This document shows, one piece after another, positions 1 through 64,000 of a stretch of 64,000 nucleotides of DNA. Positions within the stretch are counted from its first letter, which is position 1. Each line of letters begins with the position of its first letter. A program made the translations under genes and the position numbers. This stretch comes from Gordonia pseudamarae (GTDB taxonomy: Bacteria; Actinomycetota; Actinomycetes; Mycobacteriales; Mycobacteriaceae): the NCBI RefSeq assembly GCF_025273675.1, contig NZ_CP045809.1, forward strand, positions 310,001-374,000. Reading direction: 5' to 3'. The notes under the pieces were generated by a model that ran no database searches, had not been told where the DNA came from, and worked only from the letters and a program-made list of their open reading frames with translations.

Positions 1-9
1 GGTACTCGG

Positions 10-54
10 ACACACCACCGCCCGGCTCCCTGACGGGACCGGGCGGTGGTGTGT
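10..54. terminator. Strong hairpin terminator
   Basis: Arms at 10-25 and 39-54 (ACACACCACCGCCCGG and its exact complement) form a 16-bp perfect stem, with a smaller nested stem in the loop. It lies 15 bases past the stop of the minus-strand flavoprotein gene, so it probably ends that transcript. The other side is outside the window, so it may also serve a converging gene. Confidence 0.8.
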
Positions 55-69
55 CGGTGTGTCGTGCTG

Positions 70-1536
70 TCAGTCGGTGGCGGCCGCGGCGGCGTGCCGT
101 CCCGCGCGGCGGCCGAAGTACGATCCCTCGCCGAGTTGCGTTCCGCTGGCGTAGTTCTTGCCGTTCTCGGCGATGTTCGAGGCGCAGGCCCCGGCGGCGT
201 ACAGTCCCTCGATCACCGAGCCGTCGGCGCGCCGCACCCGACCGTCGACGGTGGTGGCCATGCCGCCCATCGTAAAGCCGGCGTACATCGCCTTTCCGAG
301 GCTCAGATTGTATGCGGCCCAAGGTCCTTGGGTGAGCGGTGCGAGATACTCCGGCGCCTTGTGGAAGTCGGGGTCCTCCCCGTTCGCGGCGTGCTCGTTG
401 TATCGCTCGATGGTGTCGCGGAGCCTGCCCTCGGGAATGCCGAGTCCGGCCTCCATTTCCTCGATGGTTTCCCAACCGTCGATCAGCGGCACCAGGTAGT
501 TCTTCTCCGGATTCATGTGGGTTTCGTCGATGACGAGATATCCGACGGACTCCGGTTGTTCCAGAACGAAGGCCGATGTCCGCGAATGATAGGAATCCTC
601 GGCGACGAACCGGTCACCGTTCTTGTTCACGAGCACACCCATGACCATGCTGGCGGGCGGATAGATGGGTGCGGTGACGAACGCCTGGTCCATGCCGCGC
701 AGTTGCGCACCCACCGAGACCCCCATGCGCAGGCCGAGGCCGTCGTCGTAGGTGGTGCCCAAGGGGTAGGGCTTCTCGGCCATCTGAGGAACGTTCTCGG
801 CGATCATCGCCGAGTTGGAGACGAATCCGCCGGCGGTGATGATCACCGATCCGGCGCGGATGAAACCGGAGCCGTCCGGGGACTTCCACGCCACCCCGGC
901 GACCCGGCCGTCGGGGTCCACCACCAGTTGCCGGGCGCCGGTCTCGTAGCGAACCTCGACGCTGAGTTCGGCCAGTCTCTTGACCAGCAGTCCGATCACC
1001 AGTGACGCGCCTCCGGTATCGCCGGGTACCGGGACCTTGTGTCCTCGGGGTGCGGGGGCGGCGATGTCGCGGAACGGCCACACCTTTTCGTTGCCCGTGT
1101 ACATCAGGCCCTGGGTCTGGGGCTGGATGATGGCCTTGTCGGGGAAGTAGCTGCGTTCGAAGCTGAACCCCAGAGCTTCGAGCCAGTTGAAGTGATCGAC
1201 GCTGTCGCGGCAGTACAAGTGGATCTTCTCCGGGTCGGGGTCGGCCGACACGGCGTTGAGGTACTTCTCCATCTCTTCCGCGGAGTCCGCGTGCCCGGTC
1301 GCCGCCTGGACGGCGGTGCCGCCGCCGAGGTAGAAGTGTCCGCCGGCGAGTGAGGTGGTGCCACCGGCGACGGCCGCGCGTTCGAGGACGAGGACGCGGG
1401 CGCCGTGGCTCGCCGCTTCGACGGCGGCGCACCCGCCGGCCATGCCTAGCCCGACGACCAGCACGTCGACCTCGTCGGTGAACTGTGGGACGTCGGCGAG
1501 GGCGACGGTCCGGGGAATCTCTGTACTGCCTGCCAT
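70..1536 (-). CDS. FAD-binding dehydrogenase, KstD-like (3-ketosteroid delta1-dehydrogenase family)
   Basis: Predicted flavoprotein of 488 residues. The N-terminus has a dinucleotide-binding fold (VDVLVVGLGMAGGCAAVEAA, about residues 23-42) ending in the acidic residue of VLVLER. The C-terminus has the FAD-binding segment GLYAAGACASNIAENGKNYA typical of the fumarate reductase/KstD superfamily. Family members oxidise the steroid A ring at C1-C2 or reduce activated double bonds; which reaction this one does is not certain. A KstR-like palindrome lies 22 bases upstream of the ATG, which supports a role in steroid catabolism. The gene stands alone, diverges from pntAA and is followed by a hairpin terminator. 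Confidence 0.8.
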   Translation of the reverse strand: MAGSTEIPRTVALADVPQFTDEVDVLVVGLGMAGGCAAVEAASHGARVLVLERAAVAGGTTSLAGGHFYLGGGTAVQAATGHADSAEEMEKYLNAVSADPDPEKIHLYCRDSVDHFNWLEALGFSFERSYFPDKAIIQPQTQGLMYTGNEKVWPFRDIAAPAPRGHKVPVPGDTGGASLVIGLLVKRLAELSVEVRYETGARQLVVDPDGRVAGVAWKSPDGSGFIRAGSVIITAGGFVSNSAMIAENVPQMAEKPYPLGTTYDDGLGLRMGVSVGAQLRGMDQAFVTAPIYPPASMVMGVLVNKNGDRFVAEDSYHSRTSAFVLEQPESVGYLVIDETHMNPEKNYLVPLIDGWETIEEMEAGLGIPEGRLRDTIERYNEHAANGEDPDFHKAPEYLAPLTQGPWAAYNLSLGKAMYAGFTMGGMATTVDGRVRRADGSVIEGLYAAGACASNIAENGKNYASGTQLGEGSYFGRRAGRHAAAAATD

Positions 1537-1557
1537 GCCGTAGAGCGTAACGTGAAA

Positions 1558-1573
1558 CTAGAACATGTTCTAG
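1558..1573. promoter_or_regulatory. KstR-type operator
   Basis: CTAGAACATGTTCTAG is a perfect 16-bp palindrome. Its core TAGAACATGTTCTA fits the KstR pattern TnnAACnnGTTnnA of mycobacteria and rhodococci. It lies just upstream of the KstD-like gene, where a repressor relieved by cholesterol-derived CoA esters would act. A weaker overlapping half site (GAACTAATTC) follows directly. A second match occurs at 50906-50919. Confidence 0.7.
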
Positions 1574-1849
1574 AACTAATTCTGGACAGCTGTCCGGCCC
1601 ACACGATCGGCGGGCGCGGAAGTCGGGCGAAGGGTGCTTATCGCCCCGAGTCAAGGAAAAGTGAGCAACCTTACCACTTTGTCTTGCGGCACTTAGGCCA
1701 TGCTATGTTCTTGGCTAGTTTTGTGACCGGGACGACACCACCCTTTTTCGTTGTCCCGCGCATCGGTTGTCGATGCGATCGCCGGGATGTGAACCAGCGG
1801 CGATGGTGAATCAGGCGACGAATGTGAATCCAGACAAGGTGAAAGAAAC
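1574..1849. other. Divergent intergenic region before pntAA
   Basis: Non-coding spacer between the KstD-like gene and pntAA. It must hold the pnt promoter, but I could not pick a well-spaced -35/-10 pair; TATGTT at 1704-1709 is only a possible -10. An AAGGTG-like ribosome-binding site precedes the pntAA ATG. Confidence 0.5.
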
Positions 1850-2932
1850 ATGAGCGTGGGTGTCGTGCGCGAAACGGCCGACGGGGAGCGCCGCGTGGCG
1901 CTGGTCCCCAAGGTGGTCGCTTCGCTCGTAGGCAAGGGCGTCGACGTCATCGTCGAGTCCGGAGCCGGGATCGATGCGTTGATCCCGGACAGTCAGTATG
2001 TCGAGGCGGGGGCCACCATCGGTGACCCGTATTCGGCCGATGTCGTGCTGCGGGTCGCCCCGCCGGCCGACGACGAGATCGCGAAGCTGCGCAGCGGACA
2101 GAAGCTGATCGGCTTCCTGGCACCGCGCAACACGGACAACAAGATCGGTGCGCTCAAGGCGGCCGGTGTCGAAGCATATGCGGTCGAGGCCATCCCGCGT
2201 ATCTCCCGCGCGCAGGTGATGGACGCGCTCAGCTCCCAGGGCAACGTCTCGGGCTACAAGTCCGTCATCCTGGCGGCCGAGGAATCCACCCGGTTCTTCC
2301 CGATGCTCACCACGGCCGCGGGCACCGTCAAGCCGGCCACCGTGCTGGTCCTCGGTGTGGGTGTGGCCGGACTGCAGGCCCTGGCCACCGCCAAGCGCCT
2401 CGGTGCCCGCACCACCGGCTACGACGTGCGCCCCGAGGTGGCCGAGCAGGTCCGTTCGGTGGGTGCGCAGTGGCTCGACCTCGGTATCGAGGCCGCCGGT
2501 GAGGGCGGCTACGCCCGCGAACTCACCGACTCCGAACGCGCTCAGCAGCAGCAGGCGCTCGAAGACGCCATCAAGGGCTTCGACGTCGTCATCACCACCG
2601 CGCTCGTGCCGGGCCGTCCCGCACCGCGCCTGGTGACCGCCGCCGCCGTCGAGGGAATGAAGGCCGGCAGTGTCGTCATCGACCTCGCCGGCGAGACCGG
2701 TGGCAACTGCGAACTGACCGAGCCCGGGCAGACCGTCGTCAAGCACGATGTCACCATCGCCTCGCCGCTCAACCTGCCGGCCACGATGCCCGAGCATTCG
2801 AGCGAGCTGTACTCGAAGAACCTGCTGGCACTGATCGAGCTGATGCTCGGCGAGGACGGCGTCATCACCCCCGATTTCGACGACGAGGTGCTCGCCGCGG
2901 CGTGTGTCACCCGTGAGGAGGCCTCCGCCTGA
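1850..2932 (+). CDS. pntAA: NAD(P) transhydrogenase subunit alpha part 1 (PntAA)
   Basis: NAD(H)-binding, cytoplasmic domain I of the proton-pumping transhydrogenase, which couples hydride transfer between NADH and NADP+ to proton flow. 360 residues, the usual size for the split form. The start MSVGVVRETADGERRVAL matches the alanine dehydrogenase/PntA N-terminal domain. A Rossmann segment (VLVLGVGVAGLQALATAKRLGA, about 164-185) is followed by YDVRPEVAEQV and later VVIDLAGETGGNCE. First gene of pntAA-pntAB-pntB; the stop and the next ATG share one base (TGATG), indicating translational coupling. Confidence 0.95.
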   Translation: MSVGVVRETADGERRVALVPKVVASLVGKGVDVIVESGAGIDALIPDSQYVEAGATIGDPYSADVVLRVAPPADDEIAKLRSGQKLIGFLAPRNTDNKIGALKAAGVEAYAVEAIPRISRAQVMDALSSQGNVSGYKSVILAAEESTRFFPMLTTAAGTVKPATVLVLGVGVAGLQALATAKRLGARTTGYDVRPEVAEQVRSVGAQWLDLGIEAAGEGGYARELTDSERAQQQQALEDAIKGFDVVITTALVPGRPAPRLVTAAAVEGMKAGSVVIDLAGETGGNCELTEPGQTVVKHDVTIASPLNLPATMPEHSSELYSKNLLALIELMLGEDGVITPDFDDEVLAAACVTREEASA

Positions 2933-3237
2933 TGTACACCGGGCTTCTGGCGAATCTCGCGATCCTGGTCCTGGCCGGGTTCGTCGGGTTCGCCGTCATC
3001 TCCAAGGTTCCCAACACCCTGCACACCCCGCTGATGTCGGGCACCAACGCCATCCACGGCATCGTCGTGCTCGGCGCTCTCGTGGTGCTCGGCCAGCTCC
3101 CGGCCGACGCCGGCTGGGGTGTGCGCATCATCGCGTTCGTCGCGCTGGTGTTCGGCACGCTCAACGTGATCGGCGGCTTCGCCGTCACCGACCGCATGCT
3201 CGGCATGTTCAAGGGTAAGAAGGAGGCCGCCAAGTGA
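2932..3237 (+). CDS. pntAB: NAD(P) transhydrogenase subunit alpha part 2 (PntAB)
   Basis: Small membrane subunit of 101 residues, equivalent to the C-terminal membrane part of PntA in enterobacteria. Three hydrophobic helices are visible, with the conserved SKVPNTLHTPLMSGTNAIHG stretch after the first. It forms the proton channel with PntB. It overlaps pntAA by one base and pntB by four (GTGA). Confidence 0.95.
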   Translation: MYTGLLANLAILVLAGFVGFAVISKVPNTLHTPLMSGTNAIHGIVVLGALVVLGQLPADAGWGVRIIAFVALVFGTLNVIGGFAVTDRMLGMFKGKKEAAK

Positions 3238-4790
3238 TCGACGTACTCCTGGCGCAGGGCTCGGAGCTGGGTGCCGGCTTCGGCACGCACGAACCCAACG
3301 AGGGTGTCACCTATCTGGTGATGGCGCTGTACATCGCCGCCTTCTCCTTGTTCATCTACGGTCTGATGGGGCTGACCGGCCCCAAGACCGCCGTCCGCGG
3401 CAACTGGATCGCGGCAGTCGGTATGGGTCTGGCCGTTGCCGCGACCCTGCTGTTCGTCTGGAATCAGGGCGCGGTCGCCGAAGCCGGCGGCCACGGTCGT
3501 GACGACGTTCCCGCGATCAACTGGATCCTCATCGCCATCGGCCTGATCGTCGGCGTCGCGCTGGGCATCCCGCCCGCCCTCAAGACCAAGATGACGGCGA
3601 TGCCGCAGCTGGTCGCGCTGTTCAACGGCGTGGGTGGCGGTACCGTCGCGCTCATCGCATGGGCCGAGTTCATCGAGACCGACGGCTTCAAGGAGTTCCA
3701 CGGTGTGGAGCCCGCCTCGCCGATGGTGGTCGGTTCGCTGATCGCCGCGGTCATCGGTTCGATCTCGTTCTGGGGTTCTCTGGTGGCATTCACCAAGCTC
3801 CAGGAGATCATGCCGAAGGGACTGGAGAAGTTCTCCGTCGGCAACGCCAAGCTGTTCCAGCTGGCCAACATCATCCTGCTGATCGTCTCGCTCGGCCTCG
3901 CCGTGTTCATGGGCGTCAAGGCCGCCTCCGGTGACGGTTCGGCCGTCTGGTGGATGGTCGGCCTGCTGATCGCCGCCGGTGTGATGGGTCTGTTCGTGGT
4001 GCTGCCGATCGGCGGCGCCGACATGCCCGTCGTCATCTCGCTGCTCAACGCCATGACCGGTCTGTCCGCCGCGGCCGCCGGTATCGCCCTCGACAACACC
4101 GCGCTCATCGTGGCCGGCATGATCGTCGGCGCGTCCGGTTCGATCCTGACCAACCTGATGGCCAAGGCGATGAACCGGTCGATCCCGGCCATCGTGTTCG
4201 GCTCGTTCGGTGCCGGTCCCGACGGTGCCGCCGGCGGACCCGCCGGTGCTGCCGGCGGCCCGGTCAAGGCGACCTCCGCCGCCGATGCCGCGATCCAGAT
4301 GGCGTACGCCAATCAGGTGATCGTGGTGCCCGGCTACGGTCTGGCCGTCGCCCAGGCGCAGCACGCCGTCAAGGAGATGGCCGCGCTGCTCGAGGCCAAG
4401 GGTGTCGAGGTCAAGTACGCCATTCACCCGGTCGCCGGTCGTATGCCCGGGCATATGAACGTGCTGTTGGCCGAGGCCGATGTCGCCTACGACGCGATGA
4501 AGGAGATGGACGACATCAACGGCGAGTTCAGCCGTACCGATGTGGCCATCGTGATCGGCGCGAACGACGTCACCAACCCGGCGGCGCGCAACGATCCGAG
4601 TTCGCCGATCCACGGCATGCCGATCCTCAATGTCGACGAGGCCCGCTCGGTGATCGTGCTCAAGCGCGGTATGAGCTCGGGTTACGCCGGTATCGAGAAC
4701 CCGCTGTTCTTCGGCGAGCGCACTTCGATGCTGTTCGGTGACGCCAAGAAGTCCGTCGACAGCGTCATCGAGGAACTCAAGGCGCTGTAA
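3234..4790 (+). CDS. pntB: NAD(P) transhydrogenase subunit beta (PntB)
   Basis: 518 residues, with about nine transmembrane helices followed by the NADP(H)-binding domain III. That domain is recognisable by VIVVPGYGLAVAQAQHAVKE, AIHPVAGRMPGHMNVLLAEA, the IVIGANDVTNPAA segment and LKRGMSSGYAG near the C-terminus. The start is GTG inside the pntAB stop. With PntAA and PntAB it forms the complete H+-translocating enzyme that supplies NADPH. A G/A/P-rich linker (about residues 325-345) separates membrane and soluble parts. Confidence 0.95.
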   Translation: MIDVLLAQGSELGAGFGTHEPNEGVTYLVMALYIAAFSLFIYGLMGLTGPKTAVRGNWIAAVGMGLAVAATLLFVWNQGAVAEAGGHGRDDVPAINWILIAIGLIVGVALGIPPALKTKMTAMPQLVALFNGVGGGTVALIAWAEFIETDGFKEFHGVEPASPMVVGSLIAAVIGSISFWGSLVAFTKLQEIMPKGLEKFSVGNAKLFQLANIILLIVSLGLAVFMGVKAASGDGSAVWWMVGLLIAAGVMGLFVVLPIGGADMPVVISLLNAMTGLSAAAAGIALDNTALIVAGMIVGASGSILTNLMAKAMNRSIPAIVFGSFGAGPDGAAGGPAGAAGGPVKATSAADAAIQMAYANQVIVVPGYGLAVAQAQHAVKEMAALLEAKGVEVKYAIHPVAGRMPGHMNVLLAEADVAYDAMKEMDDINGEFSRTDVAIVIGANDVTNPAARNDPSSPIHGMPILNVDEARSVIVLKRGMSSGYAGIENPLFFGERTSMLFGDAKKSVDSVIEELKAL

Positions 4791-4803
4791 GCCGTTCGCC
4801 ACG

Positions 4804-4864
4804 AAACCCCACCGATCCCCTCGGCGCGACAACCGTCGCGAGACCGCGAGGACCGGTGGGGTTT
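4804..4864 (+). terminator. pnt operon terminator
   Basis: AAACCCCACCG (4804-4814) pairs perfectly with CGGTGGGGTTT (4854-4864) across a loop that itself has partial pairing. The second arm ends in a short T run. It lies 14 bases after pntB and 19 bases before the next start, so the next gene may use a promoter within or after it. Confidence 0.6.
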
Positions 4865-4882
4865 GTGCGTGTAGGTGATTGA

Positions 4883-6988
4883 ATGGGCAGCATGCGCGAG
4901 GTCGGGTCCGGGATACTGTTCGTTCTCGGCACCGCGTGCCTGGTGCTGGGCCTGTTCGCGGGGCTGCTGAACCGGGAGGTGATCGACTCCGAGCGGTTTG
5001 CCGGGCACGTCGATTCGGTGCGGCAGGATCCCGACGTCGCGCGGGTCCTGGGGCTGGAGGTGTCCAACAGGTTGCTGGATGCGGCACCCGACCTGGTGGC
5101 GCTGCGGCCGCTGGTGGAGTCGGTGTCGTCGACGGTCATCTCCTCGCCCGCCGCCGGTGCGGTGGTGCGTTCGGCGGCGGTGCCGTTGCACCGGGCGATC
5201 ACCACCGGCGACACGGCGTTGCCCATCCTGCGGATCGCCGACATCGGCGCTGTCGCCATCGCCGCGCTCAAGACCGTCGCCCCCGATGCCGCCGCCAAAC
5301 TGCCCGACGACATGGATGTCACGCTGTCGCAGATCGGGGCCTCGGACTTCGACACCAAGATCGTGTCGGTGGTGCACTGGGTGCGGATAGCGGCCTGGGC
5401 GCTGCCGATACTGGCCGTGCTGCTGCTGGCCGGGGCGGCGCTGTTGCGCGAACGTACCTGGGCGCAGGTGTCGCGCACGTTCGGGCGTTCGTTTCTGTGG
5501 CTGGGCGGGATCGTCGTCGGGGTGATCCTGGGGGCGACGCTCGCCTCCGTGCTCATCCCGACCGACGACATCAAGGGCGCGCTCACGGTGGCGGCCTGGC
5601 ACGAGATCGACGGCAGGTTGTGGATCGTCGCGGCGCTGGCGCTGGTCGTGGGGTTGCTCGGGCATGCGATGGGCGGCATCCGGTCGGTTCCCACCACCAG
5701 GGACCAATGGCTCGACCTGTGGCACTGGCTGGTCCGTCCGCGCCGGGCCACCCGCACGGCGCTGGCGGCCCGTGGTGCGCTGATCGTCGTCGTCGGCATT
5801 CTCACGGTGCTGCGTCCACTGGCGGTGCTGGCGGTGCTCGGCAGTGCGGCGGGGCTGGCGCTGGTCGGTTGGGGCGGACGCGATCTGATCGCCGCGGCGA
5901 TCAGTTGGCTGCGTTCGGCGGAGAAGAAGCTGCATCTGGAGAAGGTGACCGCTCCGCTGGCCGCGCTGGTGGTGGTGGCACTGGTGATCTCGTCGGTGGC
6001 GTACCTGGCTTGGCCCAAGGCCAGGGACATGGCCACGGTGGCGCAGAATGGAAGTGATCCGAAGGCCTGCAACGGGTATCGCGAACTGTGCGACCGCCGC
6101 TACAACGATGTTGCTTATCCGGCGACGCACAACTCGATGTCGGCCTCCGACGGTGACGGCTGGTTCATCGGTGAGCAACCCACCGGCGTGATGGGTCAGT
6201 TGCGCGACGGTGTGCGGGTATTCCTCATCGATAGCTGGTACGGGCAGATGTCGAGTCGTCCACCGACGGTGGCCAATACGGAGTCGAGTCGGGCGGAGGC
6301 GCTGGCCGCGGCGGAGAAAACCTACGGTGCCGATGTGGTGCGCAGCGCACTGCGGGTGCGCGACTCGTTGGACCTGGAACCGGTGGGTGCGGTGAAACCG
6401 TATCTGTGCCACGAACTCTGCGAACTCGGCTCCACCGAGTGGCTGCCGCTGATGGTGCGAGTCAAGGAATGGATGCGCGATCATCCGCGCGAGGTGGTCA
6501 CGTTCATGGTGCAGGACCAGGTGACCCCCGAGGATGTGGAGTCCCTGCTGACATCGGCCGGCATGTACGACATGCTGTATACCCCGACGCCGGGCGGGCC
6601 GTGGCCCACGCTCGGGGAGATGATCGATTCGGGCCGGCGGCTGGTGTGGATTCACGAGAACACCGGCGGCGGCACCGCGCGACCGTGGGTGCTGCCGTCG
6701 GACACCTGGGTGCAGGAGACGCCGTACGAGTTCACGAAGATCGCCGACTTCACCTGCCGCCCCAACCGCGGTGCCGTCGACGCTCCGCTGTTGTTGATCA
6801 ACCATTGGCTGAGCAATTTCGCCACTCGCATCCGCGACGCCCGCACCGTCAATTCGTCGGCCGTGCTGGGTACGCGGCTGGCGGCGTGCCGCACCGAACG
6901 CGGGCAGATGCCCAACTTCGTGGCGGTCAACAACTATGCGATCGGCGACCTGTTCACCGAGGTGGACAAGCTCAACGGCCTCGGCTGA
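4883..6988 (+). CDS. Membrane protein with C-terminal PI-PLC-like phosphodiesterase domain
   Basis: 701 residues. About six hydrophobic helices lie in the first 380 residues, with an extracytoplasmic stretch between the first two. From about residue 395 the protein reads as a phosphatidylinositol-phospholipase-C-like TIM barrel: YPATHNSMS supplies a probable catalytic His near residue 413, followed by VRVFLIDSWYG, a second His in CHELCELGS and VVTFMVQDQ. The barrel carries several cysteines that could form disulfides outside the cell. The substrate is unknown; the fold also occurs in proteins acting on other phosphodiesters. I cannot name a specific gene. Confidence 0.75.
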   Translation: MGSMREVGSGILFVLGTACLVLGLFAGLLNREVIDSERFAGHVDSVRQDPDVARVLGLEVSNRLLDAAPDLVALRPLVESVSSTVISSPAAGAVVRSAAVPLHRAITTGDTALPILRIADIGAVAIAALKTVAPDAAAKLPDDMDVTLSQIGASDFDTKIVSVVHWVRIAAWALPILAVLLLAGAALLRERTWAQVSRTFGRSFLWLGGIVVGVILGATLASVLIPTDDIKGALTVAAWHEIDGRLWIVAALALVVGLLGHAMGGIRSVPTTRDQWLDLWHWLVRPRRATRTALAARGALIVVVGILTVLRPLAVLAVLGSAAGLALVGWGGRDLIAAAISWLRSAEKKLHLEKVTAPLAALVVVALVISSVAYLAWPKARDMATVAQNGSDPKACNGYRELCDRRYNDVAYPATHNSMSASDGDGWFIGEQPTGVMGQLRDGVRVFLIDSWYGQMSSRPPTVANTESSRAEALAAAEKTYGADVVRSALRVRDSLDLEPVGAVKPYLCHELCELGSTEWLPLMVRVKEWMRDHPREVVTFMVQDQVTPEDVESLLTSAGMYDMLYTPTPGGPWPTLGEMIDSGRRLVWIHENTGGGTARPWVLPSDTWVQETPYEFTKIADFTCRPNRGAVDAPLLLINHWLSNFATRIRDARTVNSSAVLGTRLAACRTERGQMPNFVAVNNYAIGDLFTEVDKLNGLG

Positions 6989-7030
6989 CCGTCCCGGCGA
7001 CCGGTCACCGGTGTCGCGCGCCGTAGCCTG

Positions 7031-7080
7031 GACGGGACGTCGACGAGCCGGACGGGACGTCGATGAGCCGGAAGGGACGT
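7031..7080 (+). repeat. 20-bp tandem repeat before an SDR gene
   Basis: GACGGGACGTCGACGAGCCG occurs at 7031-7050, again with one change at 7051-7070, and in part at 7071-7080. The last copy reads GAAGGGACGT and supplies the ribosome-binding site for the ATG at 7084. The repeat may be an operator or simple slippage. Confidence 0.7.
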
Positions 7081-7083
7081 GCC

Positions 7084-7941
7084 ATGGCTGTGCCGAAGGT
7101 GTTCGATCGGGTGGTGGGGCGACCGCTCGCCGCGGCCATGCAGCGCCGGACCTGGCTGCCCGGCCCGGTGGAACATGTGCTCGACGGTCCGGGCCGTGAT
7201 GTGGCCGGGCTGCGCGTGGTGGTGACCGGTGCGTCGGCTGGGATCGGCCGCGCGGCCGCCATCGAACTGGCCGGCCGTGGCGCCGAGGTGATTCTGGTGG
7301 CCCGGCGCGAGGACGAACTGTCGGCGCTGGCCGGGCAGATCGGCGCCGACTACAGGGTGTGTGATCTCTCGGACGAGACGTCGATCGCCGGTCTGGTCGA
7401 CGAGCTGAACGGCGTCGAGGTGGATGTGCTGGTGAACAACGCCGGCCGGTCCATCCGTCGCAGGATCATCGATTCGACCGAGAGGCAGCACGACTTCCGG
7501 CGCACCATGGAGCTCAACTACCACGCACCGGTGCAGTTGACGCTGGGTCTTCTACCGGGGATGGTGGCCCGCGGCCGGGGCCAGTTCGTGAACGTGTGCA
7601 CGTGGGGTCTGCTGGCGGGCACCTTCCCGAGGTTCTCGGCGTACGCGGCGTCCAAGAACGCCCTCGCGATCTTCGGCCGCAGTCTGAACGCGGAGAGGCC
7701 GCATCCGGGGGTACGGGTCACCAACGTCTACTTCCCGCTGGTTCGGACGGAAATGATCTCCCCCACAGAGGAATACGATGATGTTCCGGCGCTGGACGTC
7801 GAGGAGGCCGGGCGCTGGATCGTCCGGGCGGTCACCCACCGGCCCGATGCGGTGGCCCCCGCTCCGCTGGCGACGGTGCTCCCGGTGATCGACTATTTCT
7901 CGCGCGGCACCGCCGACCGGGCGATGGCGTCCCTCACCTGA
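7084..7941 (+). CDS. Short-chain dehydrogenase/reductase
   Basis: Classical SDR of 285 residues. It shows the nucleotide-binding motif TGASAGIGRAAAIELAGRG (near residues 47-65), the NNAG motif and the YAASK catalytic Tyr/Lys pair, so it should be an NAD(P)-dependent oxidoreductase. Its substrate cannot be read from sequence. I chose the ATG at 7084 because a GGAAGGGA-type ribosome-binding site precedes it; an in-frame ATG at 7063 lies inside the upstream tandem repeat. It is followed closely by a convergent phosphoesterase gene. Confidence 0.85.
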   Translation: MAVPKVFDRVVGRPLAAAMQRRTWLPGPVEHVLDGPGRDVAGLRVVVTGASAGIGRAAAIELAGRGAEVILVARREDELSALAGQIGADYRVCDLSDETSIAGLVDELNGVEVDVLVNNAGRSIRRRIIDSTERQHDFRRTMELNYHAPVQLTLGLLPGMVARGRGQFVNVCTWGLLAGTFPRFSAYAASKNALAIFGRSLNAERPHPGVRVTNVYFPLVRTEMISPTEEYDDVPALDVEEAGRWIVRAVTHRPDAVAPAPLATVLPVIDYFSRGTADRAMASLT

Positions 7942-7955
7942 GAACCGAAGGTTAC

Positions 7956-8714
7956 TCAGCCCATCACGGCGCGGAAGTGGGTGACGATGCGGTTGTCGTC
8001 GCCGATCAGGTGGAATGCGACACCGGGTGGCTGGCCCTCGTTGAGGACCTCGGGACCCTCGAACGGCAGGTTGAGGGTGGATGAGACGCCGGGGGCCACA
8101 CACAATGGGCGGCCGGCGAAGGTGGTGACGGCGGCCGAGTGGATGTGACCGCACAGGAACGCCACGATATTCGGGTGCCGGTCGACGAGCCGGGCCAGTC
8201 GCTCCTCACCGGTCTGCTTGATGGTGTCCATGTACGACATGTGCACCGGAACAGGTGGGTGGTGGAATGCGATCAGCGTGGGGGTGCCGGGTTCGGCGGT
8301 GCGCAGCTGATCCTCGAGCCAGTCGATGTCGTCGTCGTCGATGTAGCCGCCGGGCCGGCCGGGAATCGAGGAGTCGACGAGCAGTAGTTGCAGTCCATCG
8401 AGAGTGAGGGCCGAATTGGCGTGTGCCTGACCGGGTTCACGCCGGAAACTAGCGTTGTAGTGTTCCCGGTCATCGTGGTTGCCGATGGTGATGAGCGTCG
8501 GCAGTGTGCTGTGCAGTGTGTCGCGCGCCTCGTCGTACTCGGCTGCCGTTCCCCGGTCCACCAGATCGCCGGTGACGATCAGCGCATCGATACCGGCGGC
8601 GCGTGAGTTGATATATCGCAGGACGGATTCGACGCGGCTGCGGTGGTGTTCCGAGCCGTTGAAATGCAGGTCGCTGATGTGGGCGACAACGAACACCCGG
8701 GGCACCTCAGACAC
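7956..8714 (-). CDS. Metallophosphoesterase (CpdA-like cyclic nucleotide phosphodiesterase)
   Basis: 252 residues. It has all calcineurin-like metal motifs in order: DLHF (D-x-H) near the N-terminus, GDLVDRG, GNHDD, a later H in FHHPPVP and the GHIH signature. This is the class III cyclic-nucleotide phosphodiesterase type (Rv0805/CpdA), which hydrolyses 2',3'- or 3',5'-cyclic nucleotides among other phosphodiesters. The start is GTG at 8714, preceded by GAGGA, and the first residues run directly into the metal motif as usual. The open frame continues upstream, but that part is the ligD gene in another frame. Confidence 0.8.
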   Translation of the reverse strand: MSEVPRVFVVAHISDLHFNGSEHHRSRVESVLRYINSRAAGIDALIVTGDLVDRGTAAEYDEARDTLHSTLPTLITIGNHDDREHYNASFRREPGQAHANSALTLDGLQLLLVDSSIPGRPGGYIDDDDIDWLEDQLRTAEPGTPTLIAFHHPPVPVHMSYMDTIKQTGEERLARLVDRHPNIVAFLCGHIHSAAVTTFAGRPLCVAPGVSSTLNLPFEGPEVLNEGQPPGVAFHLIGDDNRIVTHFRAVMG

Positions 8715-8788
8715 CCTAGTCCTCGCACTACGTGAAAGCACATCGACAAGTGCGACGACCGCATCGTCGATACGGCCGCCGCCGTCCG

Positions 8789-11197
8789 CTACAGGTCGCC
8801 GGGCAGCTTGTCGCGCCGGATTCCCCGCCAGCTCGGGTGCCGCAGATGCCCGGTCGAGGTCCAGTCCATGAACCGCACCTCGCCGACCAGTGTGGGCAGC
8901 ACCCACGTGGCCGTCGACGCGACCGGCCGGTCGATGTTGTCGATGAACGGGCACATCCGGATCCGCAGCGGTTGCAGTTCCTCGGCGAGTGCCCGCAGCT
9001 GGGCGTCGGTGAAACCTGTCCCCACCCTGCCGACGTACCGTAGGCCGGTCTCCTCCGGCAGACCCAGCAGCAGCGAGCCGAGGGTGCCCGAACGGTTGCC
9101 GCGGCCGGGCCGCCATCCGCCGATCACCACCTCGATGTCGTTCCAGTTCTTGTGCTTGCGCCACTGGGTGGAGCGGCGTCCCTGCTGGTAGACCGAACTG
9201 CGCAGCTTGGCCACGACACCTTCGTAGTTGTGCTCGCGGCTGTGCGCGATGGCGTCTGCCCCGGACCCCTCCAGCAGCGCGGGCACCTCGGTGTACGGTG
9301 ACGACCGGAACAGCGGGGTGAGTTCGTCGAGCAGGGCACGGCGCTGTGACCAGGGCACTTCCAGCAGTGACGTGCCGTTCAAGTACAGGATGTCGAACAG
9401 CAGCAGCCGCAGCCGGTACGGTTCGGCGGTGGTGCCGCGGGATGCCAGGATGGTGAAATCGGTGCGGCCCGACGAGTCGATCGCCACCACCTCGCCGTCG
9501 AGTATCACGTCAAGCAGGCCGAGTTCGTCGACGATGCCGCGCAACTCCGGAAAATCGGCGGTCAGGTCCAGTCCCGACCGCGACGACAACCGGTACTCGC
9601 CGCCCCCCGAACGCACCAGCACGCGGTAGCCGTCCCATTTGCCCTCGAACGCCCAGTCCCGTGCGTCGAGGCCGTCGATCGGTTCGTCGACGGCCAGCAT
9701 CGGCCGGGGATGCCGCAGGTCGGCGGTGAGGGGGCGCGGTTCGTCGTGCATCAGATGTGCCAGCCAGTTGCGTTCGCCGGTCTTGATCAGCACATATCGG
9801 CCCTGGGTCCGGCGTCCCCGCAACCGGACGATGATCTCCTCGTCCCGCCACTTCTCCAGCTCGTAGGTTCCGGTGTCCCAGATCTCCACGTGTCCGCCGC
9901 CGTACTCCCCGGCCGGAATGTCGCCGGCGAAGTCGGCGTAGTCGAGCGGATGGTCCTCGGTTCGCACCGCCAGCCGGTTCTGATCGTGATCGGTCGGCAG
10001 ATTCTTCGGTATCGCCCACGACACCAGTACCCCGTCGTGTTCGAGGCGGAAGTCGTAGTGCGGGCGGCGCGCGTGATGCTCCTGGATGACGAAGACCGGC
10101 CCGGCTCGCGTGGATCGGCGGTGCTCGTCGTCACCGAACGGTTCGGGTGTCCTGGCCTCGTCGCGTTTGCTCCGGTACTCCGACAGGTCGGCGACGAGGC
10201 CCGGCTCCTGGTACGACGACGATGCCGGCGGCGACGGGTCATCGAGCCCCGACAACAGATCCCCCGACGCGGCGACCCGCTCCAGGATCTCCGTGTACAG
10301 CAACTGCCGCAGGTCGGGTTCGGCGAGTTCGTCCCAGGTGCGCGGCGCCGCCGCCCACGGCCGCTCCCGGCCCCGCAGCGAATACGGGGCGAGCGTCGTC
10401 TTGGCGGCACTGTTCTGGCTCCAGTCGATGAATACCCGACGTTCGCGCACGGACTTGGCCATCGACGCGGTGATTGTCTCGGGGTACGCCGACGCCAGAG
10501 CTGTCGCGATCTGTTTGGCCACCTTGCGCGCCGAGTCGGGCGACACCGGGCGGTCGAACCGGGCGTACACGTGGATTCCTTTGCCGCCGCTGGTCACCGG
10601 AAACGAACGCAGTCCCGCGGCGTCGAGCATCTGCCGGATCTGCAGCGCGACCTGCGCGCATTCGTGCAGCGGCACCCCCGGTCCGGGATCGAGGTCGAGC
10701 ACGAGCCGCGATGCGGTGACCGGCCCGCCGTCCACCGGCACGCGCCACTGCGGAACGTGCAGTTCGAGCGCCGCCATCTGCGCCAGCCACACCAGCGCGG
10801 CGCGGTCGTCCGCCAGCGGGTAGGTGATGTGGCGGCCGCTGTGTTCGACGGTGTACCGCGGCAGCCACGCGGGGGCACTCTCGGGGAGATGCTTTTCGAA
10901 GAACGCGGCCGAACGGGTATTCCCCGTCGCTCCGCTCGCCCCGGCATTTCCCGTCGCTCCGCTCGCCCCGGCATTTCCCGTCGCTCCGCTCGCCCCGACA
11001 CCGCCGGGCCGGCGTTTGCGGGTGATGATGCGGCCCCGGATATGCGGCAGCATGACATCGGCGATGCGGTTGTAGTAGTCGATGACCTCGAATTTGCGGG
11101 TACCGGCGGTGTCGGCGCCGACCGGCGGATACAGAACTTTGGACAGGTTGGTGACAGCGATCGTGCGGCCGTCGATGTCGAGGGTGTCGCCCGCCAT
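8789..11197 (-). CDS. ligD: ATP-dependent DNA ligase LigD (polymerase-phosphoesterase-ligase)
   Basis: Multifunctional non-homologous end-joining enzyme of 802 residues. Order of domains: an archaeo-eukaryotic-primase-like polymerase domain (metal pair in LVLDLDPGPG), a 3'-phosphoesterase domain (FVIQEHHARRPHYDFRLEHDG), and an ATP-dependent ligase domain with the nucleotidyl-transfer lysine in FEGKWDGYR and ILDGEVV. This is the mycobacterial domain order. The start is ATG at 11197, in the usual position just before the polymerase fold. The polymerase domain contains an unusual insertion of three GASGATGN copies (about residues 68-93) encoded by a 27-bp tandem repeat. It is divergent from ku, its partner. 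Confidence 0.95.
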   Translation of the reverse strand: MAGDTLDIDGRTIAVTNLSKVLYPPVGADTAGTRKFEVIDYYNRIADVMLPHIRGRIITRKRRPGGVGASGATGNAGASGATGNAGASGATGNTRSAAFFEKHLPESAPAWLPRYTVEHSGRHITYPLADDRAALVWLAQMAALELHVPQWRVPVDGGPVTASRLVLDLDPGPGVPLHECAQVALQIRQMLDAAGLRSFPVTSGGKGIHVYARFDRPVSPDSARKVAKQIATALASAYPETITASMAKSVRERRVFIDWSQNSAAKTTLAPYSLRGRERPWAAAPRTWDELAEPDLRQLLYTEILERVAASGDLLSGLDDPSPPASSSYQEPGLVADLSEYRSKRDEARTPEPFGDDEHRRSTRAGPVFVIQEHHARRPHYDFRLEHDGVLVSWAIPKNLPTDHDQNRLAVRTEDHPLDYADFAGDIPAGEYGGGHVEIWDTGTYELEKWRDEEIIVRLRGRRTQGRYVLIKTGERNWLAHLMHDEPRPLTADLRHPRPMLAVDEPIDGLDARDWAFEGKWDGYRVLVRSGGGEYRLSSRSGLDLTADFPELRGIVDELGLLDVILDGEVVAIDSSGRTDFTILASRGTTAEPYRLRLLLFDILYLNGTSLLEVPWSQRRALLDELTPLFRSSPYTEVPALLEGSGADAIAHSREHNYEGVVAKLRSSVYQQGRRSTQWRKHKNWNDIEVVIGGWRPGRGNRSGTLGSLLLGLPEETGLRYVGRVGTGFTDAQLRALAEELQPLRIRMCPFIDNIDRPVASTATWVLPTLVGEVRFMDWTSTGHLRHPSWRGIRRDKLPGDL
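10919..10997 (-). repeat. 27-bp in-frame tandem repeat inside ligD
   Basis: Three copies, with cores at 10923-10943, 10950-10970 and 10977-10997 (plus-strand core CCCGTCGCTCCGCTCGCCC plus CG). The unit of nine codons encodes Gly-Ala-Ser-Gly-Ala-Thr-Gly-Asn-Ala. The same core, on a 30-bp period, is found in the 5' end of modB at 31561-31650. Confidence 0.9.
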
Positions 11198-11261
11198 GTG
11201 TCCATTGTGCGCTTTCCCGGTCGACCGTATAGGACCGCGGCCTCTTGACTTCGGTGGCACA

Positions 11262-12083
11262 ATGGCCCACATGCGCTCGATCTGGAAGGGCGATCTCAGC
11301 TTTGGCCTGGTGAATGTTCCGGTCAAGGTGTACTCGGCCACGGAAAGCCACGATCGCACATCGCATCAGGTCGACTCCGCCGACGGCACACGCATCCGGT
11401 ACCGCCGCGTCCGCGAGGGCACCGACACCGAGGTCGACTACGCGAAAATCGCCAACGCCTACGAGGCCGACTCCGGCGAGACGGTGATCGTCACCAAGGA
11501 TGATCTGGCGACGCTGCCGGTGAATCGTTCACCGGAGATATCCATCCTGGAGTTCGTCCCGCGCGAACAGGTCGACCCCATCTACTTCGACAAACCGTAC
11601 TACCTCGAACCGGCGTCGAAATCGCCGAAGGCGTACACGCTGCTGGCACGGGCGCTCGAACAGACCGACCGCCTGGCCGTCGCCGAGTTCACCCTGCGCA
11701 ATCGCACCCGGCTGGCGGTGGTGCGGATCATCGACGGCGTGATGACGCTACAGACCCTGCTCTGGCCCGACGAGGTGCGTCCACCCGAATTCACGTTTCT
11801 CGACACCGAGGTGGAATTGCGGCCGCAGGAATTGGAGATGGCGGCCTCTCTCATCGAGTCGATGGCCACCGACTTCGACCCGAGCCGGTTCGAGGACAAG
11901 TACCAGATCGAACTGAGCAAACTCATCGAGGCGAGATCCGAAGGTGGCGAGGCGTTCCCGGAGACCGAAGAGCCGGGGTCCGACGATGATTCGGAGGTCG
12001 CCGATCTGCTTGCCGCGCTGCGTGCCTCGGTGAAGAACCGGGCCTCGGGGCAGGAGCCGAAGACGGGGCGCCAGGCGAGCTGA
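11262..12083 (+). CDS. ku: Non-homologous end-joining protein Ku
   Basis: Bacterial Ku of 273 residues, a homodimeric ring that binds DNA double-strand ends and recruits LigD. The N-terminal MRSIWKGDLSFGLVNVPVKV and the internal LEFVPREQVDPIYFDKPYYLEP and HTLLWPDE-like (LQTLLWPDEVRPPEF) segments are family hallmarks. ATG 11262 is used here; the ATG at 11271 (MRSIW) is equally plausible and matches the usual N-terminus. It is divergent from ligD with only 64 bp between starts, so they may share a control region (TTGACT at 11245-11250 is a possible -35). The C-terminal tail is acidic then basic. Confidence 0.95.
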   Translation: MAHMRSIWKGDLSFGLVNVPVKVYSATESHDRTSHQVDSADGTRIRYRRVREGTDTEVDYAKIANAYEADSGETVIVTKDDLATLPVNRSPEISILEFVPREQVDPIYFDKPYYLEPASKSPKAYTLLARALEQTDRLAVAEFTLRNRTRLAVVRIIDGVMTLQTLLWPDEVRPPEFTFLDTEVELRPQELEMAASLIESMATDFDPSRFEDKYQIELSKLIEARSEGGEAFPETEEPGSDDDSEVADLLAALRASVKNRASGQEPKTGRQAS

Positions 12084-12089
12084 CAGTGT

Positions 12090-12245
12090 CGGCTCACCAG
12101 GTTTCGAGGCTCGCGAGCTCGCATCTCGACAGGTGGGGAAAGGGTTTCGGGCCGTAAGCTCGCGCATCGACCGGCGACGTGGCCGCCTCACTGCCGGTTG
12201 AGGTGTGAGGAGCGTTAGCGACGAGCCTCGAAACCCCGTGAGCCG
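12090..12245. repeat. MITE-like or REP-like palindromic element
   Basis: The ends at 12090-12113 and 12222-12245 are 24-bp imperfect inverted repeats (outer arm CGGCTCACCAGGTTTCGAGG versus its near-complement). The interior has no gene. The size of about 156 bp, terminal inverted repeats and intergenic location suit a miniature transposon or extragenic palindrome family. A partly similar string (GGTTTCGGGGCTCGTCGC) occurs near 26158. Confidence 0.6.
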
Positions 12246-12324
12246 AGATTGTCCGTTGGCGGGGTAGCTAAGCAGGCCGAAAAATCATTGGCGCCGATGG
12301 GCGGGGAGCGCGCATCCTCGACGG

Positions 12325-13662
12325 ATGACATCGCAGGCCGAACTGCCCAGGATGCTGCGCCCGTTCGGGATGCGGCAATACCGGTGGCTGGCCGCGGGTC
12401 TGATGCTCGCACTGTTCGGCGACGGTATCTGGCTGATCGCCGCGGTCTGGCAGGTCATCGACCTCGGGGGTGGTCCCGGTGAGGTGTCGCTGGTATCGGG
12501 GACCACCGCCGTCGGCATGCTGGTGTCGAGCCTGGCGGGTGGGGTGCTCGCCGACAGGGTGTCGCAGCGGTTCATCACGATTGCTCTGGAGCTCGTCAAA
12601 CTCGTCGCGTTCGCCTCGATCGGGGTGGCGTCGATGGCCGGGGTACTCACGTACTGGCATCTGCTGGTCGTGGCGCTGCTCTGCGGCATCACCACCGGCA
12701 TGTACTACCCGGCGTACTCGGCGATGCTGCCGAATGTCGTCGAGGCCGCCCACCTGCAGGCCGCGAACGGTGTGGAAGGGTTTATGCGGCCGGTGTTCAA
12801 TCAGGCGGCGGGCCCGATGATCGCCGGCCTGGTCATCGGTCTGGCCGCACCGGGGCAGGCGATCGTCCTCGCCGGTGTCGCGTCGGCGCTGTCGGGGTGG
12901 TGTTACATGGCGATGGGGCCGGTGGCCCGGCGGCATGAACCGGCGGAGAGCACCGGCCGGTCAGGGGTGAGGGGCGTGGTCGCCGACATCGCCGAAGGTG
13001 TCGCGTACATGTGGCGCACCCCGTGGCTGTGGGCGACGCTGTTCTTCGCCACCATCCTGGTGCTGGCGACGATGGGTCCGATTGAGGTGCTGGTGCCGTT
13101 CGCATTACGGGACCGCGCGGGCGGCGACGCCGGTGATCATTCGCTGGTGCTGATGGGATTCGGGGCCGGCGCCGCGGTGGCGTCGCTGACCTTCGCGTCG
13201 ATCCCGATGCCGCGCCGATACCTGACGCTGATGCTCGGTATCTGGGGAATCTCGAGTGTGCCGTTGGTCGCCATGGCCTTCGCCGACCGTACCTGGATGT
13301 TCGTCGTCACGGCGTTCGTCCTCGGCGTGCTGTTCGACGGCCCGATGGTGATCTGGGGGACGCTGCTGCAGCGCCGGGTGCCGCCGCATTTGCTGGGCCG
13401 GGTGGCGAGCCTGGACTTCTTCGTGTCGATCGCGCTGATGCCGGTGTCGATGGCCGTTGTGGCCCCGGTCAGCCACGCGATCGGATACACGGCGACATTC
13501 ATACTGGCCGGTCTGCTGCCGGTGCCGTGCGTCGTGGTGTTCTACGTGGCGGCCCGGCTGTGGCGTGACGAGATCGAACACCCGCTGCGCGATGAACCCG
13601 GCCTGGTGGTCACCGGTGCCGGAGAATCCGCCTCGCGCGGCAGCCACGAGCTCTGCCGATGA
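12325..13662 (+). CDS. MFS transporter
   Basis: Major facilitator of 445 residues with about twelve hydrophobic helices. The usual motif A after helix 2 is present as GGVLADRVSQR, and a large cytoplasmic loop separates the halves (around PVARRHEPAEST). It resembles the EntS/macrolide-type exporter branch (MFS_3). The substrate is unknown. No regulator is adjacent; the upstream region carries the palindromic element. Confidence 0.85.
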   Translation: MTSQAELPRMLRPFGMRQYRWLAAGLMLALFGDGIWLIAAVWQVIDLGGGPGEVSLVSGTTAVGMLVSSLAGGVLADRVSQRFITIALELVKLVAFASIGVASMAGVLTYWHLLVVALLCGITTGMYYPAYSAMLPNVVEAAHLQAANGVEGFMRPVFNQAAGPMIAGLVIGLAAPGQAIVLAGVASALSGWCYMAMGPVARRHEPAESTGRSGVRGVVADIAEGVAYMWRTPWLWATLFFATILVLATMGPIEVLVPFALRDRAGGDAGDHSLVLMGFGAGAAVASLTFASIPMPRRYLTLMLGIWGISSVPLVAMAFADRTWMFVVTAFVLGVLFDGPMVIWGTLLQRRVPPHLLGRVASLDFFVSIALMPVSMAVVAPVSHAIGYTATFILAGLLPVPCVVVFYVAARLWRDEIEHPLRDEPGLVVTGAGESASRGSHELCR

Positions 13663-13871
13663 CAGCAGGACTGTCCTGACCGGCGGTGTGAAATAGGGGT
13701 CTCGGCGAATCCACGTTTGTATGGTTACGCAACTATCGTCGCCCCAAGGGGTAAATATTCCACGTAGTTTACTGGAACTATGGAATGTTGAATGATGCCG
13801 GAGATGCAGTTTGTTGATCGCGGGAATGAGGTGCGTACCCGTCGTATCCGGCCGCGGACGAGAGGACGTGC

Positions 13872-14414
13872 GTGGTGAGCATCGCAAGATTGCGTCGATG
13901 GGGAATCGTCGGCGTAGCAACGGTATTTGTGGCAGGTGTGTTTGCCTCTTCAGGGGTGCCGGCTTCGGCCGAACCGACCGAGCCATCCGGATCGGGAGTT
14001 CCGTTCCACGTGGCCGTGTCGAATTATGACAAGGAGAGCACAACCCCGAAGCCGACCAAAGCCGACCCGTTCCCGACGATTCTCTCCGACAGGTACATGT
14101 TGCCCAGCTATGATTCCTCGGGCCGGCTGACCGAGTGGAGTTACATCAAATGGGACCACGTCACGGTGCTGACCTACTCGCAGACAGTGCTGGTCCGCGA
14201 TTCGGGGTTGCTGCCGGTCGCACAGCAGATCGCGCCCAAACCGTACAGTGAGCTGGCCGGTATGGCCCGATATGTGTTGCCGATGGGGGCCGAACGGATC
14301 GCGGCCGGCGGATGTCTTACCCTCTACTGGCAGGACGAGTCGTTCAAAGCCCCGGATGGACGTCAACGCCAGGCATTTATTCAGGTATTCGAGAAGCAGG
14401 GGTGTTACGAGTAG
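13872..14414 (+). CDS. Secreted protein of unknown function
   Basis: 180 residues starting at GTG 13872. A Sec signal peptide is clear: basic start, hydrophobic core GVATVFVAGVFASSGV and a likely cleavage after ASA. The mature part has two cysteines, near residues 157 and 178, that could form a disulfide. I recognise no domain. The 209 bp before it are unusually AT-rich and probably hold its promoter. Confidence 0.7.
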   Translation: MVSIARLRRWGIVGVATVFVAGVFASSGVPASAEPTEPSGSGVPFHVAVSNYDKESTTPKPTKADPFPTILSDRYMLPSYDSSGRLTEWSYIKWDHVTVLTYSQTVLVRDSGLLPVAQQIAPKPYSELAGMARYVLPMGAERIAAGGCLTLYWQDESFKAPDGRQRQAFIQVFEKQGCYE

Positions 14415-14536
14415 ATCCCCGTCACGGGAACCCGGCCCGGATTTGGCCGATATGGCCAACATCATTGCCGAACTCGATCTGACGCTGGGGCTGTCCGGCC
14501 ACACCCGCGTTACGGACCTCGACGCCGATGCGCCCA

Positions 14537-14659
14537 CTACCCTTGGCGGGTTTTGAACCGGGGCTCCTTCTTGTTGATCACGTACAGCCGGCCACGCCGG
14601 CGGACGACCTGTGCGCCCGGCTTGTTCTTCATGGAGCGGATCGAGTTGCGTACCTTCAT
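14537..14659 (-). CDS. rpmJ: Alternative 50S ribosomal protein L36 (zinc-free form)
   Basis: A 40-residue gene too short for routine ORF finding. It begins [20 protein letters not shown] and ends in a typical L36 tail ([13 protein letters not shown]). The four zinc ligands (C, C, C, H) of ordinary L36 are absent, so this is the C-minus paralogue that replaces the zinc-binding copy when zinc is scarce. A Zur-like inverted repeat lies 16 bases upstream of the ATG, consistent with zinc control. It stands alone between a secreted protein gene and a TetR gene. Confidence 0.93.
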
Positions 14660-14674
14660 ACGGTCCAGAGTAAA

Positions 14675-14689
14675 TGATAATGACTATCA
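14675..14689. promoter_or_regulatory. Zur-like operator
   Basis: TGATAATGACTATCA is a 15-bp inverted repeat (TGATA-n5-TATCA) just upstream of the alternative L36 gene. It resembles the AT-rich Zur boxes of actinobacteria (TGAnAATGAnnnTCA type). Binding would repress the gene when zinc is plentiful. Confidence 0.6.
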
Positions 14690-14763
14690 ATAGCTATAGG
14701 GGTGTGGCTGCGCTCACGGAGCTAGTGTTCGGTCGGGGAGCGCCTGCGGCTATGTTGGTACCC

Positions 14764-15432
14764 ATGAGCAGCGCGGTTGGTGAGCCGAACACCGACGACC
14801 ACGACGCCGTGACGCCCGTACCCGGGGGTTGGCGCGACTACGGCACGGCCGAGCTTCCTGTGCCGTTGGCGGCCGCGCTCGACACCTTCGCCGAGCACGG
14901 CTACCACGGTACGTCGGTGCGGGAGATCGCCGCGCGCGCCAACCTGTCGGTGCCCGGGCTGTATCACCACTATCCGTCCAAGCAGTCGCTGCTGCAGGGG
15001 CTCCTCGAGCGAACGATGAGCGACCTGCTCACGCGTTCGGAGCAGGCCATCGCAGAGGCGGGGAAGCGGCCCGTCGACCGATTCGACGCCGTCGTCGAAT
15101 CATTGCTGCGATTCCACATGTACCGGCAGGCGCAGGCGTTCGTCGGGTCCACCGAGATCCGCAGCCTCGACGCCGACTACAAGCCGACGTACGTGGCGCA
15201 TCGGGACCGCCAGCAGCGGATGGTCGATCAGATCGTGTTCGCCGGTGTCGAGTCCGGTGACTTTGCCACGGCATTCCCCAAGGACGCCGCGCGTGCCGTG
15301 GCGACCATGTGCGTGGGGGTGTCCACCTGGTTCAACGTCGACGGCGAGGTGGATGCGGACGAGTTGATCCGGCGCAATCTGCACATGGCGCGCTGCCTGG
15401 TGGAGTACACAGGAGATCACCCGACTCGTTGA
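14764..15432 (+). CDS. TetR family transcriptional regulator
   Basis: 222 residues. The N-terminal helix-turn-helix reads TFAEHGYHGTSVREIAARAN then LSVPGLYHHYPSKQSLLQGL, a classic TetR DNA-binding domain. The C-terminal ligand domain has FHMYRQAQAFVGSTEIRSL and resembles regulators of acyl-CoA metabolism. I place the start at ATG 14764; longer in-frame starts would run through the Zur-like box. A perfect 20-bp palindrome lies between it and the following fadE, so it probably represses that gene. Confidence 0.85.
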   Translation: MSSAVGEPNTDDHDAVTPVPGGWRDYGTAELPVPLAAALDTFAEHGYHGTSVREIAARANLSVPGLYHHYPSKQSLLQGLLERTMSDLLTRSEQAIAEAGKRPVDRFDAVVESLLRFHMYRQAQAFVGSTEIRSLDADYKPTYVAHRDRQQRMVDQIVFAGVESGDFATAFPKDAARAVATMCVGVSTWFNVDGEVDADELIRRNLHMARCLVEYTGDHPTR

Positions 15433-15466
15433 CGGCGACCGCACCGGGCTGGCATGGTGTAACCGT

Positions 15467-15486
15467 TACCGAGCGATCGCTCGGTA
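15467..15486. promoter_or_regulatory. Perfect 20-bp palindrome, probable TetR operator
   Basis: TACCGAGCGATCGCTCGGTA lies between the TetR stop and the TTG start of the acyl-CoA dehydrogenase. Its length and symmetry fit a TetR dimer site controlling the fadE-phosphotransferase pair. Confidence 0.75.
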
Positions 15487-15510
15487 GGATGCCGTACCAG
15501 GAGAAGTCCG

Positions 15511-16728
15511 TTGCCTGTAGACCTGACTTACGACACGTCCGTCACCGAGCTCGTCGATAAGACGACAACCTTTGTGCGCGAACATGTTTTGCCAATCGAG
15601 AACGAGTTTCACGGTGACATCACCGCGGCCGGCGGCGACGACCTGCGCCGACGGCTGGGTGACGCCGCTCGCGAAGCGGGGGTATTCGCCCCCCACGCCC
15701 CTATCGAATTCGGTGGACTCGGACTGAACATGTCCGACCGGGCGCCGGTCTTCGAGGCCGCCGGATACTCGACATTCGGGCCGGTGGCCCTGCACATCGG
15801 CGCACCCGACGAGGGTAACGTGCACATGCTCGCCCACGTCGCCGACGACCGCCAGCGCACCGCCTACCTGGAACCGCTCGCGCGTGGCATCGTGCGGTCG
15901 GCATTCGCGATGACCGAACCCTCGCCGGGGGCCGGATCCGATCCCAACGCCCTGCGTACCCAGGCGGTCAAGGTCGATGGCGGCTGGAAGATCAACGGCG
16001 ACAAACGATTCATCACCGGAGCCGACGGCGCCGGATTCTTCATCATCATGGCCCGTACCGCCGGATCGCCCGGCGACCGTGGCGGCGCCACCATGTTCCT
16101 CGCGCCCGGCGACACCCCCGGAATCACTGTGGAACGCCACATTCACACCACCGACAAGGCGATGATCGGCGGCCACTGCGAGGTCAGCTTCCGCGACGTG
16201 TTCGTGCCCGACGAGGACATCCTCGGTGAGGTCGACGAGGGCTACCGATACGCGCAGGTGCGGCTCGGACCCGCTCGCATGACGCACGTGATGCGCTGGA
16301 TGGGTTCGGCGGTGCGCTGCCAGGACGTGGCCGTCGACTACGTGGCGCAGCGCGAGGGTTTCGGCGGCAAACTCGCCGACCTCGGCATGATCCAGCAGAT
16401 GATCGCCGACAACGAGATCGACTTGGCCGCCGCGCGGGCACTGCTGATCAGGGCCTGCCACGAGCTCGACGCGGGCGGACACGCCTCCGACGAGACCTCG
16501 ATCGCCAAAACCTTTGCCGCCGAGGCATACCTGCGCATCGTCGACCGCAGCATCCAGATGTGTGGCGGGCTCGGGGTGTCCGAGGAACTGCCGCTGGCCC
16601 GGCTGCAGGCCGAACTGCGGCCGTTCCGCATCTACGACGGCCCGTCCGAGGTGCATCGCTGGGCCATCGCCCGGCGCGCCGTCGGACGCTGGCGCAAGGC
16701 GCAGCAGGCGAAGGGGGCCGGGGCATGA
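15511..16728 (+). CDS. Acyl-CoA dehydrogenase
   Basis: FAD-dependent acyl-CoA dehydrogenase of 405 residues that introduces the alpha,beta double bond in beta-oxidation. The flavin/substrate segment FAMTEPSPGAGSDPNALRTQ, GGWKINGDKRFITGA and the C-terminal QMCGGLGVSEELPLARLQAE with YDGPSEVHRW are hallmarks. It starts at TTG 15511, supported by AGGAG seven bases upstream. It overlaps the next gene by four bases (ATGA); this pairing with a phosphotransferase resembles the ACAD10/ACAD11-like arrangement. Confidence 0.9.
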   Translation: MPVDLTYDTSVTELVDKTTTFVREHVLPIENEFHGDITAAGGDDLRRRLGDAAREAGVFAPHAPIEFGGLGLNMSDRAPVFEAAGYSTFGPVALHIGAPDEGNVHMLAHVADDRQRTAYLEPLARGIVRSAFAMTEPSPGAGSDPNALRTQAVKVDGGWKINGDKRFITGADGAGFFIIMARTAGSPGDRGGATMFLAPGDTPGITVERHIHTTDKAMIGGHCEVSFRDVFVPDEDILGEVDEGYRYAQVRLGPARMTHVMRWMGSAVRCQDVAVDYVAQREGFGGKLADLGMIQQMIADNEIDLAAARALLIRACHELDAGGHASDETSIAKTFAAEAYLRIVDRSIQMCGGLGVSEELPLARLQAELRPFRIYDGPSEVHRWAIARRAVGRWRKAQQAKGAGA

Positions 16729-17735
16729 GTCATCCGGCACTCGACGCGGACAAACTGCGTGCGTTCCTCCTCGACCAGGGTGTCGAGGTCGCCGGTGAGC
16801 TGACCGTCGACCTGATCAGCGGTGGCAAGTCGAATCTGACCTTCGGTGTGTCCGACGGACGATCGCACTGGGTTGTACGCCGTCCGCCGACCGGCGGTCT
16901 CACCCCGTCGGCGCACGATATGAACCGTGAGTGGGCGGTCACCCACGCGCTGCAGGGCACCGATGTGCCGGTGGCCGCGACCGTCGCCGTCGACACCGAC
17001 GGCGAGGTGCTCGGGGCGCCGTTCACCGTCGTCGAATACGTCGACGGTCTGGTGGTGCGTTCGGGCGAGGATCTCGACGCGCTCTCCGACGAGGATGTCA
17101 CCCGTAACTGCGACGCGCTGATCTCGACGCTGATCTCGTTGCACGCCGTCGACTACGCCTCCGTCGGTCTCGAATCCTTCGGTAGGCCGGAAGGTTTCGC
17201 GGGCCGTCAGGTGAAGTTGTGGGCGCGGCAGTGGGGGCATGTGAAGACCCGTGAACTCGCCGACGTCGACAGGCTGGTGGCGGCGCTGTCCGAGCGGGTG
17301 CCCGCGCAGTCGCGACACGCCATCGTGCACGGCGACTTCCGCGTCGACAACACCATCCTGGCCAAGGGTGACCCAGGAGTCGTTCGAGCTGTGGTGGATT
17401 GGGAGATGTCCACACTCGGCGACCCGATCACCGACATCGCACTGATGTGCGTCTACCGCACACCCGTCTTCGACAGTGTCCTCGGATTCGCCGCGGCCTG
17501 GACGAGCGAGCGCTACCCGTCGGCCGACGCCATCGCCTCGCGCTACGCCGAACTCGCCGGAATCGACCTGGGAGACTGGGACTTCTACCTGGCCCTGGCC
17601 AACCTGAAGCTCGGTGTGATCGCCGAGGGCATCACCCACCGAGCACTGGCCGGGGCGTCGTCGGGTGACGGCGCAGAACGCGCCGCCGAGGTCACCGGCG
17701 AATTCATCGCTGCGGGGCTGCGGCAGCTCGGGTAG
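16725..17735 (+). CDS. Phosphotransferase family protein (APH/ACAD10-like)
   Basis: 336 residues of the aminoglycoside-phosphotransferase/choline-kinase fold. The N-lobe has SGGKSNLTFGVSD; the catalytic loop is IVHGDFRVDNTI and the metal-binding Asp sits in VVDWEMSTLGDPITDIA. In animals this kinase fold is fused to acyl-CoA dehydrogenase (ACAD10/11), where it phosphorylates 4-hydroxyacyl-CoA. The tight coupling to fadE here suggests a similar two-step handling of hydroxy-acids. That function is inferred, not shown. Confidence 0.85.
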   Translation: MSHPALDADKLRAFLLDQGVEVAGELTVDLISGGKSNLTFGVSDGRSHWVVRRPPTGGLTPSAHDMNREWAVTHALQGTDVPVAATVAVDTDGEVLGAPFTVVEYVDGLVVRSGEDLDALSDEDVTRNCDALISTLISLHAVDYASVGLESFGRPEGFAGRQVKLWARQWGHVKTRELADVDRLVAALSERVPAQSRHAIVHGDFRVDNTILAKGDPGVVRAVVDWEMSTLGDPITDIALMCVYRTPVFDSVLGFAAAWTSERYPSADAIASRYAELAGIDLGDWDFYLALANLKLGVIAEGITHRALAGASSGDGAERAAEVTGEFIAAGLRQLG

Positions 17736-17758
17736 CTACGGGGACATTCCCTAAGGGG

Positions 17759-19180
17759 CTATGGCTCGTAGGCGGTGATCAGGTTTTCCGGCGTGAGATG
17801 GACGACCCCGTCGACGGCGGTGCCGGACCGTGCGACCGCGATGAGCGGGGTGTCGACGGCAGCGCCGGGAATCTGGGTGCGGTGGGCCTGTAGGGTGCCG
17901 AGGTCGTGGTGGTCGAAGGGGGCGTTCTCCAGCCATTTGATGGAGCCGAGAGCGATGACGTGCTTGGTGTTCGGGGCTCGGTCGCCGACCACGATGTCGA
18001 TCTCCGGGTTGTTGGTGCGTGTCCAGTAGCCGCCCACCACGCCGGGCACCTTGTGCTCATCGAGAATGACCGGTGGCGCCAGCCGCTCCACCGCCTCGCG
18101 GATGATGGGTTCGATCGCACGTCCACGCCACGACGTCCAGGACGCGCGGATGCGTGAGTGGACCCGGTCGCCCCGGCCGCGCTCGATCTCGTCGAGGTGG
18201 GGGCCGAGGAAGGAAAGCCAGAAGCGGAGATAGGGATCGGCGATACGGTATCGCTTGTCCTTCGACGCTGGTTTTGTCGACAGCGGTTTGTCTGCCGCGA
18301 CAATCCTTTTGGCCATCAACGCGGTGAGCGACCGGTTGAGTGATCCTTGCGGGATGTCGCCGGCGGCACGACCGATGTTGGCGAAAGTGCGTTCACCGCT
18401 ACCGATCGCCTGCAGGACGGTGCGTGCCTGCACATCGGACGGGAACTCGGCTGCGAGTGATCGTTCGCCGGAGACGAGCAGCGCGGAAGTCGGATCACCC
18501 ACGGCCTGTTGGAGGTAGTCCATCAACGGCATGCCGACGGGCCATTCGTTGCAGATCAGGGGGAGCCCTCCTGTGATCAGCTGCGCGTCGAAGGCGTCTG
18601 CGGCCGGCAGGTCGAGGAGCCCCGCCACTTCGGCGGGAGTCAGCGGTGGGACAACCATCTCGGTCGCCCGCTGGTGGAAGGGCCGACCGTACTCGTTGAG
18701 TGCTTCCATCATCGCCAGGTCGGAGCCGATGCCGATCAGCAGAACGTGTTTGCGGGCCAATTCGCGGTCGAACGCCCGTTGGAGGGTTCCTTCGAACCCG
18801 TTGTCGGCGGCGACCAGGTAGGGGAGTTCATCGAGGACGACGACGCTGCCGTCGTCGGGGAGGGTCGTGGCGAGGAGTCGGAGCGCGGCATCCCAGTTCG
18901 AGATGTGGACACCGTTGAAGACCGCGGCACCGGGCAGGTTCGACGCCGCGACTTCTTCGGCGAACAGTCGCAACTCGTCCCGGACCGGCCGTCCCGTTGC
19001 TGCGAAGAACAAGTGAGGTACGTCGATGCGGTCGACGAACTCTTCGACAAGCCGGGATTTTCCGACGCGGCGTCGACCTCGGATGAGCAGCGCCTTGCCT
19101 GGTTTGGCGTCTTCGTCCTCCCGTACGTGCCGCAGCAGCGTGTTCAGCCGCGCCAACTGTGTTTGCCGACCGACGAACAC
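17759..19180 (-). CDS. ATP-binding protein, AAA/DUF234 type
   Basis: 473 residues. An N-terminal P-loop (LLIRGRRRVGKSRLVEEFVD, about 32-51) and Walker B (VVVLDELPYL) belong to the STAND-like ATPase group with a DUF234 C-terminal part (RYRIADPYLRFWLSFL and a restriction-nuclease-like end with NPEIDIVVGD). Such proteins are common in archaea and actinobacteria; their function is unsettled, with roles in DNA transactions or selfish maintenance proposed. The GTG start at 19180 has a strong GGAGGTG site. A 9-bp inverted repeat upstream suggests autoregulation. Confidence 0.8.
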   Translation of the reverse strand: MFVGRQTQLARLNTLLRHVREDEDAKPGKALLIRGRRRVGKSRLVEEFVDRIDVPHLFFAATGRPVRDELRLFAEEVAASNLPGAAVFNGVHISNWDAALRLLATTLPDDGSVVVLDELPYLVAADNGFEGTLQRAFDRELARKHVLLIGIGSDLAMMEALNEYGRPFHQRATEMVVPPLTPAEVAGLLDLPAADAFDAQLITGGLPLICNEWPVGMPLMDYLQQAVGDPTSALLVSGERSLAAEFPSDVQARTVLQAIGSGERTFANIGRAAGDIPQGSLNRSLTALMAKRIVAADKPLSTKPASKDKRYRIADPYLRFWLSFLGPHLDEIERGRGDRVHSRIRASWTSWRGRAIEPIIREAVERLAPPVILDEHKVPGVVGGYWTRTNNPEIDIVVGDRAPNTKHVIALGSIKWLENAPFDHHDLGTLQAHRTQIPGAAVDTPLIAVARSGTAVDGVVHLTPENLITAYEP

Positions 19181-19195
19181 ATCTCACCTCCGTGA

Positions 19196-19230
19196 TACTC
19201 TCATCGATGATAGTCTCACCAATGAGAGTA
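19196..19230. promoter_or_regulatory. Inverted repeat upstream of the DUF234 ATPase
   Basis: TACTCTCAT (19196-19204) and ATGAGAGTA (19222-19230) are exact complements 17 bases apart, with a related ATGATAGT half site between them. It lies directly upstream of the ATPase start and is a candidate operator. Confidence 0.5.
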
Positions 19231-19254
19231 ATCCAGGGGATCTGGCTGGTCTCA

Positions 19255-19947
19255 CTACCGGAAGGTGGTGACGCCACCGTCGAGGTCGGCGAGGTGGGCG
19301 TGTTCGTTGAACGACACCACCGACAGGCCGCTGCGGCCCGAGATCAGCTTGGTCACCGACGCGTTCACCATCGTCCGCGCCAGCACCGGCCAGCGGGCGT
19401 CGGGCACCTGCCACAGCTCGGCGATCAGCGCCGTGATGGTGCCGGCCGACGACGCGACCAGCACGGTCTTCCCCGACCCGGCCTCGGCGGCCGCGGTGCG
19501 TGCTGCGCCACGGATCCGTTCCCGGTACGCCGCGTACGACTCATGGGTGCTGCCCTCGGGCAACGCCAGGGTGCCCGCTATCCAGTCACCGAGTCGCGCG
19601 TCGATGATCTTCTGGTAGGCGGCGCCGTCCCGGAAGTCGTCCATCGTCGCCTCGCCCGTCAGATCAGGGATCTCGTACTCGTCCCAGCCTGACTCCACCA
19701 CCGCGGCCGGTGCGCCGGGAAACTGCTCGAGCACGGCGGCCAGCGTCTGCCGCTGACGTGGCAATGTCCCGGTGAACGCGGCATCGACCTTCGACACCAG
19801 CGACGACAGCAACGCCCCGGACAGCTTTGCCTGCATCACCCCGGTGTCGGTGAGGCTCCCGACCGGCGCCCCGCCCTCGGGTTCGGCACCCAGGCCATAC
19901 GCACTCGGATCGGCCTGGCCGTGTCGGACGAGATAGATAACACCCAT
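19255..19947 (-). CDS. Histidine phosphatase family protein
   Basis: 230 residues starting MGVIYLVRHGQADPSAYGLG. The LVRHGQA motif carries the catalytic phospho-His, and TGTLPRQRQTL supplies the second conserved Arg. A glutamate in DEYEIPDL and the late VLVASSAGTITALI segment complete the fold, although the second catalytic His of the usual SHG is replaced by Ser here (ASSAG). Phosphoglycerate-mutase-like enzymes act on varied phosphoesters; the substrate is unknown. The loss of the second His may reduce activity. Confidence 0.8.
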   Translation of the reverse strand: MGVIYLVRHGQADPSAYGLGAEPEGGAPVGSLTDTGVMQAKLSGALLSSLVSKVDAAFTGTLPRQRQTLAAVLEQFPGAPAAVVESGWDEYEIPDLTGEATMDDFRDGAAYQKIIDARLGDWIAGTLALPEGSTHESYAAYRERIRGAARTAAAEAGSGKTVLVASSAGTITALIAELWQVPDARWPVLARTMVNASVTKLISGRSGLSVVSFNEHAHLADLDGGVTTFR

Positions 19948-20103
19948 ACCCGCCACCCTATTGCCTGCCGCTGCGGCCCGTGTCACCCGCCGACCGACGC
20001 CATCGGTTCGGAACCCGGCTGCCGGATGTCGACACCCCGGTTCCGGATGGATGGGGTTCCGTGCCGGTCGGCTTGACCTTCTCGTTGGTTGAGACCGGAC
20101 GAT

Positions 20104-21206
20104 ATGCCCATGACGAACGATATGCCCATGACGACATCTGACCCGCGGTTCATGAGTATCGGTGAGTTCGCCGGTCTGACCGGATTGACGGCGAGTGCCC
20201 TGCGCTTCTATGCGGACTCCGGACTGCTGCCTCCTGCCGATATCGACGGAACGTCGGGGTATCGGCGGTACGCGCCCGCACAGGTAGGGCGGGCACGGCT
20301 GCTGCGCCGGCTCCGCGAGATCGGCACTCCGCTCAGCGCCGCCGCCCAGATCCTCGATGCCGGTCCGGTCGAGGCCGCGCAACTGGTCGACGATCACCTC
20401 AGGCAGCTTTCCGACGATACCGCTCTGGCCCGCGCCCGTGGCGCCGGCATCGTCGCAGACCTTGTCGGGGTTCGTCGCGGAACTCCGGTCTCGGTGTGTG
20501 GGCCGGTGCTGGCCGCGGCCGTCGATCAGGTTCTGACGGCGACCGTCGATGACCGGGACCACTCGATACTCAACACCGTTCGGATCGAGTCGGACTGCAC
20601 GACCGGAACCTTGACGCTCGTCGCCACCGATCGTGTCCGAATGGCGATCCGTACGCTGGCGGCTTCGGCGGCCGGGGACACCGATTGGGCCGCGACGCTG
20701 TTGGTCGACGACCTGCAAGCGCAACTCGCGACGATCCGGCTCTCACGATCGAGCAATCGGCATCCCGCGTGATCTTCACCTGCGGCGACAGCCACGTGCA
20801 TTGCCGGACGTCAACAGATCCGTACCCCGACTACCGGCTGATGCTGTCCGGACTGCAGAATCCGGTAACCTCGGCGATCGTGTCGGGAATGGCCTTCCGC
20901 CGAACCCTGGAAACCCTCGATGCCGCACACGTCACGGTGATCGTCCGAGACTCGACCCTGTCGGTGGCCCCCGTGCTCGACGGTTACGCGCCCAGGACGG
21001 TCCTCCCCGCGACCGTGCATGGCCCGCCGATGACGGTGGGTTTCGCCCTCACCACCCTGTATCCCGCCGTGAGTGCCACCATCGGCGACGACCTCCTGCT
21101 CGACCTGCGTGCTCCCGATCAGCCGGTCACGGTCCGCTCTGCCGGCGACGGTGACCTGATCACCCTCGTCATGCCGATCGACCTCACCGCACGCGACAGC
21201 GTGTAG
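20104..21206 (+). pseudogene. MerR regulator fused to a sliding-clamp-like domain, frameshifted
   Basis: The first frame encodes a MerR-type helix-turn-helix (MSIGEFAGLTGLTASALRFY near the start, then GYRRYAPAQVGRARLLRRLR) followed by sequence like DNA polymerase III beta domain 1 (PVLAAAVDQVLTATVDD, VATDRVRMAIRTL). That frame stops at 20772. The clamp fold resumes in another frame from about 20742 (LTIEQSASRVIFTCGDSHVH, then PDYRLML and further strands) to 21206. The change falls in the dinucleotide run CTCTC at 20740-20744. Actinobacteria have intact MerR-clamp fusions, so this is a recent break, a programmed shift or a base-calling error. Several ATGs are possible (20104 to 20152), spaced by an 18-bp duplication. 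Confidence 0.75.
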
Positions 21207-21356
21207 TCGGTGACGTGCGCCGGATCGAGGACACCGCCTACTTCGCCGCATCAGTCCTTGACGGAAGCGCTCAGATCACCTACGTGTGCGCGGCGTCCGG
21301 CCAGTCCCCGGTCATCAGCCTGGCGAGTCTCATCACGACCCCACGGCTTCCGGTGA

Positions 21357-21374
21357 TGTAGATCTGTGTAGATC
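21357..21374. promoter_or_regulatory. Direct repeats before vapBC
   Basis: TGTAGATC occurs at 21357-21364 and 21367-21374, ten bases apart (one helical turn), 20 bases before the antitoxin ATG. The placement suits a site bound by the antitoxin-toxin complex for autorepression. Confidence 0.5.
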
Positions 21375-21393
21375 ATCGGCGTAGCCTGGGTGG

Positions 21394-21642
21394 ATGAAGA
21401 CCATCGGGGTACGGCAGCTTCGCCAGAATCCGTCGCAGATGATCCAGGACGTGAAGGACGGTGAGCCGTACGCGTTGACCGAGCGGGGCGAGGAGATCGG
21501 TGTGATCGTGCCGAGCGCCGCACCGATGATCGCGCCACCGAAGAAGACTGCGGGTGCACGTACCCGCGACATCCCTCGTCGTCCCCTCAAGACGGCCGAG
21601 ACCGTCGACCAGCTCATCGATGAGATGAAGGGTCACTGGTGA
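21394..21642 (+). CDS. Type II antitoxin, Phd/YefM-like
   Basis: 82 residues. The N-terminus (MKTIGVRQLRQNPSQMIQDV, then GEPYALTERGEEIGVIVP) is the Phd/YefM DNA-binding fold; the basic, proline-rich C-terminus would wrap the toxin. It neutralises the PIN toxin encoded next. Its stop overlaps the toxin start (GTGA), the normal coupled order. Confidence 0.9.
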   Translation: MKTIGVRQLRQNPSQMIQDVKDGEPYALTERGEEIGVIVPSAAPMIAPPKKTAGARTRDIPRRPLKTAETVDQLIDEMKGHW

Positions 21643-22034
21643 CGACGTTCTACCTCGACACCTCGGTGGCTGTGAAGATTCTCTTCGGCGACTCCGCATC
21701 GGCGCAGGGGTGGTTCGATGACGCCGTGGCGAACGCGTCCGACAGCATCATCTCGTCACGGCTTCTCCGGACCGAGCTGACCAGGGTGTTGCGCAGAGAG
21801 GGCCGTGATGTGAATGAGCGCGACCTCGTCCTGGACTACGTCGGCATCATGCGGCTCGATCATGCGGTCTTGATCGGCGCCGAAGCCATCGGTCCGCACA
21901 TCAAGACCCTCGACGCCATACATCTCGCGTCGGCGGTCCGGTCGGGTGTGGACGGTCTTGTGGTGGTCAGCCACGACAGCAATGTTCGGCGTGTCGCCGA
22001 GCAGCTGGCCTTGTCGGTGTACGACCCCGGCTGA
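21639..22034 (+). CDS. vapC: PIN-domain ribonuclease toxin, VapC family
   Basis: 131 residues, GTG start inside the antitoxin stop. It has the acidic metal-binding set of PIN nucleases: Asp in FYLDTSVAVK, Glu in RTELTRVL, Asp in IKTLDAIHLASA and Asp in VVSHDSNVRR. VapC toxins cleave tRNA or rRNA when free of the antitoxin. All catalytic residues are intact, so the pair looks functional. A strong terminator follows at once. Confidence 0.92.
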   Translation: MTTFYLDTSVAVKILFGDSASAQGWFDDAVANASDSIISSRLLRTELTRVLRREGRDVNERDLVLDYVGIMRLDHAVLIGAEAIGPHIKTLDAIHLASAVRSGVDGLVVVSHDSNVRRVAEQLALSVYDPG

Positions 22035-22051
22035 GGGGATCCGAACAAAAC

Positions 22052-22086
22052 GGAATCCAGGTGCCCGGATGCGGCACCTGGATTCC
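22052..22086. terminator. Bidirectional terminator after vapC
   Basis: GGAATCCAGGTGCC (22052-22065) and its exact complement (22073-22086) make a 14-bp perfect stem with a 7-base loop. It lies between vapC on the plus strand and the small membrane protein on the minus strand. Confidence 0.85.
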
Positions 22087-22107
22087 GGATGGATGTTCTG
22101 ACGTCCG

Positions 22108-22326
22108 CTACGCCGGGACGCCGCCGATCGCGATGACGAAGACGAGGGTGATGGCGATGAGCGCGAGCACCATGCCGAAGACGATGACGTCGCCGATGAG
22201 CGTCGACGTGTCGGATGTGGATCGGCGTTGTGGTGTGGCCTGCTGTGTCATGGCCTGTTGTGTCATGGACTGTTGTGTCATGGCCTGTTGTGTCATGGCC
22301 TGTTGTGTCATGGCCTGCTGTGTCAT
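22108..22326 (-). CDS. Small membrane protein with MTQQA pentapeptide repeats
   Basis: 72 residues. Six copies of Met-Thr-Gln-Gln-Ala (one has Ser) are encoded by a 15-bp tandem repeat at about 22240-22326, followed by a polar linker and one transmembrane helix (VIVFGMVLALIAITLVFVIA). The start at 22326 is supported by a GAGGGG site eight bases upstream. Every repeat carries its own in-frame ATG, so copy changes keep both frame and a start. No known family; orientation or partner is unknown. Confidence 0.6.
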   Translation of the reverse strand: MTQQAMTQQAMTQQAMTQQSMTQQAMTQQATPQRRSTSDTSTLIGDVIVFGMVLALIAITLVFVIAIGGVPA

Positions 22327-22465
22327 GGTCTGACCCCTCGCGTTGTGGACGACACTATTGCACAACGAACTCGATATTTGACCAAGCAAATTTCGGGTGG
22401 GGTCCGGGACTGTGCTGGTCACGGGGTTTTCGGATTCTCCGGACCGGATGTTTGCGGCGGCCGGA

Positions 22466-22960
22466 TCAGTCGTCGAGCAGGACGGCCACCCTGCGCAGCA
22501 GGCCGACGAGCGTGGCCTGGTCGACGTCGGAGAGTTCGGCGAGCAAACGCCCCTCCTCGGCGATCCGCAGGGGCATCACCTCGTCGACGAGCGCCCGGCC
22601 CTTGTCGGTCGGGGTGAGCAGGACGACGCGGCCGTCGCGGGAGGATCGGTCGCGCCGCAGGAGTCCGCGGCGGACGAGGGCGTCGCTGAGTTTGGTGATC
22701 GACGCGCCGCTGAGCGCCGTCGTCGAGACGACCTCCGAGGCGCGCAGGGGACGGCCGGCGCGCGCGAGGGCGCCGAGGACGTCGAGTTCGGAGCGGCTGA
22801 TGTCGTGGGCGTCGAGCATGCGGTCGATCCGGTGGCCGATGAGTGTGGCGATGTGGGTGATGCGGCCGAACACGCCGACGGGTACGGAGTCGAGCTCGGG
22901 ATAGGTGCTTGCCCACTCCGCCTGGATCTGATCGACCATATCCCCTGATGTTGTGCTCAC
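22466..22960 (-). CDS. MarR family transcriptional regulator
   Basis: 164 residues, GTG start. Winged helix-turn-helix with SRSELDVLGALARAG, LRASEVVSTTALSGASITKL and the wing RDRSSRDGRVVLLTPTDKGR. It is divergent from a FUSC-type exporter with 56 bp between starts; an AAACTAGTTT palindrome lies between them. MarR proteins of this layout usually repress the neighbouring efflux gene until an aromatic ligand binds. Confidence 0.88.
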   Translation of the reverse strand: MSTTSGDMVDQIQAEWASTYPELDSVPVGVFGRITHIATLIGHRIDRMLDAHDISRSELDVLGALARAGRPLRASEVVSTTALSGASITKLSDALVRRGLLRRDRSSRDGRVVLLTPTDKGRALVDEVMPLRIAEEGRLLAELSDVDQATLVGLLRRVAVLLDD

Positions 22961-22976
22961 GGGGCCAGTCTAGCTC

Positions 22977-22986
22977 AAACTAGTTT
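22977..22986. promoter_or_regulatory. Palindrome in the MarR/FUSC divergent promoter
   Basis: AAACTAGTTT is a perfect 10-bp palindrome midway between the two divergent starts, within a short AT-rich stretch. It is a likely MarR-binding site. Confidence 0.5.
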
Positions 22987-23016
22987 ATTGGTGAAATAGT
23001 GATAAAGTATCTCTCC

Positions 23017-24234
23017 ATGGAGATCACCAGCCCACAGTCCAGGAGAGACGCGGCCCGTGTGTTCGGGCACCGGTCCGCGCTGGCCGACACCCTTCGCATC
23101 GACTTCGCCAACGCATCACTCGGTGTTCCGCTGCGGGTCGGCGCGGCCGTCGGCGTGGTTCTGGTGGTGGGCGGCCTGCTCGGTCAGTTCGCGCTCGCCG
23201 GGTTCGCGGCGCTGGGGTCGCTGGTTTCCGCGTTTTGCCGGACCGATCCGTACCGGGTACGGGCGGGGCGGCTCCTGGTGCTGGGGGTCGCGCTCACCGT
23301 TTCGCTGGTGACCGGCAGCGTGCTCGGCGCGATGTCGGCGAACATGTGGACCGAGATCGCGGTGCTGTCGATACTCGGCGGCGCGGCGGCGCTGCTCGTC
23401 GGCGCGCTGCACATCTCCGGTCCCGGCGCTGTCGTGTTCGTGTTCGGGGCCACCGGCGCGGCCGGATACGCGCAATCGTTCGGTGACGTGGGGCGGGTGG
23501 CCGTCGCCACCGCCGCCGGGGCGGTGTGCGGGATAGTTGCCTCACTGGCGCCGTGGATCCTGGCGGTGGTCCGCCGGTGGTTCGCCTCGGCCCGGTCACG
23601 CGTGTCGGGGCACCGGACCCCGCGCGAGGCCCGATCCCGCGCCGCGACGGTCACGGCGACCGGTTCGGCGGGTAACGGTCCCGGCTACGAATCGGTCCGG
23701 ACATGCCTGACGAGCCGACCGCACACCGACCACCTGCATACCGCCGCCCGGATCGTTGTCGCATCGGCGATCAGCGGCGTTGTCGCGGTGGCCTTCGGGT
23801 TGTCGCATCCGCTGTGGGCGTCGATGGGTGCGGTGGCCGCGATGCAGGGCATTCGCTACCACCGGACGGTGCAGCGGGGGATCGCCCGATTGGTGGGCAA
23901 CGTGGTGGGCGGCCTGATCGCCGCGGCGCTGCTGGCGTTGCCGCTCGGACATTGGGGCGCGATCGCCGCGATCGTCGTGCTGCAGATCGTCGCCGAGATC
24001 TGCGCACCCTGGAACTACGCCATCACGTCGGCCGTCGTGACGCCGATGGCGTTGCTGATGACGGCGCTGAGCGTGGGACTGCACCCGTCCATCGCGATCG
24101 ACCGGGTCCTCGACACCCTGGTCGGGGTGGTGATCGGCATCGTGATCGCATTGCTCACCGTCACCCGGCCCGACATCGACGGCCTCCTGGAAAGCACAGG
24201 TATGCGGCACCCCGGGGCCGGAACGGCCAGTTAA
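23017..24234 (+). CDS. FUSC family membrane protein (aromatic acid exporter-like)
   Basis: 405 residues. Two related membrane bundles (about residues 30-180 and 250-385) flank a cytoplasmic stretch rich in Arg and Ser. The second half has WASMGAVAAMQGIRYHRTVQRGIARLVGNV and VLDTLVGVVIGIVIALL, typical of the FUSC/YccS-type proteins that export aromatic acids. I use ATG 23017; a GTG at 22999 would lie within the control region. Control by the divergent MarR is likely. Confidence 0.82.
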   Translation: MEITSPQSRRDAARVFGHRSALADTLRIDFANASLGVPLRVGAAVGVVLVVGGLLGQFALAGFAALGSLVSAFCRTDPYRVRAGRLLVLGVALTVSLVTGSVLGAMSANMWTEIAVLSILGGAAALLVGALHISGPGAVVFVFGATGAAGYAQSFGDVGRVAVATAAGAVCGIVASLAPWILAVVRRWFASARSRVSGHRTPREARSRAATVTATGSAGNGPGYESVRTCLTSRPHTDHLHTAARIVVASAISGVVAVAFGLSHPLWASMGAVAAMQGIRYHRTVQRGIARLVGNVVGGLIAAALLALPLGHWGAIAAIVVLQIVAEICAPWNYAITSAVVTPMALLMTALSVGLHPSIAIDRVLDTLVGVVIGIVIALLTVTRPDIDGLLESTGMRHPGAGTAS

Positions 24235-24387
24235 GTTCAGCCTGACCGCAAAGGGGGACAGGCCCGGTCGGCACGGGTAAATGGGCCGGTGAAGGCCTAT
24301 TTCCACGCAGCCTGCGCCGAATCCCGCGCCGTGTCCGCACCGAGATCGGGGGATACATCGCGGTCACCGCGTGCTAGCTTTCTGTCC

Positions 24388-24492
24388 ATGACGAGCCGTA
24401 GCCACCCCACCCGCGATGTCACCGCAGTGACCGTCGCCCCGGGCTGTCGGCTGCCGCTGGTTCGTCCGCTGTGTTGTTGTCGAATGCACTGA
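24388..24492 (+). CDS. Leaderless polycysteine leader peptide (uORF)
   Basis: A 34-residue open frame beginning MTSRSHPTRDVT and ending Leu-Cys-Cys-Cys-Arg-Met-His. A TAGCTT -10 element (24374-24379) lies exactly seven bases before the ATG, the spacing of leaderless actinobacterial transcripts, and no ribosome-binding site is present. Leaderless uORFs with consecutive Cys codons control sulfur genes in mycobacteria: ribosomes stall on the TGT TGT TGT run when cysteinyl-tRNA is low and this exposes the downstream start. The next gene here encodes a ROK regulator, after about 390 bases. The link to that gene is inferred. Confidence 0.75.
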   Translation: MTSRSHPTRDVTAVTVAPGCRLPLVRPLCCCRMH

Positions 24493-24881
24493 TCGTCTCG
24501 TCCGGGCGCGTGACTCCCACGCCCAGCCCGTCAGTACATCCGTCACCTACGGCACCCGCTCAACCGTGCGCACCCCCTCGGGTGAACATCGTCGTTGACC
24601 GTGCCGGGTGGCGCCTTCAGCAAGGACACCACAGCCATGACCGCAACCCTTGATCGTTCCGCTCTTGTTCCGTCCACCACCGACACCCTGACATCACCCT
24701 TCACTCCGCTGCCCCGCACGCCGCAGCGGACCCGGCCCCTCGCCTACGGATCGAGTCCGGCGCGTCCGCGTTCCGCCGCGCCCCGCAATGCGGGACAATC
24801 GAGCTCACCCGTGCGGCGCGCACTCGCCGACGCGGCGGTTCCGGGAAGGGGGCAGGCCAGATTCACATCGCCACGCCGCAG
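24493..24881 (+). other. Transcribed spacer between the Cys leader and the ROK gene
   Basis: About 390 bases that may act as an attenuator or encode the N-terminus of the regulator. An ATG at 24634 opens a frame of Thr/Pro/Arg-rich sequence reaching VPGRGQ near 24854. Just after this the ROK frame reads IHIATPQLQLPSKPAALVL, but that frame has no start codon before TTG 24882. The two pieces may be one protein split by a frame change near 24855. Confidence 0.4.
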
Positions 24882-26024
24882 TTGCAGCTCCCCAGCAAAC
24901 CGGCCGCGCTCGTGCTGCGTGCGGCGCGCCTGTCGGGTCCGGTGTTCCGTGACGACGCCGCCGCGCAGACCGGGCTGTCGATCTCCACGGTCAACCGGCA
25001 GGTCGGTGCCCTGCTCAAGACCGGTCTGATCCGTGAGCGCGCCGACCTCGCGCCCGCCGGAGCCATCGGGCGTCCCCGACTGCCGTTCGAACTGAACGTC
25101 ACCGACTTCCTGACCGTCGGTATCCACATCGGCTACAAGGTCACCGCGATCACCACCTACGATCTGCTGCACCGGGTCGTCGGCGCCATTCAGATCGCCA
25201 CTCCGATCGCCGAGAACCCCGAGCAGACCCTGCAGGCCATCGGTGCCAGCGCCAGGCGTTTCGTCGGCCGCTGGGCCGGGCGCCGCGTGTTGTGGGCCGG
25301 TGTCGCGATGGGTGGTCGGGTCGGTGCCGGCGGCGTCGTCGATCACCCGCGTCTGGGGTGGGAAGCCGCACCCGTCGGCCGGGTGATCGCCGAATCGCTC
25401 GGGCTGCCGGTCTCGGTGGCCTCACATGTGGAGGCGATGGCCGCGGCCGAACTCGTGGTCAACCCCGACGACAAGCGGTCCAGCTTCCTGTACTTCTATG
25501 CCCGCGAAATGGTGGGTATCGCGTTCAGCGTCGACGGCACCGTGCACACCCCGGCCGCCGGCCCGCCGGTGATCGGGCATTTCCCGGTCGGCGGCACCCG
25601 ACTGCTCGATCCGCAGCGCACCGGGCGCCTCGAAGACACCGCCAGCGACACCGGAATCGTCGATGCCGCCGTCGCGAACGGGCTGAATGTGCAGGACGTC
25701 GACCAGGTGCACGAGTTGGCCCGTGGCGGTGACGCCACCGCCCGCGCGCTGCTCGAAGAACGCGCCGAGGTGCTGGGCCGGACCGTCGCGCTGATCGCCG
25801 ACATCTTCAACCCCGACCACATCATTCTCGGTGGGCAGGCGTTCACCGACTATCCGGCGACGTTGCCGACCCTGGCCAAGGCGGTCCGCGAGACATCCGT
25901 CGCCGAACGCCGTGACGTGCGGGTATCCCGGTCGGGCACAACGGTTCAGCAGCAGGCCGCCGGTGCGGTCTCGCTCGACGCGATCTACACCGACCCCCTT
26001 GAGGCGGTCGCCCTCACCGCCTGA
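24882..26024 (+). CDS. ROK family transcriptional regulator
   Basis: 380 residues counted from TTG 24882. An N-terminal helix-turn-helix (DDAAAQTGLSISTVNRQVGALLKTGL) precedes a ROK sugar-kinase-like domain with WAGVAMGGRV, DHPRLGWE and FNPDHIILGG. The zinc-binding CxCGxxGC motif of true ROK kinases is missing, as in the mycobacterial Rv0485 type. The true N-terminus is uncertain: similar sequence continues upstream in this frame, while an ATG-started piece lies in another frame. A polycysteine leader peptide upstream suggests cysteine-linked control. Confidence 0.82.
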   Translation: MQLPSKPAALVLRAARLSGPVFRDDAAAQTGLSISTVNRQVGALLKTGLIRERADLAPAGAIGRPRLPFELNVTDFLTVGIHIGYKVTAITTYDLLHRVVGAIQIATPIAENPEQTLQAIGASARRFVGRWAGRRVLWAGVAMGGRVGAGGVVDHPRLGWEAAPVGRVIAESLGLPVSVASHVEAMAAAELVVNPDDKRSSFLYFYAREMVGIAFSVDGTVHTPAAGPPVIGHFPVGGTRLLDPQRTGRLEDTASDTGIVDAAVANGLNVQDVDQVHELARGGDATARALLEERAEVLGRTVALIADIFNPDHIILGGQAFTDYPATLPTLAKAVRETSVAERRDVRVSRSGTTVQQQAAGAVSLDAIYTDPLEAVALTA

Positions 26025-26247
26025 CATGTGACACGTGTAACACGGGTGCCGGTGGTTTCGACATACCCGACAGAGTCCACGGCGGTCACGCGACCGCGGC
26101 TGGACGAGGCAGGCGCCCGTGAGCGCCGGAACCCGGTGAGCAGACATCGATCTCGCCGGGTTTCGGGGCTCGTCGCCTCTGATTGTCGACTTCGTGCCGA
26201 CCTCCCTCGACCGGCGAACTCCGTGCGGCTCGGAGATGGGAGACGTC

Positions 26248-26757
26248 ATGTGGAGATCGATGCGCCGGCGGTCATCGGCCGGAAGCCTCGCGGCCTGTCT
26301 GGGGGCGCTGGCACTGGCAGGAGGGGTCACCGTCGCGGCGGCGGGTGCGGCCGACGCCGCACCGGGTGGACCGTCCTATTTCTCGGCGGCCGGATTCAAC
26401 TGTGCCATCGCGGAAAACGGAAATGTGGGCTGCGACCTCGGCCGCTCGGTGCCGTTACAGCAATACCTCGGCATCGGCAATGCGAGCATCTACATTCCCC
26501 GGGGCGTGCGGCAGATGGTGATCGATAACCCGTGGACGCCCGCGCGTCCGGGACTGGGGATAGGGACTCCGTTCACCCGGTCCGGCGGCAACCCGCCGAT
26601 CGAGACGGTGGGCGTACCCACCGGATCGGGGGCCACCGCCGGATACAAGGTGTCGCGCGGCGGATCGAGCTGTTACACCGGCTTTCACGGTGCCTTCTAC
26701 TGCACCGGACCGGGTGGGCACGGCTTCAATTACTACATCATGATCACCGCCAGCTGA
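26248..26757 (+). CDS. Secreted protein of unknown function
   Basis: 169 residues from ATG 26248, with a GGGAG site upstream. A signal peptide (basic start, then a core around LAACLGALALAGGVTVAAAG) should be cut after the ADA near residue 34. The mature part has four cysteines, likely two disulfides, and is Gly-rich. No known domain. The 223 bp upstream hold a REP-like remnant (GGTTTCGGGGCTCGTCGC near 26158). A 14-bp duplication covers the stop codon. Confidence 0.65.
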   Translation: MWRSMRRRSSAGSLAACLGALALAGGVTVAAAGAADAAPGGPSYFSAAGFNCAIAENGNVGCDLGRSVPLQQYLGIGNASIYIPRGVRQMVIDNPWTPARPGLGIGTPFTRSGGNPPIETVGVPTGSGATAGYKVSRGGSSCYTGFHGAFYCTGPGGHGFNYYIMITAS

Positions 26758-26784
26758 TCACCGCCAGCTGATCACCGCGCCGGC

Positions 26785-27621
26785 TCAGTCGGCGGTGCGG
26801 CGGTTGTAGGCACGCAGCGCGAACGGGGCGAAGGTCGCCGTCAGCGCCACCGACCAGATGATCGTGGCCAGTACCGGATACTGTAGCGGCAGTGCGGCAT
26901 CGGGCATCTCCGGACCATTGCCCCACGAGATACGCAACGCCTGGACGAGCGCCGACATCGGGTTCCATTCGGCGATCACCTCCAGCACGTCGGGCATCGG
27001 TTCGGTGGGCACGAAGGCGTTGGACAGGAAGCTCAGCGGGAACAGCGTGGAGAACAGGAACCCGTTGACCGCTTCGACGCTGCGCAGCCACGATCCGACG
27101 AGGATGCCGAACCAGATCATCCCGCAACCGAACAGCAGCACCAGCGCGAAACCGATGACACCGTCGAGCAGGCTCGTGCGGATCCGCCATCCGATGAGCA
27201 GGCCGGTCAGTGCCATCACCACGATGCCGATCGACGAATGCAGCAGGCTCGCCAGCGCGCGACCGACCAGCACCGACGACCGCCGGATGGGCAGTGACCG
27301 GAAGCGGTCGATGATGCCCTTCTCCAGGTCGCCGGTCAGGCCCGAGGCCACGATGAACGCGGTGAACATCATGGTCTGGCCCATGATGCCGGGCAGCAGG
27401 AACTCCTTGTACGAGGCGCCGGGCACGTCGATCGCGGCGCCGAACACGAACGCGAACAGCAGCACGAACATGATCGGCTGGATGGTCACGTCCGACAGCA
27501 TCTCGGGCATGCGTTTGGTGTAGATCAGATTGCGCCACACCATAAGTCGTGATTGTTGCCATAGTGAGGTCGGTTGGGCCGGGGTCGGCGGTCGTGTCGA
27601 GGTGATGGATTCACCGGTCAT
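26785..27621 (-). CDS. ABC-2 type transporter permease (DrrB-like)
   Basis: 278 residues with six membrane helices of the ABC-2 family. The conserved amphipathic segment GDLEKGIIDRFRSLPIRRSSVLVGR and the later NGFLFSTLFPLSFLSNAFVP are typical of DrrB/NodJ-type permeases for drug or lipid export. It overlaps the ATPase gene by four bases (ATGA), so the two form one exporter. The substrate is unknown; daunorubicin-type names come only from family similarity. Confidence 0.9.
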   Translation of the reverse strand: MTGESITSTRPPTPAQPTSLWQQSRLMVWRNLIYTKRMPEMLSDVTIQPIMFVLLFAFVFGAAIDVPGASYKEFLLPGIMGQTMMFTAFIVASGLTGDLEKGIIDRFRSLPIRRSSVLVGRALASLLHSSIGIVVMALTGLLIGWRIRTSLLDGVIGFALVLLFGCGMIWFGILVGSWLRSVEAVNGFLFSTLFPLSFLSNAFVPTEPMPDVLEVIAEWNPMSALVQALRISWGNGPEMPDAALPLQYPVLATIIWSVALTATFAPFALRAYNRRTAD

Positions 27622-28673
27622 CGTGACTTCTCCTCAGAACCGGCCGCACTGGTGGCGAGCTCCGATTCGGTTGTGTCCTTGTTGTCGTCGTCGGGGTTCT
27701 CGTCGTCGGCGGCGCGGTGTCCGGTGAGCGCCAGGAACACGTCGTCCAGGCTCGGCCGGGCCAGTCCGAGGTCGTCGACGGCGATGTTGCTGTCGTCGAG
27801 CCGGCCCGCCACCCGCGTCAGGTCGGCGAGCCCGTTGGCCGGGGCGGTGATCCGGCGGGCGTTGCGGTCGATGAACACCTCCGCGGTGGAGCCCGTCCTG
27901 GCGCATGTGCGCAGCAGCGCGGCGGCGGCGTCGATGTCGTCGGCATCGGACACGGTGAGTTCGAGGCTGGCGGCCCCGGCCTGGTCCTTGAGCTGCAGTG
28001 GCGTGCCGTGCGCGATCACCTCGCCCCTGTCGATGACGACGATGTCGTCGGCGAGTTGGTCGGCCTCCTCCAGGTACTGGGTGGTGAGCAACAGGGTGGT
28101 TCCGTCATTTACCAATGCGCGCAACACATCCCACAGTTCGTTTCGGCTGCGCGGGTCGAGCCCGGTCGTGGGTTCGTCGAGAAATAGGACCGGCGGGGCG
28201 GCGATGAGGCTGACCACGAGATCGAGTCGGCGGCGCATCCCGCCGGAATAGGAACGGACCTGTTCGTCGCCGGCCTCGGTGAGGGAGAACTGTTCGAGCA
28301 GTTCGTCGCCGCGCCGGGTCAGTTCGCGACGGCCGATGCCGTACAGACCGCCGATGAGGCGGATGTTCTCGCGGCCGGTCAGGTACTCGTCGACGGTCGC
28401 GGCCTGGCCCGTCAATCCCATGTTGCGGCGAACCATGTCGGGCTCTGTCACGACGTCGTGGCCGACGATGCGGGCGCTGCCGCCGGTGGGTGGGGACAGG
28501 GTGGCCAGCATGCGCACCGTGGTGGTCTTGCCCGCGCCGTTCGGTCCGAGTAGTCCGAGGACCGAACCCTCGGGCACCGAGAAGCTCACTCCGTTCACTG
28601 CGGTGACGTCGCCGAAGCGTTTCACCAGGCTGTCCGCTTCGATGGCGAAGGTCGGTCGGGGGTGGGTGGTCAT
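27618..28673 (-). CDS. ABC transporter ATPase (DrrA-like)
   Basis: 351 residues. Walker A GLLGPNGAGKTTTVRML, the Q-loop in GLTGQAATVDEYLTGRENIR (typical of DrrA), signature YSGGMRRRLDL, Walker B PVLFLDEPTTGLDP. After about residue 230 comes the DrrA-type C-terminal domain and an acidic tail. It energises the permease encoded directly downstream and is likely first in a two-gene operon. Confidence 0.92.
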   Translation of the reverse strand: MTTHPRPTFAIEADSLVKRFGDVTAVNGVSFSVPEGSVLGLLGPNGAGKTTTVRMLATLSPPTGGSARIVGHDVVTEPDMVRRNMGLTGQAATVDEYLTGRENIRLIGGLYGIGRRELTRRGDELLEQFSLTEAGDEQVRSYSGGMRRRLDLVVSLIAAPPVLFLDEPTTGLDPRSRNELWDVLRALVNDGTTLLLTTQYLEEADQLADDIVVIDRGEVIAHGTPLQLKDQAGAASLELTVSDADDIDAAAALLRTCARTGSTAEVFIDRNARRITAPANGLADLTRVAGRLDDSNIAVDDLGLARPSLDDVFLALTGHRAADDENPDDDNKDTTESELATSAAGSEEKSR

Positions 28674-28814
28674 GGAAACCGAGGCTAGTTCGCAATGCGG
28701 ACAGGTGGCGACCTATTTTAGGCCCAAAGTCCGTTGTCGGTGGTTGTCACTTCTGCGTGCTCCGGCGCTATCGAGTCTGTGCGTTCCGCTACAGCGTGCT
28801 TTAGGTGCGAGAAA

Positions 28815-28830
28815 ATCCGATTATACGGAT
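28815..28830. promoter_or_regulatory. Inverted repeat before the molybdate regulator
   Basis: ATCCG-ATTATA-CGGAT forms 5-bp arms around an AT centre (16 bp) that also reads as a -10 region. It lies 12 bases before the regulator ATG and may be an autoregulatory site. Confidence 0.45.
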
Positions 28831-28842
28831 ATGGTTGTCGGC

Positions 28843-29247
28843 ATGTCTGCGGTAAAGATCAGTGAGGCGGCGTCGCTGCTCGGCGTCAGTGACGACACCG
28901 TACGGCGCTGGATCGCGGCCGGTGAGCTGCCGGCGACCACCGGTTCCGGCGTCACCACGGTCGACGGCGCGGCGCTCGCCGACCTCGCCCGCCGCAGGGC
29001 ACAAGAACCGGCCGACGACGGCAGCGGGGTGCTGCGGTCGGCCCGCAACCGGTTCACCGGCCTGGTCACCGATGTACGGACCGACGCCGTGATGGCCCAG
29101 GTCACCATGCAGTGCGGCCCATACGAGGTGACCTCACTGATGAGTACGGACGCGGTCCGGGAACTGGCGTTGGAGCCGGGCAGCGTCGCCACGGCAGTGG
29201 TCAAGGCGACGACAGTGATCGTCGAAGTAAAAGGAGAATCTCAATGA
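28843..29247 (+). CDS. Molybdate-responsive regulator: MerR-like HTH plus single Mop (TOBE) domain
   Basis: 134 residues. The N-terminal excisionase/MerR-like helix-turn-helix (KISEAASLLGVSDDTVRRWI) is followed from about residue 65 by a single molbindin domain (SARNRFTGLVTDVRTDAVMA and later VATAVVKATTVIVEV). This is the actinobacterial alternative to E. coli ModE, binding molybdate or tungstate and probably controlling modABC. The last codons overlap an ATG (29244) that has an AAAGGAG site, apparently the original modA start. An ATG at 28831 is an alternative start. The mod genes are now cut off by an IS110 insertion. Confidence 0.85.
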   Translation: MSAVKISEAASLLGVSDDTVRRWIAAGELPATTGSGVTTVDGAALADLARRRAQEPADDGSGVLRSARNRFTGLVTDVRTDAVMAQVTMQCGPYEVTSLMSTDAVRELALEPGSVATAVVKATTVIVEVKGESQ

Positions 29248-29288
29248 AGTTGTCAAGCCCCAGAGGGGGTGAGAATCGGAGGGTGTTG

Positions 29289-30503
29289 TCAGGCGGCCGC
29301 GCCGTGGACGTGGGTTGCGGAATCGGTTGTGGTGTAGGGCTTCTGGTCGCGGAGCATGGCCCATTGAACGTTGAGACGACGGCGTGCGAGCGCGATGACT
29401 GCTTGCACGTGTGTCTTGCCCTCGCGGCGTTTGCGTTGGTAGTAGACCTGCGAGACGGGATCGCGGTGTACTGCAACCTGCGCGGAGAGATAACAGGAAC
29501 GCAGCAGTCGGCGGCTGTAGTGCCGCGGCCGGTGCAGGTTGCCGCTGATCCGGCCGGAGTCGCGGGGAACTGGTGCCAGGCCCGCGACGCCAGCGAGGCG
29601 GTCGACGGTGCCGAAGACGGTCATGTCGCCGCCGGTGGCGGCGAGGAACTCTGCGGCCAGGATGGTCCCGAAGCCGGGCATGCTGGTCAGGATTTCGGCG
29701 TGCGGGTGGCGGCGAAATCGGTCCTCGATCAGCGCTTCGGTGTCGCTGATTTCGCTGTTGAGGGTCATCACCTCCTTGGCCAACCGAGCCACGATCTGCG
29801 CGGCGACCTGCTGACCGCGGACCGTGACGTGCTGCTGATGCGCCGCGTCCATGGCGGTCTGCGCGACCGCGGCTGCATTGCGCACCTTGCGGTTACGCAA
29901 CCAGGCCTCCAGTCGTGCGTGGCCCATACGGCGAATCGAATCGGGGGTCTGGTAGCCGGTCAACAAGGTCAACCCGGCCTTGGAACTGCTGTAGTCGATG
30001 GCTCGCTCGAGCGCAGGGAAGAACTCCAGCAAGGTGGCGCGCATCCGGTTGATTGCACGGGTGCGGTCGGCGACCAGGTCTGCCCGGCGGGCGGTCAGGA
30101 TCCTGAGGTCGACCGCGATGTCGTCACCCGGGCGCAGGGGTTGCAGGTCGCGGCGCATCCGCGCCTGATCGGCGATGACTGCCGCATCCTTAGCGTCGGA
30201 CTTACCGTCACCTCGGTAGCCCTTCGATGCGTGGTGCACGGTCCTGCCGGGCAGATAAAGCAGCCTCTGTTGCGCGTCGATCAGCAAAGCGATCAGCAGT
30301 GCCCCGCCGCCGGCGTTGAGGTCCATCGCCCAGGTGACCTCGCCACCGGCGGCAATGTCGCCGACCGTGGCGATCAGGTCAGTCAAGGCGGGTTCGTCGT
30401 TGTCGATCCGCCGCGACAAAAGTTGCTCCCCATCGGTATCGATTACAACGCAGTGATGCGCGGTCTTACCGGCGTCGACACCGGCCCATACTTGTCTCGC
30501 CAT
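29289..30503 (-). CDS. IS110 family transposase (DEDD/RuvC type)
   Basis: 404 residues. The N-terminal DEDD domain begins VWAGVDAGKTAHHCVVIDTDG (first catalytic Asp) and includes KSDAKDAAVIADQARM with further acidic residues. The C-terminal transposase_20 domain has LTSMPGFGTILAAEFLAATG and the serine of PRDSGRISG. It is full length and apparently intact. The ATG is preceded by a GGAGGT site. IS110 recombinases act with a bridge RNA made from the element's non-coding end. Confidence 0.95.
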   Translation of the reverse strand: MARQVWAGVDAGKTAHHCVVIDTDGEQLLSRRIDNDEPALTDLIATVGDIAAGGEVTWAMDLNAGGGALLIALLIDAQQRLLYLPGRTVHHASKGYRGDGKSDAKDAAVIADQARMRRDLQPLRPGDDIAVDLRILTARRADLVADRTRAINRMRATLLEFFPALERAIDYSSSKAGLTLLTGYQTPDSIRRMGHARLEAWLRNRKVRNAAAVAQTAMDAAHQQHVTVRGQQVAAQIVARLAKEVMTLNSEISDTEALIEDRFRRHPHAEILTSMPGFGTILAAEFLAATGGDMTVFGTVDRLAGVAGLAPVPRDSGRISGNLHRPRHYSRRLLRSCYLSAQVAVHRDPVSQVYYQRKRREGKTHVQAVIALARRRLNVQWAMLRDQKPYTTTDSATHVHGAAA

Positions 30504-30756
30504 TCGTGCCTACCTCCGGAGTCGTTGGTGAACAGTAGGAATCCCTGCAGACGACATCCCCGGCGTGTCCTTACACAGCGATCGCATCGCGTCTCTCAAT
30601 CAGCGGTCGAGTCGTCGCAGGACACCGGGCGGCCATTCTCCTTCAGCTGTACCCACCAGCAACACGATGACAGCCATACCCGGAGCCCCAGGGCAACTCA
30701 CAGCCTACGAAACCACAGGTCTCCGGTCACCCCATCTAGAAAGGTAAGGAACAACG
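30504..30756 (-). ncRNA. Candidate IS110 bridge RNA region
   Basis: The non-coding left end of the element, read on the minus strand from 30756 toward the transposase ATG. In IS110 elements this region makes a structured RNA whose two loops pair with donor and target DNA. I see no open frame here. The segment CTGAAGGAGAATGG (30631-30646 region) contains UGAAG, complementary to the CTTCA junction, and AAGGAGAAT, identical to the left flank. These short matches could be chance. The exact ends of the RNA were not determined. Confidence 0.45.
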
Positions 30757-31527
30757 ATGAAGAAGCTCGGGGCCGTGCTGGCCGCGACGGCACTCCTCAC
30801 GGTGGCGGGATGTTCGTCGGACGACGGCGATGACGCATCGCCCGGCACCACGCAGCCCGGGCCGGTGACGCTGAACGTGTCCGCCGCGGCCTCGTTGAAG
30901 AACACCTTCACCGCGATCGCCGGCGAGTTCGAGAAGCAGCACGACGGCGTGAGCGTGGCACTGTCGTTCGACGGATCGTCGACGCTGGTCAACCAGATCA
31001 AGCAGGGCGCGCCCGCCGACGTATTCGCCTCCGCCGACGAGAAGAACATGAACAAGCTCGGTGATCAGGCCACCGACCCGAAGATTTTCGCCACCAACAC
31101 CCTCGTCATCGTCACCGCTCCGGGAAATCCGAAGGGCATCGCATCCTTCGCCGACCTGAACAAGGAGGGGGTGACAACGGTGGTCTGCCAGTCGGCACAG
31201 CCATGCGGTAACGCCACCGGCACCGTCGAGGCCAACACCGGCGTCACGATCAAGGCCGCGTCCGAAGAGCAGTCCGTGACCGCAGTTCTCACCAAGGTCA
31301 CCACCGGGCAGGCCGACGCCGGGCTCGTGTACGTCACCGACGCCAAGGCCGCCGGTGACAAGGTGGCCACCGTGGACGACCCGGCGTTCGCCGACGTCGT
31401 CAACAAGTACCCGATCGCCACCGTGTCGGGCGCCGCCAACGATGCGCTCGGCAAGGAGTTCATCGAGCTCGTCACCGGTGCCGAAGGGCAGAAGATCCTG
31501 GGAGACGCGGGATTCGGGAAACCATGA
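30757..31527 (+). CDS. modA: Molybdate ABC transporter substrate-binding lipoprotein ModA
   Basis: 256 residues. A lipoprotein signal ends in TVAGC (Cys near residue 21). The mature protein begins VTLNVSAAASLKNTFTAIAG and contains the ligand-contacting SFDGSSTLVNQIKQGAPADV and later VTTGQADAGLVYVTDA, the ModA pattern for binding MoO4. The reading frame starts right at the IS110 junction; the IS end now provides the ribosome-binding site (AAGGTAAGGAA). It is followed by modB and modC. Confidence 0.93.
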   Translation: MKKLGAVLAATALLTVAGCSSDDGDDASPGTTQPGPVTLNVSAAASLKNTFTAIAGEFEKQHDGVSVALSFDGSSTLVNQIKQGAPADVFASADEKNMNKLGDQATDPKIFATNTLVIVTAPGNPKGIASFADLNKEGVTTVVCQSAQPCGNATGTVEANTGVTIKAASEEQSVTAVLTKVTTGQADAGLVYVTDAKAAGDKVATVDDPAFADVVNKYPIATVSGAANDALGKEFIELVTGAEGQKILGDAGFGKP

Positions 31528-31540
31528 GACGAGCCCCACG

Positions 31541-32455
31541 GTGACCGTGGGCGGACCGCGCCGGGCGAGCGGAGCGACGGGGAATGTTACCGGGGCGAGC
31601 GGAGCGACGGGGAATGTTACCGGGGCGAGCAGAGCGACGGGGAATGTTACTTTCCGGAACCGGATCTCGGGTCTGCCCGCCCCCTGGTGGGTGTATCTGA
31701 TTGCGGCGGTCGGGGTCACGGTGATCGTGCTCCCGCCGCTCGCGTTGGTGCTCAAGACCCCGTGGGACACCTTCATCGAGCAGGTGACCTCCCAGTCGTC
31801 GCGGGACGCGCTGCGGTTGTCGTTGCAGACGGCGGCCGCCACCACCGTGTTGTGTGTACTGCTGGGTGTGCCGATGGCGGTGGTGTTCTCCCGCCATGAC
31901 GGACTGCTGGTGCGGGTCATCCGCTCGTTGGTGTTGCTTCCGCTGGTGCTGCCCCCGGTCGTTGGTGGTCTGGCGTTGCTGTACACGTTCGGGCGGCTCG
32001 GGATTCTCGGCGGGCCGATGCGGGAGGCCGGCATCGACATCGCGTTCACCACCACCGCTGTGATCCTGGCACAAACCTTTGTGGCACTGCCCTTTATGGT
32101 GATCAGTGTCGAGGGGGCGCTGCGCACCGCCGGTACCCGGTACGAGGACGTGGCCGCGACGCTCGGGGCCTCACCGACACGGGTGCTGTGGAAGGTGACG
32201 GTCCCGTTGGTCGCGCCGTCGGTGCTCGCGGGTCTGGTGCTGTCCTTCGCGCGGGCGCTCGGCGAATTCGGCGCCACCATCACCTTCGCCGGCAACGCGC
32301 CCGGTGTCACCCAGACCGCGCCCCTGGCCATCTACGTCGCGGCCATCGACGATCCGCAACAGGCCATCCCCATGTCGCTTCTGCTGGTGCTGATCTCGTT
32401 GATCGTGGTGGTCGGGGTGCACAGCCGCCGTCGGAGGGGTGTTTCGCGTGGCTGA
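31541..32455 (+). CDS. modB: Molybdate ABC transporter permease ModB
   Basis: 304 residues if begun at GTG 31541. Membrane part with the ModB/CysTW fold: VLLPLVLPPVVGGLALLYTF, then the ATPase-contact loop YEDVAATLGASPTRVLWKVTVPL (EAA motif) and ALGEFGATITFAGN. The N-terminal tail is abnormal: three copies of a Gly-Ala-Ser-Gly-Ala-Thr-Gly-Asn-Val-Thr unit encoded by a 30-bp repeat precede the first helix. The start is uncertain. An ATG at 31524 overlaps the modA stop in the usual coupled way but opens a frame of only six codons. Confidence 0.85.
   Translation: MTVGGPRRASGATGNVTGASGATGNVTGASRATGNVTFRNRISGLPAPWWVYLIAAVGVTVIVLPPLALVLKTPWDTFIEQVTSQSSRDALRLSLQTAAATTVLCVLLGVPMAVVFSRHDGLLVRVIRSLVLLPLVLPPVVGGLALLYTFGRLGILGGPMREAGIDIAFTTTAVILAQTFVALPFMVISVEGALRTAGTRYEDVAATLGASPTRVLWKVTVPLVAPSVLAGLVLSFARALGEFGATITFAGNAPGVTQTAPLAIYVAAIDDPQQAIPMSLLLVLISLIVVVGVHSRRRRGVSRG
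31561..31650 (+). repeat. 30-bp tandem repeat in the 5' end of modB
   Basis: Three copies (31561-31590, 31591-31620, 31621-31650) with two mismatches in all. The core GGCGAGCGGAGCGACGGGG is the same as in the ligD repeat at 10919-10997 but with a 30-bp period. Both lengths are multiples of three, so the host frames are kept. Confidence 0.92.
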
Positions 32456-33524
32456 TCTTGTGGTCGACATCCAGAACACGGTGCCGCCGTTGCGGATCGA
32501 GAATCGGTTCGCAGCGGGATCGACGACGGCGGTGGTCGGGCCCAACGGGTCGGGAAAGACGACGCTGCTGCGCGTGCTCGCCGGGCTGGTCCCGGGCGAC
32601 GACGATTCCCGGATCGCACTGGGCGATCAAGTGTTCCGGGACCGCACGACGGTGGTTCCGGCGTATCGCCGCGGGGTGGCGATGCTGTCACAGGACGCCG
32701 GGCTGTTCCCGCACCTGAGTGTGCGGTCCAATGTGGCGTTCGCGCCGTCGGCGCAGCATCTTTCGCGGGCAGAGGTCACGAGCCGGGTGGACCGGTGGAT
32801 GGCCGCCACCGGAATCGCCGAACTGGCCGACCGCAAACCGGGGCAATTGTCCGGCGGGCAGGCGCAGCGGGTGGCGATCGCCCGGGCGCTGGCCGCGCAG
32901 CCTCGAATCCTGTTGTTGGACGAACCGTTCCGCGCACTCGATGTTGACGTTGCCGGTAGGCTGCGGGCACTGCTGCGGACGATTCTGGCGGACCGGTCGC
33001 GCATCACGGTCATGGTCACCCACGACCTCGTCGACGCGGTGACACTCGCCGACGAGATCCTGGTGATCGAATCCGGGCGGGTCGCCGAGTCCGGGCCCAC
33101 CACCGATGTGCTGACCAGTCCGGCAAGCCGATTCACCGCCACCCTGTCGGGGCTGAACCTGTTCGTCGGCACCGCCGACGAGACGGCCGGGGTGTGCGAC
33201 GACGCCGGTCACCGGGTCGGCGGAACGGCCGGCGGTGCGGTGACGCCGGGGGAGCGGGCCGCCGCCGCGTTCTCTCCGCGCGCGGTCGCGATCTATCTAC
33301 ACGCGGCGGCGGGGTCACCGCGAACGATGTTGCCGGGCACCGTCGTCGATGTCGCACCGCGCGGTGAGCACGCGCTGGTGCGCTGCGATGTGGGTGGGCA
33401 GTCGGTGGCCGCCGAGGTCACCTGGGCGGCGGTCGCCGATCTGGCGCTGACCGCGGGTCTGGCAGTGGAACTGGTGGTCAAGGCAGCCGACGTGCGGGTA
33501 TACGGACTCGCCGCCGGAGCCTAG
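32448..33524 (+). CDS. modC: Molybdate ABC transporter ATPase ModC
   Basis: 358 residues. Walker A VVGPNGSGKTTLLRVLAGL, signature LSGGQAQRVAIARALA, Walker B ILLLDEPFRALDVD, then H-loop MVTHDLVDAV. The C-terminal part (about residue 285 on, PGTVVDVAPRGEHALVRCDV) is the Mop/TOBE domain that binds molybdate in ModC. Start GTG 32448 follows GGAGGGG by eight bases and overlaps modB by eight; GTG 32439 is possible. It powers uptake through ModB. Confidence 0.93.
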   Translation: MADLVVDIQNTVPPLRIENRFAAGSTTAVVGPNGSGKTTLLRVLAGLVPGDDDSRIALGDQVFRDRTTVVPAYRRGVAMLSQDAGLFPHLSVRSNVAFAPSAQHLSRAEVTSRVDRWMAATGIAELADRKPGQLSGGQAQRVAIARALAAQPRILLLDEPFRALDVDVAGRLRALLRTILADRSRITVMVTHDLVDAVTLADEILVIESGRVAESGPTTDVLTSPASRFTATLSGLNLFVGTADETAGVCDDAGHRVGGTAGGAVTPGERAAAAFSPRAVAIYLHAAAGSPRTMLPGTVVDVAPRGEHALVRCDVGGQSVAAEVTWAAVADLALTAGLAVELVVKAADVRVYGLAAGA

Positions 33525-33617
33525 CCGGACCTTGTGGATGCGGCCGGGTGTGGAGCAGGCGATCGCGACCGCATCGCGCTGACCGGCGCGTCGTTCGAGA
33601 AACGCGTGCTTCGAACG

Positions 33618-34670
33618 CTACTCGTCGTGATCCGCGCCGGAACGTCTGTGCTTGCGGCTCTTCCGCGGAGTGGCCGGTTCGACGTTGTAGGCCTTCAGTC
33701 GTCGGTAGCCGCGAACCCGCAGCGGCGAAATGGGGCGGATGCGGAACGCCTCGGCCTCTTCCGGGGTGAGATCCTCGACGAGGATCTCGTCGACCAGAAC
33801 GGTGCCGGGGTAGGCCGATCCGCAGAGGCGGGCGGCGATGTTGACCGGCTCGCCGAATACATCGCCGAGCCGACTGAGGACATGGCCGCGGGCCAGTCCG
33901 ACGCGGATCTGGGGCAGGATGTCGTCGTCGGCGAGCGCCTGCAGCGTGACACCGATGACGGCGGCCGCCGACGGCGACGGGACGGTGAACATGACCGCGT
34001 CGCCGAGGGTCTTGATGACCTTGCCGCCGTGTGCTGCCACCACCTCGTGCACGTTTTCCTCGAAACTCTCCAGAAGTTCTTCGAGTTCGTACAGCGCGAT
34101 CCGCCGCGACAGGCTGGTGTATCCGACGATGTCGACGAATCCGACCACGGTATCGACCTGTTCGTCGCTGGGCTGCTCGATGTCTCGGCGCAGATTCAGG
34201 TCCAGGTGGCGACGCCAGATGAGCGTCTGCAGGTGTGAGAGTGCCTCGATCGCGTCCGTGAGCGGCACGGTGAACAGGGGATCGGCGGCCAGTTCGGCGA
34301 TCTGCTCGGCCTGCCAGTCGGCCAGGCGTGTGGTCATCTGGCCGATGGCCCTGGCGGCGGCGATCTGCGACCGCGGTGACAGGCAGGAATCGGGGCCGAT
34401 GAACAGTGTGAACGCGTCCAGATCGGCCTGCGAGAAGATCTTCTCCGAGGTCTCGTACTGGGCGAACCCGAAGGCGTTCCAGATCCGGTCGGCCTGCTCC
34501 GGGAGCACCTTCAGCGCGGCGACCAACTCCTCGCGGGTGTAGTCGGGGTCGGGGTTGTACAGCGGCGGCGGGACGAGGTCGCGCCGGGTGACGGCGTCCT
34601 CGATGGGTTCGGTCTCCTTGCGCCGGAGCCGATCCGCCGCGCGCCGGTCGTCCGGCGCGCGATCAGCCAC
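33618..34670 (-). CDS. Class III adenylate cyclase with N-terminal regulatory domain
   Basis: 350 residues, GTG start. The catalytic domain begins VVGFVDIVGYTSLSR (metal-binding Asp near 180) and has VIKTLGDAVMF (Lys 220 and Asp 224) and EPVNIAARLCGSAYPG (Asn and Arg of the transition state). It should make cAMP. The first 170 residues lack membrane helices and resemble the autoinhibitory pH-sensing domain of mycobacterial Rv1264. The C-terminus is a basic tail (PRKSRKHRRS). It stands between modC (convergent) and a TetR gene. Confidence 0.9.
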   Translation of the reverse strand: MADRAPDDRRAADRLRRKETEPIEDAVTRRDLVPPPLYNPDPDYTREELVAALKVLPEQADRIWNAFGFAQYETSEKIFSQADLDAFTLFIGPDSCLSPRSQIAAARAIGQMTTRLADWQAEQIAELAADPLFTVPLTDAIEALSHLQTLIWRRHLDLNLRRDIEQPSDEQVDTVVGFVDIVGYTSLSRRIALYELEELLESFEENVHEVVAAHGGKVIKTLGDAVMFTVPSPSAAAVIGVTLQALADDDILPQIRVGLARGHVLSRLGDVFGEPVNIAARLCGSAYPGTVLVDEILVEDLTPEEAEAFRIRPISPLRVRGYRRLKAYNVEPATPRKSRKHRRSGADHDE

Positions 34671-34684
34671 CCGCTACCCCCTGC

Positions 34685-35860
34685 TCATACACCCAGCACA
34701 CCCTTCATGAGATACGCCATCTCGGCGGTGAACTCGTCGCGTCCGGTTCCGCGGCGCATGCCAACGGCGTCGTTCACGATGGACAGGGCCGAGTGTACGG
34801 CCACAGCGGCCTCCTCTGCAGGCAGTTCGGGCCGCACCTCCTGGAGCAGATCGATCCAGCGCCGCACGTATCGGCGCTGGGTGTCGAGGTGCTCGGCTGT
34901 GTCGGTCTGCGCGGCCAGGACCCGCGCACTGCGAAAGCCCACGCCCAGGTCGGGTGCGCTGGTGATGGCCGCGACGTACGAATCCACCAGCAGCCGCAGT
35001 AATGGTCCGGGCTCGTCGGTGCGGGCGTAGGCGGCGATCACGCCGGCCTCCAGGGTGGTGGCGCTGCGCCGGGCGATGGACACCAGGATCGAGAGCTTGG
35101 AGGGGAAGTGGTTATAGACGCTCGGCCCGGAGATGCCGACGGCCGCACCGATGTCGTCGATGCCGACGGCCGTGTAGCCGCGGTCGGCGAACAACGCGGA
35201 TGCCGCGTCCAGGATCTCATCGCGCCGGCTGCGTCGGCCCGACGGCGGCAGGGCGGGTGCGGTGAACGGTGGGGCGGTATCGGTGTCGAGGGCGAGCACA
35301 CGTGAGATCGAGTCGTGTAGCGCGGATCTCGCGCGGACATTGCTGATCTTGGTGTGGTGCACGGTGAGGCTGCCGGCGACGCTCAGCACGGCCCAACCCA
35401 GCCGTACGGCCGCCCGATCGCCGAGTCCGGGCCGGTTGGCGACGATGACCGCGCCCCAGTGCTCGATGATCTCGCGGGTGCGCAGCAGGATCTCGGTGTT
35501 CTGCTCCTCGGTGAGGAAGGCGCTGTTGGCCCGCCACATCGACACCGTCTGCGGGTAGCTGACACCGAGATCGGCGAGTTCGCGGGCCAGGTCGTCGAGC
35601 GAGCAGTCGGGCCGGGCCAGCAGTCGGTCGGTGCAGGCCTGCAGTTTGTCGCCGCCGGCGAGTACCGCGGCCACCAGTAGCGCCTGTTTGTCGGAGAAGT
35701 GCCGGTACACCGATGGCGCGGTCACCCCGGCGGCGCGGGCGATGTCGGCGACGGACACCTGGGCATATCCGTGCGCGGCGAACAGGGTGCCCGCGAGCGC
35801 CGCGAGTTGGCGTTTGCGGTCGGCGGGCCGGGTGCGCCGTGGCGAGGTCTGCTCGGTCAT
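34685..35860 (-). CDS. TetR regulator with two tandem TetR domains
   Basis: 391 residues, twice the usual TetR length. The first DNA-binding domain reads LAGTLFAAHGYAQVSVADIA then RAAGVTAPSVYRHFSDKQAL. A second complete one starts near residue 207: LDAASALFADRGYTAVGIDD then IGAAVGISGPSVYNHFPSKL. Each is followed by its own ligand-type domain. A covalent dimer-like repressor is implied. It is divergent from fadA-fadB with an AATAAGTTATT palindrome between, so control of these beta-oxidation genes is likely. Start ATG 35860; an upstream in-frame start would run into the control region. Confidence 0.88.
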   Translation of the reverse strand: MTEQTSPRRTRPADRKRQLAALAGTLFAAHGYAQVSVADIARAAGVTAPSVYRHFSDKQALLVAAVLAGGDKLQACTDRLLARPDCSLDDLARELADLGVSYPQTVSMWRANSAFLTEEQNTEILLRTREIIEHWGAVIVANRPGLGDRAAVRLGWAVLSVAGSLTVHHTKISNVRARSALHDSISRVLALDTDTAPPFTAPALPPSGRRSRRDEILDAASALFADRGYTAVGIDDIGAAVGISGPSVYNHFPSKLSILVSIARRSATTLEAGVIAAYARTDEPGPLLRLLVDSYVAAITSAPDLGVGFRSARVLAAQTDTAEHLDTQRRYVRRWIDLLQEVRPELPAEEAAVAVHSALSIVNDAVGMRRGTGRDEFTAEMAYLMKGVLGV

Positions 35861-35922
35861 GGTGAATCGACCATAGCGCAGATCAATGGCACTAAAAAGA
35901 TGTTGACCATGGGGTATAGCCA

Positions 35923-35933
35923 AATAAGTTATT
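35923..35933. promoter_or_regulatory. Palindrome in the tetR/fadA divergent promoter
   Basis: AATAA-G-TTATT lies between the divergent starts in an AT-rich patch, close to TTGACC (35903-35908). It may be the binding site of the tandem TetR protein. Confidence 0.4.
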
Positions 35934-35988
35934 CGGCGTTAGTCTAGGGACTGTTATCACCCACTGTTCGTGTGAAAGGAACCAGAAC

Positions 35989-37200
35989 GTGGCCGATCAA
36001 GCATTCATCTACGAGGCGATCCGTACGCCCCGTGGCAAACAGCGCGGAGGGTCGCTGCACGGCGTCAAGTCGGTCGACCTCGCGTCCGGCCTGATCAACG
36101 AGGTCCTGGCCCGCCACGGCGGCCTGGACCCGGCCGACATCAACGACATCGTGCTCGGTGTGGTCTCGCCGGTGGGCGAGCAGGGTGCGGTCATCGCGCG
36201 CACCGCCGCGATCCTGTCGGGTCTGCCCGAGACGGTGCCCGGCACCCAGATCAACCGCTTCTGCGGTTCGGGGCTGGAGGCCACCAACCTGGCCGCCGCC
36301 AAGGTCGCCTCCGGCTTCGACGACCTGGTCCTCGCCGGCGGTGTGGAGTCGATGTCGCGCGTGCCGATGGGCAGTGACGGCGGGGCCCTGTTCACCGACC
36401 CGACCACCGTGTACGACCACTACATCGTGCCGCAGGGCATCGGCGCCGACCTGATCGCCACCATGGAGGGCTTCTCCCGCGAGGACATCGACGGCTATGC
36501 CGCCGAGTCGCAGGCTCGGGCCGAAAAGGCTTGGAACAGCGGCTACTTCGCCAAGTCTGTGGTTCCCGTCCGCGACATCAACGGCGTGATCCTGCTCGAC
36601 CAGGACGAGCATCGCCGCCCCGGCAGCACGGTCGAGAGCCTCGGGAAGCTGCGCCCGGCGTTCGCCGCGATGGCGGAGATGGCCGGCTTCGACGACGTCG
36701 CCCTGCAGAAGTACCCCAGCGTCGAGAAGATCAACCACGTACACACCGGCGGCAACAGCTCCGGCATTGTCGACGGCGCCGCGCTGGTGCTGCTCGGCAG
36801 CGAAGAGGCCGGCAAGCGCAACGGTCTCACCCCGCGTGGCCGGATCGTGTCGTTCGCCGAGGTCGGCTCCGAGCCCACGATCATGCTCACCGGCCCCACC
36901 CCGTCCACCGAGCTGGCGCTGAAGAAGGCGGGCCTGACCGTCGACGACATCGACGTGTTCGAGCTGAACGAGGCGTTCGCGTCGGTCGTCATGAAGTGGA
37001 TGAAGGACCTGAAGGTCCCGCACGAGAAGGTCAACGTGAACGGCGGCGCCATCGCGATGGGCCACCCGCTCGGCGCGACCGGCGCGATGATTCTCGGTAC
37101 CTGCCTCGATGAGCTCGAGCGTATCGGCGGTCGCTACGGCCTGGTCACCCTGTGTATCGGCGGCGGTATGGGCGTTGCCACCATCATCGAGCGTCTCTGA
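35989..37200 (+). CDS. fadA: Acetyl-CoA C-acyltransferase (thiolase)
   Basis: 403 residues, GTG start with AAAGGA upstream. It cleaves 3-ketoacyl-CoA with CoA in the last step of beta-oxidation. The nucleophilic Cys is near residue 92 in [27 protein letters not shown] gives the catalytic His, and the second Cys lies in [14 protein letters not shown]. Followed after 31 bases by fadB, with which it probably forms the trifunctional complex. Confidence 0.95.
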
Positions 37201-37231
37201 CCCGCGGTTTGTAAAGGAATCTTGAAAGACA

Positions 37232-39400
37232 ATGAGTGACAATATGATTCGGTGGGAAAAGGGTGACGACGGCATCGTCGTGCTCACCATGGACGACCCC
37301 AACCAGGGCGCCAACACCATGAACGCGCTGTACGCCACGTCGATGGCGGCCACCGTCGACCGGCTCGAGGCCGAGAAGGACGACATCACCGGCGTGGTGC
37401 TGACCTCGGCCAAGAAGACCTTTTTCGCCGGCGGCGACCTCAAGGACATGACTGCCGAGCAGACCGAGTCCAAGCAGGAGATCGCCACCCGGATCACCAA
37501 GGGCACCAATGAGATGAAGGCGGTGCTGCGCCGTCTGGAGTCGCTCGGCAAGCCCGTCGTCGCCGCGATCAACGGCGCGGCGCTCGGTGGCGGCCTGGAG
37601 ATCGCGCTGCACACCCACCATCGCATCGCCGCCGACGTGCGCGGCAACCAGATCGGCCTGCCCGAGGTCACCCTCGGTCTGCTGCCTGGCGGCGGTGGCG
37701 TCGTGCGTACCGTCCGCCTGCTCGGCATCCAGAACGCGCTCATGGGTGTTCTGTTGCAGGGCACCAGGTTCAAGCCGGCCAAGGCCAAGGAGGCCGGGCT
37801 GATCGATGAGGTCGTCGGCAGCGTCGAAGAACTGATCCCGGCCGCCAAGGCCTGGATCGCGGCCAACCCCGAGGCCGAGCAGCCGTGGAACGTCAAGGGT
37901 TACAAGATCCCCGGCGGCGACCCCACCAACCCGAAGTTCGCGGCCAACCTGCCTGCCATCCCGGCGCTGCTGCGCAAGCAGATCAAGGGCGCCAACATGC
38001 CGGCACCGCGCGCGATCATGGCCGCCGCCATCGAGGGTGCGTACGTCGACGTCGCCACCGCCGACGAGATCGAGACCCGCTACTTCGTGTCGCTGGTGAC
38101 CGGTCAGGTCGCGCAGAACATGATCAAGGCCTTCTTCTTCGACCTGCAGCACATCAACGGCGGTGGTTCGCGTCCGGAAGGGTACGACAAGTACACCGCC
38201 AAGAAGGTCGGCGTCATCGGCGCCGGCATGATGGGTGCGGCCATCGCGTACGTGTCGGCTCAGGCCGGTATCGAGGTCGTGCTCAAGGACACCAACCTGG
38301 AGAACGCCGAACGCGGCAAGGGCTACTCGGTCAAGCTCGTCGAGAAGAGCATCGCCAAGGGCAAGCTCAGCCAGGAGAAGGGCGACGAACTGCTCGCCCG
38401 GATCACCCCGACCGAGAAGGCCGAGGACTTCAAGGGCGTCGATCTGGTGATCGAGGCGGCGTTCGAGTCGGTCGAGGTCAAGAACAAGGTGTTCCAGGAG
38501 ATCGAGGACATCGTCGAACCCGACGCCATCCTGGGCTCCAACACCTCCACGCTGCCCATCACGCTGCTCGCCGGTGGGGTCAAGCGCCAGGAAGACTTCA
38601 TCGGTATCCACTTCTTCTCGCCGGTCGACAAGATGCCGCTGGTGGAGATCATCAAGGGTGAGAAAACCTCGGACGCGGTGCTGGCCAAGGTTATCGACTA
38701 CACCCTGCAGATCCGCAAGACTCCGATCGTGGTCAACGACAGCCGGGGCTTCTTCACCAGCCGTGTCATCGGCACCTTCATCAATGAGGCGCTGGCGGCC
38801 GTCGGTGAGGGCATCGAACCGGCGTTCATCGAGCAGGCAGGTTCGCAGGCGGGCTACCCCGCTCCGCCGCTGCAGCTCTCGGATGAGCTGACCCTCACCC
38901 TGATGCAGAAGATCCGCAAGGAGACCGTCGCCGCGGCCGAAGCCGAGGGCGTGACGATCCCCGCTCACGGTGCGGATGCCGTCGTCGACTGGATGATCGA
39001 GAACGGACACCCGTCCCGCAAGGACGGCGCCGGATTCTACGAGTACACCGACGGCAAGCGCGGCCTGCTGTGGCAGGGCGTGCGGGATCACTACAAGTCC
39101 GGCAGCACCGAGATCCCACTCGAAGATCTCAAGGAGCGCATGCTCTTTGCCGAGGCGCTCGAAACCGTCAAGTGCTTCGATGAGGGCGTGCTCAACTCGG
39201 TGGCCGACGCCAACATCGGCTCGATCTTCGGCATCGGCTTCCCGGCCTGGACCGGTGGCGTGATCCAGTACATCAACGGCTACGAGGGCGGCCTGCAGGG
39301 CTTCGTCGACCGGGCCCGCGACCTGGCGTCCAAGTACGGTTCGCACTTCGAGCCGCCGGCCTCGCTCGTCGAGAAGGCCGCCCGAGGCGAGAAATACTGA
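37232..39400 (+). CDS. fadB: Fatty acid oxidation multifunctional protein (enoyl-CoA hydratase/3-hydroxyacyl-CoA dehydrogenase)
   Basis: 722 residues. The N-terminal enoyl-CoA hydratase/isomerase domain has KKTFFAGGDLKDM (oxyanion hole) and ALGGGLEIALHTHHRIA with EVTLGLLPGGGG (catalytic Glu). From about residue 325 a NAD-binding Rossmann fold (VGVIGAGMMGAAIAYVSAQA) and the 3-hydroxyacyl-CoA dehydrogenase signature with GIHFFSPVDKMPLVEII follow, then the C-terminal dehydrogenase domain. It hydrates enoyl-CoA and oxidises 3-hydroxyacyl-CoA, passing product to FadA. A strong terminator follows. Confidence 0.95.
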   Translation: MSDNMIRWEKGDDGIVVLTMDDPNQGANTMNALYATSMAATVDRLEAEKDDITGVVLTSAKKTFFAGGDLKDMTAEQTESKQEIATRITKGTNEMKAVLRRLESLGKPVVAAINGAALGGGLEIALHTHHRIAADVRGNQIGLPEVTLGLLPGGGGVVRTVRLLGIQNALMGVLLQGTRFKPAKAKEAGLIDEVVGSVEELIPAAKAWIAANPEAEQPWNVKGYKIPGGDPTNPKFAANLPAIPALLRKQIKGANMPAPRAIMAAAIEGAYVDVATADEIETRYFVSLVTGQVAQNMIKAFFFDLQHINGGGSRPEGYDKYTAKKVGVIGAGMMGAAIAYVSAQAGIEVVLKDTNLENAERGKGYSVKLVEKSIAKGKLSQEKGDELLARITPTEKAEDFKGVDLVIEAAFESVEVKNKVFQEIEDIVEPDAILGSNTSTLPITLLAGGVKRQEDFIGIHFFSPVDKMPLVEIIKGEKTSDAVLAKVIDYTLQIRKTPIVVNDSRGFFTSRVIGTFINEALAAVGEGIEPAFIEQAGSQAGYPAPPLQLSDELTLTLMQKIRKETVAAAEAEGVTIPAHGADAVVDWMIENGHPSRKDGAGFYEYTDGKRGLLWQGVRDHYKSGSTEIPLEDLKERMLFAEALETVKCFDEGVLNSVADANIGSIFGIGFPAWTGGVIQYINGYEGGLQGFVDRARDLASKYGSHFEPPASLVEKAARGEKY

Positions 39401-39441
39401 GCCGGCGAGAAGTACTGATCCGGAGCTGATCTGACGTTACG

Positions 39442-39480
39442 ACGGAGCCCTGGTGCCGCCTGCCGGCGCCAGGGCTCCGT
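39442..39480 (+). terminator. fadAB terminator
   Basis: ACGGAGCCCTGGTGCC (39442-39457) pairs with GGCGCCAGGGCTCCGT (39465-39480): a 16-bp stem with one G-T pair and a 7-base loop, 41 bases after the fadB stop. Confidence 0.8.
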
Positions 39481-39540
39481 CGATTCTGCCCCGTGTGTTC
39501 CTTCGATGTCCGGGTCTGCTCCGGTCGCCGCACCGGCATA

Positions 39541-39600
39541 TGAAACCTGCCGGCGTGAAACCTGTCGGCGTGAAACCTGCCGGCGTGAAACCTGGTGGAA
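39541..39600 (+). repeat. 15-bp direct repeats upstream of the methanol dehydrogenase gene
   Basis: Four head-to-tail copies of TGAAACCTGCCGGCG (39541, 39556, 39571, 39586; the last is degenerate). They lie 129-188 bases before the mno start, in a region with no convincing gene. The 15-bp period may place regulator sites in an array, or the repeat may be slippage DNA. Confidence 0.8.
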
Positions 39601-39635
39601 TGGTCAGGGTGAGGCCGGTCCCATCGGTTCTAATA

Positions 39636-39685
39636 CATGTCCCATCGCACAGATGTCCTTGTGGACACGTGATCGGGGACACATG
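39636..39685. promoter_or_regulatory. Nested inverted repeats, probable mno operator
   Basis: An inner repeat TGTCC-TTGT-GGACA (39654-39667) is enclosed by outer arms CATGTCCC (39636-39643) and GGGGACACATG (39675-39685). The four TGTCC/GGACA half sites are symmetric about one centre, as expected for cooperative binding of a dimeric regulator. It lies 44-93 bases before the mno ATG. Confidence 0.55.
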
Positions 39686-39728
39686 CTGAGCGGGTCACGC
39701 CGGAACTACGACGAGGAGCCTGCCAGTC

Positions 39729-41000
39729 ATGGCAATCGAACTGAACCAGATCTGGGAATTCCCGATCAAGGACTTCCATCCCTTCCCCAACGCCAAGATC
39801 GGCGTCGGCGCCCACGACATGATCGGTGTCGAGGCCAAAGAGCTTGGCATGACCCGAGTTCTGCTGATGACCACCGGCCTGCGGGGGTCGGGCATCATCG
39901 AGGAACTGACCGGCAAGATCGAATATCAGGGCGTCGATGTGGTCCTGTACGACAAGGTGGAGTCCAATCCCAAGGACTACAACTGCATGGACGCCGCCGC
40001 TCTCTACCAGTCCGAGAAGTGCGACGGCATCATCTCCGTCGGCGGTGGATCGAGCCACGACGCCGCCAAGGGCGCCCGCATGGTCATCGCCCACGACGGC
40101 CGCAACATCAATGAGTTCGAAGGCTTTTCGAAGGCCACGAACAAGGAGAACCCCAAGCACATCGCGGTGTCCACCACTGCGGGCACCGGCTCGGAAACCT
40201 CGTGGGCCTACGTCATCACCGACACCTCGGACATGAACAAGCCGCACAAGTGGGTGGCCTTCGACGACAGCTGCCTGGTCGACCTCGCCATGGACGACCC
40301 GCTGTTGTACTATTCGTGCCCCGAACATTTCACCGCCTACTGCGGATTCGACGTGCTCGCGCACGCCAGTGAACCGTACGTGTCCCGGCTGGATTTCGCG
40401 CCGTCGCTCGGTAACGCCAAGTACAGCATCGAACTGATCCGCGACCACCTGCGCACCGCCGTGTACGAGCCCAACAACCTCGAAGCCCGCACCGGTATGA
40501 TGCATGCGCAATACATCGCGGCACAGGCCTTCAACTCCGGCGGTCTGGGCATCATCCATTCGCTCTCGCACGCCGTCAGCGCGTTCTTCGACACGCACCA
40601 CGGCCTCAACAACGCCATCGCACTGCCTCGGGTGTGGGAGTACAACCTGCCGTCGCGGTACAAGCGGTACGCGGAGATCGCGGCGCTCCTGGGCGTCGAC
40701 ACTAGCCGGATGACCACGGTGCAGGCCGCCGACGCGGCCGTGGAAGAGGCCATCCGCCTTTCGAAGGATCTCGGAATTCCCGACAACTTCGGTCAGCTCA
40801 CCGTCGGCAGCTACTCCAAGAACCGGATGAATACCGGAAAGTACGAGGGCCGCGGCGAAACCATCGACACCTCCGACAAGCAGATTCAGGCCATCGCCGA
40901 ACACATGATGGACGACTGGTGCACTCCGGCCAATCCGCGCGAATGCACTGTGGCGTCGCTGATCCCGATGGTCGGCCACGCCATGACCGGAAGCTACTGA
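39729..41000 (+). CDS. mno: NDMA-dependent methanol dehydrogenase (type III iron-containing alcohol dehydrogenase family)
   Basis: 423 residues, starting MAIELNQIWEFPIKDFHPFP, characteristic of the Mno/Mdo/ThcE group of actinobacteria. Nucleotide binding is shown by CDGIISVGGGSSHDAAKG and STTAGTGSETSWAYVITD; the metal site uses Asp and His residues in the FDVLAHASEPYVS and SLSHAVSAFFDTHHGLNNAI regions. Members oxidise methanol or other short alcohols with tightly bound NAD(H), using NDMA in the test tube and probably mycofactocin in the cell. A GAGGAG site precedes the ATG. Downstream lie an IS256 copy and then a moxR-VWA-luxR operon. Confidence 0.93.
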   Translation: MAIELNQIWEFPIKDFHPFPNAKIGVGAHDMIGVEAKELGMTRVLLMTTGLRGSGIIEELTGKIEYQGVDVVLYDKVESNPKDYNCMDAAALYQSEKCDGIISVGGGSSHDAAKGARMVIAHDGRNINEFEGFSKATNKENPKHIAVSTTAGTGSETSWAYVITDTSDMNKPHKWVAFDDSCLVDLAMDDPLLYYSCPEHFTAYCGFDVLAHASEPYVSRLDFAPSLGNAKYSIELIRDHLRTAVYEPNNLEARTGMMHAQYIAAQAFNSGGLGIIHSLSHAVSAFFDTHHGLNNAIALPRVWEYNLPSRYKRYAEIAALLGVDTSRMTTVQAADAAVEEAIRLSKDLGIPDNFGQLTVGSYSKNRMNTGKYEGRGETIDTSDKQIQAIAEHMMDDWCTPANPRECTVASLIPMVGHAMTGSY

Positions 41001-41005
41001 TCGCC

Positions 41006-42436
41006 GGGTCAAGTCCCGCGTAGTGGTGTAGCTGATTGTGGTCCTTCGTAGGTGGTCAGACAGGTAGTTGGATCAGCGGGTCGGTGTTCACCTCCGGCGT
41101 GTGGTCGGTGTCGGTGACGGTCAGCCGGCAGCGGCTGAGCACTTCGAGGCCGAGGTAGCGGCGGCCTTCGGCCCATTCGTCGGTCTGCTCGGCGAGCACT
41201 GCGCCAATGAGACGGACGATGGCATCGTGGTTCGGGAAGATGCCTACGACGTCGGTGCGGCGCCGGATCTCGCGGTTGAGTCGTTCTGTGGGGTTGTTGG
41301 ACCAGATCTGGCGCCACACGTCATCAGGAAACGCGGCGAATGCCAGCAGGTCTTCGCGGGCGTCACCGAGGTGTTCGGCCACTTCGGGTAGGCGGTCTTC
41401 GGTGTATTCGAGCAGCCGGTCGAACTGGGCGTTCACCGCACCAGCAGTGGGTTGGTCATAGACGCTGTGCAGCATGGCCTTGACCGCTGGCCACATCGAC
41501 TTCGGACACACCGCCATCAGATTCGCCGCGTAATGGGTGCGGCAGCGTTGCCAGGCAGCTCCGGGCAGGTTCGCCGCGATCGCCTCGACCAACCCGGCAT
41601 GGGCATCAGAAGTCACCAGGCGGACCCCGCCCAGGCCGCGGGCGACCAGGTCAGCGAAGAAGGTGTTCCACGAGGCTGTGGTTTCGCTGGTGGCGACCTG
41701 CATGCCAAGCACTTCACGGTGCCCGTCACCATTGACTCCGGTGGCCAGCAGAACGACGGCTTTGACGACCTGCTTGTTCTCCCGGACCTTGATCGTCAGC
41801 GCATCCGCGGTGACGAACGTGAACGGGCCGGCCTCGTCCAGTCGGCGATGACGGAACGCTGCGACTTGTTCGTCGAGGTCTTCGGCCATGCGCGAGACCT
41901 GCGACTTCGACAACGAATCGATGCCCAAAGTCTTGACCAGCTTGTCCATCCGGCGGGTCGAGACCCCGGCCAGGTAGCAGTCGGCCACGACGGTGATCAG
42001 CGCCGACTCGGCGCGCTTGCGGCGTTCGAGCAACCACTCGGGAAAATAGGTGCCAGAGCGCAGCTTCGGCACGGCGACGTCGATCGTGCCCACACGGGTA
42101 TCGAGAGGCCGGTGCCGGTATCCGTTCCGGTGATTGATGCGGTCTTCGGACCGGCGGCCCCACTCGGCGCCGCACACAGCGTCGGCATCGGCGGAGAGCA
42201 GTGCGTTGATCATCGTCTGCAGCAGCTCACGCATCAGATCGGGCGAGGCCTCAGCCAGGGCTTGGCCAAGCAAGCCAGCAGGGTCGACAATGTGGGGTGC
42301 GGTCATCGTGATGACTCCGTTCGAGGATTCTGTGGAAGGTTGACTCGAAGGATCACACGGTGACCGCTTCCCTGCCCGACAGCTACACGCTGCCGGCCAC
42401 GGTCCTGGTCACCGAGTTACACCACTCTATGGGGCA
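41006..42436 (-). mobile_element. IS256-family insertion sequence
   Basis: About 1.43 kb, inserted five bases after the mno stop. Twelve bases, CTACTGATCGCC, occur on both sides (40994-41005 and 42437-42448), probably the target duplication plus matching bases. Subterminal inverted repeats AGTGGTGTA (41022-41030) and TACACCACT (42418-42426) mark the ends, but the left tip seems about six bases longer than the right, so the exact boundaries are uncertain. It separates mno from the terminator and operon that originally followed it. Confidence 0.8.
41056..42306 (-). CDS. IS256 family transposase
   Basis: 416 residues. Typical Mutator-type DDE transposase: INHRNGYRHRPLDTRVGTIDV near the N-terminus, ESALITVVADCYLAGVSTRRM, the first Asp in FVTADALTIKVRE, the second in RLVTSDAHAGLVEAI and the Glu region NNPTERLNREIRRRTDVVGI. 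Length is normal for the family and no disruption is visible, so it may be active. Confidence 0.95.
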   Translation of the reverse strand: MTAPHIVDPAGLLGQALAEASPDLMRELLQTMINALLSADADAVCGAEWGRRSEDRINHRNGYRHRPLDTRVGTIDVAVPKLRSGTYFPEWLLERRKRAESALITVVADCYLAGVSTRRMDKLVKTLGIDSLSKSQVSRMAEDLDEQVAAFRHRRLDEAGPFTFVTADALTIKVRENKQVVKAVVLLATGVNGDGHREVLGMQVATSETTASWNTFFADLVARGLGGVRLVTSDAHAGLVEAIAANLPGAAWQRCRTHYAANLMAVCPKSMWPAVKAMLHSVYDQPTAGAVNAQFDRLLEYTEDRLPEVAEHLGDAREDLLAFAAFPDDVWRQIWSNNPTERLNREIRRRTDVVGIFPNHDAIVRLIGAVLAEQTDEWAEGRRYLGLEVLSRCRLTVTDTDHTPEVNTDPLIQLPV

Positions 42437-42462
42437 CTACTGATCGCCGATCGGCGTCATCG

Positions 42463-42493
42463 CGTCGGGCGAGGATCACCGCCTCGCCCGACG
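42463..42493 (+). terminator. Terminator or attenuator between mno and moxR
   Basis: CGTCGGGCGAGG (42463-42474) and its exact complement (42482-42493) form a 12-bp stem with a 7-base loop, followed by GGTTT. Without the IS256 copy it would lie about 15 bases after the mno stop, so it probably limited read-through from mno into moxR. Confidence 0.8.
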
Positions 42494-42525
42494 GGTTTCG
42501 GACACAGGAGTCTCGACGAGGAGCC

Positions 42526-43563
42526 ATGATCACATCCACCACAACGGCCACCGAACCGAAAGCCTTCGACACCGTGGAGGAACTGTCCGCTGGGTTGGCC
42601 GACCAGGGGTATCTGATCGACGACGAGCTGGCTGTCGTCGTGCACCTGGCCACCCTGCTGGATCGGCCACTGCTGCTGGAAGGTCCGGCCGGTGTCGGAA
42701 AGACCGAACTGGCGAAGAGCTTGGCTGTCGCGGCCGGACGGGAACTGATCCGGCTGCAATGCTACGAGGGTCTGGACGAGGCGCGGGCCCTGTACGAGTG
42801 GGACTACGCCCGCCAACTGCTGCACGTGCAGATGCTGCGCGATCGGATCAGTGGTGAACTGGCCGTTGAGAGCAGTCTGGCCGGCGCATCGAAAGCTTTG
42901 GCCCGCACTGATGTCGGAGTGTACACCGAGGACTTTCTGGTGCCCCGGCCGCTGCTGGCGGCCATCACCTCGACCGTGCCGACCGTGCTGCTCGTCGATG
43001 AGATCGACCGCACCGACGAGGCGATGGAGGCGGTGATGCTCGAGGTGCTCGCCGAACGGCAGGTGACGGTGCCCGAACTGGGCACCTTTGTTGCCCGGTC
43101 CGTACCGTGGGTTATCTTGACCTCCAACGATACTCGCGAGCTCTCGCCCGCGCTGAAACGCCGGTGCCTGCACTTTCAGGTCGACTATCCCGACGCCGAA
43201 CGCGAATGCCGGATCGTCGCGGTGCGGGCGCCTGCCGTCGAGAAATCCGTCATCGAGCGGGTTGTCGGGCTCGCGCGGGACCTGCGGGAGTTGCCGTTGC
43301 GCAAGAGCCCATCGATCGCGGAGGTGATAGACGCGGCACGTGCCGCGGCCCATCTCGGAGACGGTGGACAGGACGCGACACACCGGCGGGTGTTGTTGTC
43401 ATTGTTGGTGAAGTTCGGCAGTGATCTCGATATCGCCCGTAGATCAATCGAAACTGCCGCGGTGCAGAGCAATGTGCAGAGCTCAGAGCCTGCCGGATCG
43501 GGTACCTCATCGGCGTTCGGGCTCGGCCGCGCGCGCAGTGCCGAACGGGCCCAACGCAGATGA
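42526..43563 (+). CDS. MoxR-type AAA+ ATPase
   Basis: 345 residues. Walker A LLLEGPAGVGKTELAKSLAV (about 45-64), Walker B TVLLVDEIDRTDEAMEAVML and sensor 1 ILTSNDTRELSPALKRRCLH define the MoxR/CoxD group. These ATPases work with VWA proteins to insert metals or mature enzymes such as methanol and CO dehydrogenases. The start has a GAGGAG site and the stop overlaps the next gene (ATGA). Beside mno, a role in activating that enzyme is likely but inferred. Confidence 0.9.
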   Translation: MITSTTTATEPKAFDTVEELSAGLADQGYLIDDELAVVVHLATLLDRPLLLEGPAGVGKTELAKSLAVAAGRELIRLQCYEGLDEARALYEWDYARQLLHVQMLRDRISGELAVESSLAGASKALARTDVGVYTEDFLVPRPLLAAITSTVPTVLLVDEIDRTDEAMEAVMLEVLAERQVTVPELGTFVARSVPWVILTSNDTRELSPALKRRCLHFQVDYPDAERECRIVAVRAPAVEKSVIERVVGLARDLRELPLRKSPSIAEVIDAARAAAHLGDGGQDATHRRVLLSLLVKFGSDLDIARRSIETAAVQSNVQSSEPAGSGTSSAFGLGRARSAERAQRR

Positions 43564-45089
43564 TCACCGTCGCAGCACGGCCCCGCGACGGGGTCCTGGA
43601 CGTGCTGTCGGTGACGTTCGGACGGGTGCTGCGCGCCCACGCGGTGTCGGTATCTCCGTCCGAGGTGATTGAGATCAGGAGGGTCATGGACATCGTCGGG
43701 GCCGCTGACATCGATCGACTGCGATCCGGATTGTGCTGCGTCTGCGTCAAATACGCGTACGAGCGGCCGGGATTCGGCCGGGCCTTCGACATGTTCTTCA
43801 GAGGTTCCGATATCGGGGTCGACAATCTGGCGCAGCCGCGCCCACGCGGGGCCGCCGATGTCCTGCCCGACGATGTCGCCTGGGACGATGACTTCACCGG
43901 CGCGGCACGGATGATCGGTGCCGACGAACATACCGACGAAGTCGGCGACCTGATGGCCGATGACCCGGATGCGCGTGAACGGCACGGGGAGAGCGCGCAC
44001 CGCGAGGAGAACGACTTCAGCGTGTCCGCGGGTGCCGAGCAGTTGGCCGTCGATACCGACACCGAATCCGTCGCAGGTGGCGTCACGTACACGATCGAGG
44101 TATCCGAAGCTGATTCCGCGTCGGTGGGGGAGCTGACCGGTGAGGCTACCCGGGTGCGCGGCACGCCGATCGGATTGCGTGATGCCGCAGCGATTCTGCG
44201 GGCACTGGACTCATACGATGCCCGTCGGGCATATGGGACCGACGACGGCGAGGGATTATCCGACCGGCATCGGGCAGAACTGGTCAAGGCTCTCAACGCG
44301 TTTATCGAAGCGCTCGGGCAGCGCCTCGCGGCGCAACCGGGCGATACGACCCACGTCGACGACGGGCCCGATCCGGTCCGGGTCGACCAGGCCGACATAG
44401 ACCGCGCGTGTCACCGGCTGGTGCAGCGGATGCGCGGTGCGCCGCGCCGGGTCGCCCGCCGCGCCGACCACGGCGGACTCGACATGCGTCGCACGATGCG
44501 TGCCTCCGTCGCCACCGATGGGGTGCCGTTGGAACTGTGGCGCCGCATCCACCGGAAGGGACCGGTGCGGCTGCTCCTCCTGGCCGACGTGTCGCTGTCG
44601 GTGCGGCCGGTCACCGGCTTCATCCTGCGTCTGGCGCAGACTTTGCACCGGGTGGGCGGTCGCTGCGAGGTGATCGCGTTCGTTGACCGGCCGGTGCTGG
44701 TGACGGATGCCCTACGCGCCGCGAACGCGGATTCGGCGCTGACGGCGGTGCTGGCCGCAGACGGCCTGGATCTGGCCGCCACCAGTGACTACGGTTCCGT
44801 ATGGGAGGAATTGCTCGACAGTTACGGTGATCTCGTCACCAAACGCACGTCGGTGTTGGTCGTCGGTGATGCCCGCAGCAACGGATTCTCGCCGCGCGCC
44901 GAACTGTTCGCGGAACTGTCCAGGCGGGCACACCGCGTCGCGTGGGTGACGCCCGAACCCGCTCGCTATTGGGCGCAGACCGGCTGTGGCCTGAAGGAGT
45001 ACGCACCGAACTGCGCCGGTGTGGTCAGCGCCCGCGACGGTGCCGAACTGGTGCGGCGCTGCGACGAACTCGGAAACGCACTGAGCTGA
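43560..45089 (+). CDS. VWA domain-containing protein (CoxE-like)
   Basis: 509 residues. The central part (about 130-210) is acidic and variable. The C-terminal half has RRADHGGLDMRRTMRASVAT and the VWA core LLLADVSLSVRPVTGFILRL with a MIDAS DxSxS set, then FVDRPVLVTDAL and VLVVGDARSN. It matches the VWA_CoxE group that partners MoxR ATPases. Overlaps with moxR (ATGA) and with luxR (TGATG) show one operon. Proposed job: client binding for the MoxR ATPase in methanol dehydrogenase maturation. Confidence 0.88.
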   Translation: MITVAARPRDGVLDVLSVTFGRVLRAHAVSVSPSEVIEIRRVMDIVGAADIDRLRSGLCCVCVKYAYERPGFGRAFDMFFRGSDIGVDNLAQPRPRGAADVLPDDVAWDDDFTGAARMIGADEHTDEVGDLMADDPDARERHGESAHREENDFSVSAGAEQLAVDTDTESVAGGVTYTIEVSEADSASVGELTGEATRVRGTPIGLRDAAAILRALDSYDARRAYGTDDGEGLSDRHRAELVKALNAFIEALGQRLAAQPGDTTHVDDGPDPVRVDQADIDRACHRLVQRMRGAPRRVARRADHGGLDMRRTMRASVATDGVPLELWRRIHRKGPVRLLLLADVSLSVRPVTGFILRLAQTLHRVGGRCEVIAFVDRPVLVTDALRAANADSALTAVLAADGLDLAATSDYGSVWEELLDSYGDLVTKRTSVLVVGDARSNGFSPRAELFAELSRRAHRVAWVTPEPARYWAQTGCGLKEYAPNCAGVVSARDGAELVRRCDELGNALS

Positions 45090-45766
45090 TGACGACGACC
45101 ATGACACCTCGGTTCGGGAGCAGCCAGGACGCGGACACGTCGCCGGTGCGGATTGTGCTCATCGACCAGCACCGACTCCTGCGACAGGGGATCGCATCAT
45201 TGCTGGCCCACGAACCTCGGGTCGACCTGGTCGGTGAGGCCGCCGATGCCGAGGCCGCAGAGGCGGTTATCGAGCGGGTGCGGCCCGATCTCGTCGTCAT
45301 CGACCTCAAGCCCGCCTCGGGTGCCTGCCATGACGGCCTGGCCCTGATCGCCCGACTCACCAGCCGGAGTCCTACGGTGAAATCGGTTGTGCTGACGTCA
45401 TTTCACGACGAATCACTGATCGCCCGCGCCGCTCGCGCCGGGGCCCGCGGATTTGTCCTCAAAGACATCAATACCGATGCCCTGGTGCGAGTCATCATCG
45501 CCGTCGCGGCCGGCGGGCTGGTGTTCGACGCCGCCCCCGACATCCGGTCGGCAGCGGCCTGGGAGGCGCATCTGCCCGAACCGAGCCGGCGTGAGACCCA
45601 GGTCCTGGCTCTGCTCGCCGAAGGCTGCTCCCGTCGTGAAGTCGGCCGCACCCTCGGTATCGCCGAATCAACCGTCGGCTTCCACATCACCAATATCCTC
45701 AGCAAGCTGGGCGCCGCCACCACAACCGAAGCCGTCTACATGGTGAGCATGCGCGGCTTCATCTGA
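45089..45766 (+). CDS. LuxR/NarL-type response regulator
   Basis: 225 residues. A receiver domain (RIVLIDQHRLLRQGIASLLA; phospho-Asp in LVVIDLKPAS; Lys in FVLKDINTDALV) is followed by a LuxR helix-turn-helix (RRETQVLALLAEGCSRREVG then IAESTVGFHITNILSKLGA). The usual Asp-Asp pair near the N-terminus is Asp-Gln, which may weaken Mg binding. Translationally coupled to the VWA gene. No histidine kinase lies nearby. It may control mno through the repeats upstream of that gene. Confidence 0.88.
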   Translation: MTTTMTPRFGSSQDADTSPVRIVLIDQHRLLRQGIASLLAHEPRVDLVGEAADAEAAEAVIERVRPDLVVIDLKPASGACHDGLALIARLTSRSPTVKSVVLTSFHDESLIARAARAGARGFVLKDINTDALVRVIIAVAAGGLVFDAAPDIRSAAAWEAHLPEPSRRETQVLALLAEGCSRREVGRTLGIAESTVGFHITNILSKLGAATTTEAVYMVSMRGFI

Positions 45767-46047
45767 GCCGCCCTCTTCGGTGGCCGGGTGCTTGGATCTC
45801 CGGCGAGCTCGTGTGGCGTTCGGCAACCCGGCGGCACCCTCCGACACTCCCGCGTCGCGAACTCCGTCCCGCGTAGTGGATGTAGCGATGTCCCGAGGCC
45901 ATGCGGTCATTGTCCTCGATCGGGATGATGCTGGACATCGTCATGGTGGGGGGGGTGGCCGCGACCACAGCAGGTAGTGAAGGATGATTTCGCGATCGTG
46001 CATGGCGGTTTATCATTGCCACATCGGACAACCGAGCAGGGAGTGTC
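45767..46047. other. Intergenic region before the large repeat protein
   Basis: 281 bp with no convincing gene. It includes a run of nine G (about 45947-45955) that could be hypervariable, and ends with an AGGGAG ribosome-binding site before the ATG at 46048. Confidence 0.5.
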
Positions 46048-49000
46048 ATGCGCATCTCAACCAAGAACCGTGCCCGTATCATCGCCGCGGCCGCCGGTGT
46101 CGCACTGTTCGTCAACCCCGGACAAGCCATCGCCGATGATGAGGCCGGCTCATCCGGAGACTCCACTTCCTCGCAGTCCTCGGGCACCGAAAGCTCCTCG
46201 GGTAACCAAGGCGCCTCGGGTGGTGACTTTTCGGCCGGTGCCGGCACCTCGGACTCATCAGGTTCGAGCACCTCCTCGGACTCGACGAGCAGCTCAGCCG
46301 ACTCCCCGGACACTTCATCGGACTCGGACACTTCATCGGACTCGGACACCTCGTCGGGTATCTCATCGGACTCGTCCGATTCCTCGGGCGGCTCGGATGC
46401 CTCCACAGGTGACACCGACACCACCCCGACCGGTACCGGTGCTTCGGATTCGGTCGGCACCATCACGCCGGCCGACACCACTGACACGCAGCAGTCGTCG
46501 GCACCGGGCACCGGTACCGAACAACCCTCAACCACATCACAGGAGACCGGCCCCGCCCCGGCAGGACCGGACCCCGGCCTCACCGACTACTCCCCGGCCA
46601 CCACACCCGCACCACCGGCCACCACACCCGCACCACCGGCCACCTCGTCATGGACCGGGTCCGAACCCGATGGCACGGGATCGGCAACTGAATACTCGGC
46701 ACCATCCTCGACCGATGCTGACGACACAAACTCCGATGGTGCTGATTCGGTCATCGAACCCACACCGGGCACTCCGATCGAACCCGGCGCCGACACCACC
46801 GGACCGGCCGCGTCAACAGTGCCTGAATCGGAGGTCGATGAACCACAGGCCTTGGAACCGGGTACCGTCAGCTTGTCGGCGGCATCGCCTGCGCCACAGG
46901 CCTTCATGGCCGCGGCGACGACCACCACAACAGCCCCGGTTCCGGCTCCGAGCACCTCCCAAGGCCTGGTCGGTGCTCTGGCATTCCTCGGACTACTGCC
47001 CGCCGGTGGCCCGGTCGTACCGGCGGCCAACCCCGCACCGTGGACCCTGCTGTGGTGGACCCAACGCGCCCGGTCACTGCTGAACAACCAAAGCCCCACG
47101 GCCGCACCCACACTGACCCCAACGGGTGATGGGTACACCATCAGCCTGGGCGCCACCGACCCCGACGGCGACCCACTCACCACCACCATCACCACACAGC
47201 CCACCAACGGTGTCATCACCCCCAACGCCGACGGCACCTTCACCTACACCCCCAACGCCGGCAGTACCGCCGCCGATCAGTTCACCGTCACCATCAGTGA
47301 CTCCGGTCCCCACATTCACGGACTGGCAAGTATTCTCGCCCTCTTCACCGGGCAGAACCCACACACCCGCACCGTCACCATCCACATCCCCGAAACCAGC
47401 ACGCCACCTGCCAACCAGCCGCCGGTGGTCGACCCCGACCAGGAACCCACTGTCGGCACCCCCGACGCCGTCACCGGTTCGGTGGTGGTCACCGGCCTGG
47501 CGAGCATGGTCACCGACCCCGACAACGACCCACTGATCTTCTACACCACCGACACCGACGTCGTCTTCGATGATCAGAACCCCGGCACCTTCACGTGGAC
47601 ACCAACCACCGAACTTCGCCACGGCGCCGCCGTTCCGGGTGCCCCGCACACCCACACCATCGTCATCACCGCCGATGACGGTAACGGCGGCACCTACGAC
47701 ATCACCGTCGTCGTCCCCATCGACCCGCAGAACGCCGAGCCCACCGTCATCGTCTCGCCGCCGTCAGCCCCGGTGGTGGGGTCAGGAACGGTCACCGGCT
47801 CCATCACCGCCACCGACGGCGACTCGGACGAGCTGACATTCTTCGTGGACGGCGCAACAGCCACTGACACAAATACTTTCATCACCGCCGGCGGGGCCAC
47901 CCTGATCATCGACCCGACCACCGGCACCTACACCTACACCCCCTCAGGCGCCCAACAACTCGCCGCCTCCTACATCAACGCCACCACCGACGACACCTCG
48001 GAAACCATCGTCATCACCGTCGACGACGGACACGGCGGAACCATCAGCCAGACGATCATTGCCCCGGTCTCCGGAATCACATTCACCGGCCAGCCGTACG
48101 GCGGCATCCAGGTCGCCCCCGACGGCACCGCCTACCAAACCACCTACACCGGTGATTCGACCACCGGCCACACCACCTACGTCACCACCATCACCCCCAC
48201 CGGAACCACCACCACCACACTCACCGGCACACCGTACGGCAACCTCCAATTCGCCCCCGACGGCACCGCCTACCAAACCACCTACTCCGACACCTCGGCC
48301 ACCGGCTACACCACCTACGTCACCACCATCACCCCCACCGGAACCACCACCACCACACTCACCGGCACACCGAACGGCAGCCTCCAGTTCGCCCCCGACG
48401 GCACCGCCTACCAAACCACCTACACCGGTGATTCGACCACCGGCCACACCACCTACGTCACCACCATCACCCCCACCGGAACCACCACCACCACACTCAC
48501 CGGCACGCGTTACGGCAGCCTCCGCATCGCCCCCGACGGCACCGCCTACCAAACCACCTACACCGGTGATTCGACCACCGGCCACACCACCTACGTCACC
48601 GCCATCACCCCCACCGGAACCACCACCACCACACTCACCGGCACACCGTACGGCAACCTCCAATTCGCCCCCGACGGCACCGCCTACCAAACCACCTACA
48701 CCGGCACCTCGACCACCGGATACACCTACCGCGTCATCACCATCGCCCCCACCGGAACCACCACCACCACACTCACCGGCACACCGAACGACAGCCCCCA
48801 CATCGCCCCCGACGGCACCGCCTACCAAACCACCTACACCTACGATTCGACCACCGGAGACATCTACTACGTCATCACCATCAGCCCCACCGGAACCACC
48901 ACCACCACACTCACCGGCACACCGAACGGCAGCCTCCAGGTCGCCCCCGACGGCACCGCCTACCAAAGCACCTACACCTACGATTCGGCCACCGGCTACA

Positions 49001-49704
49001 CCACCTACGTCACCACGATCAGCCCCACCGGAACCACTACCACCCCACTCACCGGCCAGCCGTCCGGAAGCATCCACATCGCCCCCGACAGCACGGCCTA
49101 CCAAACCGCCTACGATTCGACCACCGATTACACCTACGTCACCGCCATCAGCCCCACCGGAACCACCACCACCACACTCACCGGCCGGCCTCACGGCAGC
49201 CTCCACATCGCCCCCGACGGCACCGCCTACCAAACCACCTACACCGGCAACTCGACCATCGGCTACACCACCTACGTCACCGCCATCAGTCCCACCGAAA
49301 CCACCACCACACTCACCGGCGCACCTTACGACAGCCCCCACATCGCCCCCGACGGCACCGCCTACCAAACCACCTACACCTACGATTCGACCACCGGCTA
49401 CACCTTCCACGTCACCGCCATCAGCTCCACCGGAACCACCACCACACTCACCGGCGAGCCGACCGGCAGCCTCCAGTTCGCCCCCGACGGCACCGCCTAC
49501 CAAACCACCTACACCTACGATTCGACCACCGGCTACACTTTCCACGTCACCGCCATCAGCCCCACCGGAACCACCACCACACTCACCGGCCAGCCGACCG
49601 GCAGCCTCCAGTTCGCCCCCGACGGGTCGGTGTTCTCTTCGGTGTCGAGCGGAAGTCACACGTGGCTCGTCGTGATCAGGCGCGCCGACACCGCGACGAC
49701 GTGA
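46048..49704 (+). CDS. Large secreted repeat protein (adhesin- or cell-wall-like)
   Basis: 1218 residues. A signal peptide (hydrophobic core AAAAGVALFV) should be cut after the AIA near residue 30. Residues 31-230 are Ser/Thr/Asp/Pro-rich. From about 345 come cadherin/VCBS-like modules (GDGYTISLGATDPDGDPLTT, DGTFTYTPNAGS; NQPPVVDPDQEPT; DDGHGGTISQTI). From about 680 to the end there are twelve 46-residue repeats with core IAPDGTAYQTTYT and TTTTLTG, reminiscent of beta-propeller blades. No LPxTG motif or C-terminal membrane anchor was found, so it is secreted or held non-covalently. A role in surface adhesion is inferred from architecture. Confidence 0.82.
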   Translation: MRISTKNRARIIAAAAGVALFVNPGQAIADDEAGSSGDSTSSQSSGTESSSGNQGASGGDFSAGAGTSDSSGSSTSSDSTSSSADSPDTSSDSDTSSDSDTSSGISSDSSDSSGGSDASTGDTDTTPTGTGASDSVGTITPADTTDTQQSSAPGTGTEQPSTTSQETGPAPAGPDPGLTDYSPATTPAPPATTPAPPATSSWTGSEPDGTGSATEYSAPSSTDADDTNSDGADSVIEPTPGTPIEPGADTTGPAASTVPESEVDEPQALEPGTVSLSAASPAPQAFMAAATTTTTAPVPAPSTSQGLVGALAFLGLLPAGGPVVPAANPAPWTLLWWTQRARSLLNNQSPTAAPTLTPTGDGYTISLGATDPDGDPLTTTITTQPTNGVITPNADGTFTYTPNAGSTAADQFTVTISDSGPHIHGLASILALFTGQNPHTRTVTIHIPETSTPPANQPPVVDPDQEPTVGTPDAVTGSVVVTGLASMVTDPDNDPLIFYTTDTDVVFDDQNPGTFTWTPTTELRHGAAVPGAPHTHTIVITADDGNGGTYDITVVVPIDPQNAEPTVIVSPPSAPVVGSGTVTGSITATDGDSDELTFFVDGATATDTNTFITAGGATLIIDPTTGTYTYTPSGAQQLAASYINATTDDTSETIVITVDDGHGGTISQTIIAPVSGITFTGQPYGGIQVAPDGTAYQTTYTGDSTTGHTTYVTTITPTGTTTTTLTGTPYGNLQFAPDGTAYQTTYSDTSATGYTTYVTTITPTGTTTTTLTGTPNGSLQFAPDGTAYQTTYTGDSTTGHTTYVTTITPTGTTTTTLTGTRYGSLRIAPDGTAYQTTYTGDSTTGHTTYVTAITPTGTTTTTLTGTPYGNLQFAPDGTAYQTTYTGTSTTGYTYRVITIAPTGTTTTTLTGTPNDSPHIAPDGTAYQTTYTYDSTTGDIYYVITISPTGTTTTTLTGTPNGSLQVAPDGTAYQSTYTYDSATGYTTYVTTISPTGTTTTPLTGQPSGSIHIAPDSTAYQTAYDSTTDYTYVTAISPTGTTTTTLTGRPHGSLHIAPDGTAYQTTYTGNSTIGYTTYVTAISPTETTTTLTGAPYDSPHIAPDGTAYQTTYTYDSTTGYTFHVTAISSTGTTTTLTGEPTGSLQFAPDGTAYQTTYTYDSTTGYTFHVTAISPTGTTTTLTGQPTGSLQFAPDGSVFSSVSSGSHTWLVVIRRADTATT
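48095..49650 (+). repeat. Twelve 138-bp tandem repeats
   Basis: Period 138 bp (for example GACGGCACCGCCTACCAAAC at 48121 and again at 48259). Each unit encodes 46 residues; later units lose one to a few codons, always in multiples of three. The bias is so strong that plus-strand frame 2 and one minus-strand frame are also open through the whole array. Confidence 0.93.
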
Positions 49705-50036
49705 GTGTCCCCGCGAACCAATTCCGTCGTATCAGGTCAGGACCACAACCATTCAGCTACGGCACCTCTCAGTGAAGTGAGACCCCGATGGCAACACTCG
49801 CCGATCCGGCCGATCCCGATGACTTCCCCACGAATGGACAGTTCTTCGTGGAGTTGTGATGAGGCTCATCGAAAGCGCTCAGAGATGCTCGCCGAAGCGG
49901 CTTCGGCTGGGAGTGGGAGGTGGCCGAGTTCCGATCGTGACCATTCCTCGGCCTGATCGAAGTGCACCCGGTGCTCGGCGCGTACGACGGCTGCGTCGTA
50001 GCCGAAAAGGTTAGGCGGCCTGCGACGCGGGAACGG
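49705..50036. other. Intergenic region after the repeat protein
   Basis: 332 bp between convergent genes. I see no terminator hairpin of note. Short open frames exist (for example a 23-codon frame from ATG 49788), but none resembles a known protein; they may be decayed gene fragments. Confidence 0.4.
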
Positions 50037-50903
50037 TCAGCGGGCGAGGAAGGCGGCGACTGTGGACTCGAAGGCCTGTTTGGCTTCGATCATTACCCAG
50101 TGGCCGCAGCGGGGGAAGATGTGGAGTTCGGCGTCGGGGATCAGGCGCAGGGGGGCCAGGGCCATGTCGGGGGGGCTGACGCGGTCGTCGCGGCCCCAGG
50201 TGAGCAGGGTGGGGCACGAGATCTTGTGCATCATCGACCAGTACGGCGGCATTTCGGACGAGGCGAGGAACTGTTGCTGCATCTCGAACGATGCCGAGCC
50301 ATACATCGTACGGGCTGTTGTGAGAGCGTCGGGGTTCTGCGCGACCTCCCAGCGTTCCTCGATCAACTCGTCGGTGACCAGGGCGCGGTTGTAGACCATC
50401 GCATTGAGCCAACGCACCAGCTTGTCGCGGTCGGGGGCGTCGGCGAACTCCTGGAGCAGACGCAGCCCCTCACTGGGGCTGGGGGAGAACAGATTAGGTC
50501 CTACGCCACCGATCGTCACCAGCTTGGCGACGCGTTCGGGCTTCTTCATCGCCAGGTTGACGGCGACGACCCCGCCCATCGAGTTGCCGATCATCGGTGC
50601 CGACTCGATACCGAGGGCGTCCATGAAGCGGGTGACCGAACTGCCGGCGGTGAGGACCGGCATCCCCTCCCAGGAGTCGCTGACCCCGAATCCGGGAAAC
50701 TCCAGGATATAGCAGCGGTGGGTTTGCGCGAAGAAGTCGAGGTTACCGCGATAGTTGCGCCAGCCGGTCACGCCGGGGCCCGAACCGTGCAGCAGGAGCA
50801 GCGGCGGGGCATCGGGGTCGCCGGCCTCGTGATAGCGGAGCACACCTTTGTCGGTGGTCAGTTCGCGTTTGGTTCCCTCGTATGTCACGTCCACGCCTAA
50901 CAC
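50037..50903 (-). CDS. Alpha/beta hydrolase, meta-cleavage product hydrolase-like
   Basis: 288 residues. LLLLHGSGPGVTGWRNY forms the oxyanion region; the nucleophile Ser is in MIGNSMGGVVAVNLA; Asp in WGRDDRVSP and His in PRCGHWVMIEA complete the triad. The lid (LLQEFADAPDRDKLVRWLNAMVYN) resembles HsaD/BphD-type C-C bond hydrolases that open the steroid or biphenyl ring after meta cleavage. A perfect KstR-type operator abuts the GTG start, supporting a steroid role. A GTG nine bases further in is an alternative start. Confidence 0.85.
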   Translation of the reverse strand: MLGVDVTYEGTKRELTTDKGVLRYHEAGDPDAPPLLLLHGSGPGVTGWRNYRGNLDFFAQTHRCYILEFPGFGVSDSWEGMPVLTAGSSVTRFMDALGIESAPMIGNSMGGVVAVNLAMKKPERVAKLVTIGGVGPNLFSPSPSEGLRLLQEFADAPDRDKLVRWLNAMVYNRALVTDELIEERWEVAQNPDALTTARTMYGSASFEMQQQFLASSEMPPYWSMMHKISCPTLLTWGRDDRVSPPDMALAPLRLIPDAELHIFPRCGHWVMIEAKQAFESTVAAFLAR

Positions 50904-50905
50904 AC

Positions 50906-50919
50906 TAGAACGTGTTCTA
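50906..50919. promoter_or_regulatory. KstR-type operator
   Basis: TAGAACGTGTTCTA is a perfect 14-bp palindrome and an exact fit to TnnAACnnGTTnnA; flanking bases extend the symmetry (ACTAGAACGTGTTCTAGT). It touches the hydrolase start on the minus strand. Confidence 0.8.
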
Positions 50920-50950
50920 GTCGATTGTCATCGGGGTGGCTTCCGGACGG

Positions 50951-51277
50951 TCACTGTGAGTGCGTGTGCCGATGCTCGACGCCGAGGATGTCGTGCAGGA
51001 TGCGGTGCACGATCGCGTCGTGGACGACGCTGTAGCGGACGGTGCGGCCCTCCTTGTCGGCACACACCCAGCCCTGGTCGCGCAGGGCGCGCAGGGACTG
51101 CGACGCCGCGTTCTCGGTGATCTGCGCGGCCGCGGCCAGCTGTGTGACGGTCTGGTCGGGACCGGCGTGCATCTCCACGAGCAGGCGCAGCCGGGTGGTG
51201 TCACTGAGCAGGGAAAACCTGGCCGACCACCGCGTGATATCGGAGTCGGGTATGCGGGCCGTCTGGTTCTCGGACAT
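50951..51277 (-). CDS. ArsR/SmtB family metal-type regulator
   Basis: 108 residues. Winged helix-turn-helix (LSDTTRLRLLVEMHAGP, VTQLAAAAQITENAASQSLR, ALRDQGWVCADKEGRTVRYS). The last helix and tail are rich in His and Asp (VVHDAIVHRILHDILGVEHRHTHSQ region), a potential alpha-5 metal site as in NmtR, CzrA and KmtR sensors; no Cys pair of the ArsR alpha-3 type. It is divergent from a nickel/peptide-type ABC importer with a 20-bp palindrome between, so it likely controls that importer in response to a metal such as Ni, Co or Zn. Confidence 0.85.
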   Translation of the reverse strand: MSENQTARIPDSDITRWSARFSLLSDTTRLRLLVEMHAGPDQTVTQLAAAAQITENAASQSLRALRDQGWVCADKEGRTVRYSVVHDAIVHRILHDILGVEHRHTHSQ

Positions 51278-51462
51278 CACGCTCCTGTCTCTCCCGGGGT
51301 CTTGTGGGTACGCATTATGCCCTGTCGGCCCGGAGTGTGGCGGCCGGGCCGCGGTGTTCGCCCGGCGCAACCGGCCGATCAGGACGATACTGTCCGCCTG
51401 GGCAGTGTCCGATGTGCTCGCGGGTCGATAGTGTCCCGTGCAAGGCCTATGCGGCGGCAAAT

Positions 51463-51482
51463 ACATGTCTGTCAGGACATGT
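51463..51482. promoter_or_regulatory. Perfect-arm inverted repeat, probable ArsR operator
   Basis: ACATGTCTGTCAGGACATGT: 7-bp arms around a 6-base centre, 28 bases before the importer ATG. A second looser copy (ATGTGTGCATAACAACATAT) overlaps its right end. Confidence 0.65.
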
Positions 51483-51510
51483 GTGCATAACAACATATTT
51501 AGGGGTTTGG

Positions 51511-53103
51511 ATGAGAAAGACATCGACCTTGGTGCACGGCGTGGTGGCGGCCGCGGCCACGGCACTGGTGATCACAGGCTGCTCATCGTCGGGTTCGGAC
51601 GGGGCGAACAACCAGATCGTGCTGGCCGACGGCCAGGAACTCGGCGACTTCAACCCGCTGACCTACTATGGGAGCCTCGGCGTCTCGCCCATCTACCAGG
51701 GGCTGCTCGCGCCGTCGGCCGACGACGACTCCAGGGTGCCCGACCTGGTGCCCGCGCTGGCCGCCTCGGCGCCCGAGCGGGTGGCGCCCCGCATCTGGCG
51801 GGTGCCGCTGCGCACCGGGGTGACCTTCTCCGACGGCACCGCGTTCGATGCCGCCGACGTCGTGGCCACCTACGATGCCGTGCGCGACCCGAAGGTGGCC
51901 AGCGAGATCGCCACCGACTTCGAGCCGATCGTCGCGATCGCCGCCGACGGGGCGGCGGTGAAGGTCACCATGGCCACCGACGCCGACCCGTCGCCGTACC
52001 TGTTGCTGGGCATCGTGCCGTCGGAGAAGGTGCAACCCGACCCCGTCGCCAACTGGACACTCAACACCAAGCCCGTCGGCACCGGGCCGTACGTGTTGGA
52101 CTCGCTCGAACCCGATCAGGCCGTACTGGTGGCCCGCGACGACTATTGGGGTGAGAAGCCTCAGCTGACCAGGGTCGTCTACACCTACACGCCCGACGAC
52201 AACACGCGCGCCCAACGCGTCGCGGCGGGCGAGGTGGACGGTGCGAACCTGCCGCCGAAGCTGGCCGCGAGCATCGGTGAACGCGACGGCGTCACCGTCG
52301 TCACCGCCAAATCCGCCGATTGGCGCGGCGTGACACTGCCGGCGGGCAATGCCTTCACCGCGGACCCCGCGGCTCGGCTCGCGATGAACATCGGCATCGA
52401 CCGGGACGCACTGATCCGTGACGTCCTCGGCGGCGCGGGATCGCCGGCGAGCAACCCGATCTCCTCGGTGTACACCGGTGTCTACGATCCGGCCGCCCAG
52501 TTCACCTACGACATGGCCGCCGCCCAACGCATCCTCGATGAAGCCGGGTGGCGGCCCGGTTCCGGTGGAGTGCGCGAAAAGGACGGCAATAAGGCATCAT
52601 TCGAGCTGCTGTACAAGGCCGAGGACACGGTGCGACGAGACCTGTCGGTGGCTTTCGCGACGGCGATGAAGCCACTGGGAATCTCGATCACGCCGCGCGG
52701 AGCGACCTGGGACGAGATCAATCCGAAGGTCGACACCGTCGCGATCCTGCTCGGTGGCGGTGACACCCCATACAGTATCGACTCGCAGGTGTACGACACC
52801 CTGCACACCCGCACCGCGCAATCATCGCCGTACGCCAACGCCGGGAACTTCACCGCCCCGGGCCTGGACCGGCTGCTCGACGAATCACGGGCGAGTGCGG
52901 CCGGACCCGAGAACGACGCCCGTTACAAGCGGATCCAGACCGTGTACAAGCAGCAGCCACTGGCGGTGCTGCTCACCTTCCTGCACCACACCTACGCCGT
53001 CCGGGACACCGGATGGAAGGGTGCGAGCCCGATCATGGAGCCGCATTCGCACGGTGTGGCGTGGGGTCCGTGGTGGGATCTGACGAAATGGGAGCGCGAA
53101 TGA
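51511..53103 (+). CDS. ABC transporter substrate-binding lipoprotein, Opp/Nik (SBP family 5)
   Basis: 530 residues. The lipobox is VITGC (Cys about residue 24). The SBP_bac_5 pattern is clear: PRIWRVPLRTGVTFSDGTAF, DAADVVATYDA, VGTGPYVLDSLEPDQAVLVA, then ARLAMNIGIDRDALI. This family binds peptides or nickel chelates. A His-containing C-terminal stretch (FLHHTYAVRD, then MEPHSHGVAWGPWW) and the divergent metal-type regulator favour a metal ligand, but this is not proven. First gene of a five-gene operon with overlapping ends. Confidence 0.9.
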   Translation: MRKTSTLVHGVVAAAATALVITGCSSSGSDGANNQIVLADGQELGDFNPLTYYGSLGVSPIYQGLLAPSADDDSRVPDLVPALAASAPERVAPRIWRVPLRTGVTFSDGTAFDAADVVATYDAVRDPKVASEIATDFEPIVAIAADGAAVKVTMATDADPSPYLLLGIVPSEKVQPDPVANWTLNTKPVGTGPYVLDSLEPDQAVLVARDDYWGEKPQLTRVVYTYTPDDNTRAQRVAAGEVDGANLPPKLAASIGERDGVTVVTAKSADWRGVTLPAGNAFTADPAARLAMNIGIDRDALIRDVLGGAGSPASNPISSVYTGVYDPAAQFTYDMAAAQRILDEAGWRPGSGGVREKDGNKASFELLYKAEDTVRRDLSVAFATAMKPLGISITPRGATWDEINPKVDTVAILLGGGDTPYSIDSQVYDTLHTRTAQSSPYANAGNFTAPGLDRLLDESRASAAGPENDARYKRIQTVYKQQPLAVLLTFLHHTYAVRDTGWKGASPIMEPHSHGVAWGPWWDLTKWERE

Positions 53104-54182
53104 CGGCGATCAACGAGCGGGTCGCGCGATCGGTTGACGATGAACAGGCCGGTGAGCTCGACGTGCTGCCAGTCGGCGAGGCGGGGCGGTCGCCGCGGCA
53201 GACCCGTGGCCGCGGGGCCGCGGCGAGGCGATTGCTGTTGCGCCGCACCTTGATCGGTATACCGAGCCTGGTGCTCATCTCGCTCGCGATCTTCGGTCTC
53301 ACCGCCGTCTCGCCCTTCGATCCCACGGCCGCCTACCTGAACAGTCCCGAGTTCGCGACGCAGGCCCAACGGGATGCGGTAACCGCCGCCTACGCACTGG
53401 ACCAGAACTGGTTCTCCGCGTGGTGGCATTGGTGGGGCGGCATCCTCACCGGTGATCTCGGCTGGTCGTCGACACGATCACAGGAGGTGACAACTGTTGT
53501 TGCCGAAAGGCTTCCGTTCACCCTCATCATGGCGGCGTCGGCGCTGATCTCGGCCGCCGTCATCGCGATCGGTCTCGGCGCGGTGATCGGGATGCGCCGC
53601 GGCGGTCTGCTCGATCGTGGATGCTCCGCCCTGGCAACGATTCTGGCGGCGACCCCGCCGTTCGTGGTGTCGCTGATACTGGTCAGTGTGTTCGCGGTAG
53701 GCCTGGGCGCGTTCCCCACCTCCGGTGCGCGCTACCCGGGGGAGGGCTACAGCTTCGGCGGGATCATCAGCCACGGGGTGCTGCCCTACATCGCCCTGAC
53801 GGTGGCCATGGTCCCGTGGCTGCTGTTGTCGATGCGCGCCGCCGTGGTCGAGGCGGTGACCTCCGACGCCGTCCGCGCCGCACGCTCGCGCGGACTCGGT
53901 GGCGCGGCACTGCTGCGCGGGCACGTCGCCCCCGTCTCGGTACTTCCGACGCTGGCGCTGCTCGGTACCCGGCTCCCCGAACTCATCGCCGGTGCCGCCA
54001 TCGTCGAAACCGTGTTCGGCTGGCCGGGACTGGCCGAGTCGCTCGTCGACTCGGCTGTGGCGCTCGACTTTCCGCTGATGGCCACGCTCGCCGTCGGATC
54101 CGCCGCGCTCGTACTGGTCGGGTCGGCGCTCTCGGACGCGGCCGCGGTGTGGATCGACCCCCGGATCGGACTGACCGCATGA
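53100..54182 (+). CDS. ABC transporter permease, OppB/NikB type
   Basis: 360 residues. A 45-residue hydrophilic start precedes six membrane helices. Family marks: TAAYLNSPEFATQAQRDAVT near the first external loop, and the ATPase-contact loop SDAVRAARSRGLGGAALLRGH with ETVFGWPGLAESLVDSAVAL. It overlaps the binding-protein stop by four bases and the next permease by four (ATGA). Pairs with the OppC/NikC-type permease. Confidence 0.92.
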   Translation: MTAINERVARSVDDEQAGELDVLPVGEAGRSPRQTRGRGAAARRLLLRRTLIGIPSLVLISLAIFGLTAVSPFDPTAAYLNSPEFATQAQRDAVTAAYALDQNWFSAWWHWWGGILTGDLGWSSTRSQEVTTVVAERLPFTLIMAASALISAAVIAIGLGAVIGMRRGGLLDRGCSALATILAATPPFVVSLILVSVFAVGLGAFPTSGARYPGEGYSFGGIISHGVLPYIALTVAMVPWLLLSMRAAVVEAVTSDAVRAARSRGLGGAALLRGHVAPVSVLPTLALLGTRLPELIAGAAIVETVFGWPGLAESLVDSAVALDFPLMATLAVGSAALVLVGSALSDAAAVWIDPRIGLTA

Positions 54183-55027
54183 CCGCCACCCTGCCCACCG
54201 CCGCACACCGGTCCCGCGTACGCGAACTCGCCGGACACTGGCCGTGGCTCCTGCTCGCGAGCATCGCGCTCGTCGCCGTCATCTGGCCGATCGCCGCCGG
54301 TGAGCAATCGGCCGACTTCGCTCGCGCGCTGCTGCCACCGGGTAACGGCACACTGCTCGGCACCGATCACTCCGGTTACGACATCGGGGTGAGGACGGCC
54401 GAAGGCCTGCGGATCTCCCTGGTCATCGCGTTGGCCTGCGCCGTCATCTCCACCGTCATCGGCCTGACCGTCGGCATCGTCTCGGTGTCGGTCGGCGGCT
54501 GGTTCGACGCTTTGGTCATGCGGGTCGTCGACGGCATCAACGCCATGCCGCACCTGGTGATCGGCGTGGTCATCGCGGCCCTGTGGCGCGGTGAACCCGT
54601 CGCCATCATCGCCTCCATCGCGCTGACCCACTGGCCGGCCGTCGCCCGGGTGGTGCGTGCCGAACTCCTCGACAACCAGAACGCGGGCTGGATCGAGTCG
54701 GCCCGGCTGGCGGGGGCGTCGCGCTGGTTCATCGGCACCCGGCACCTGCTGCCCGCCGTCATCGGTCAGGCGCTTGTCGCGATGACGATGCTGCTGCCGC
54801 ACGCCGTCTGGCACGAAACCACCCTGTCGTTCCTGGGTGTCGGGCTCTCGCCCGACGAGGCGAGTCTCGGGACGCTTCTCGGCCAGGCGCGCGGAGACGT
54901 CCTGACCGGTGCCTGGTGGGCGCTGGCGGTGCCCGGCGTTGCGCTCATCCTCGCCGCGCTGTCCTTCTCCGCGGCCGGATACGCGCTGAAACGACGCTCG
55001 GCACCCGAATCGGAGGAGGTGTGGTGA
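54179..55027 (+). CDS. ABC transporter permease, OppC/NikC type
   Basis: 282 residues, with the typical LLGTDHSGYDIGVRTAEGLR after the first helix, five further helices and the contact loop WIESARLAGASRWFIGTRHLLP. The C-terminal part has WHETTLSFLGVGLSPDEASLGTLL. Second membrane half of the importer; it touches the first ATPase gene (TGATG). Confidence 0.92.
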   Translation: MTATLPTAAHRSRVRELAGHWPWLLLASIALVAVIWPIAAGEQSADFARALLPPGNGTLLGTDHSGYDIGVRTAEGLRISLVIALACAVISTVIGLTVGIVSVSVGGWFDALVMRVVDGINAMPHLVIGVVIAALWRGEPVAIIASIALTHWPAVARVVRAELLDNQNAGWIESARLAGASRWFIGTRHLLPAVIGQALVAMTMLLPHAVWHETTLSFLGVGLSPDEASLGTLLGQARGDVLTGAWWALAVPGVALILAALSFSAAGYALKRRSAPESEEVW

Positions 55028-55809
55028 TGACCACCGAACAGACCGACGGGGCCGGCGCCGCGGTGCGTTCGCTGACCGTGGACATCTACTCGCGGCGGCG
55101 TGGCCACCGCGTCGGGGTGCGGGTGCTCGACGCGGTGACCCTCACCGTCGCCCCGTGTGCGGTGACCGCGCTCATCGGTGAATCCGGCTGCGGGAAATCC
55201 ATGGTTGCCGGTGCGCTCAGCGGGCTGCTGCCGCCCGGGGCGCGGGCCGACGGCCGGATCGGCATCGATGGCCGCGACCTGGACGCCGGGGATCAGCAGG
55301 CGTGGCGAGACCTGCGAGGCTCCGTCGTCGGCTCCGTACCGCAGTCGGCGGCAACCTCGTTCACACCGGTCAGAACCATCGGTGACCAACTCGACGAGGT
55401 GATCGGCGTACTCGGCTCGGCGTACACCGCACGCGAACTGTGTGACAGGGTCCGGCTTCCGGTCGACGCGCTGGGCAAATACCCGCACGAGATCTCCGGC
55501 GGGATGGCCCAGCGGGCCGCCGTCGCCGCCGCCATCGTCTCGGACCCCGCGGTGATCGTCGCCGACGAGCCGACCTCCGCGCTCGACCCCGAACTGGCCG
55601 AAGGGATCTGGCGACTGTTCGGTGAGCTCGCCGCCGCCGGTGCGGCAGTCCTGGTCATCACCCACGATATGGAATCGCTGCTCCGGTGCGGGGTCGCCTC
55701 GTCGATGGCGGTGATGTGTTCGGGCATCATCGTCGAACAGCGTGCCACCGCCGACATCGAACGTACCGACGATCCTTATGTGCGCTCGTTCTTCGCCGCG
55801 GTCAGTTGA
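55027..55809 (+). CDS. ABC transporter ATPase, OppD/NikD type
   Basis: 260 residues. Walker A LIGESGCGKSMVAGALSGLL, signature EISGGMAQRAAVAAAI, Walker B VIVADEPTSALDP, H-loop ITHDM. It lacks the iron-sulfur Cys cluster region at the end of longer OppD proteins. ATG 55027 has GGAGG upstream; a GTG directly before it is possible. Confidence 0.92.
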   Translation: MTTEQTDGAGAAVRSLTVDIYSRRRGHRVGVRVLDAVTLTVAPCAVTALIGESGCGKSMVAGALSGLLPPGARADGRIGIDGRDLDAGDQQAWRDLRGSVVGSVPQSAATSFTPVRTIGDQLDEVIGVLGSAYTARELCDRVRLPVDALGKYPHEISGGMAQRAAVAAAIVSDPAVIVADEPTSALDPELAEGIWRLFGELAAAGAAVLVITHDMESLLRCGVASSMAVMCSGIIVEQRATADIERTDDPYVRSFFAAVS

Positions 55810-55853
55810 TCGCGGAAATCGGAGACCGGGTGACACCGCAAGCAGGAGAGCAC

Positions 55854-56519
55854 ATGACGACAACCACCACCACGGCGGCCACCGACCGACTCGCGCTGCG
55901 CGACGGGATCAGGGCCGTCGGTGTCGGCGTCCGGCTCGGTGGCCGGACCATCATCGACGACCTCGATCTGCACATCCCCGCCGGACAGTTCACCGGCATC
56001 ACCGGCGAGTCCGGAACCGGCAAGACCACCCTGCTGCGCGCCCTCGCCGGACTCGTCGCACACAGTGGGCGCATCACCTACGACGGCTCATCGACGGCCC
56101 GCACCGGAGCGCTGGCGATGCTCGCCCAACACCCCCGGCAGGTGTGCAACCCGCGCTGGACCCTGCGCACGATCATCACCGAGCCCGCGGCCATCGCGGG
56201 CCGCGACAGTGACGCCGTCGCGCTGGCGGAGCGGGTCGGCCTCATACCCGACCTCCTCGACCGGCAGCCCGGCCAGGTCAGCGACGGCCAGTTGCAGCGG
56301 GCCTGCCTGGGCCGCGCCCTCGCCCAGCAACCCGACTACCTGCTGTGCGACGAACCCACCGCCATGCTCGACCCGGTCGCCGCCCGCGGTGTGGTCGCCA
56401 TCCTCGCCGAACTCGCCGCCGACGGCGTCGGCATCGTGCTCGTCAGCCACAACCTCGGTCTCGTCCGCGCCCGCTGCGCGCACACGCTCACGCTGGGGCG
56501 GACGCGCCGAATCGGCTGA
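55854..56519 (+). CDS. ABC transporter ATPase, OppF/NikE type
   Basis: 221 residues with an AGGAG site. Walker A ITGESGTGKTTLLRALAGL, Walker B YLLCDEPTAMLDP and VSHNLGLVRARC. The signature is VSDGQLQRACLGRAL (SDGQ instead of SGGQ), as in several NikE/OppF proteins. It is short for OppF, lacking the C-terminal oligopeptide domain. Last gene of the importer operon. Confidence 0.9.
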   Translation: MTTTTTTAATDRLALRDGIRAVGVGVRLGGRTIIDDLDLHIPAGQFTGITGESGTGKTTLLRALAGLVAHSGRITYDGSSTARTGALAMLAQHPRQVCNPRWTLRTIITEPAAIAGRDSDAVALAERVGLIPDLLDRQPGQVSDGQLQRACLGRALAQQPDYLLCDEPTAMLDPVAARGVVAILAELAADGVGIVLVSHNLGLVRARCAHTLTLGRTRRIG

Positions 56520-56595
56520 CCCGGACAGCGCTACAGGGCAGGATGGGACCCACGACGCATAAGCGTCCGCTGATGTAGTGAGAGATGGAGAATCT

Positions 56596-57711
56596 ATGAA
56601 GGTCACCGGTGCGGTCCTGCGAGAAGTCGGCAAGCCCTGGCAGATAGAGGAATTCGAACTCGGCGACCCGGTCGAGGACGAGGTTCAGGTTCAGTTGGTC
56701 AGTTCCGGGCTGTGTCACTCCGATCATCATCTGCGCACCGGTGACAGCCCGGTCCCGCTGCCCGTCATCGGTGGACACGAAGGTGCGGGCGTGGTCACCA
56801 AGGTGGGCCCGGGCGTCACCCGGCTCAAAGAGGGCGATCACGTGGTTACCGCCTTCATTCCGGCCTGCGGTGTGTGCGAACCGTGTTCGCGCGGACTGCA
56901 GAACATCTGCGACGAGGGCGCCCGGCTGATGACCGGTCTGGCCATCGCCGACAACACCCACCGCGCCACCACCTCCGACGGTCGGCCGCTCACCCAGATG
57001 TGCCTGCTCGGAACATTCGCCGAACACATCACCGTCAACCAGGCATCACTGGTCAAGGTCGAAGACGACATCCCGCTCAAAGAGGCCGCCCTGTTGGGTT
57101 GCGGCGTCGCCACCGGCTGGGGATCGGCCTCCGAGATCGGCGGCACCAAGGCCGGAGACACCGTCGTCGTGGTGGGTATCGGCGGTGTCGGTATCAACTC
57201 GGTCCAGGGTGCCGTCGCCTCCGGCGCGCGCTTCGTCATCGCCGTCGACCCCGTCCCGTTCAAGCGGGAGATGGCCGAGAGAATGGGCGCCACACATACA
57301 TTCGCGTCGATGGAGGAGGCCCTGCCCGCGGTCGGCGACATCACCTGGGGGCGGATGGCCAATACCACGATCATCACCGTCGGGGTCATCGAAGGTGCGA
57401 TGATCGCCCCGGCGCTCGCTCTCACCGCCAAGGGCGGGCAGGTCGTGGTCACCGGTATGGGCCCGGCCTCCGACATCGACGTCAAACTGAGCCTGTTCGA
57501 GCTGACCCTGTTGCAGAAGCGGGTCCAGGGCGCGATCTTCGGCGGAGCGGGGCCGCGCACCCAGATTCCCAACCTGCTCAACGAGTACCGGGCCGGCAAA
57601 CTCAATCTCGCCGACCTGGTCACCACCCGCTACAAGCTGGAGCAGATCAACGAGGCCTACGACGACATGCTCAACGGCAAGAACATCCGCGGCATGATCG
57701 AATATTCGTAA
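56596..57711 (+). CDS. NDMA-dependent alcohol dehydrogenase (Zn, Rxyl_3153 family)
   Basis: 371 residues of the medium-chain zinc alcohol dehydrogenases. Catalytic zinc ligands: Cys in SGLCHSDHH and His-Glu in GGHEGAGVV; structural zinc Cys in IPACGVCEPCSRGLQNICD. NAD fold VVVVGIGGVGINSVQGA. The segments ARLMTG and FKREMAERMGATHTFASMEE match the NDMA-dependent group, whose NAD stays bound and which is linked genetically to mycofactocin. I use ATG 56596; an ATG at 56578... upstream reading MRDGES is less likely because it runs through the ribosome-binding site region. Confidence 0.9.
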   Translation: MKVTGAVLREVGKPWQIEEFELGDPVEDEVQVQLVSSGLCHSDHHLRTGDSPVPLPVIGGHEGAGVVTKVGPGVTRLKEGDHVVTAFIPACGVCEPCSRGLQNICDEGARLMTGLAIADNTHRATTSDGRPLTQMCLLGTFAEHITVNQASLVKVEDDIPLKEAALLGCGVATGWGSASEIGGTKAGDTVVVVGIGGVGINSVQGAVASGARFVIAVDPVPFKREMAERMGATHTFASMEEALPAVGDITWGRMANTTIITVGVIEGAMIAPALALTAKGGQVVVTGMGPASDIDVKLSLFELTLLQKRVQGAIFGGAGPRTQIPNLLNEYRAGKLNLADLVTTRYKLEQINEAYDDMLNGKNIRGMIEYS

Positions 57712-57726
57712 GAGTTGCGACGGGCC

Positions 57727-57832
57727 TGGTTTTCTTGCCCCTTGTTCCCCGTTCTTCCTCCCTCCTTCGCGCGGGCTCGTTCCTCGCCCGGTTCAGTCGG
57801 TCGTCCAGAACGGGGGCGGGGCAAGAAAACCA
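57727..57832. repeat. Long imperfect palindrome
   Basis: TGGTTTTCTTGCCCC (57727-57741) and its exact complement (57818-57832) bracket 76 bases, and pairing continues with gaps toward GTTC/GAAC. It lies between the alcohol dehydrogenase and the alarmone synthetase, which converge. It could be a terminator-like structure or a small repeat element. Confidence 0.6.
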
Positions 57833-57968
57833 ACCAGCCTGGGTGGCCAAACATGTGGTCGCCCGGCATCGGCCTGTTGAGGGGTGGTGGTTCGCTCGAG
57901 GTGGTGGTGTTCTCAGCGGCCGATATCTCGCGATCCACAATCTTGGCCGCCCGATCTGATCACAAATA

Positions 57969-58718
57969 CTACTCGGAGTGTTCCCAGAAGTAGCGGAGCA
58001 GGTCCTCGTCGAGATGCGTTCCGCTGGTATCGATGACACCGTTGGCTCCGTGAATCTGGCTGTGCAGCTGTTCCATTCGCTCATCGAGCTCCTGGGCGAT
58101 GGCGGCGGCGTCGGTGAGCTCGTCGATGAGCGGCTGCGGCACCTCACCGTCGTACTTGTAGAAGATCTTGTGTTCGAGGGTCGCCCAGAAATCCATGGCG
58201 ACGGTACGGATCTGCAGTTCGACGGTCACATCGACCGGGCCGGTCGACAGGAAGATCGGGATCGAGACGATGGCGTGCAGGCTCTTGTAGCCGTTCGGCT
58301 TCGGGTGTGCGATGTAGTCCTTGATCTCCAGCACCCGCACGTCGTCCTGGGAGATCAGGGTGTTGAGGATCCGGTAGGTGTCGGCGATGAAGCTGCAGGT
58401 GATGCGGATGCCGGCGATGTCGGTGAGTTGCTCGCGGATCACCGACAGGTCGGGATCGATTCCCTTGCGGATGGCCTTGCGCAGCATACTTTCCGGTGTC
58501 TTGACCCGGGATACGACATGCTCGATCGGGTTGTAGTGGTGCAGGTGCTGAAATTCCTGCCGCAAGATGGTGACCTTGGTGAGCATCTCGTCGACCGCGA
58601 ACTGGTGCTCCATCTGGAGCCGGGTGATGTCCGCCCGGAAGCGGGCCATGAACGCCAGTCGCTGGGGACTCATCAGGCCCGGTTCGGACAATTCGGGCCC
58701 GGATGCGCCTGAACTCAC
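57969..58718 (-). CDS. GTP pyrophosphokinase family protein (small alarmone synthetase)
   Basis: 249 residues, GTG start with AAGGTG upstream. The RelA/SpoT synthetase domain alone is present: QLTDIAGIRITCSFI, HPKPNGYKSLHAIVSIPIFL and VELQIRTVAMDFWATLEHKI (the G-loop and ELQIRT motifs). No HD hydrolase, TGS or ACT domain. Such RelQ/RelP-type enzymes make (p)ppGpp or pGpp under transcriptional control. It lies between convergent adh and the M13 peptidase gene. Confidence 0.9.
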   Translation of the reverse strand: MSSGASGPELSEPGLMSPQRLAFMARFRADITRLQMEHQFAVDEMLTKVTILRQEFQHLHHYNPIEHVVSRVKTPESMLRKAIRKGIDPDLSVIREQLTDIAGIRITCSFIADTYRILNTLISQDDVRVLEIKDYIAHPKPNGYKSLHAIVSIPIFLSTGPVDVTVELQIRTVAMDFWATLEHKIFYKYDGEVPQPLIDELTDAAAIAQELDERMEQLHSQIHGANGVIDTSGTHLDEDLLRYFWEHSE

Positions 58719-58761
58719 GATTCACCTTCCGTCACGGGGAGCTCCGGCCGTCGGCCGGGCG

Positions 58762-60768
58762 TCACCAGATTCGTACGCGTTCGGCCTCGGCCAGATACAG
58801 CTCGTGGTCCTCGGTGACACCGAACGCGTCGTAGAAGGCGTCGACATTGCGCACCACGCCGTTGCAGCGGAACTCCGGCGGCGAATGCGGGTCGATGGAC
58901 AGTCGCCGGATCGCTTCGGCGTCACGGGTTTTGGTGCGCCAGATCTGTGCCCAGCTGAAGAACACGCGCTGCACGCCGGTCAGCCCGTCGATGACCGGCG
59001 CACTCGCGCCGTCCAGTGCGAGGTCGTAGGCCACCAGCGCGATCGACAGACCGCCCAGATCGCCGATGTTCTCACCGATGGTGAACTCGCCGTTGACCGC
59101 GTACTGCGGATCGAGCCCAGTGGGGGTGAACTCGCTGTACTGATCGATGAGCTTCTTTGTGCGCTTGCCGAACTCGGCGCGGTCGGCGTCGCTCCACCAG
59201 TCCACCAGGTTGCCGTCACCGTCGTACTTGGCGCCCTGATCGTCGAAACCGTGCCCGATCTCGTGACCGATGACCGCCCCGATCCCGCCGTAGTTGACGG
59301 CGTCGTCGGCGGCTGGATCGAAGAACGGCGGCTGCAGGATCGCGGCGGGGAAGACGATCTCGTTCATGCCGGGGTTGTAGTAGGCGTTGACCGTCTGCGG
59401 CGTCATGAACCATTCGTCATGGTCGACCGGCGCGCCGATCTTGGCGAACTCCCGATCCTGCTCGAACGACATGGCCCGCGCGTAGTTGCCCACCAGATCC
59501 CCACGGTCGACCACCAGCGCGGAATAGTCGCGCCAGCGCGCCGGATAGCCGATCTTGGGAGTGAACTTGCCCAGTTTGGTGAGTGCCTTCTCCCGGGTGT
59601 CCGGGGTCATCCACTCCAGGTCGGAGATGTTGCGCCGGTACGCCTCCACCAGGTTGGCGATCAGCTCATCCATCCGGGCCTTGGCCTCGGGACCGAAGTG
59701 CTTGTCGACGTACAACCGGCCGACGGCGAACCCCATCGACTCCTCGACGAACTCGACGCCCCGCTTCCAGCGGTCACGGATCGTCTCGGCACCGGTCAGG
59801 GTGCGGCCGTAGAAATCGAAGTGGGCGTCGACGAACGGCGTCGACAGGAACCGCGACGTGGCGCGCAGCAGTCGCCAGGACAGCCACGCCCGCCACTGCT
59901 CGAGCGGGCGTGCGGCCAGCAGTCCGGCGGCACCGGAGATGAACGACGGCTGACCCACGACCACCTCGGCGAAGGTGGCCTCACCGCTGGTGCCCAGGCC
60001 GCCGAGCCACGACGGCACATCGTAGCCGGTCGCGGCGTCCGCGAACTCCTCCAGCGTCATCAGGTTGTAGGTGAGATCGGCGTCGCGGCGGCGCACCACA
60101 TCCCAGTGGGCGGCCGCGATCGCCGTCTCCAGATCCAGGACGTCTGCGGCGCGGCCGGCGGCATCGTCGATACCGGCCAGATCGAGGACCCGCTCGACGT
60201 GCGCGACATAGGCGGTGCGGGTGTCGGCGTGCTTGTCGTCGCGATAGTACGACTCGTCGGGCAACCCGAGACCGGACTGGGTGACGTGCACCAGATAGCG
60301 GTCGGACTGTTTGGCATCGGTGTCGACGTAGAAACCGAACAGCCCGGCCACACCGTGTCGCTGCAGCCGGCCCAGACGGGCGGTCAGCTCACCGGTGGTC
60401 TCGATCGCCGCGATCGCCGCGAGCTCACCCGCGATGGGGCCCAGGCCCAGGGCGTCGATGTGGTCGGTGTCCATGAACGAGGCGTACAGGTCGCCGATCT
60501 TCTGTGCGTCGCTGCCGCCGGGCGGGTCGGACCGGGCGCAGTCGGTGATGATGTCGCGGACGTTCTCCTCGGCGACATCGCGCAGATAGTGGAAGGCGCC
60601 GTCGACCGAGCGGTCCTCGGGGATGACATGCGAGTCGAGCCACTTGCCGTTGACGTGGGTGAACAGGTCGTCGCCCACCTTCACCGAATCGTCGACCCAG
60701 GACAGATCGAGGCCGGAGGGCAACGGGAGTCCGGAGTGCAGGTCTGGGCCGGTTTGCGAAGTCGTCAC
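58762..60768 (-). CDS. M13 family zinc metallopeptidase (PepO/neprilysin-like)
   Basis: 668 residues. The zinc site is VIGHEIGHGFDDQG (HExxH, near residue 507) with the third ligand in GENIGDLGGLSIAL; NAYYNPGMNEIVFPA is the substrate-binding NAYY motif. The N-terminus (VGDDLFTHVNGKWLDSHVIP) is typical, and there is no signal peptide, as in the actinobacterial Zmp1-like enzymes exported by other means or kept inside. Start taken at GTG 60768; the TTG just before it is possible. Confidence 0.92.
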   Translation of the reverse strand: MTTSQTGPDLHSGLPLPSGLDLSWVDDSVKVGDDLFTHVNGKWLDSHVIPEDRSVDGAFHYLRDVAEENVRDIITDCARSDPPGGSDAQKIGDLYASFMDTDHIDALGLGPIAGELAAIAAIETTGELTARLGRLQRHGVAGLFGFYVDTDAKQSDRYLVHVTQSGLGLPDESYYRDDKHADTRTAYVAHVERVLDLAGIDDAAGRAADVLDLETAIAAAHWDVVRRRDADLTYNLMTLEEFADAATGYDVPSWLGGLGTSGEATFAEVVVGQPSFISGAAGLLAARPLEQWRAWLSWRLLRATSRFLSTPFVDAHFDFYGRTLTGAETIRDRWKRGVEFVEESMGFAVGRLYVDKHFGPEAKARMDELIANLVEAYRRNISDLEWMTPDTREKALTKLGKFTPKIGYPARWRDYSALVVDRGDLVGNYARAMSFEQDREFAKIGAPVDHDEWFMTPQTVNAYYNPGMNEIVFPAAILQPPFFDPAADDAVNYGGIGAVIGHEIGHGFDDQGAKYDGDGNLVDWWSDADRAEFGKRTKKLIDQYSEFTPTGLDPQYAVNGEFTIGENIGDLGGLSIALVAYDLALDGASAPVIDGLTGVQRVFFSWAQIWRTKTRDAEAIRRLSIDPHSPPEFRCNGVVRNVDAFYDAFGVTEDHELYLAEAERVRIW

Positions 60769-60820
60769 CAAACCATCCTGTCATCGGTACCCCGTGCTGT
60801 CACTTGTCCATGGTTGTGGA

Positions 60821-61681
60821 CTATTCGCCGAGTCGGCGGTTCATCGCCCACACCAACACCTCCGCGTCGCTGATCGCCGTGATCGACTCCCCGCCGACAT
60901 CGCCCGCGCGAACCGCGTCACCGGCGCCCAGAACCGCGCCGGCCCGCCGGACACTGCCGGTGGTGAGGAACAGATGGGTCAGGCGGGCGGCCGGCAGGGT
61001 GGCCGACACGCCGGCGGGCAGCCGGGCGGCGAACAACGTCGCCGACCGGTTGGCGATCCGGATGGCCGAATCGTGTGCCGGGTCGCCGGAGGCGACGGCG
61101 ACCAGGCCGCCGCGGGCGAGTTCGCCGCTCACGTCCTGCTGGGCGTAGGAGGGGGCCGCGCCGGATTCGTCGGGAGCGATCCACATCGCGGTGAACCGGA
61201 CGGGTTCGCGCAGCCCGGCGGTCGAGTCGTTCCGCTCGGAGTGCGCAATCCCGGTCCCCGCACTCATCCGCTGGGCCAGACCCGGGTGGATGATGCCCGA
61301 GTGTCCTTCCGAATCCTGGTGCACGAGCGATCCCTCGGTGACCCAGGTGATGATCTCGGTTTCGCGGTGCGGGTGGGTGTCGAACCCCCGGCCCGGCGAC
61401 ACGAATTCCTCGTTGTTCACCAGGAGAGTGCCGAAATGGGTGTTGTCCGGGTCATAATGGTCACCGAACGAGAAGCTGTGCCGGGAGGTGGCCCAGTCGG
61501 TCGTGGTGGTGTCCCGGGTGTTGTTCCGGATGATCCTCAATCCACCGGCTGCCGGTCCTCCCACCGCACGTGCTTCGGGAACGGATCCGTCCGGGGTCGA
61601 TTCTTCCTTGGTGGATCTTTCGTTGGTGGATCTTTCCGGGGTGGATCTTTCCGGGGGGAGGTGTGGCGACGGGGTGGGCAT
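60821..61681 (-). CDS. Pirin family protein
   Basis: 286 residues. The cupin metal site reads FDTHPHRETEIITWVTEG with SLVHQDSEGHSG, and the second cupin half is degenerate. Pirins are iron-binding and may act as quercetinase-like dioxygenases or redox sensors. The N-terminus has an unusual Glu-Arg-Ser-Thr repeat (18-bp period, 61600-61660). Start ATG 61681; if the repeat is not translated, a later start is possible. Confidence 0.82.
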   Translation of the reverse strand: MPTPSPHLPPERSTPERSTNERSTKEESTPDGSVPEARAVGGPAAGGLRIIRNNTRDTTTTDWATSRHSFSFGDHYDPDNTHFGTLLVNNEEFVSPGRGFDTHPHRETEIITWVTEGSLVHQDSEGHSGIIHPGLAQRMSAGTGIAHSERNDSTAGLREPVRFTAMWIAPDESGAAPSYAQQDVSGELARGGLVAVASGDPAHDSAIRIANRSATLFAARLPAGVSATLPAARLTHLFLTTGSVRRAGAVLGAGDAVRAGDVGGESITAISDAEVLVWAMNRRLGE

Positions 61682-61879
61682 GAAGTCAAGTATGTAACGT
61701 GGCAGGTAGATGCCCCGAAAGTGATGGTGAAGGGCTACGTCTGCAGGGGGTGTGAACGGCTTCATGTCAACGCCGATTGGTGGGGTCATAGCCCTGAGAT
61801 ACGATCGTGACGGTTCTGAACCCCGAATGGTAGCTGGCACACCTGCGGTATGCTTGTTACAAGAGTGAAAATTGTGACT

Positions 61880-63511
61880 ATGAGGATCTGGGCAAAACGC
61901 GTGCCGGCGGCTGTGGCGGCTATCGCCATGGCCTTCGGGGGTGTCGTCGCATGCTCGAGCCCCGAACTCGACACGACGGCGGCGGGCGTCGCCGGGCTCT
62001 ACGCGTCGGCCCTGGAACGCCAGAATCCGGCCAAGGCGGCAACCTACACCACCGCACCCGCGCAGGCCGGCGAGTCGCTCGCGGCCACGCTGGCGGCGAT
62101 GAAGGCCGACGACATCGACGTCGAGGTCGACAAGCCCGTCCAGTTCAGCGACGGCACGGCCTCGTTCTCCCTCAAAACCACCTGGAAGTGGCAGAACAAG
62201 CGCACCTTCACCTCGGTGACGTCCGGAAACGCGCGGCACCTGTCGAGCGGCTGGCGCGTCACCTGGGACCCCGACCTCATCTATTCGGGCCTGCCCAACG
62301 GCGGCGCCCTGCGCCTGATCCGTACCGACGCCACACCCTCACCGAAGGTGCGCAGCAGCAGCGGCAAGACCTTCATATACGAGCAGCAGGTCAACGACCT
62401 CATCCTCGACCCGGCCAAGACCCGCAACGTCGTGTCATCGACGAACGCGCTCGCCACGATGCTGGAGCCCATCGCACCCCTCATCACCGCCGATGTGATC
62501 GCCGAAAAGCTCGCCGCCGCACCCGGAAAGCCGATCGTCGCGGTGACCCTGCGCGACACCGACATGGGACTGCTCGCCGGTGCCCCCGACACGATCGCCG
62601 GGGTGTCGGCCCGTAACTACGGCAAGCTCGTCATGGCCGACCGGCGCCTGTCGTCCCCGCTCGAGGTGGGACTCACCAACTACTGGCAGGCCATCCGCGA
62701 CGCCACCTCTGGCTGGCAGGTGCAGATGACCGCGCCGGGCAGCAGTCCGCGCAAACTCGTCGGCGAGCAGGGCCCGGCCGGGCCGGACGTCAACACCACC
62801 ATCGACGAGAACGTCCAGTTGTCCCTCGGTGACGCGGTCGTCGAGGTGGGGCAACCGGCCACGATGCTCATCCTCGATGCGAGCACCGGCGGAGTCCTCG
62901 GCTTCGCGCAGAACTCGTACGCCGCTGAACGCGGCATCAACGTCGACAGCACCTACCCGGTCGGCGCCACCCTCGACCCGGTATGGGAGTCCATCGACGC
63001 CGCGTCCGGTTCGGACGGGCAGTCACGCGGACGACTCCTCGACCGCAGCGGTCTCGGGGTGCGGTTCACCGTGCCCGGCGCCAGCGCGCTCGTCGGCGTC
63101 GGGCCGACGGTGACGGCCATCGACTACAAGTCCGACACCACCGCGGTCTCGATGATGAATATGGGTGCCTTCGGTGTCGCATTGGCCCGGAGCCGCCAGA
63201 ACGCACCGCCCGTCGCCCCGTACGTGATCAAGGGTGTGCCCACCAAGGTGACCGGCGGAGAACTCGGCGAGATCGGTTCGACGATCACCGAGCCCGTGCT
63301 CGAGGCGATGGCGAAGACGGTTGCCACCGGCGACGCCAGCGACCTGGCCAACGCGCCGGGACTCAAGGCGCTGGTCGGAACCAACGGACCGCAGGGGCCG
63401 GGCTGGTTCCTCGGGTTGCAGGACGGCAAGGTCGTCGTGATCTACACCGAGGGCGAGAAATCCGGCACGGCGGCCCTGCAGGTGGCCCAGAAATACTTCC
63501 GGATCAAATAG
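61880..63511 (+). CDS. Penicillin-binding-protein-like lipoprotein, apparently non-catalytic
   Basis: 543 residues. A lipobox (GVVAC) follows the signal sequence. Residues 30-150 are the NTF2-like MecA_N domain; the remainder is like the transpeptidase part of mycobacterial PbpLipo (Rv2864c). The serine motif expected at YPxGSTxK reads YPVGATLDPVW, so both nucleophile Ser and Lys are missing, and only a weak KSGTA stands where KTGTA would be. It may act as a structural or regulatory factor in cell-wall growth. ATG 61880 is chosen; ATG 61850 is in frame. Confidence 0.8.
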   Translation: MRIWAKRVPAAVAAIAMAFGGVVACSSPELDTTAAGVAGLYASALERQNPAKAATYTTAPAQAGESLAATLAAMKADDIDVEVDKPVQFSDGTASFSLKTTWKWQNKRTFTSVTSGNARHLSSGWRVTWDPDLIYSGLPNGGALRLIRTDATPSPKVRSSSGKTFIYEQQVNDLILDPAKTRNVVSSTNALATMLEPIAPLITADVIAEKLAAAPGKPIVAVTLRDTDMGLLAGAPDTIAGVSARNYGKLVMADRRLSSPLEVGLTNYWQAIRDATSGWQVQMTAPGSSPRKLVGEQGPAGPDVNTTIDENVQLSLGDAVVEVGQPATMLILDASTGGVLGFAQNSYAAERGINVDSTYPVGATLDPVWESIDAASGSDGQSRGRLLDRSGLGVRFTVPGASALVGVGPTVTAIDYKSDTTAVSMMNMGAFGVALARSRQNAPPVAPYVIKGVPTKVTGGELGEIGSTITEPVLEAMAKTVATGDASDLANAPGLKALVGTNGPQGPGWFLGLQDGKVVVIYTEGEKSGTAALQVAQKYFRIK

Positions 63512-63588
63512 TCGCCCCGGTTGGCGGGCGGACCAGGTTCACGGGGTTGCCCGTGTAGGGGATTCGCGGCGCGGGGGATGCCGGTCGC

Positions 63589-64000
63589 TCAGGCGGTTCG
63601 GCGGCCGATCAGCGCTGCGACGGCACGCCAGCCGAGCAGGAACAGGCCCAGTGCGATGCTCGCTACGATCACGAAGCTGACCGCGACACCCTGATGGAAC
63701 AGCCAGCGCAGCAGCATCCCGATCGCGACGGTGCACACCCAGATGGTGATCGCCTGCGGCAGTCGTTCCGGGTGGAACAGGCGTTCGTCGGAGCCGGCCG
63801 ACTCGACGCTGGTGTACAGGTAGACCAGGGTCCAGCCGACGGCGGTGCCCACCGCGAACGGCCACAACGTGTCGAGAATCCCGGCCGGGGACAGGCCGTG
63901 CTCGTGATCAGCGCGGCCGATGATCACGAAGACCACGACCGCGACCAGATCGAGCAGGGCGGTCGCCCACACCGGGACCGTGTACCGCCGCCCCTCGCGC
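63589..64000 (-). CDS. DUF3054 family membrane protein (partial)
   Basis: At least 136 codons, open to the window edge. Four hydrophobic helices are visible, with VVVFVIIGRADHEHGLSPAG after the first, matching DUF3054 proteins of actinobacteria. Function unknown. The true start probably lies just outside the window; a GTG at 63972 is the first start inside it. Confidence 0.75.
   Translation of the reverse strand, partial: REGRRYTVPVWATALLDLVAVVVFVIIGRADHEHGLSPAGILDTLWPFAVGTAVGWTLVYLYTSVESAGSDERLFHPERLPQAITIWVCTVAIGMLLRWLFHQGVAVSFVIVASIALGLFLLGWRAVAALIGRRTA

Follow-up and report, generated by a model that had tools for sequence, protein, structure and literature searches.

The window, a stretch of 64,000 nucleotides from Gordonia pseudamarae (contig NZ_CP045809.1, positions 310,001 to 374,000), contains a short leader ORF upstream of a gene for a ROK-family regulator (Table 1). 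A gene for a FUSC-type membrane protein (PF13515, 22999-24234) lies immediately 5' of the leader. The same part of the window harbors a gene for a PIN-domain protein (PF01850, 21639-22034), possibly the toxin of a toxin-antitoxin pair, and a tandem array of 6.5 copies of a 15-base unit (22236-22332) within a predicted minus-strand ORF reading MTQQA repeats. Further downstream lies an IS110-family transposase gene (29289-30503), whose best plasmid matches come from Mycobacterium intracellulare, at 75% identity. The TGT Cys codons of the leader begin at 24445 (codon 20), 24472, 24475 and 24478. A previous sequence-only reading of this DNA had described a TAGCTT box exactly seven bases before an ATG without a ribosome-binding site, and direct reading agrees with this spacing, but the feature start it gave (24374) is one base too early. 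The same reading let the frame end in three TGT codons: the triplet is indeed present, but CGA ATG CAC TGA follow, and the C-terminus of the leader peptide reads CCCRMH. In the ROK ORF, the ROK domain (PF00480) scores 76.4 bits (cut-off 22.9) and the winged helix (PF13412) 22.8 bits (cut-off 21.9).

Table 1. Coordinates of the leader, the predicted helix and the ROK gene in the window.
Feature	Position	Strand	Basis or remark
TAGCTT, -10-like box in TGCTAGCTT	24375..24380	+	Seven bases (TCTGTCC) upstream of leader ATG; direct reading
Leader ORF, 34 codons, leaderless-type start	24388..24492	+	ATG 24388-24390, TGA 24490-24492; MTSRSHPTRDVTAVTVAPGCRLPLVRPLCCCRMH
Conserved core of leader peptide, codons 10-29	24415..24474	+	pN/pS
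Tandem Cys codons TGT TGT TGT (Cys29-31)	24472..24480	+	Direct reading and 37 Gordonia loci
Leader strand of predicted helix with ROK Shine-Dalgarno region	24470..24490	+	-16.5 kcal/mol in window
Partner strand with likely Shine-Dalgarno AAGGAC (24623-24628) of conserved ROK start	24612..24631	+	
Conserved ROK start ATG (MTATLD...)	24638..24640	+	Frame runs into ROK in 36/37 genus loci
ROK-family regulator, winged helix and ROK domain, part found as ORF	24882..26024	+	PF00480, PF13412

The two motifs that define the leader are not rare in the window: TANNNT-N7-ATG has 8 matches against 3.67 expected, and TGYTGYTGY occurs 15 times when both strands are counted. Therefore, conservation rather than single-sequence statistics has to decide whether the leader is meaningful. 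The sole other copy of TGTTGTTGT, at 43391, was rejected as a second leader because it falls within a long ORF. Scanning 24240-24900 with a generic sigma-70 model yielded no promoter pair, the window had no Rfam match at gathering scores, and the leader had no NCBIfam family match at E values up to 10.

An orthologue of the ROK protein (68-97% identity) was present in all 36 same-genus genomes searched, and the leader precedes the orthologous ROK gene in all 37 genus loci read by sequence, the window locus included. The conservation ahead of ROK orthologues, which the sequence-only reading had proposed as a check, is thus borne out. A profile search returned one leader per genome in 59/59 genomes of the genus, and this conservation across loci and genomes rules out a chance ORF. 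The distance from the TANNNT box to the ATG is 7 nt in 34/37 loci (6 nt in two, 9 nt in one), and AGG, GGA and GAG are missing at ribosome-binding-site distance in 34 of the 37 leaders. The Cys codons, whose conservation the same reading required, are kept in part: Cys29 is present in every locus, always as TGT, and Cys30 in 36/37, but Cys31 in only 23/37, and one locus (L033) reads CRRR, with a single Cys within the cluster. Consequently, “CCC” is not the conserved unit. The CGAATG behind the Cys codons is invariant (37/37), and the ratio of TGT to TGC is 102:35 in the leaders compared to 21:77 in the ORFs of the window. As judged by comparison of sequences, the leader is a real, conserved, cysteine-coded element.

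Besides the Cys codons, the peptide itself appears to be under selection. Across the 23/37 leaders with exactly 34 codons (253 pairs), pN/pS is 0.20 for codons 10-29, but 0.99 for codons 2-9; a test with 68 sequences gave 0.22 for the core. Gly19, Cys20, Arg21, Leu22, Pro23, Arg26 and Leu28 are constant over the 37 loci despite codon changes. The last codons of the leader, in turn, are constrained at the nucleotide level, as seen in the TGT preference and the invariant CGAATG. This substitution pattern indicates that codons 10-29 are selected as a peptide, beyond the needs of a codon counter, which was unexpected. A nascent-chain arrest peptide is a tentative, less likely alternative to the attenuator proposed below. 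The core would occupy the exit tunnel by the time the Cys codons enter the A site and would make the ribosome pause; the signal would perhaps be cysteine or a thiol metabolite, with the Cys codons marking the stall point instead of being counted. The contrast in pN/pS between the core and its adjoining codons fits such a role, as does the fact that the core finishes where the stall would be. A resemblance between the core and arrest peptides is presumed.

Outside Gordonia, a 17-row profile matched 266/301 genomes of the family at E ≤ 1, many of them weakly. Class-wide, with up to 19 candidates scored per genome, at least 10/394 genomes matched at E ≤ 0.001, all of them in the same family. We examined 35 loci, namely 32 stretches picked for good scores and genus spread plus three weak own-genome loci. 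In 28 of the 35, covering 15 genera besides Gordonia, the leader stands upstream of a ROK relative encoded on the same strand, at 159-363 nt from the aligned part of that relative. The pattern VTYVTxALGxRLPxARxLCC is kept throughout these 15 genera, while Cys20 is replaced by Ser or Leu in 23/28 loci, and both observations argue for the arrest peptide. In three loci (L096, L098 and L101, from genera g30, g44 and g48) the leader precedes a solute-binding lipoprotein gene and a peptide-type permease instead, with PF00496 and PF00528 domain matches in the operon of L101. In one g42 genome (L233), the leader, ROK and a peptide ABC operon are arranged in a row. The four remaining loci, of which L076 and L103 mark a single place, are weak own-genome matches that do not represent leaders; the weak matches in the window's own genome, at 103,662, 3,271,247 and 231,182, are pieces of other frames with no ROK gene nearby. 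A search of 20 genomes added 17 loci: a Cys-rich leader is present in 13, doubtful in L121 and absent from L129-L131. In 3/20 of these genomes, ROK gave no match at E 1e-25. Two g24 genomes have ROK relatives of only 29-30% identity, with no leader seen there. In the literature searched, which covered few subscription papers, we found no report of such a leader outside mycobacteria, and relative to this literature the conserved core, its family-wide spread, the predicted pairing of the Cys codons with the ROK Shine-Dalgarno region and the ABC operon as a second target appear to be new.

The distribution of the leader also bears on the idea that it encodes a small protein acting in trans, for example via its Cys residues, and that its link to ROK is merely that of an operon. 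Selection at the peptide level would suit such a protein, and other Cys-rich small proteins occur in Mycobacterium (Shell et al. 2015, PMC4633059). However, the N-terminal third evolves neutrally, the last codons are constrained as nucleotides and the place before ROK is maintained. Moreover, in three genera the same leader stands ahead of operons other than ROK, a pattern that a cis element would produce. We regard a function in trans as very improbable.

A similar arrangement occurs in Mycobacterium. Genus g50 is assigned to Mycobacterium, as its ROK protein (L124) shares 82-92% identity with the best 80 of 570 named Mycobacterium-type loci. In all of these best 80, a TANNNT box is followed by a short ORF with a Cys cluster (e.g. 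ACLCAAGACCCRALCRS) and then by ROK, although the script used here required both box and Cys cluster and could return nothing else. The start codon is GTG in 78 and ATG in two of these 80 leaders, and mshA lies downstream of ROK on the same strand in 80/80 (the mshA of L165 matches TIGR03449 with 660.9 bits). Likewise, two genomes of g27 and one each of g44 and g48 have an mshA gene that begins no more than about 5 kb from ROK, on the same strand. In g42 the distance is about 25 kb, and in the genome of the window mshA lies elsewhere. Synteny with mshA thus joins g27, g44 and g48 to Mycobacterium, but not the window genome. A second Gordonia ROK regulator (L038, G000:C1:442415-443500) is 42-44% identical to that of the window. 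In the ROK tree, this paralogue, located at 442 kb, has a long branch and clusters with the Mycobacterium ROK at 86/88, and no such leader was seen at the paralogous loci L038 and L040-L042. Among the best 80 of 570 loci, the Mycobacterium leaders hold 4-8 Cys per leader compared to 2-5 in Gordonia, yet they lack the peptide core. This speaks against the arrest peptide, since the core is not needed in Mycobacterium.

We take Rv0485 to be the ROK gene adjoining mshA. Cys-rich leaderless uORFs have been described before cysA2, Rv0485/Msmeg_0932 and nirA, with attenuation suggested (Shell et al. 2015, PMC4633059). The sequence-only reading had contrasted the regulator downstream of the leader with a biosynthetic enzyme; the uORF before Rv0485/Msmeg_0932 in that study means that a leader before a regulator is not new. 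From its proposed match to mycobacterial cysteine attenuation, the leaderless-type start, a conserved Cys cluster and the place before a ROK regulator can be retained, and CCC as the conserved feature has to be dropped.

A tentative synthesis would unite both branches. Accordingly worded, these leaders might form a family of cysteine-sensing arrest peptides of this bacterial family, in which the VTYVTxALGxRLPxARxLCC chain amplifies stalling at only two or three Cys codons and thereby controls a ROK sulphur regulator, to which some genera would add a peptide ABC importer. Mycobacterium would have swapped the chain for a longer run of Cys codons. We consider this proposal rather unlikely.

For the ROK gene itself, a hint at function comes from Rhodococcus qingshengii IGTS8. 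Its ROK regulator peg5940 was 18-33-fold more abundant in a sulphate-starved culture on dibenzothiophene, as reported by proteomics (PMC8557817). By the numbering of that genome, peg5940 has TauD (peg5939) as its neighbor, and MshA (peg5948) is eight numbers away (PMC8557817). In G310, the ROK gene that bears the leader is flanked by a divergent TauD gene, with mshA about 5 kb further; from this gene order, peg5940 is probably the same gene. The match in gene order is incomplete, with a choline sulfatase next to TauD in IGTS8 (PMC8557817) and a short-chain dehydrogenase in G310. In the window, the frame from the conserved ROK ATG shuts after 130 aa and the ROK part continues in another frame, while in 36/37 genus loci one open frame stretches from the conserved MT... 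start across the ROK DNA-binding region. The break between 24638 and 24882 is either a sequencing or assembly error or real.

As the reading we favor, with moderate confidence, we propose that the leader is a cysteine-responsive translation attenuator of the ROK regulator. As generally modeled, a translation attenuator works through an sORF whose end can sequester the Shine-Dalgarno sequence further downstream (PMC13236596). For the leader, we infer the transcript start, the stalling, the direction of regulation and the regulon as follows. Transcription would begin at the leader ATG or close to it, with ribosomes loading on the leader directly. With sufficient Cys-tRNA, they would pass the tandem UGU codons and depart, and the freed end of the leader would pair with the ROK Shine-Dalgarno region and repress ROK translation. 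Under a shortage of Cys-tRNA, a ribosome would stall at the UGU codons and cover the pairing strand, so that the ROK start opens. The ROK protein would then probably tune sulphur or thiol supply.

The predicted pairing was compared across the genus. In the window, the duplex is equally strong in a fraction of 0.225 of shuffles and is not significant for this sequence alone. Over the genus, leader tail and Shine-Dalgarno region gave a cognate mean of -20.04 kcal/mol compared to -17.78 (sd 0.43) after permutation. None of 5000 permutations reached the cognate mean, and within one clade of eight loci 19/5000 did so; these figures are inflated by shared ancestry, which the test ignores. With shuffled tails, the median fraction equally strong was 0.08, falling below 0.05 in 11/37 loci. 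The best ungapped register over 26 loci, counted by script, joins the Cys codons to AGGA and has 64% of cells paired versus 41.7% (sd 6.1) elsewhere; in a second clade of eight, this ungapped test missed a duplex seen with a bulge. The predicted accessibility of the Shine-Dalgarno sequence hardly differs between real (0.276) and shuffled leaders (0.309), being lower in 22/37. Swapped leaders gave 0.265, no difference, and co-evolving accessibility was not detected. Masking the leader as a stalled ribosome would do raised the predicted accessibility in 28/37 loci, from 0.276 to 0.389, and deleting the whole leader gave a value close to this (0.376). For the best 80 of 570 Mycobacterium loci, the duplex was no better than shuffles (median 0.28, below 0.05 in 3/80). 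Altogether, the Cys codons are predicted to be able to pair with the ROK Shine-Dalgarno region, above chance in the genus, weakly in the window and not in Mycobacterium.

The 90-204 nt between the leader stop and the conserved ROK start would also leave room for transcription attenuation, in which translation of the leader would either lead to termination ahead of ROK, at an intrinsic or Rho-dependent site, or allow read-through. A uORF-driven case has been reported for ilvB1 in a relative (PMC13236596). However, no terminator-like site of the intrinsic type was found in 24240-24900, Rho-dependent ends being invisible in sequence. A hairpin at about 24507-24527 lacks a U run and falls in an alignment gap relative to L003, L004 and L007; the DNA alignment behind this remark, used for the hairpin only, included one wrongly cut, unrelated row (L002). 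We consider this mechanism improbable.

Translation attenuation is favored by what is conserved in the genus, namely the leader in all loci and genomes, its Cys codons with their TGT bias, the CGAATG, the gene order, and the 7-nt spacing without a ribosome-binding site. Complementarity above shuffled sequence in the genus, the permutation and register results, and the gain upon masking point the same way. So do the gene order in the best 80 of 570 Mycobacterium loci and the ROK induction in R. qingshengii (PMC8557817). It is weakened by the small difference in accessibility, the 22.5% of shuffles that equal the window duplex, the null result in Mycobacterium, the broken ROK frame of the window and a peptide conserved beyond what codon counting needs.

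If the proposal is true, the cysteine supply would directly control a regulator, probably of sulphur or thiols, in a large actinobacterial family. The leaders before ROK offer a clean test of whether apparent codon counters use their amino-acid sequence, as at the equivalent place one branch has a conserved core and few Cys codons, whereas the other has many Cys and no core.

Several known systems are comparable. The uORFC-8-2 motif before cysS of Rhodobacterales likewise is a uORF with two tandem conserved Cys codons; in contrast to the window region, where no terminator was found, it ends in an intrinsic terminator, and it controls Cys-tRNA synthetase (PMC8632094). CysR and SsuR of Corynebacterium glutamicum are sulphur-linked ROK regulators from the same bacterial order, but, compared by description, the cysR and ssuR genes are leaderless in their own right and are described as having no uORF (PMC2580772). 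For polycysteine leaderless sORFs, regulation by cysteine was shown in M. smegmatis (Canestrari et al. 2020). These attenuators share with the Gordonia leader a cluster of Cys codons within a short ORF of leaderless type that precedes another gene, whereas for the Gordonia leader such regulation is predicted and the third Cys is not conserved in the genus. The closest parallels are the mycobacterial uORFs of Shell et al. 2015 (PMC4633059), which have a leaderless-type start and Cys codons near the 3' end. Compared to these, the Gordonia leader starts with ATG, carries a smaller number of Cys codons and contains a conserved core of 20 residues. The uORF of Rv0485/Msmeg_0932 precedes what is, by synteny, the probable mycobacterial counterpart of the ROK gene in the window.
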